Assembly (NCBI GenBank): GCA_022566355.1
Contig: JADFJB010000081.1
Span: 1 to 22,208, forward strand
Length of the DNA: 22,208 nucleotides
DNA from: a candidate division KSB1 bacterium
Lineage (GTDB): Bacteria; Zhuqueibacterota; JdFR-76; DREG01
Direction: 5' to 3'
Of this stretch, positions 1-22,208 are shown in pieces; the first letter of the stretch is position 1, and every line of letters begins with the position of its first letter. A program made the translations under genes and the position numbers. The notes under the pieces are model-generated. The model was given only the letters and a program-made list of their open reading frames with translations. It ran no database searches and had not been told where the DNA came from.

Positions 1-1
1 T

Positions 2-502
2 CTAATAGAATCCAAGCAAAATGCATTGTATAAATCTGAGGATGGCGGATTCAAGTGGATTAAAGTTACAGATAAAAATGTTAGTAACCGTCCGTTTTAT
101 TACGGCGAAATTCACGTGGATCCGAACAACGAAAACCGTATTTATAATTTACATTCCCGCGTTACCGTCAGTCACGATGGCGGTAAAACGTTTCAGAGCT
201 TAATGCGTGGAGTTCATCCGGATCACCACGCCTGGTGGATTCATCCGGATGACCCCAGTTTCCTAATCGACGGCAATGATGGCGGCATGGCCATATCTCA
301 TGACATGGGCAAATCCTGGCGGTTTGTGGAAAACCTGCCGCTGGCGCAGTTTTATCACATCAATATAGATATGGAAACTCCTTACAATGTCTATGGCGGT
401 ATGCAGGACAATGGCTCCTGGCGCGGGCCAAGCCAGGTTTGGCGCAACGGTGGCATTCGTAACGCTTACTGGGAGGAAGTGGCTTTTGGCGATGGTTTTT
501 GA
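2..502 (+). CDS. Asp-box (BNR/sortilin-like) propeller protein, N-side part, 5' truncated and frameshifted
   Basis: This is the upstream part of a secreted beta-propeller protein of the sortilin/VPS10-BNR type, often labelled 'glycosyl hydrolase' although no catalytic activity is established. The open frame runs off the left edge, so the true start and signal peptide lie outside the window. Asp-box motifs (S-x-D-x-G-x-x-W) are visible: KSEDGGFKW, VSHDGGKTF and ISHDMGKSW. The frame stops at TGA 500-502, directly after a run of five T (496-500). Deleting one T joins it exactly to the reading frame that continues to 2420 (GDGF followed by DVVPDQSDSRYGY), and the downstream intact paralogue has the same architecture. 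This is therefore one gene broken by a single-base insertion, either a sequencing error or a true mutation. Binding partner and substrate are unknown. Confidence 0.8.
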   Translation, partial: LIESKQNALYKSEDGGFKWIKVTDKNVSNRPFYYGEIHVDPNNENRIYNLHSRVTVSHDGGKTFQSLMRGVHPDHHAWWIHPDDPSFLIDGNDGGMAISHDMGKSWRFVENLPLAQFYHINIDMETPYNVYGGMQDNGSWRGPSQVWRNGGIRNAYWEEVAFGDGF

Positions 503-2420
503 TGTCGTTCCGGATCAAAGCGATTCCCGTTATGGCTATGCCATGTCCCAGGGCGGAAATCTTCGCAGGTATGATTTGGTCACAGGCAGCCAGAAAAATA
601 TAAAACCGATTCATCCGGATGACATGCATTTGCGCTTTAACTGGAACGCCGGTATCGCCCATGATCCCTTCGACAAGACAACCATTTACTATGGCAGTCA
701 GTTTCTGCATAAAAGCACAGATCGCGGCGATAATTGGGAAATCATTTCTTCGGACTTGACAACCAACGATCCTGAAAAACAGAAACAACTGGACAGCGGC
801 GGTTTGTCCTACGACGTTACCCAGGCAGAAAATTTCACGACTATCATTTCCGTAGCGCCCAGCCCGGTTCAACAAGGTGTTATCTGGGTTGGCACCGATG
901 ACGGCAATGTTCAAATCACGCAAGATGGTGGAGAAACATGGACGAATACTGTCGGTAAAATAAAAGGTGTACCGGAAGGCACGTGGGTACCGCAAATCAG
1001 GCCTTCTACCTATAATGCCGGTGAAGCCTTTGTCGTTTTGGATAATCATCGTCGCAATGACTGGACAACATACGTTTATCATACTACGAATTTTGGCAAA
1101 TCATGGAAACAATTGGTTAAAGATGAGGAAGTATGGGGCTATGCTTTATCCATCATTCAGGACCCTGTCGAACCGAATTTACTTTTCCTGGGGACCGAGT
1201 TTGGCCTCTATATCAGTATCGATTTTGCCAAGACCTGGACAAAATGGACCAATGGTTTCCCCACGGTATCCACAATGGATTTAGCTATTCACCCGCGCGA
1301 GCACGATCTTGTGATTGGCACCTTTGGCCGCTCTGCTTATGTTCTGGACGACATTCGCCCGCTGCGAGCCCTGGTAAAAGAAGGCGTTGAAATTCTGGAC
1401 AAACGTCTTCATGCCTTTACACCACCCGATGCGATCCAGGCTATTTACCGGCAAGCTGCCGGCACTCGATTTGCGGCGGAAGCTGAATATGCCGGTGAAA
1501 ATCGAGATCGGGGCGGCATGATCTCGTTTGTATACAATCCGGATCCTAATGCGAAAAAGAAGAAAGTAGAGCAACGTGAACCAGCGACTGAACAGACTCA
1601 ATTCCGTGGAGGAAGATTTGGCGGTGGTGGTGGTCCAAGATTAGACAGGAATAAGGACAAAGTGAAAATAGAAATTCTAAATAGAGATGATGAAGTCATT
1701 CGTACTTTCCAGAGGAATGTTGAACCAGGCATCAATCGTATTTATTGGGGATTACGGCGAAAAGGCGCTCGCTTCCCCAATCAATCTAAACCCACTCGTC
1801 CGGATGCCCAGGAACCGGGTGGCGCTCCTGTTATGCAGGGTAGTTATACTGTCCGAATCAGTGATGGTAAAGCAAACACCTCGACTAAAATCTCTGTAAA
1901 ACTGGACCCGCGCATTGAAATTTCTGATCGTGATTTGCAGGAAAGGAACGCTTTGTACGATCAATTCTTAGCTAAAGTTGAAGTTACTACTGAAGCGATG
2001 GATCGGGTACGGGAAGCGAAAGAAACAAAGAGCATGATCTCCAAACAAATCAAAGAACGAACCGACGATGTTGCAAAAGATCTAAAGAAAAAAGGCAAAG
2101 CGATTGGCGATTCGATCGATGCTCTGATTGAATTTGTTTTGTCCAAGCAGGATGTCCAGGGAATTCGTAGAGATCCCCTGGTGGTTGCTTCCAAAATCCG
2201 TTCGGCATCTTCCTATCTTCGCGCCTGGCATGCCGCATTGGGTTCAACAGAACGAATGGCCATCAAACACGCCGAAGCTAGTATGCAAGTAGCAGTTACC
2301 AAGATTAATGGTTTTTTCGCAACTTCCTGGAAAGAATATAAGGATGCTGTGGATGCTGCAGATCTTTCCTTTTTTAAGGAATACGAGCCGCTGAAGTTGG
2401 ATATTTCGATTCAGCATTGA
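492..2420 (+). CDS. Asp-box (BNR/sortilin-like) propeller protein, C-side part, after the frameshift
   Basis: Continuation of the preceding propeller gene in the +1 frame. ATG 492 could serve as an internal start, but no good ribosome binding site precedes it and the homology continues from the other frame, so it is probably not an independent gene. Further Asp boxes are KSTDRGDNW, ITQDGGETW, HTTNFGKSW and the degenerate ISIDFAKTW. The blades contain phrases shared with the next gene (SSDLTTND versus SPDLTIND; GVIWVGTDDG versus GVIWTGSDDG). After the propeller comes a charged, Gly/Arg-rich hinge (FRGGRFGGGGG), a beta-sandwich-like segment (INRIYWGLRRKG) and a helical, coiled-coil-like C-terminus rich in K, E and Q. 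Product is probably periplasmic or surface exposed. It is followed by a REP-like repeat and a paralogue on the same strand. Confidence 0.8.
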   Translation: MVFDVVPDQSDSRYGYAMSQGGNLRRYDLVTGSQKNIKPIHPDDMHLRFNWNAGIAHDPFDKTTIYYGSQFLHKSTDRGDNWEIISSDLTTNDPEKQKQLDSGGLSYDVTQAENFTTIISVAPSPVQQGVIWVGTDDGNVQITQDGGETWTNTVGKIKGVPEGTWVPQIRPSTYNAGEAFVVLDNHRRNDWTTYVYHTTNFGKSWKQLVKDEEVWGYALSIIQDPVEPNLLFLGTEFGLYISIDFAKTWTKWTNGFPTVSTMDLAIHPREHDLVIGTFGRSAYVLDDIRPLRALVKEGVEILDKRLHAFTPPDAIQAIYRQAAGTRFAAEAEYAGENRDRGGMISFVYNPDPNAKKKKVEQREPATEQTQFRGGRFGGGGGPRLDRNKDKVKIEILNRDDEVIRTFQRNVEPGINRIYWGLRRKGARFPNQSKPTRPDAQEPGGAPVMQGSYTVRISDGKANTSTKISVKLDPRIEISDRDLQERNALYDQFLAKVEVTTEAMDRVREAKETKSMISKQIKERTDDVAKDLKKKGKAIGDSIDALIEFVLSKQDVQGIRRDPLVVASKIRSASSYLRAWHAALGSTERMAIKHAEASMQVAVTKINGFFATSWKEYKDAVDAADLSFFKEYEPLKLDISIQH

Positions 2421-2481
2421 TTAATACTAGTATCACAAAGCTCTGCAATGGCAAAATCGCCATCAATTAGAATTAGCCATG

Positions 2482-2541
2482 CTGAGCGGAGTCGAAGCAT
2501 GAGTGGTTTCGAAAAGTATACCACCCTTCGACTCCGCTCAG
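2482..2541. repeat. REP-like inverted repeat (16-bp perfect stem)
   Basis: CTGAGCGGAGTCGAAG at 2482-2497 is perfectly inverted at 2526-2541 (CTTCGACTCCGCTCAG), with a short inner stem GTGGT (2503-2507) / ACCAC (2520-2524). It lies in the 168-bp gap between the two propeller genes. Arms of this 'CTTCGACTCCGCTCAG' type are familiar as dispersed extragenic repeats in many genomes. There is no T tract, so this is probably a REP-type element rather than a terminator, although the stem could stop transcription or protect mRNA ends. Confidence 0.75.
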
Positions 2542-2588
2542 GGTGCTTTAGTATTTAGTACACAACTAAACTAACGGAGGTTATCATC

Positions 2589-5500
2589 ATGAAAGAAAAA
2601 CAAATCCTTAAAGCTTTCATTATGGTCTGGGTTTGTATTTTAATGACCACGATGCTTATTCCCGAAGCATTCGCCCAAAAGCGCGTCGATTTCGATGAGA
2701 GTCTGTACAGCTCTCTTGAGTACCGCAACATCGGGCCGTTTCGCGGCGGTCGATCGGCTGCTGTAGCTGGCGTTGCCGGAAATCCTGTCACGTTCTATTT
2801 TGGCGGTACCGGCGGTGGCGTCTGGAAAACTACAAATGGCGGTCAAACCTGGAAAAATGTTTCCGATGACTATTTTGGCGGTTCCATTGGCGCGGTTGCA
2901 GTCAGTGAATGGGACCCTAACGTAATTTATGTCGGCGGCGGAGAAGTTACCGTCCGCGGCAATGTTTCCCATGGTTATGGCATGTGGAAATCGACAGATG
3001 CGGGTAAATCCTGGAAACAGATTGGCCTGGAAGATTCGCGGTATATTCCCAGAATTCGAATCCATCCCAAAAATCCGGAACTGGTTTACGCAGCGGTGTT
3101 GGGCCATATTTCCGGCCCGAATGAACAACGGGGTGTTTATCGAAGTAAAGATGGCGGTACTACCTGGGAGCAGATTTTATTTGTCAGCAACGAAGTAGGC
3201 GCAGTCGATTTAATGATGGATCCCTCCAACCCACGCATTCTTTTTGCCAGTATGTGGCGCCTTCTGCGAACACCTTACAGCCTGGAAAGCGGCGGTGAAG
3301 GCTCGAGCATCTGGAAATCAACCGATGGTGGCAATAACTGGACAGACATTACCCACAATGAGGGTCTGCCTAAAGGAATAATTGGCATCAGCGGGGTTAC
3401 GGTTTCGCCGGCAAATTCCAACCGGGTGTGGGCCATTATCGAGGCCAAAGATGGCGGGGTTTATCGCTCAGAAGACGGCGGGGAAAAATGGACGAAAATC
3501 AACTCTGAGCGAAAACTGCGGCAAAGAGCCTGGTACTATACGCGAATTTATGCAGATCCCATGAACCAGGACATCGTTTATGTTCTTAATGTTCGATTCT
3601 GGCGCTCGAAAGATGGCGGCAAAACCTACGAAAGTATCCGTACACCTCATGGCGACCACCACGATTTGTGGATCGCACCTGAGGATGGGAACCGAATGGT
3701 TATTGGCGACGATGGCGGTGCACAAGTGACATACGACGGCGGCGCTGGTTGGAGTACATACAATAATCAGCCTACGGCCCAATTCTACCGTGTGACTACT
3801 GATAATTCCTTTCCATATAAAATCTATGGCGCACAACAAGATAATTCCACAGTGCGAATTGTACACCGGTCGAGTGGCGGCAGTATAGGCGAAAGAGATT
3901 GGGAGCCAACTGCCGGCGGTGAAAGCGGTTGGATCGCTCCTCATCCCGACAACCCGGATATCGTGTACGGCGGTTCTTACGGCGGATTCCTGGTCAGGAT
4001 CAATCATAAAACTGGTGAAAGACGGGCTGTCAACGTTTGGCCGGATAATCCAATGGGGCACGGCGCCGAGGATTGGAAGTATCGTTTTCAATGGAATTTC
4101 CCAATCCTGTTTTCACCCCATGATCCCAATACGCTTTATGCAGCCGGTAACGTCTTGTTTAAAACTACGAATGAAGGACAAAGCTGGCAAGCCATCAGCC
4201 CTGACCTTACGATTAACGATAGGTCTAAATTAGGCTCATCGGGCGGACCGATTACTAAAGACAACACCAGTATTGAATATTATGCAACCATATTCACAGT
4301 TGTAGAGAGCCCTCATGAACCCGGCGTGATTTGGACTGGCTCGGACGATGGTCTGATTTATGTAACGCGAGACGGCGGCCAAAACTGGGACAATGTGACA
4401 CCGCCGAAAAAGATCTTTCCGGAATGGATGCAAGTCAACAGTATTGAAGCAAATCCATTTGAAAAGGGCGGACTGTATGTCGCCGGTACCCGCTATAAAT
4501 CAGACGATTTTACACCGTACCTGTACAAAACTACTGATTACGGCAAATCATGGAAGAAGATCACCAAGGGCATCGATCCTTTGCATTTTACCCGTGTAAT
4601 TAGAGCAGATCCAGTCCGGCAGGGACTACTGTTCGTCGGCACCGAAAGCGGCATGTATCTTTCATTTGATGACGGCACAAGCTGGAAATCCTTTCAACTG
4701 GAATTACCCATTGTCCCGATTACGGATCTGGCCATCAAGAATAACGACCTGATCGTTGCCACCCAGGGTCGTGCCTTTTGGGTTCTGGATGATCTGACCG
4801 TTTTACACCAACTTTCGGAACAAGTTGCGCAAAGCAACTCCTGGCTGTACGAACCGCGACCAAGCTATCGGATGTCCGGCGGCTCCCGTCGCGGCGGAGG
4901 TGGATCAGCGGGAAAGAATCCACCCAGCGGTGTTGTGTTTAACTATTATTTTAAAGACTTGCCGGACAGCAGTTCTGTGAATTTAAGGATTTTGGAGAAT
5001 GACGGCACATTGATCACCAGCTATTCCCCGAAAGCAAAGGAGAAAAATAAGCAGTTGCCACTTGAAGTTGGGGCAAACCGTTTTGCCTGGAATATGCGTT
5101 ATCCCGATGCAGAAACGTTTCCAAAACTGATCATGTGGGCTGGTAGCGTTACGGGGCCGAGAGCAGTGCCTGGCAGCTATCAGGCGAGATTGGTTGTCGG
5201 CACAGACTCTACAACCGTTCCTTTCGAAATTTTGAAGGATCCAAGGTCTTCGTCGACACAAGAGGATATTCAAACCCAATTTGATTTTCTCATCGCTGTC
5301 CGCGATAAACTGACTGAAGCCCATGTTGCCATTAAGCAAATTCGTGATGTACGCAGCCAGGTTAAAGCCGTGACAAAACGAGCGAAAGAATATGATGGCG
5401 CGAAGCAAATAGAAGAAGCCGGCAAGGCATTAACCAAAAAAATGACCATGATTGAAGAAGCATTGTACCAGACCAAAAACCAGAGCCGGCAGGATCCTCT

Positions 5501-5753
5501 CAATTTTCCGATCCGCTTGAATAATAAACTGGCGGCAGTGGGTGGCACAGCTTCTGTTGGCGATTATCCTCCAACTGAACAGATTATTGCGGTGAAGAAT
5601 GAACTGACCGCACAAATAGATGAAGAATTAGCGAAATTCAGCGCCGTAATGAGGGAGGATATTCCGGCATTTAACCAGCTGGTTAGAGACGCTTCGATTC
5701 CGGCAGTTCAGATAGATATGAAAGAAAGAGCGAAAGCGCAGGCTTCGAATTAG
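2589..5753 (+). CDS. Secreted Asp-box (BNR/sortilin-like) beta-propeller protein
   Basis: A 1054-residue exported protein, an intact paralogue of the gene before it. The ATG is preceded by a strong ribosome binding site (CGGAGG, about 8 nt upstream). Residues 1-29 form a signal peptide ending AFA before Gln30. I count eleven Asp-box motifs between about residues 80 and 700 (KTTNGGQTW, KSTDAGKSW, RSKDGGTTW, KSTDGGNNW, RSEDGGEKW, RSKDGGKTY, VTYDGGAGW, KTTNEGQSW, VTRDGGQNW, KTTDYGKSW, LSFDDGTSW), as expected for a large or double propeller of the VPS10/sortilin class. A Gly-rich hinge (GGSRRGGGGS) leads to a beta-rich domain and then a helical C-terminal region rich in K, E and Q. No sialidase-type catalytic set is evident, so a binding or scaffold role is at least as likely as hydrolysis. 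Tandem duplication of the pair suggests related but diverged targets. Confidence 0.88.
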   Translation: MKEKQILKAFIMVWVCILMTTMLIPEAFAQKRVDFDESLYSSLEYRNIGPFRGGRSAAVAGVAGNPVTFYFGGTGGGVWKTTNGGQTWKNVSDDYFGGSIGAVAVSEWDPNVIYVGGGEVTVRGNVSHGYGMWKSTDAGKSWKQIGLEDSRYIPRIRIHPKNPELVYAAVLGHISGPNEQRGVYRSKDGGTTWEQILFVSNEVGAVDLMMDPSNPRILFASMWRLLRTPYSLESGGEGSSIWKSTDGGNNWTDITHNEGLPKGIIGISGVTVSPANSNRVWAIIEAKDGGVYRSEDGGEKWTKINSERKLRQRAWYYTRIYADPMNQDIVYVLNVRFWRSKDGGKTYESIRTPHGDHHDLWIAPEDGNRMVIGDDGGAQVTYDGGAGWSTYNNQPTAQFYRVTTDNSFPYKIYGAQQDNSTVRIVHRSSGGSIGERDWEPTAGGESGWIAPHPDNPDIVYGGSYGGFLVRINHKTGERRAVNVWPDNPMGHGAEDWKYRFQWNFPILFSPHDPNTLYAAGNVLFKTTNEGQSWQAISPDLTINDRSKLGSSGGPITKDNTSIEYYATIFTVVESPHEPGVIWTGSDDGLIYVTRDGGQNWDNVTPPKKIFPEWMQVNSIEANPFEKGGLYVAGTRYKSDDFTPYLYKTTDYGKSWKKITKGIDPLHFTRVIRADPVRQGLLFVGTESGMYLSFDDGTSWKSFQLELPIVPITDLAIKNNDLIVATQGRAFWVLDDLTVLHQLSEQVAQSNSWLYEPRPSYRMSGGSRRGGGGSAGKNPPSGVVFNYYFKDLPDSSSVNLRILENDGTLITSYSPKAKEKNKQLPLEVGANRFAWNMRYPDAETFPKLIMWAGSVTGPRAVPGSYQARLVVGTDSTTVPFEILKDPRSSSTQEDIQTQFDFLIAVRDKLTEAHVAIKQIRDVRSQVKAVTKRAKEYDGAKQIEEAGKALTKKMTMIEEALYQTKNQSRQDPLNFPIRLNNKLAAVGGTASVGDYPPTEQIIAVKNELTAQIDEELAKFSAVMREDIPAFNQLVRDASIPAVQIDMKERAKAQASN

Positions 5754-5766
5754 AGGATTTATTTAT

Positions 5767-5799
5767 ACCGATGCCATCGCAGGGAGTGGTGGCATCGGT
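5767..5799 (+). terminator. Hairpin after propeller gene, likely terminator
   Basis: ACCGATGCCA (5767-5776) pairs perfectly with TGGCATCGGT (5790-5799): a 10-bp stem with a 13-nt loop, 13 bases after the stop codon. The following T tract is weak (TTTGGT), so termination may be incomplete or the hairpin may mainly stabilise the mRNA end. Confidence 0.55.
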
Positions 5800-5840
5800 T
5801 TGGTAAAATAAGCTTTGGCTAAACGGCCCCTTTGGCCACA

Positions 5841-6086
5841 CTAAGAAGTTGTTCGCTCCCTTATGACCGCAAAGAAGATCAACAGCGCTACCCCGATAAA
5901 ACCGAAGACAAGTCCGCCCTGCATGGCGTCAGGGTCACCTGTCCAGACTGAAGCGATGACCAAGGCAACCCCTAAGCCTGTCAACACCAACCCCCAACCG
6001 AGCACTTTCTGGGCGGCCAGACTTGTCGGACTTGTGGGCTTACCATGTTCCTCTTGTTGATACAGTCCTTTTTCAATGAGGGCCAT
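5841..6086 (-). CDS. Small membrane protein with two transmembrane segments
   Basis: An 81-residue protein not recognised with certainty. Residues 1-25 are polar (EKGLYQQEEHGKPTSP). Two hydrophobic helices follow: about 28-48 (LGWGLVLTGLGVALVIASVW) and about 56-75 (GGLVFGFIGVALLIFFAVI). They are separated by a short acidic loop (TGDPDAMQ), and a basic/acidic tail ends the protein. It resembles small two-helix inner-membrane proteins of unknown function such as DUF6249-like proteins, but I cannot confirm the family. It lies 15 bp downstream of the 57-aa membrane-protein gene on the same strand, so the two are probably one transcript. The ribosome binding site is weak (AAAGA). Real coding is supported by the clean two-helix pattern. 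Confidence 0.6.
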   Translation of the reverse strand: MALIEKGLYQQEEHGKPTSPTSLAAQKVLGWGLVLTGLGVALVIASVWTGDPDAMQGGLVFGFIGVALLIFFAVIRERTTS

Positions 6087-6101
6087 GTTCTTTTTATGGT
6101 T

Positions 6102-6275
6102 CTAGTAGATAGCCCATCCGGCGAGAGTTGTCACGAATATGATCGCCGAAATGGGGATGAGATACACCAAAACATTTCCTAAAGTAATTTTGTCACCTCC
6201 ATAATAAGTTTTGATAAATCTCCAAAACTCAGAATCACAACCCTTCGGCAGCGCCAGGTTCCGGGCTATAAACAT
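6102..6275 (-). CDS. Small single-pass membrane protein
   Basis: A 57-residue protein of unknown function. I chose the ATG at 6275 rather than the one at 6299 because a consensus GGAGG lies six bases upstream of it. The N-terminal part is polar with one Cys (LPKGCDSEFWRFIKTYYGGD). The C-terminal part (about residues 31-57) is one hydrophobic helix ending at the stop (VLVYLIPISAIIFVTTLAGW). Codons Gly-Gly-Asp inside the gene happen to form a perfect GGAGGTGA; see findings. It is followed at once by the 81-aa membrane protein, suggesting a two-gene operon whose products may interact. It is short and unrecognised, so confidence is moderate. Confidence 0.5.
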   Translation of the reverse strand: MFIARNLALPKGCDSEFWRFIKTYYGGDKITLGNVLVYLIPISAIIFVTTLAGWAIY

Positions 6276-6698
6276 GACAACCCTCCGTGATTGAGACACA
6301 GCTCATCTGCAGATATGACAAGAGCCATAGGTATCAGGAAAATCCGGATGGCTGATAACTTTCACAAACCGGGTTAACTCCGATAGGACTGAGACATTTC
6401 TATTTCAGAGCTAACGACTTGAGCTAGCTCCAAGAAGACCGGCTTCTTATGTTGTCATTAATGCCCTTAGTTATTTCAATATGCTCATCGAGTGTTTTTG
6501 TTAACATGCATAACCTCTTGTAAATTAGAAAGAGCGTAGTCAAATATTTTATGACATCAAATCTAATTTAATCATATCGCCTTGTCAAAATCAAGTGGTT
6601 CTTCGTTTTGATTCGATAACAATTGGAACCAAATAATTATTTATTCAACAATACTAGTAAAGACAAGCGGAGGTTGAATAAGGTGAGGATTGGTTTTT
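6276..6698. other. Intergenic, AT-rich, with little recognisable content
   Basis: A 423-bp gap between the small membrane-protein operon and mazF. The only coding-like signal is a short minus-strand frame (6424-6507) listed separately. No tRNA, clear terminator or perfect repeat longer than about 8 bp was seen. The promoter for the 57-aa gene should be near 6280-6350, but I could not pick out a convincing -35/-10 pair. Confidence 0.4.
6424..6507 (-). pseudogene. Possible DUF433-like remnant or 27-codon small ORF
   Basis: ATG at 6507 has an AAGAGG ribosome binding site six bases upstream and opens a 27-codon frame. Its first residues (KTLDEHIEITKGI) resemble the N-terminus of DUF433 antitoxin-like proteins (typically LDEHIEI..GVCGGKP). 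The expected GGKPRI motif is absent, and the frame ends at TAG 6424-6426. Another frame continues with KKPVFLELAQVVSSEIEM, so this could be a frameshifted small gene. The resemblance is short and could be chance. Confidence 0.2.
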
Positions 6699-7049
6699 TT
6701 AAAGATCAAATACTATTTTTAATGCTCGATTAATTTGTAGAATATGTTCTTTAGATATTTCACCAAGGATTTTTTCTAATCGATAACGTCGATCAATCGG
6801 ACGAGTTTGTAAACAATCTACGATCGACTTTTTTTGTAGACCATTTGATTTCGTAGGTTCAATTTCAACATTGGTTTTGATCCTAGCCTTTTTTTCACTC
6901 CAACCTGTAATTGGGATCACTTGAATTACAGGCACTCTTTCATTATAAACGTCGTTCGTTACAATTATACAAGGCCGAGTTTTTCCAGTTTCAGAACCCT
7001 TTGTTGGATCCAAATTAACATTTACAACCATACCGCGTTCAAGTTTCAT
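6699..7049 (-). CDS. mazF: MazF/PemK-family mRNA interferase toxin
   Basis: A 116-residue toxin of the MazF/PemK/CcdB fold, normal length for the family, expected to cleave single-stranded mRNA at short sequences in the cytoplasm. Family landmarks: RGMVVNVNLDPTKGSETGKTRPCIIVTND at the N-terminus (here residues 5-33), with the basic GKTRP loop holding the catalytic Arg. The conserved later block is KKSIVDCLQTRPIDRRY (about 73-89), including the S/T and Q-x-R residues typical of PemK-like toxins. Its ATG overlaps the antitoxin stop by four bases (ATGA), showing translational coupling, the usual toxin-antitoxin arrangement. Regulation is expected by the antitoxin binding its own promoter. It lies beside decayed genes, consistent with a horizontally acquired or addiction module. 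Confidence 0.92.
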   Translation of the reverse strand: MKLERGMVVNVNLDPTKGSETGKTRPCIIVTNDVYNERVPVIQVIPITGWSEKKARIKTNVEIEPTKSNGLQKKSIVDCLQTRPIDRRYRLEKILGEISKEHILQINRALKIVFDL

Positions 7050-7282
7050 GATTCAGGCCAATCAGAAATAGCAGAGTCAGTCAGCTCTTGAAGTTCAGAA
7101 TCTTCTTTATATATTTCTGCGTACAAGTCAGCCGATTCCTTTAAGCTTTGTAGTTCGAGTTTTATTCTCAATTCTTCAAGCGCTGCTCTTACCATCGAGC
7201 TCTTATCTTTAAAACCAAATTGAGAATATCGTTTTAGAAAATCAATTTGAGATTCTGCTACACTAAATTTTGCTTGTTGCAT
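7046..7282 (-). CDS. Antitoxin of the MazEF-type pair
   Basis: A 78-residue small protein directly upstream of the toxin, overlapping it by 4 bp. The N-terminal 35 residues (KFSVAESQIDFLKRYSQFG, then FKDKSSMVRAALEEL) have the pattern of a ribbon-helix-helix DNA-binding domain: a short strand, then two helices with a basic KSSMVRAAL second helix. The C-terminal half is acidic and helical (SADLYAEIYKEDSELQELTD), ending DWPES, as expected for the disordered segment that wraps the MazF dimer and blocks its active site. AGGCG lies five bases before the ATG. It probably autoregulates the operon. The assignment rests on position plus fold pattern; the exact antitoxin family is not determined. Confidence 0.8.
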   Translation of the reverse strand: MQQAKFSVAESQIDFLKRYSQFGFKDKSSMVRAALEELRIKLELQSLKESADLYAEIYKEDSELQELTDSAISDWPES

Positions 7283-7373
7283 TGTTACGCCTATTATTTA
7301 GGTTCTTATTATGGCTATTATATCACGACCCTAAATTAAGGACTTTATTCGATAAAATCAAATTATTATTATT

Positions 7374-7631
7374 TCTAATCTGATGGTAGCATGTTTCAAA
7401 AAATGCCAATATGATAACAAGTATTAGGAAGAAATATCCACGAATAGTATTAAATGTGTGGAGGAAAGATACACCTGGAAACTTTATGCATCCCGTCTGA
7501 TGACGTTTTCACGGATGTATGGATTCTGGAAGTATGTTTCCAACCTTGAACGAGACGAAACCCGCTGTTACCTGGAAATTTTTTTCGGATTAATGTCCAG
7601 AAAAAGAGTTGTGAATATTCCGGAGAATTAA
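7374..7631 (+). pseudogene. Sucrose synthase C-terminal remnant
   Basis: Reading frame 7374-7631 encodes the last ~85 residues of a sucrose synthase (GT4 glycosyltransferase, sucrose + NDP to NDP-glucose + fructose). The diagnostic C-terminus is clear: EERYTWKLYASRLMTF, then GFWKYVSNLERDETRCYLE, then FFGLMSRKRVVNIP, matching the family pattern 'EKYTWQIYS.RLLTL...YGFWK.VS.LDR.E.RRYLEMFY.LK.R'. Upstream the same frame gives FKKCQYDNKY, stop, EEIS, where the family has 'FF.KC..DPSYWEEIS'. The in-frame TAG (7425-7427) thus sits where Trp (TGG) is expected. No start, no glycosyltransferase core and no ribosome binding site remain; upstream is AT-rich. It is a relic of a full-length gene of roughly 800 codons, mostly deleted, next to a toxin-antitoxin pair. 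The match is from memory of the family, but the motifs are highly specific. Confidence 0.85.
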
Positions 7632-7685
7632 AGAAAATAGGTTCTCATCCAATACTTAATAATTAATTCCGGCCAATCACAAAAT

Positions 7686-8147
7686 CTACTGTATCCCCAG
7701 CAACTCAACTTCAAAGATAAGAACTTCATTTGGACCGATGGTTCCCTGACCTCGCGCACCATAAGCTAACGAAGGCGGTATCACGAGGCGGTATTTACTG
7801 CCCACATTCATTAACAAAAGCGCTTCGGTCCAACCTGCAATGACGCCGGAAACAGAAAAAGTAGGCGGTGCGCCACCGTAGGAGCTGTCAAATTCAGTGC
7901 CATCGATTTTTGTGCCTCTATAATGAACGACAACGGTACTAGATATCGTTGGTTTCGCTCCGTCACCTTGAATGAGAATTTCATATTGCAAACCACTACT
8001 TGTCGTTATAACACCCTCTCGCTTGCCATTTGTTTCAAGATAAGCTTCACCTTCAGATTGTTCCGAAGATGTTGGTGAATCTTTCGAACAACCGGTGAGA
8101 ATAAAAAGTACTACAAAGAATTTTGCTAAATTGATTATAACTTTCAT
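7686..8147 (-). CDS. FKBP-type peptidyl-prolyl cis-trans isomerase lipoprotein
   Basis: A 153-residue envelope-attached prolyl isomerase that speeds folding of exported proteins. Residues 1-19 form a lipoprotein signal with lipobox LTGC (Cys20), followed by a Ser/Glu-rich linker (SKDSPTSSEQSEGEAY). The FKBP domain occupies about residues 47-153: VVVHYRGTKIDGTEFDSSY (active-site Tyr and Asp), VIAGWTEAL (the hydrophobic Trp floor), IPPSLAYG and the closing strand FEVELLGI. It lacks the long N-terminal dimerisation helices of Mip/FkpA, so it is a minimal single-domain form. There is no Asp at +2 after the lipid Cys (the residue is Ser), so outer-membrane sorting is expected under E. coli rules. 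It is transcribed divergently from the 79-aa gene; the 258-bp intergenic region is AT-rich and must contain both promoters. Confidence 0.93.
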   Translation of the reverse strand: MKVIINLAKFFVVLFILTGCSKDSPTSSEQSEGEAYLETNGKREGVITTSSGLQYEILIQGDGAKPTISSTVVVHYRGTKIDGTEFDSSYGGAPPTFSVSGVIAGWTEALLLMNVGSKYRLVIPPSLAYGARGQGTIGPNEVLIFEVELLGIQ

Positions 8148-8405
8148 TAGAATTCTTTCTTCTAAATGGATGATCGCTTTTCTTTATATCAATAAATATT
8201 ACAAGATATCGATTTAAGCCAGACAAATTTTTCCAGCGGTATTAAATATTGCAACAAAATAAATTGTTTTTTTAGGGATACCGGTTACAAAGCTAACTTT
8301 TTACTATTCTTTGTTTGTATCGTTTATTAATTTTCACTATAATTTAATTGTTGGATTAATGCCATGAAACCCTAACTTTTAAGATAATGCCATATAGGTA
8401 ATTTA

Positions 8406-8645
8406 ATGAAATCGCAGCCGGACATTCTTGCTGAGAATAAGAAAATTCGTAAAGCACGGCTCATGGTGGATTTAACATGCTCCATGCTGGCTCAATCCGA
8501 ATTAACCCAGGTTGAGATGATAAATCTAATTCGTGCCACACGCTTTACTGTTCTACAATTGTTCCCGGGTAAAGATAGTACTTTTGATTTGATCTACAAA
8601 CCGCGTTTAGAGCGGATTATGAATGAACGATTGAAATCTAATTAG
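8406..8645 (+). CDS. Hypothetical 79-aa protein
   Basis: A small cytoplasmic protein that I do not recognise. It is predicted mostly helical (ARLMVDLTCSMLAQSELTQ, then VEMINLIRATRFTVLQLFP), followed by a basic C-terminus (YKPRLERIMNERLKSN). A weak TAGGT ribosome binding site lies about seven bases before the ATG. No signal peptide or membrane helix. The stop codon TAG (8643-8645) lies inside the terminal inverted repeat of the MITE-like element, so the original C-terminus may have been a little different. The codon pattern and a sensible start support a real gene. Its location between the FKBP promoter region and cutA gives no functional hint. Confidence 0.6.
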   Translation: MKSQPDILAENKKIRKARLMVDLTCSMLAQSELTQVEMINLIRATRFTVLQLFPGKDSTFDLIYKPRLERIMNERLKSN

Positions 8646-8778
8646 TGTCTGAAAAAAACTTTGAGCCGGAATCTAATCATTCCAAGTGGAGTAGATTCCC
8701 GCTAAACTTGTACCCGTACGTTTTTAACGGGTAAGCAATGCGGGAATGACAGAATGGGTGTCTTCGTCAGATACTAAT
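8641..8778. mobile_element. MITE-like element, 138 bp with terminal inverted repeats
   Basis: ATTAGTGTCTGA (8641-8652) is inverted at 8767-8778 (TCAGATACTAAT), 11 of 12 bases matching, and each outer end is flanked by TA (8639-8640 and 8779-8780), as in Tc1/mariner-IS630-type insertions. The interior holds nested palindromes: GGAAT/ATTCC (8668-8672 / 8679-8683), ATTCCCGC/GCGGGAAT (8695-8702 / 8740-8747) and TACCCGT/ACGGGTA (8711-8717 / 8727-8733). There is no coding capacity. The ATTCCC...GGGAAT core recalls dispersed repeats such as Neisseria dRS3. It supplies the stop codon of the upstream gene and could act as a transcription barrier before cutA. Confidence 0.6.
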
Positions 8779-8817
8779 TAATTGTTTTATTTACAGGAGA
8801 TTTTAGAGGTTTATCAA

Positions 8818-9141
8818 ATGGAACAAATTCTAATGGTCTTTGTTACAGTTGCTTCTGAAGAAGAAGGCAAGCGAATTGGCAGCAACCTGGTGGAAAATAA
8901 ATTAGCGGCATGCGTCAATTTGGTTCCGCAAATTTTTTCCATATTCAGGTGGCAGGGGAACATCGAAAACGAGAAGGAAATATTACTATTGATCAAGACC
9001 ACGGAAAACAGAGTAGACGCGTTGATCGATAAGGTAAAGGAAATCCACAGTTATGATGTTCCTGAAATTCTAGCGATCCCTGTTTTCACGGGAAATAAAG
9101 ACTACATCGATTGGGTGGTGGAAGAAACAAAAAATGGATGA
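8818..9141 (+). CDS. cutA: Divalent-cation tolerance protein CutA
   Basis: A 107-residue CutA1-family protein, a small trimeric ferredoxin-like-fold protein linked to copper/divalent-metal tolerance, cytoplasmic here (no signal). Family landmarks: VFVTVASEEEGKRIGSNLVE (strand and helix 1), KLAACVNLVP (with the conserved Cys), IFRWQGNIENEKEILLLIKT (the hallmark Y/F-x-W-x-G-x-I-x-x-x-x-E block) and HSYDVPEILAIPV near the end. I chose ATG 8818 over the in-frame TTG 8782 because AGAGG lies eight bases before it and the length then equals the family norm. Its last eight bases overlap the next gene, so the two are translationally coupled. The link to the RNase Z-like hydrolase is positional only. 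Confidence 0.95.
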   Translation: MEQILMVFVTVASEEEGKRIGSNLVENKLAACVNLVPQIFSIFRWQGNIENEKEILLLIKTTENRVDALIDKVKEIHSYDVPEILAIPVFTGNKDYIDWVVEETKNG

Positions 9142-9901
9142 AGGACAATTGGAACTTACCTTATTGGGAACCGGGACTTGTGTCCCAAATCCTGAAAGAA
9201 ATGCATCCGGGTATGTTGTACGTCATCAAGATATCACAATCCTTCTGGATATTGGCAATGGAACCATGCGGCGCATGCTTGAAGCCAAAATCGATTACAA
9301 AAAAGTGGATGCTATTTGTATTTCACATTTCCATCCCGACCATGTTACTGATTTGGTCCCCTTTCTTTTTGCAACAAGACATACACCTGGGTTTACCCGA
9401 GCGAAAGATTTACGAATTCTTGGTCCCGTGGGCCTTCGTGAATATTTGGATAAAGTTTCAAACGTGTACGGTAATTGGATTACAAATCCTGAATATCCAT
9501 TGGAACTGGTCGAATTGGATTCTGCAAAAATAGAGGTCGGATCATTAAAGTTGGAGACCTCCCCGGTCAAACATACGGAAGCGTCAATCGCATATCGTAT
9601 TACAACTTCAAACGGTAAATCCATTACCTATTCGGGCGATACGGATGAATGTGAGTCGATTATCAACCTGGCTTTTGAAACGGATTTATTGGTGATTGAA
9701 TGTTCATTCCCATCAACAAAGAAGGTCAATGGTCATCTTACACCGCTTGAAGTAGGCAGGATCGCCACTGCCTGCAAATGCAAACATGTCGTGTTAACTC
9801 ATCTTTACCCGGTCCATAAGACAAATCCGGCCGATGAACTAAAAGAACTGTTTGGTGGTAAAGTCACCCTGGGAAGCGATTTGATGACATTTCAAATATA
9901 A
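9134..9901 (+). CDS. RNase Z-like metallo-beta-lactamase-fold hydrolase
   Basis: A 255-residue zinc-dependent hydrolase of the MBL superfamily, closest in layout to RNase Z (3' tRNA processing) and related phosphodiesterases. Metal ligands are visible in the right order: HFHPDH (His65, His67, Asp69, His70), KHTE (His147), SGDTD (Asp169) and THLYP (His223). Also present is VNGHLTP (His201), the conserved HLT motif of the RNase Z group. The N-terminus LLGTGTCVPNPERNASGYVV is the standard first strand pair and substrate loop. It is somewhat shorter than bacterial RNase Z (about 300 aa) and lacks an obvious long exosite arm, so it may be an RNase Z-like hydrolase with another substrate. It starts inside cutA (8-bp overlap) and ends 36 bp before tonB. 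Confidence 0.88.
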   Translation: MDEGQLELTLLGTGTCVPNPERNASGYVVRHQDITILLDIGNGTMRRMLEAKIDYKKVDAICISHFHPDHVTDLVPFLFATRHTPGFTRAKDLRILGPVGLREYLDKVSNVYGNWITNPEYPLELVELDSAKIEVGSLKLETSPVKHTEASIAYRITTSNGKSITYSGDTDECESIINLAFETDLLVIECSFPSTKKVNGHLTPLEVGRIATACKCKHVVLTHLYPVHKTNPADELKELFGGKVTLGSDLMTFQI

Positions 9902-9937
9902 AAATCGTTTTTGTGAAAATAATCTTTCTAAATATTT

Positions 9938-10846
9938 ATGGTATTAGGAATGGCTGATATCTTTGAACAAATTCAGCCCAACTGGAATAACCGGTTACGC
10001 TGGTTTATTGCCGCTTCGCTTTTATTGCATTTGATATTAATATTCCTATTCGGATCTGCGACTAATTTCCGGTTTTTCGATATGGTTCCTGAGATAGAAG
10101 CCAAAGATAAAAACAATGACATCGTATTTGAGCTCGTTGACACCCCGGATCAATCCAATACTGACAAACTTCCTGACGAAACCCGTTTTGCCTCCGATAA
10201 AAGCATGACTGCTATGAATCCGGAAAGAACCGAGAATATTAGTGATTTACCGTTTAACCCGGGACAGACAGAATTTGCAGAGATTCCTACCAATCAGTTG
10301 AATCCATCTAACGAGGCCGCACAAACAGCCGAGGCTGAACCAATTGATTCAAAAGAAACTAAAAGTGAATCCCAATCGGAATTAGAATTGAAGGAATTCG
10401 CATTAGATCCGACAAAGCGTCGAAGTTTTAGTCGGGACCTTTTGGTTGGAAAAAAACCCGCCTCGCAACCTCAAGCCTCCAGACCCAGTTTTGAAAACAA
10501 GGAATTTAGTGTCGAAGAGCTGGGTGGATTCGCTTTCAATACTTACAATTGGAATTTTGCGCCTTATTTATTATATCTAAAAAAACAAATTCAGGCGCAT
10601 GTTTTTCCACCGCCGGCATTTTCAAAAATGGGCATTATTGAGGGCCGTTCAGTAGTACGCTTCTTAATTAATAAAGATGGCAGTTTACTCGACATTCAAA
10701 TATTAGATACGGAAGGCCATAGATCCCTGTTGAAAACCAGTACAAATGCGGTGAATTCTTCTTCACCGTTTCGTCCTCTGCCGTCTAATTTCCCGGAAGA
10801 TTATCTTGAAGTAACCGGTACTTTTGTCTATACGGTTTACAAATAA
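9938..10846 (+). CDS. tonB: TonB-family energy transducer
   Basis: A 302-residue inner-membrane-anchored periplasmic protein that transmits proton-motive energy from ExbB/ExbD to TonB-dependent outer-membrane receptors. One N-terminal transmembrane helix at about 22-40 contains S-L-L-L-H (Ser27, His31), the Ser-x3-His pair needed by TonB/TolA-type transducers to couple to ExbD. A long acidic, Glu/Ser/Thr/Asn-rich linker (about 45-190) replaces the usual Pro-Glu/Pro-Lys spacer. The C-terminal TonB domain spans about 205-302 (YLKKQIQAHVFPPPAF, then GRSVVRFLINKDGSLLDIQI). Start is uncertain: ATG 9938 and ATG 9950 are both in frame; 9950 has AGGA directly abutting it, too close to be used well. 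It belongs with exbB and exbD downstream although separated by a degraded gene. Confidence 0.88.
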   Translation: MVLGMADIFEQIQPNWNNRLRWFIAASLLLHLILIFLFGSATNFRFFDMVPEIEAKDKNNDIVFELVDTPDQSNTDKLPDETRFASDKSMTAMNPERTENISDLPFNPGQTEFAEIPTNQLNPSNEAAQTAEAEPIDSKETKSESQSELELKEFALDPTKRRSFSRDLLVGKKPASQPQASRPSFENKEFSVEELGGFAFNTYNWNFAPYLLYLKKQIQAHVFPPPAFSKMGIIEGRSVVRFLINKDGSLLDIQILDTEGHRSLLKTSTNAVNSSSPFRPLPSNFPEDYLEVTGTFVYTVYK

Positions 10847-10871
10847 AAATTGTAACTGTTCAGCTATTAGC

Positions 10872-10889
10872 ATCCCGACGATTCGGGAT
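10872..10889. repeat. Short palindromic repeat, copy 1 (ATCCCGA-CGAT-TCGGGAT)
   Basis: A 7-bp perfect stem with a 4-base loop, 26 bases after the tonB stop. The same element occurs again at 10946-10963, differing only in one loop base. With no following T tract it is not a classic terminator; it looks like a dispersed 'CCCGAAGCGTCGGG'-type repeat. Confidence 0.65.
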
Positions 10890-10901
10890 TGGAAAAATTA
10901 A

Positions 10902-11238
10902 GTGAGAAATTTTAGGACTCCGAATATTTGGCAAGAAGATATGCCATCCCGACGCTTCGGGATTGGCAGAATGGCTTCCTGTTGAAGAGAAATATGGGTT
11001 AACTAAGAAGTCAAATCTATCGTTCGGCTGTACCTAATACCATCAAATATTGCCGAGGGTTGCAGCCGATGCAGTCAAATAGATTTTAAACCGTTTTAGA
11101 AATTGCTTTAGGTTCATCATTGAAGAACTATCTTTTAATTTAAACCCAACAAAAGATGGTTAAGTGATTATGGATCAGTTAAATAGTGAACAAAAAATGA
11201 TAAACAATCTCATCAGTAAGATAAAGGCCAATAGCTAA
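10902..11238 (+). pseudogene. Decayed four-helix-bundle (S23/IVS family) gene
   Basis: No long frame is open, but pieces of a four-helix-bundle protein of the 23S rRNA intervening-sequence family appear in correct order across three frames. From GTG 10902: RNFRTPNIWQEDM (family: 'NF..L.IWQ.A..L'). Then VEEKYGLTKKS (family: 'P..E.YGLTSQ'), LIPSNIAEGCSR (family hallmark 'SIP.NIAEG..R'), LEIALGSSLKNYLL (family: 'FL.IA.GS..ELE.QL') and finally LNSEQKMINNLISKIKA ending at TAA 11236-11238. At least three frameshifts separate these. The stretch that should encode the rest of helix 1 is replaced by the palindromic repeat at 10946-10963. The remnant sits between tonB and exbB, so its arrival interrupted the Ton cluster. 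Confidence 0.8.
10946..10963. repeat. Short palindromic repeat, copy 2 (ATCCCGA-CGCT-TCGGGAT)
   Basis: Second copy of the palindrome at 10872-10889, flanked by GCC and GGC. It lies inside the decayed four-helix-bundle gene, exactly where the end of helix 1 should be encoded. This placement suggests the repeat inserted into, or replaced part of, the gene after or during its decay. Confidence 0.65.
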
Positions 11239-11282
11239 TGGCTGAATAGTTACTAAAAATTAAGCTAAAAAAGGAACCTCCA

Positions 11283-11906
11283 TTGCAAATCCTAAACGAG
11301 ATCTATTCATTTTTGAGTAAGGGTGGGATCATGATGATCCCGCTGATTAGCAGTTCAATTATTGCGCTGGCTATCATCTTGGAACGCTCTTTTCAGCTGC
11401 GCCAAAAAAAGGTGCTAAATCCCCAGGTTGTTAGAATGCTTGCATCGATAAAAGAACCCAAAGACATTGACGCTACCCACGTCATTTGCAATCAAAACAA
11501 CAGTACTTTTACAAACCTGATCAAAGTGGGATTGGAAAACCGGGAACTGCCAAAGGAAGAATTGCGAGAATTATTGGAAGACCAGGGCAGGCAGGAATCG
11601 CGTGTGCTTGAACGCGGACTGGGTGCATTAGAAACCATCGCCGGTGCAGCTCCTTTGATGGGTCTGCTCGGTACCGTTATTGGTATGATCAAAGTATTTA
11701 ATGTGATTTCACAAATTGGAGTCGGACAGGGGAGTGCGCTTTCCGGAGGAATATCAGAGGCGCTAATTACCACTGTTGTGGGGCTTTCCATCGGAATACC
11801 GGTTCTGATTGCGTACAATTACTTCATCCATAAAACCGAGAACCTGATCCTGGATATCGAAAAATACTTAATGGTTTTGATGAAAAAAATTAACCAGGTA
11901 AAATAA
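11283..11906 (+). CDS. exbB: MotA/TolQ/ExbB proton channel family protein
   Basis: A 207-residue inner-membrane subunit of the Ton motor; five copies form the channel around ExbD and use proton flow to drive TonB. Three transmembrane helices are seen at about 15-34 (GIMMIPLISSSIIALAIILE), 117-140 and 160-180. The conserved block ETIAGAAPLMGLLGTVIGMI carries the pore Thr (about Thr131) and the GLLGTV motif, and EALITTVVGLSIGIPVLIAY is the third helix. Length and layout are normal for ExbB/TolQ. The start is TTG: AAGGA lies seven bases before it and no ATG fits before the first helix. It is followed after 290 bp by exbD; such genes are usually adjacent, so the gap is unusual. Confidence 0.93.
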   Translation: MQILNEIYSFLSKGGIMMIPLISSSIIALAIILERSFQLRQKKVLNPQVVRMLASIKEPKDIDATHVICNQNNSTFTNLIKVGLENRELPKEELRELLEDQGRQESRVLERGLGALETIAGAAPLMGLLGTVIGMIKVFNVISQIGVGQGSALSGGISEALITTVVGLSIGIPVLIAYNYFIHKTENLILDIEKYLMVLMKKINQVK

Positions 11907-11981
11907 CAAGTATAAACACCCAATACCGAAGAGATTTTCAATGTTAGGTGTTATCTTATTCTTAGTTGAAATTAAAAAAGG

Positions 11982-12053
11982 AATGGTTCCTCTCGATTTA
12001 ATATTTTTTGAAATATCAATCAACAAAAAACAAATAAATAAAGAGGAACCGTT
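11982..12053 (+). promoter_or_regulatory. Hairpin that would hide a ribosome binding site
   Basis: AATGGTTCCTCT (11982-11993) pairs with AGAGGAACCGTT (12042-12053): 12 base pairs including one G-T, closing a 48-nt AT-rich loop that has its own small stem ATATTT/AAATAT. The 3' arm contains AGAGGA, the ribosome binding site of the small ORF starting at 12054, so the folded form would block its translation. It lies in the exbB-exbD leader. Function is inference; there is no T tract right after the stem. Confidence 0.4.
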
Positions 12054-12131
12054 ATGAATGTAAGGCCAAAAGGGATCAATCGCAAGAAGATTAAGTTGGT
12101 TATTAAAGCAACCCATAGATGTAAAGGCTGA
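12054..12131 (+). CDS. Possible 25-aa basic peptide
   Basis: ATG 12054 with AGAGGA about five bases upstream opens a 25-codon frame ending at TGA 12129-12131. The peptide is strongly basic (RPKGINRKKIKLVIKATHR) with one Cys near the end, and it resembles nothing I know. It might be a leader peptide controlling exbD, the remnant of a longer gene, or chance. The good ribosome binding site and its capture in a hairpin are the only support. Confidence 0.25.
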   Translation: MNVRPKGINRKKIKLVIKATHRCKG

Positions 12132-12197
12132 GATGTTGAAATTAATTAAAGCTTGGATGATTTGAATTCTAAAACTGCAAATTCAGGGTAACAATAA

Positions 12198-12608
12198 ATG
12201 CAAATATCAAAGAAAGTCAGGAAGAAAGTTCAGATAAACGTCACTTCCCTGATTGATGTGCTTTTCATTTTGTTGATATTTTTCATGGTGACCTCAACAT
12301 TCTTGGAACAACCTGGAATTAAATTGGAATTGCCCAAAGCCCAATCTGCCCAAGTTGAGCAAATCGAAAATCTGATTATTTATGTGGATCAACAAAGACA
12401 GGTGTTCTTAAACGATAAACCCGTTGCCATCGACCGATTGGAAAAGCTATTGAAGGAAACCATCGCCGAAAATGACCAACCGACATTAGTTCTTCGTGCA
12501 GATAAAGCGGTACCCCATGGTTTGGTTGTGACTATTATGGATTTGGCAAAAAGATGCGGGGTGAAACGGCTGGTCATCGGCACTGATATTGAACAGGGAA
12601 ATAAATAA
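12198..12608 (+). CDS. exbD: ExbD/TolR biopolymer transport protein
   Basis: A 136-residue single-pass inner-membrane partner of ExbB. A short basic cytoplasmic N-terminus (SKKVRKKVQINVTS) leads into one transmembrane helix (about 18-37, LIDVLFILLIFFMVTSTF) whose Asp20 in the 'SLIDVLFILLIFF' motif is the proton-carrying residue of the ExbD/TolR family. The periplasmic domain follows: GIKLELPKAQSA, then IIYVDQQRQVFLNDKPV, then LVLRADKAVPHGLVVTIMDL, the standard ExbD order. AGGG precedes the ATG at an acceptable distance. It works with the ExbB and TonB encoded upstream. It converges on tpx, 51 bp away, with no obvious terminator between them. Confidence 0.95.
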   Translation: MQISKKVRKKVQINVTSLIDVLFILLIFFMVTSTFLEQPGIKLELPKAQSAQVEQIENLIIYVDQQRQVFLNDKPVAIDRLEKLLKETIAENDQPTLVLRADKAVPHGLVVTIMDLAKRCGVKRLVIGTDIEQGNK

Positions 12609-12659
12609 TCAATATTTTCTAACTTAATAATAATTCCAGTAAAAATAAGTGATTACATA

Positions 12660-13175
12660 TTATATTTTCTTCACTGCATCCAACAAAGCCTCATAATCCG
12701 GATGGTTAACATTCTCGCTAACATACTCCACATGCCGCACAACATTCTCTTTATCCAATACGAAAACAGCCCTGGTTAAAATCCGGTCATCCTTAATAAG
12801 TACCCCATAGGATACGCCGAAATTTGTATCCTTATGATCCGATAAGGTGACAATATTGTTAACATTGGCTGCCCCACACCAGCGGTTTTGTGCAAAAGGT
12901 AAGTCGACACTAACAGTTAGAACGACCACATCTTTACTTAGGTTATTCATTTCCTCATTCAGCCTGCGGGTTTGAGCATTACAAACGGAAGTATCCAAAG
13001 AAGGAATAACGCTAATCAATTTTATTTTGTCTTCATAATTGGACAAGCTTACTGTTTTTAAATCGTTCGTTAACAGTCGAAAATCCGGGGCTTTATCTCC
13101 AACCTTAATTTCAGGCCCGATAAGGGTCAGCGGTTTACCATGCATCTCTGTGACACCATTTCTTTCTAAAACCAT
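12660..13175 (-). CDS. tpx: Thiol peroxidase (atypical 2-Cys peroxiredoxin)
   Basis: A 171-residue Tpx that reduces hydrogen peroxide and organic hydroperoxides with thioredoxin as donor. It is cytoplasmic here (no signal peptide). The peroxidatic site is PSLDTSVCNAQTRRLNEE with Cys65 and the family Pro/Thr/Arg set (Pro58, Thr62, Arg within NAQTRR). The resolving Cys100 lies in RWCGAANV. The 35-residue Cys-Cys spacing equals the family's usual value of about 34. Thioredoxin-fold strands are recognisable in IKLISVIPSLD and VVVLTVSVDLPFAQ. Length is typical. It stands alone on the minus strand, divergent from the lipoprotein gene at 13401 across a 225-bp AT-rich region that must hold both promoters. 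Confidence 0.96.
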   Translation of the reverse strand: MVLERNGVTEMHGKPLTLIGPEIKVGDKAPDFRLLTNDLKTVSLSNYEDKIKLISVIPSLDTSVCNAQTRRLNEEMNNLSKDVVVLTVSVDLPFAQNRWCGAANVNNIVTLSDHKDTNFGVSYGVLIKDDRILTRAVFVLDKENVVRHVEYVSENVNHPDYEALLDAVKKI

Positions 13176-13400
13176 TTTTTTCTCCTAAATCTAAGGGTTA
13201 ATTTTAAACTTCCGAAAATCTACAGTATTGAAAATGAAATATGCGTTTAGAGAGTTACTTCAAGATGGAACCTTAATATTTTCGATTCAAATCTAATTAT
13301 TTTTTTTATTGCTATTATATGGGAACTAAATTATTTTAAAGTTGTAGTAAAAACTAGTCAAAATTGAATCAACTAAAATTTCTAGACTGAAAGGGACATT

Positions 13401-14618
13401 ATGAAAAAGGTAAAACAATTATTCGGCTTGTCCTTTCTTACAATAATCCTTCTTATCCTCTCCGGCTGTTATACTCAAATGAGAACAGTAACCGAAACCC
13501 ATGATGAACCGGAATATACTGCAGAAGATCCCGATTATGAAGAAGAGTATGACGAAACTGAGCAGGATACTGTTTATGAAGATGACGACCAAGAAGTCCA
13601 TCATTATCACCACTATCGTCCTTCAAGAGGTTGGATTGATTTTTATTCTCCCTCATATTATTCAGTAGGATTTGGCTATTATGATCCGTGGTACTATGGC
13701 TCCGGTGGTTTTGGTTACGGCGGTTACTATGGACCAGGATATTATTGGGATTCTTTCTATTGTGGCCCGTTTTTCACATCTAATCCTTATTATTATGGAT
13801 ATGGCCGTCGCAATTATAGATCTTACCGAGGGTATTATGGTGGTTATTATGCCGGCTATTATGGAGGATATTCCTATGGTTATGCAAATTCAAAACCACA
13901 ACATCGAAGACCTTTTGGCCGTCGCCGAGGCATTGACAGGGAAGATAATAATCCTTTACCGAGGATGACTACTTTTGCAAGTAATGGTATAAATACATCT
14001 AAAGTCAGGCGTATCCGTAAAAATCCGAATACTTCAGCAACGGTTGATAAAGGACCGCGTGTTCGAACAATTGAGAGAAGCGATAGAACAAGAAGAACAT
14101 CGGTGAGCAGGAGCGATGAAAAATCAGTACGCCGGACCAAAATTAAATCAACGAGTAGAAAATCCAGAACCAATAAAACAACTATAATTGGTAAGACCAG
14201 ACTTTCAAGTAAGACTAAGAATAAAGACAATAAAATAACTCGAACCAGGCGTTCTAACAGTAAATCTAAATCGTCCGTAACGGGAACTAGCCGGGTTAAA
14301 CGGGGAAGCAGTGGAAAAGCTGTGACCGGCGCCAGTCGTGTTAAACGAAGTAAGAGTAGCGCAACCAAGTCCAGGTCAAAATCAAAATCCGGGAGTTCAA
14401 AAAGCGGAGTAAGATCATCCGGGTCTCGTAAAACCAAATCATCGTCTTCTACAAGATCTCGATCTTCATCCAGATCTTCAAGCGGAAAAAGCTATCGAGG
14501 TAGTTCTTCCAGGTCTTCGACAAGATCTTCGTCAAGCGGGAGTTCTACCAGGTCAAGCTCCGGGAGTTCAAAAAGTTCAAGTAAAGGAAGTTCCTCTTCC
14601 AGAACCAAAAAGAAATAA
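13401..14618 (+). CDS. Low-complexity lipoprotein: acidic, Tyr/Gly-rich, then Arg/Ser-rich
   Basis: A 405-residue predicted lipoprotein of unknown function. The signal peptide ends in lipobox LSGC (Cys23), followed by YTQMR, the same start as the mature lipoprotein encoded at 19017 (CYTIMR). Three zones follow. About 28-75 is acidic (PDYEEEYDETEQD) ending in HHYHHYRP. About 76-165 is Tyr/Gly-rich with aromatic runs (FGYGGYYGPGYYWDSFY). About 170-405 is highly basic and low complexity, passing from K/R/T-rich to an almost pure Ser/Arg/Lys tail ending SSSSRTKKK. A short internal repeat is seen (TSRVKRGSSGK and ASRVKRSKSS). The tail has no fold and would bind polyanions such as lipopolysaccharide, DNA or acidic exopolymer; that is inference. 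It is 27 bp before a PorV-like gene, likely the same transcript. Confidence 0.8.
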   Translation: MKKVKQLFGLSFLTIILLILSGCYTQMRTVTETHDEPEYTAEDPDYEEEYDETEQDTVYEDDDQEVHHYHHYRPSRGWIDFYSPSYYSVGFGYYDPWYYGSGGFGYGGYYGPGYYWDSFYCGPFFTSNPYYYGYGRRNYRSYRGYYGGYYAGYYGGYSYGYANSKPQHRRPFGRRRGIDREDNNPLPRMTTFASNGINTSKVRRIRKNPNTSATVDKGPRVRTIERSDRTRRTSVSRSDEKSVRRTKIKSTSRKSRTNKTTIIGKTRLSSKTKNKDNKITRTRRSNSKSKSSVTGTSRVKRGSSGKAVTGASRVKRSKSSATKSRSKSKSGSSKSGVRSSGSRKTKSSSSTRSRSSSRSSSGKSYRGSSSRSSTRSSSSGSSTRSSSGSSKSSSKGSSSSRTKKK

Positions 14619-14645
14619 TGAATTTCTAACGATGCGGAGGAACAA

Positions 14646-15908
14646 ATGCGTTCAATAATTAGAAAAGCCGTCTTTATGAGTATTGGGGTATTGTTCGCCT
14701 TTGAAATATCAGTGGCGCAAACCAATATCCCATTATTGGGATTTACCCAAGGCGTAGGAGCCCGTGCAATAGGGATGGGCGGCGCTTTCGTGGCAATCGC
14801 CGATGATTATTCAGCTACATTTTGGAATCCGGCCGGTTTGGGACAAATTCGAAGAATGGAACTTACAGGCTCATACAATGCCTTGTCTTATGAAAACAAC
14901 ACAAGTTATTATAATTCCTCGGTTTCTGATAAAACTAATTTCAGCAACCTCAATTCCATAGGTTTTGTGTTTCCTGTCCCTACTTATCGTGGCAGCATGG
15001 TTTTCGCATTTGGATATAATCGTATTGCGAATTACAACAGTAATTTTATTATTAAAGGTTTTAACACCAGTGTGGATGATTCTGTGTTACAATCTGCCAG
15101 CCAGTTAGACCGGGGTGGGCTGCGGCAATGGGTTGCTGCCGGTTCTGTACAATTGTCAAAGCACCTGTATCTTGGTGGATCATTTAATATTTATGCCGGC
15201 GACTATGATTATGCCTGGGATTTGAATGAAACAGACGACCTGGATTTGTATGAAGAAGATACCTGGATTTTCCAGGATGATATTAACACCAGTATATCCG
15301 GGGTTGGGATGACATTTGCTCTATTATACAATGTCAACAATCGAGTCAAATTTGGCGCTACTATTGAATCTCCCGTGACATTCAAAGGAAAAGAAGATTG
15401 GAGCACCTTCGAGCGGGTTGACTATGATGACAATACGTTTTACGATTCTACTTCAGTTGGAGAATATGAATATAAAATCAGGCAACCGCTAAAGGTTAAC
15501 TTTGGCGTATCTTTAGCATTGCCCTTACTGACTGTTTCAGGAGGACTCTCTTTTTCGGATTGGTCTCAATTAGAATATACTGATCCAACAGATTTGGAAG
15601 TAGACAATCGAGATTTTGCAAAAAATCTTCAGTCGACGACACAATATCGGGCAGGAGCAGAACTTATTCTACCCGGTACCAACACCAGGGTACGCGCCGG
15701 TTATTTACTGGATCCCACGCCATATAAAATTAATGCTCCATATACGGATAAAGAATTCTATACCGCCGGGATAGGTTTTTTAATTGACCGGCAGTTCACA
15801 CTGGATATTGGTGCAATTTTTGGTAAGTGGGAAACATTTGAACCCGGAACTTTACGTGAAGAAATAAAAACCGTTAATTATACAGTATCAGCTTCCTTCA
15901 GATTTTAG
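14646..15908 (+). CDS. PorV/UPF0164-like outer-membrane beta-barrel protein
   Basis: A 420-residue outer-membrane protein. Residues 1-25 form a signal peptide ending SVAQ. The mature start GARAIGMGGAFVAIADDYSATFWNPAGL is the hallmark of the PorV/PorQ/UPF0164 (FadL-like) group, residues about 36-65. The remainder alternates short amphipathic strands and ends in Phe (VSASFRF), the usual barrel C-terminus recognised by BamA. In Bacteroidetes PorV is a shuttle/anchor of the type IX secretion system, but many relatives have no link to it; no other T9SS gene is seen here, so the role is open. The ATG is preceded by GGAGGA. It shares a transcript with the low-complexity lipoprotein and is followed by a strong terminator. 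Confidence 0.88.
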   Translation: MRSIIRKAVFMSIGVLFAFEISVAQTNIPLLGFTQGVGARAIGMGGAFVAIADDYSATFWNPAGLGQIRRMELTGSYNALSYENNTSYYNSSVSDKTNFSNLNSIGFVFPVPTYRGSMVFAFGYNRIANYNSNFIIKGFNTSVDDSVLQSASQLDRGGLRQWVAAGSVQLSKHLYLGGSFNIYAGDYDYAWDLNETDDLDLYEEDTWIFQDDINTSISGVGMTFALLYNVNNRVKFGATIESPVTFKGKEDWSTFERVDYDDNTFYDSTSVGEYEYKIRQPLKVNFGVSLALPLLTVSGGLSFSDWSQLEYTDPTDLEVDNRDFAKNLQSTTQYRAGAELILPGTNTRVRAGYLLDPTPYKINAPYTDKEFYTAGIGFLIDRQFTLDIGAIFGKWETFEPGTLREEIKTVNYTVSASFRF

Positions 15909-15941
15909 GAAGCAAAGGTAATTTGTTTTTTACCTGGATTT

Positions 15942-15975
15942 ATGCCCACGTTCGACGTGGGCATTTTTATTTATT
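15942..15975 (+). terminator. Strong rho-independent terminator
   Basis: ATGCCCACGT (15942-15951), loop TCG, ACGTGGGCAT (15955-15964): a perfect 10-bp GC-rich stem followed by TTTTATTTATTT. It closes the lipoprotein/PorV-like transcript 33 bp after its last stop codon and just before the GWxTD gene. Confidence 0.93.
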
Positions 15976-16000
15976 TGATTCTGGTGCTGAGAGCTTTTAA

Positions 16001-18151
16001 GTGAATCAAAGTTTTAAATCTACCCGCCGTCAAAATAATTCATCACTGAAAAATTGTGCAATCTTTTGCGGGTGTTTATTTGTTTTATCCTGTGCCGGGA
16101 TTATTGGTCAAAACCGTGAAGAAGGGAGTCGTCTTTATAAAAAGGGACTACTGTTTTTAGAACAGGGGCGTAAAGCTACTGCTTTAAGGTCTTTTCGTAA
16201 AGCAATATTAAAACGCCAATCATTTGCTACGGCTTATTATGAAATTGCTAAAATACACTTAACTCGCAATACAATTTCTGGTCGAAACAAAGCGAAGGAA
16301 GCCTTAAAAAAGGCAATTCTTTACGATCCCGGGAATATATCTTACCGGTTAACACTTGCCAATCTTTATTTGAAACAAAAATTGACGTCTTCCGCTGAGA
16401 GCCAATTCAAAACAATTGTGGAACTGGATAGCACTCATGCGGAAGCCTGGTATCATTTGGGTCACATTCGGGAAAAAGAATTTTTATATTATGAGAATAT
16501 GATTTCCGCAGATACAAGTTTGGCCGTTATTTATTTTGAACAATTTGCTGAAAATGATAGAAAAAAAAGCCAGCAATACTACAACAAAGCGATTCGATAT
16601 AATCCAAATTTAACCAGAACCTATTATCGATTAGGTCTGTTGTATTATGAAAATACAAATTTCCAGAATATGGTATCCCTTTTCAAAACCGCAGTCCAAT
16701 TCAATCCGAATGATAAACTGTCCCATCTTTATTTGGCGCTTGCCTATCATAAATCGGAACGATTAAAAAAAGCTGATTCCGAATACAAAATTGCCTGGAA
16801 TTTAATGAAAAATCAGGAAAGGAATCTCTATCAATCCATTGAACCATTGCTTGCAAACCAGGTGAAAAAAGACTTCATAAAAAAAACACGTACATTAAAA
16901 AGTCAGGCAAACCAAGCTTATTGGCAAAACCGTGATCCATTATTCCTAACGGATTACAACGAACGATTATTGGAGCATTTTTCGCGAATAGCATATGCCA
17001 ATTTATGCTTTAGTAATGAATTGAAAAAAGTAGAAGGTTGGCAGACAGATCGTGGCAAAGTCTATATTCGATATGGCGCTCCTTTGAATAAAGTAAAAAC
17101 AGCTCCCAGGCTTATGGGACGTAATCCTGGGAGTGACTCACCGCGAATAAATCCACTCTTAAGTTCTAAAGAGACCTGGTCATATCCTGGATTTCAATTT
17201 GTTTTCGAGGATGCATTTCTGAATAGAGAGTATAAATTCAAATGGGGAATGGCAGCCGGGAATGACTACAAAGAAATTTACCGGAAGATGGTGAAGACAT
17301 TGCCGGAATATTATCGCTCTCCATACGAACATCGAAAATTTTATGTGGCTGCCTTAGCGCGCCAGTTTAGAAAAGAAGATGGTCAGACTGTCTTATATAT
17401 TTATAGCGGGATTCTGAAAGAGGATATTCATCAACTCTTATCCGACAAACGAATTCAATTTGAAAAAGGATTGTTTTTGTTTGATTCTAATTGGCAGCCA
17501 TTTTCGAAATCCATAGGGAAAACGGAATTTAAAAATGAAGGATCAAGTTCATCTGAATCAAATTATTTAGCAGCGGTCGATTCAGTGCAAGTTGCCTCCG
17601 GGAAATTCAATTATGCCATAGAATATTTGAATCTATCCACCAAACAGATAGGCCGGTTTAAAGATAGTGTATTGGTTCGCGATTTCTCTCAAAACACCTT
17701 GGCTTTAAGTGACTTGATTTTAGCAAATAATATTCGCCTTCAAACCAGTATTTCTGAAGTCAATCGCAACCAGATTTCTATTTCGCCAAATTTTGAGCAC
17801 TCTTTTAAACCGGGCCAGGATTTATATTTATATTATGAGATTTATAATTTGAATTTGGATCAAAACGGATTGTCAAACTACACTGTTTCTTATGAAATCA
17901 GAAAGTTAAATAAGAATCCATCAGGTTTGTCAAACTTGTTCGTATTTTTCAAGAAAGATCAACCCGATGAAACAGTTGTCGTAACGATCTACAATTACCA
18001 GGGCAATCGAAAAAAAGAGAATAATTATCGAATCTTACAACTGGAGGATTATGAACCTGGGAATTACGAACTTCATGTCAAAGTAGAGGATCGAAATAAT
18101 TCATATACAAACAAACAGCATATTTCTTTCCAAATCACATCAAAACAATAA
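16001..18151 (+). CDS. TPR lipoprotein with GWxTD domain
   Basis: A 716-residue envelope protein. The GTG start gives a lipoprotein signal with lipobox VLSC (Cys31). Residues about 38-285 carry TPR-like helical repeats (EEGSRLYKKGLLFLEQGRKA; TAYYEIAKIHL; HAEAWYHLGHI; RTYYRLGLLYYEN; SHLYLALAYHK), a protein-protein interaction scaffold. The GWxTD domain begins at about 346 with GWQTDRGKVYIRYGAP, continues through ETWSYPGFQFVFEDA and extends beta-rich to the C-terminus. The GWxTD family is found in Acidobacteria, Bacteroidetes and related phyla, its function unknown. The ribosome binding site is weak (GAGAG region), so the start is less sure, but it immediately precedes the lipoprotein signal. 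It heads a same-strand group with two exported proteins and an acylase. Confidence 0.88.
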   Translation: MNQSFKSTRRQNNSSLKNCAIFCGCLFVLSCAGIIGQNREEGSRLYKKGLLFLEQGRKATALRSFRKAILKRQSFATAYYEIAKIHLTRNTISGRNKAKEALKKAILYDPGNISYRLTLANLYLKQKLTSSAESQFKTIVELDSTHAEAWYHLGHIREKEFLYYENMISADTSLAVIYFEQFAENDRKKSQQYYNKAIRYNPNLTRTYYRLGLLYYENTNFQNMVSLFKTAVQFNPNDKLSHLYLALAYHKSERLKKADSEYKIAWNLMKNQERNLYQSIEPLLANQVKKDFIKKTRTLKSQANQAYWQNRDPLFLTDYNERLLEHFSRIAYANLCFSNELKKVEGWQTDRGKVYIRYGAPLNKVKTAPRLMGRNPGSDSPRINPLLSSKETWSYPGFQFVFEDAFLNREYKFKWGMAAGNDYKEIYRKMVKTLPEYYRSPYEHRKFYVAALARQFRKEDGQTVLYIYSGILKEDIHQLLSDKRIQFEKGLFLFDSNWQPFSKSIGKTEFKNEGSSSSESNYLAAVDSVQVASGKFNYAIEYLNLSTKQIGRFKDSVLVRDFSQNTLALSDLILANNIRLQTSISEVNRNQISISPNFEHSFKPGQDLYLYYEIYNLNLDQNGLSNYTVSYEIRKLNKNPSGLSNLFVFFKKDQPDETVVVTIYNYQGNRKKENNYRILQLEDYEPGNYELHVKVEDRNNSYTNKQHISFQITSKQ

Positions 18152-18233
18152 ATTTAGTTTATCGTAATGAAAATCGGTACTATTTTAAATAATGTTACAA
18201 ATTGACTTAACGGATTAAATGTTGAGGTAGAAA

Positions 18234-18992
18234 ATGAAAAAACTGGTTTTAGTTTTGTTTCTTTTGTTCGGATTCTATACATCATCTTTTTCTCAACTTA
18301 AAAAGCTGCCGCCATTAATGCTGATCGATCTTCCTACTGCCGGGACTCTTCAAAAAGGGAGTTATGTGAGTAATTTACGGCTCTATCCAAATGGCGGATT
18401 ATTGGCAAGTCTCAGTATTGGATTGTCTAACCGCGTTTATCTCGGACTGGCTTTCGGAGGTGAAAATATCATCGGTGAAGGCAAAGTGAACTGGAACCCG
18501 GAGCCGGGTATCCATTTTGTGTACCGAATCATTGATGAAAATATTGCGCTCCCCGCTGTAACAATCGGCTACCAATCACAGGGTTACGGTCCCTATTTAG
18601 AAGTCGGTGACATCAAACGTTATTCGGTAAAATCCCGGGGATTTTATGCGGTTGGCAGTAAGAATTATGCTTTCCTGGGTGATTTAAGTTTTCATGGAGG
18701 TATTAATTACTCTCTTGAGAGCGGTGATGTGGACGAAGATTTGAACTTCTTTATTGGTGTGTCCAAGAGTTTGAATCCCGAGTTAACCTTATTGTCCGAA
18801 TACGATTTGGCGACAAATGACAATGGCTCGAAATCCATTGGTGACGGCAAGGGCTATTTGAACATCGGGATACGATGGTTGTTTGCCAAACGATTGGCAA
18901 TTCAATTTCAAATGAAAAACATACTAGAAAATAAGGAAAATGTGCCGTATTCTAATAGAGAGATTAGGATCTCTTATTTAGAATTTTTTTAA
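18234..18992 (+). CDS. Exported beta-rich protein, probable outer-membrane barrel
   Basis: A 252-residue protein, signal peptide 1-21 (MKKLVLVLFLLFGFYTSSFS). The mature part is beta-rich with alternating patterns and many Gly/aromatics (PNGGLLASLSIGLSNRVYLG; IALPAVTIGYQSQGYGPYLE; GGINYSLESGDVDEDLNFFI; YLNIGIRWLFAKRLAIQFQM). It ends in Phe-Phe (ISYLEFF), fitting a small beta-barrel of perhaps 8-12 strands. It has some likeness to YjbH-type or general 'outer membrane beta-barrel' proteins of FCB bacteria, but I do not recognise a specific family. GAGG lies before the ATG. It is 82 bp after the GWxTD gene and 24 bp before the next lipoprotein, so probably one operon. Confidence 0.72.
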   Translation: MKKLVLVLFLLFGFYTSSFSQLKKLPPLMLIDLPTAGTLQKGSYVSNLRLYPNGGLLASLSIGLSNRVYLGLAFGGENIIGEGKVNWNPEPGIHFVYRIIDENIALPAVTIGYQSQGYGPYLEVGDIKRYSVKSRGFYAVGSKNYAFLGDLSFHGGINYSLESGDVDEDLNFFIGVSKSLNPELTLLSEYDLATNDNGSKSIGDGKGYLNIGIRWLFAKRLAIQFQMKNILENKENVPYSNREIRISYLEFF

Positions 18993-19016
18993 AGAACCTT
19001 GAACAGGAAATTTTAA

Positions 19017-19538
19017 ATGAACAATAAAAAGTTAATTTTTTTAATTTGTAATTTGCTGATGCTCTCAGGGTGTTATACAATTATGCGGCACTCACAAGTA
19101 GAGCGCGAAAGCTACCTTTCTTCCGAGATTAGCCATCGTGATATATGCAGTAGCTGCCATACGGGTTTTGGATCTTTTACAATGGAAGATCCATATGCGC
19201 TGCAGGAACCCTACAATTCACCCAGGTTGAAAAAATGGAATGATTATTATCATTATCCATGGTGGGCAGACTCATTCTATTATCCCAACAGAGGGAAAAA
19301 TGAGAAAGGTGAACCCCTATCCCCTGTCGATCCCCGCTCTCTCAGTAATCGCAAGGGAATTGACGGATCAGGTATATCAACAATGCCGGCACCGGCCGGA
19401 ACTGGAATAAGGATGTTAACGAAAGGTTCAAAAATCGACTCGACGAAAGCAAAAGAGAAAGAGAAAGCCACCCCGGATAAACCCTCCACTAATAAAGATA
19501 AGCTAAAGAAGAAATCCAAACGGACTAAGAAGAATTAA
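19017..19538 (+). CDS. Lipoprotein with a CXXCH motif
   Basis: A 173-residue predicted lipoprotein, lipobox LSGC (Cys19), mature start YTIMR like the lipoprotein encoded at 13401. Residues 44-48 are CSSCH, a c-type heme-binding pattern, in the sequence RDICSSCHTGFGSF. With a single motif it could be a mono-heme cytochrome, but no Met or second His ligand region of a cytochrome c fold is evident; CxxCH could also be a metal or disulfide site. Residues about 60-105 are Pro/Tyr/Trp-rich (DYYHYPWWADSFYYP). The tail from about 135 is charged, low complexity and Lys-rich (TKAKEKEKATPDKPS). AGGAAA precedes the ATG. It follows the barrel-like gene by 24 bp. Function not assigned. Confidence 0.75.
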   Translation: MNNKKLIFLICNLLMLSGCYTIMRHSQVERESYLSSEISHRDICSSCHTGFGSFTMEDPYALQEPYNSPRLKKWNDYYHYPWWADSFYYPNRGKNEKGEPLSPVDPRSLSNRKGIDGSGISTMPAPAGTGIRMLTKGSKIDSTKAKEKEKATPDKPSTNKDKLKKKSKRTKKN

Positions 19539-19688
19539 GCCTCAAAAGAATAATCTTACTTAGCTGTTGCTTTTAGTACACCATCTGTATATTATTCTTA
19601 ATAGCGTTAAGATTTTTGTGTTTCGACACAATCATGAATGGTTAAAGGCATGAATAGTTTTTTGTCAGAATTGTATTAATTTCCGCTA

Positions 19689-22070
19689 ATGAAAAAATTT
19701 ATTATTGCAGTTCTTATTCTTGCTTTCGGTCTCATCCTCGTTACAATGTTTGTGAGTTATTACAAATTCAAAGCATCTCTTCCAAAAACCACGGGGAAAA
19801 TTGAAATCTCAGGATTAACGAATGATGTCGAAATCTATCGCGACGAGAATGGCGTGCCTCACATCTATGCCCAAAATGAGGAAGATCTCTATTTTTCTCT
19901 CGGATATGTTATGGCACAAGATCGTCTCTGGCAATTGGAATTAGTGCGTAGGTTGGTTAACGGACGAATGTCTGAAGTCTTTGGTGACACCACCCTCGCT
20001 ATTGATGAATTCTTCCTTACCATTGGATTCAAACACATCGCTGGTGAGATATATAGCCAGGTTTCCGAAACCTCCAAATCCATAGCTGTTGCTTATACCG
20101 ATGGGGTCAATTCCTTTATTGAATCACATCAAGATAACTACCCGGTGGAATTCCTTATTCTGGAATTTGAACCGCAATTCTGGCACCCCGAAGATATTTA
20201 TGCCGTTTCACGACTCATGGGATGGGAATTATCGCTTGCCTGGCATGTTGAATTATTGGCCGGAAAGCTTTCCGGTAAAATGTCATCACGCCTGATAAAC
20301 GAATTGTTTGGCGATTACTTGTCAGATTGGCCAAACATAGTGGATGCAAGATTGAGTAATTTTAACCTGGATGCTATATTAAAACTTCAGGACCAAATTG
20401 CTAATGTAACCGGCAATGTGGGGCTTGGCCAGGGTAGCAACAATTGGGTGATTTCGGGATATAAGTCAAAGTCCGGTAAACCAATTTTGGCAAACGATCC
20501 GCATTTAACCCTGATGAATCCATCTCGTTGGTACATGGCCCACTTGGTAGCGCCGGGTGTAAACGTCGCTGGTTTCACAATTCCCGGCAGTCCTGAAATC
20601 ATAGTTGGGTTTAACCAGAAAATCTCTTGGGGGATAACCAATGTAATGAATGATGATGTTGATTTTATCATCACCAAAATCAGCAGGGATTCAACCCGTT
20701 ATCTAATAGATGGTGGATGGGAAGAATTTGTTGAACGGGTGGAAATAATTCCCATCAAAAATGATAACCCACGACGTTTAAAAATTTTATCAACTCGAAA
20801 CGGACCTATTATTAATGCCATTCACCCGGTTGGAAAAGGGATGGATGAACAAGTGGCTATGCGTTGGACAGGCCAGGAGTTCTCAGACGATATACTTGCA
20901 TTTCACAATCTGAATCGTGCAGAAAATTGGCGGGATTTTAGAAACGCAATCCGACATTTCAAGGTGCCCAGCTTAAATTTCGTTTTTGCAGACATCAACG
21001 GAAATATCGGTTACCAGTGCAGCGGCTACATTCCGATTCGAACAAATCGAACCGGGCACCTGCCAGGCCGGAATCAAAGACATTGGCGTGGATTTATTCC
21101 GTTCGATCAATTACCGAGGGTATATAATCCGGCGAAAAATTATTTAGCTACCGCCAATAACCGTGTAGCCCCTCCCAGCTATCCCTATTACATTTCGCAT
21201 CTTTGGGAGCCTCCATCAAGAATTATTCGAATTCGTGAATTATTAGAAGAAGATAAGAAATTTGATGTCAATGATTTTAAAGACATGCAAATGGATGTCA
21301 AATCACCGTTTGTTGAATTTCTATTGCCTTTTATCTCACCTGAATTGAAAGAATTAGCTGATAAAGAAGATCGATATAATCAAATGTACCAGTTTATTCA
21401 GGGATGGGACATGCAGGTGCGTGGCGAAAGTGTCGGCGCAGCCCTTTTTCATTCCTTCTTTTCTAATTTTCTCAGGAACACCTTGTCGGATGAATTGGGT
21501 GAAGAAAATTTCCATGAATATTTACGATTTGCTGCAATCTCCTATCGCGCCATCCGTAAAATATACCAACGCAATTTGCACCATTGGTTTGATGATAAAA
21601 CCACACCGGGTAAAATCGAATCTGAAAGTGATATCGTTTTGAAATCATGGACAGATACCGCTACAGAGTTGGAGAATAAACTTGGACCTGAGATTATAAA
21701 ATGGCGCTGGGATCGGATGCATCAAATTACTTTTAAGCATTTCCTCGGGGACCAACCCTTAATCGGACGGGTTTTTAATGTAGGACCTTTGCCCATGAGC
21801 GGCAGCCACACAACCATAAATAATGGTAATTATAATATGCAAAACCCATACGATTGCCGGGTTGGCCCTTCTATGCGAATGATTATCGATATGGCAAATC
21901 CCGGCAGCGCTTTTGTGATAAATCCGCCTGGGCAGGTTGGCCATCCTTTTAGTCCTCATTTTCGTGACATGGCGGATTTTTGGGTCAATGGTCTGTATGT
22001 TAAACTGGAAACAGATGAGAACATCATCAAAAAATCAGGGAATGATTTGTTGAAATTAATCCCAAAATAA
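19689..22070 (+). CDS. Penicillin acylase family (Ntn) hydrolase
   Basis: A 793-residue amidase of the penicillin G acylase/acyl-homoserine-lactone acylase family; these self-cleave into alpha and beta chains and hydrolyse amide-linked acyl groups. Residues 1-25 form an N-terminal membrane anchor or signal. The alpha chain begins VEIYRDENGVPHIYAQNEED and contains GYVMAQDRLWQLELVRRLVNGRM, both family hallmarks. The nucleophile is Ser250 in GQGSNNWV, the start of the beta chain after autoproteolysis. Numbering from it, Asn490 (ATANNRV) corresponds to catalytic Asn-beta241 of penicillin G acylase. WGITNVMNDDVDF covers the oxyanion region where the classical enzyme has Ala-beta69. Length is normal. 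No clear ribosome binding site precedes the ATG. The substrate cannot be told from sequence. Confidence 0.95.
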   Translation: MKKFIIAVLILAFGLILVTMFVSYYKFKASLPKTTGKIEISGLTNDVEIYRDENGVPHIYAQNEEDLYFSLGYVMAQDRLWQLELVRRLVNGRMSEVFGDTTLAIDEFFLTIGFKHIAGEIYSQVSETSKSIAVAYTDGVNSFIESHQDNYPVEFLILEFEPQFWHPEDIYAVSRLMGWELSLAWHVELLAGKLSGKMSSRLINELFGDYLSDWPNIVDARLSNFNLDAILKLQDQIANVTGNVGLGQGSNNWVISGYKSKSGKPILANDPHLTLMNPSRWYMAHLVAPGVNVAGFTIPGSPEIIVGFNQKISWGITNVMNDDVDFIITKISRDSTRYLIDGGWEEFVERVEIIPIKNDNPRRLKILSTRNGPIINAIHPVGKGMDEQVAMRWTGQEFSDDILAFHNLNRAENWRDFRNAIRHFKVPSLNFVFADINGNIGYQCSGYIPIRTNRTGHLPGRNQRHWRGFIPFDQLPRVYNPAKNYLATANNRVAPPSYPYYISHLWEPPSRIIRIRELLEEDKKFDVNDFKDMQMDVKSPFVEFLLPFISPELKELADKEDRYNQMYQFIQGWDMQVRGESVGAALFHSFFSNFLRNTLSDELGEENFHEYLRFAAISYRAIRKIYQRNLHHWFDDKTTPGKIESESDIVLKSWTDTATELENKLGPEIIKWRWDRMHQITFKHFLGDQPLIGRVFNVGPLPMSGSHTTINNGNYNMQNPYDCRVGPSMRMIIDMANPGSAFVINPPGQVGHPFSPHFRDMADFWVNGLYVKLETDENIIKKSGNDLLKLIPK

Positions 22071-22128
22071 TGTATACATAGAATTAAATAGTTAAGCTAA
22101 ATATTCAATTAAACGAATTGGGGGAACG

Positions 22129-22208
22129 ATGTTATCACGATCAATAAAACAATTAAAACCCGGGGAAAAAATTACTGAATTTTTTATTATTCGCAAGAAA
22201 GAAATACG
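22129..22208 (+). CDS. YhaM-like 3'-5' exoribonuclease, 5' end only
   Basis: ATG 22129, with a GGGGGAA ribosome binding site just upstream, opens a frame to the window edge (26 full codons). The visible residues include SIKQLKPGEKITEFFIIRKK, the typical start of YhaM/HD-domain OB-fold nucleases (pattern 'I..LK.G..V..FF.V..KELR'), where an N-terminal OB fold binds RNA and a following HD domain cuts 3' to 5'. Only the first strand is in view, so the assignment is tentative and the HD domain lies outside the window. Confidence 0.55.
   Translation, partial: MLSRSIKQLKPGEKITEFFIIRKKEI

Follow-up and report, generated by a model that had tools for sequence, protein, structure and literature searches.

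A sucrose synthase gene remnant at the edge of a mazEF module in a candidate division KSB1 genome

Is a short, interrupted reading frame beside a toxin-antitoxin (TA) pair what remains of a sucrose synthase (SUS) gene, and, if so, where did that gene come from and why does its homology end where it does? The frame at 7374-7631 on the forward strand, which translates as SNLMVACFKKCQYDNKY*EEISTNSIKCVEERYTWKLYASRLMTFSRMYGFWKYVSNLERDETRCYLEIFFGLMSRKRVVNIPEN*, lies on contig C81, the whole of which (22,208 bases) was analysed and is referred to here as the window; the draft genome comprises 4.62 Mb in 213 contigs and is 98.5% complete. The features on which the argument turns are as follows.

6699-7049, reverse strand: MazF/PemK-family toxin gene, 116 aa, intact (PF02452, 7.4e-28)
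7046-7282, reverse strand: MazF-associated antitoxin gene, 78 aa, intact, product 83% identical in G004
7333-7361, reverse strand: conserved mazEF promoter-like pair TTGATT-17-TAATTT, from the comparison of eight mazEF loci
7362-7376, no strand: AT-rich junction between the mazEF promoter edge (7361) and the SUS fragment; blastn homology ends at 7371
7377-7631, forward strand: putative SUS C-terminal pseudogene fragment, about 80 codons and a stop, 5' truncated
7425-7427, forward strand: in-frame TAG where all intact SUS in the alignment have Trp
7686-8147, reverse strand: FKBP-type peptidyl-prolyl isomerase gene, downstream neighbour of the fragment
8406-8645, forward strand: o8406, first gene of an order-conserved block

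Identity and extent of the fragment

Sucrose synthase (EC 2.4.1.13) is a GT4 enzyme described by the model TIGR02470 and is represented in the PDB by the proteins of Nitrosomonas europaea (4rbn) and Arabidopsis (3s27). Both entries were matched by the translated fragment in a phmmer search (3s27, E=1.3e-19; 4rbn, E=6.4e-18). All of its PDB matches were SUS and TIGR02470 was its only NCBIfam match, which makes the similarity specific to SUS and not to other GT4 enzymes. The NCBIfam match covers positions 703-782 of the 784 in the model (E=1.1e-23) and scores 83 bits, below the curated full-length cut-off of 810 bits. A Pfam-A search of the tail gave no match. In a genome-wide SUS search the fragment was recovered at E=3.5e-23, with one TAG inside the match. 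The translated search proposed with the initial annotation was thus borne out in both PDB and NCBIfam, and the concern that shuffled sequence might match equally well can be set aside: with a local SUS-tail profile the fragment scored 101 bits, and the best of 2000 dinucleotide shuffles read in six frames scored 8.9 bits.

No SUS homology continues 5' of about 7377, and the downstream stop falls approximately at the natural SUS C-terminus. It is therefore well supported that 7377-7631 on the forward strand holds the last 80 or so residues and the natural C-terminus of SUS, and that it is a real gene relic. Its C-terminal residues, about 76 in number, align over their whole length with the SUS of Desulfonatronospira MAGs, N. 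europaea and Arabidopsis, and YTWKLY, YGFWKYVSNLERDETR and the native C-terminus are kept. Unlike an intact SUS gene, however, the relic lacks about 710 upstream codons (about 90% of the gene), is interrupted by a stop in place of a conserved Trp and has no partner gene for sucrose-phosphate synthase (SPS). Nothing is left of the N-terminal regulatory/tetramer domains and very little of the GT-B catalytic domain, so the relic can make no enzyme. It is a clear case of a gene fossil that escapes ORF callers and Pfam but that full-length family models, read through stops, can detect.

State of decay

The expected Trp codon, which the initial annotation had placed at the in-frame stop, was confirmed by alignment: the TAG at 7425 corresponds to W in all eight intact bacterial SUS compared. 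Based on five intact homologues (four from Desulfonatronospira/Desulfonatronovibrio and one from a Thiobacillus MAG), 37 invariant sites were defined, and eight of them are changed in the relic, including the TAG and two Arg-to-Cys replacements. The differences between the relic and the Desulfonatronospira SUS number 23, 21 and 50 at the first, second and third codon positions, respectively. This third-position excess indicates that most of the divergence probably arose under protein selection, before decay. No frameshift was found in the remaining SUS tail of about 250 bases, which argues that the decay is recent or limited. The relic is both truncated and interrupted by an in-frame stop relative to intact homologues, and on these grounds we judge the SUS fragment to be a probable pseudogene. 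It is present in one copy, and no sister strain carrying it was found.

The mazEF module and its junction with the relic

The toxin and antitoxin ORFs beside the relic overlap by 4 bases, so that a MazF/PemK toxin gene is preceded by an overlapping antitoxin gene, as is characteristic of type II MazEF systems. The toxin is 78% identical in G004, which belongs to another genus of the same family; there mazEF lies in an unrelated setting with no SUS beside it. The antitoxin is shared by 9 of the 82 phylum genomes, and no match to it was found among the viral contigs searched. Eight mazEF loci of the phylum, namely that of the window and seven others (L051 and L040-L045), share TTGATT-17-TATATT or a variant of it, 64-79 bases before the antitoxin start. 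The promoter-like pair was found through this eight-locus comparison; a terminator search and a generic sigma-70 scan at the locus gave results at chance level. The module, a predicted TA system, resembles MazEF/PemIK type II systems in its PF02452 toxin, its small overlapping upstream gene and its own conserved promoter-like sequence, and differs from them in an antitoxin for which neither Pfam nor NCBIfam has a matching model. This conservation suggests that mazEF is an ordinary TA unit with a promoter of its own.

The DNA homology between this mazEF and that of G004 (blastn, 76.5%) covers both genes of the module together with their 5' region and stops at 7371, and SUS homology starts at about 7377, some 15 bases beyond the end of the promoter-like pair at 7361. 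The SUS gene was thus cut short right where a complete TA unit has its outer edge. The initial annotation had suggested that the mazF pair marks a replacement or integration boundary; as a statement of position this holds, and for the causal event two histories would fit. In one of them mazEF arrived and the 5' part of SUS was lost; in the other mazEF was already resident and a deletion extended as far as its promoter. No integrase or transposase was seen near the relic, and the longest direct or inverted repeat in the flanks, sought as a trace of insertion, was 9 bp, which is at chance level.

TA modules confer stability on chromosomal regions, integrons among them. If mazEF was resident, selection against losing antitoxin expression may, speculatively, explain where the deletion ended. 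The stronger proposal, that the deletion halted at the mazEF promoter because a cell that loses antitoxin expression is killed, and that the relic is the fossil of a TA-fixed deletion endpoint, is rather unlikely. The breakpoint at the promoter edge nevertheless makes a modest test case for the idea that TA modules limit deletions.

Origin and history of the relic

Intact SUS was found in three of the 82 phylum genomes searched, none of the three belonging to the order of the relic, and none was found in the six order-mates searched; among the 82 genomes no degraded SUS other than the relic is conspicuous. Within its own genome, PF00862 (the SUS GT-B domain) had no match anywhere, and searches for further SUS pieces and for SPS returned matches only to generic GT4 proteins. 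The nearest intact genes found are those of Desulfonatronospira (57-61% amino acid identity), followed by the SUS of Thiobacillus (45%); identity to the three intact SUS of the phylum is 22-29% in an ungapped comparison and 32-36% by tblastn. The far closer similarity to Desulfonatronospira than to SUS of the same phylum favours horizontal acquisition, and a horizontal gain of SUS by this lineage is considered likely. In Desulfonatronospira the SUS gene is preceded by an SPS gene, which is absent from the genome of the relic. A tree of the relic tail (76 columns; support 35/0) is too weak to name the donor. The relic had no match among the viral contigs searched, and the plasmid search returned only a distant Pseudanabaena SUS (28%). 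A literature search found no paper pairing SUS with Desulfonatronospira. The suggestion that the gene was once present in this lineage or in a donor proved right, with the data favouring a donor.

To the right of the relic, the block o8406-CutA-MBL-fold-TonB-ExbB-ExbD keeps its order largely in other genomes of the order. Its first gene, o8406, encodes 79 aa with 47-61% identity across the order, is kept near CutA and matches no Pfam or NCBIfam model. A gene that we take to be WbqC-like from its sequence adjoins o8406 in G004 and G005 and lies three genes before it in G001. The best match to this gene in the window's genome is on a different contig, and FKBP, the SUS relic and mazEF occupy its place. 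A synteny break is therefore placed between 8147 and 8406, with the relic in lineage-specific DNA. The intact SUS that the initial annotation had proposed to look for at the same position in relatives was absent from all three order-mates whose contigs reach there (G004, G005 and G001).

These observations also bear on the possibility that SUS came already as a fragment, as a passenger with mazEF or FKBP, and that an intact SUS was never present in the lineage. Being another version of how the same relic arose, it overlaps the preferred explanation. It would agree with the lack of SUS and SPS elsewhere in the genome, of intact SUS in the order-mates and at the syntenic place, and of a close FKBP ortholog in the six order-mates, as well as with the synteny break right beside FKBP. 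The missing integrase, transposase and repeats, and the mazEF of G004 without SUS, speak against it, and arrival as a fragment is regarded as a serious possibility that falls short of being probable. It is very improbable that the 57 codons from the GTG at 7458 (VEERYTWK...), the longest ORF after the TAG, are maintained as a small protein: they are open and free of frameshifts, but the start is GTG with no clear ribosome-binding site within 20 bases upstream, an isolated SUS tail has no known role, and an Arg-to-Cys change falls inside the ORF at a site conserved in the five homologues. Equally remote is an assembly chimera in which the end of a foreign SUS was joined onto the genome. A draft of 213 contigs and the foreign affinity of the relic might invite it, but a chimera would connect the ends of contigs and would not leave a piece of 255 bases lying between two other genes; moreover, the relic bears marks of decay, its GC content (0.37) is low like that of the neighbouring mazEF (0.34-0.35), and the mazEF on one side is also present in another genus of the family.

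The locus is thus very probably the non-functional remnant of a SUS gene, itself probably acquired horizontally, that was cut off where the mazEF promoter ends and has since gathered point mutations. A SUS gene akin to those of Desulfonatronospira and beta-proteobacteria would have entered the lineage by horizontal transfer, and all but its last 80 or so codons would then have been lost. The junction itself is found where the promoter of the intact mazEF module has its outer edge; the loss by deletion that had been proposed for this place is plausible, and the need of mazEF to stay whole might, as a speculation, account for where it stopped. The tail is now decaying by point mutation, as seen in the stop at the invariant Trp, the Arg-to-Cys changes and other conserved sites. 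The relic would record a lost, probably horizontally acquired capacity for cleaving or making sucrose in a lineage that is now without the pathway. It is real, yet ordinary in kind, being a product of ordinary gene decay. It is like other truncated, horizontally acquired bacterial pseudogenes in its 5' truncation, stop codon, single copy and lineage-specific synteny break, and only its breakpoint at a TA promoter edge is unusual.

Elsewhere in the window, what looks like a one-base frameshift, close to a T5 run at about 496-500, breaks the first VPS10/sortilin-like gene in two (2-502 and 387-2420). Both frames read as one protein, and either an error in sequencing or a further pseudogene could account for the break.
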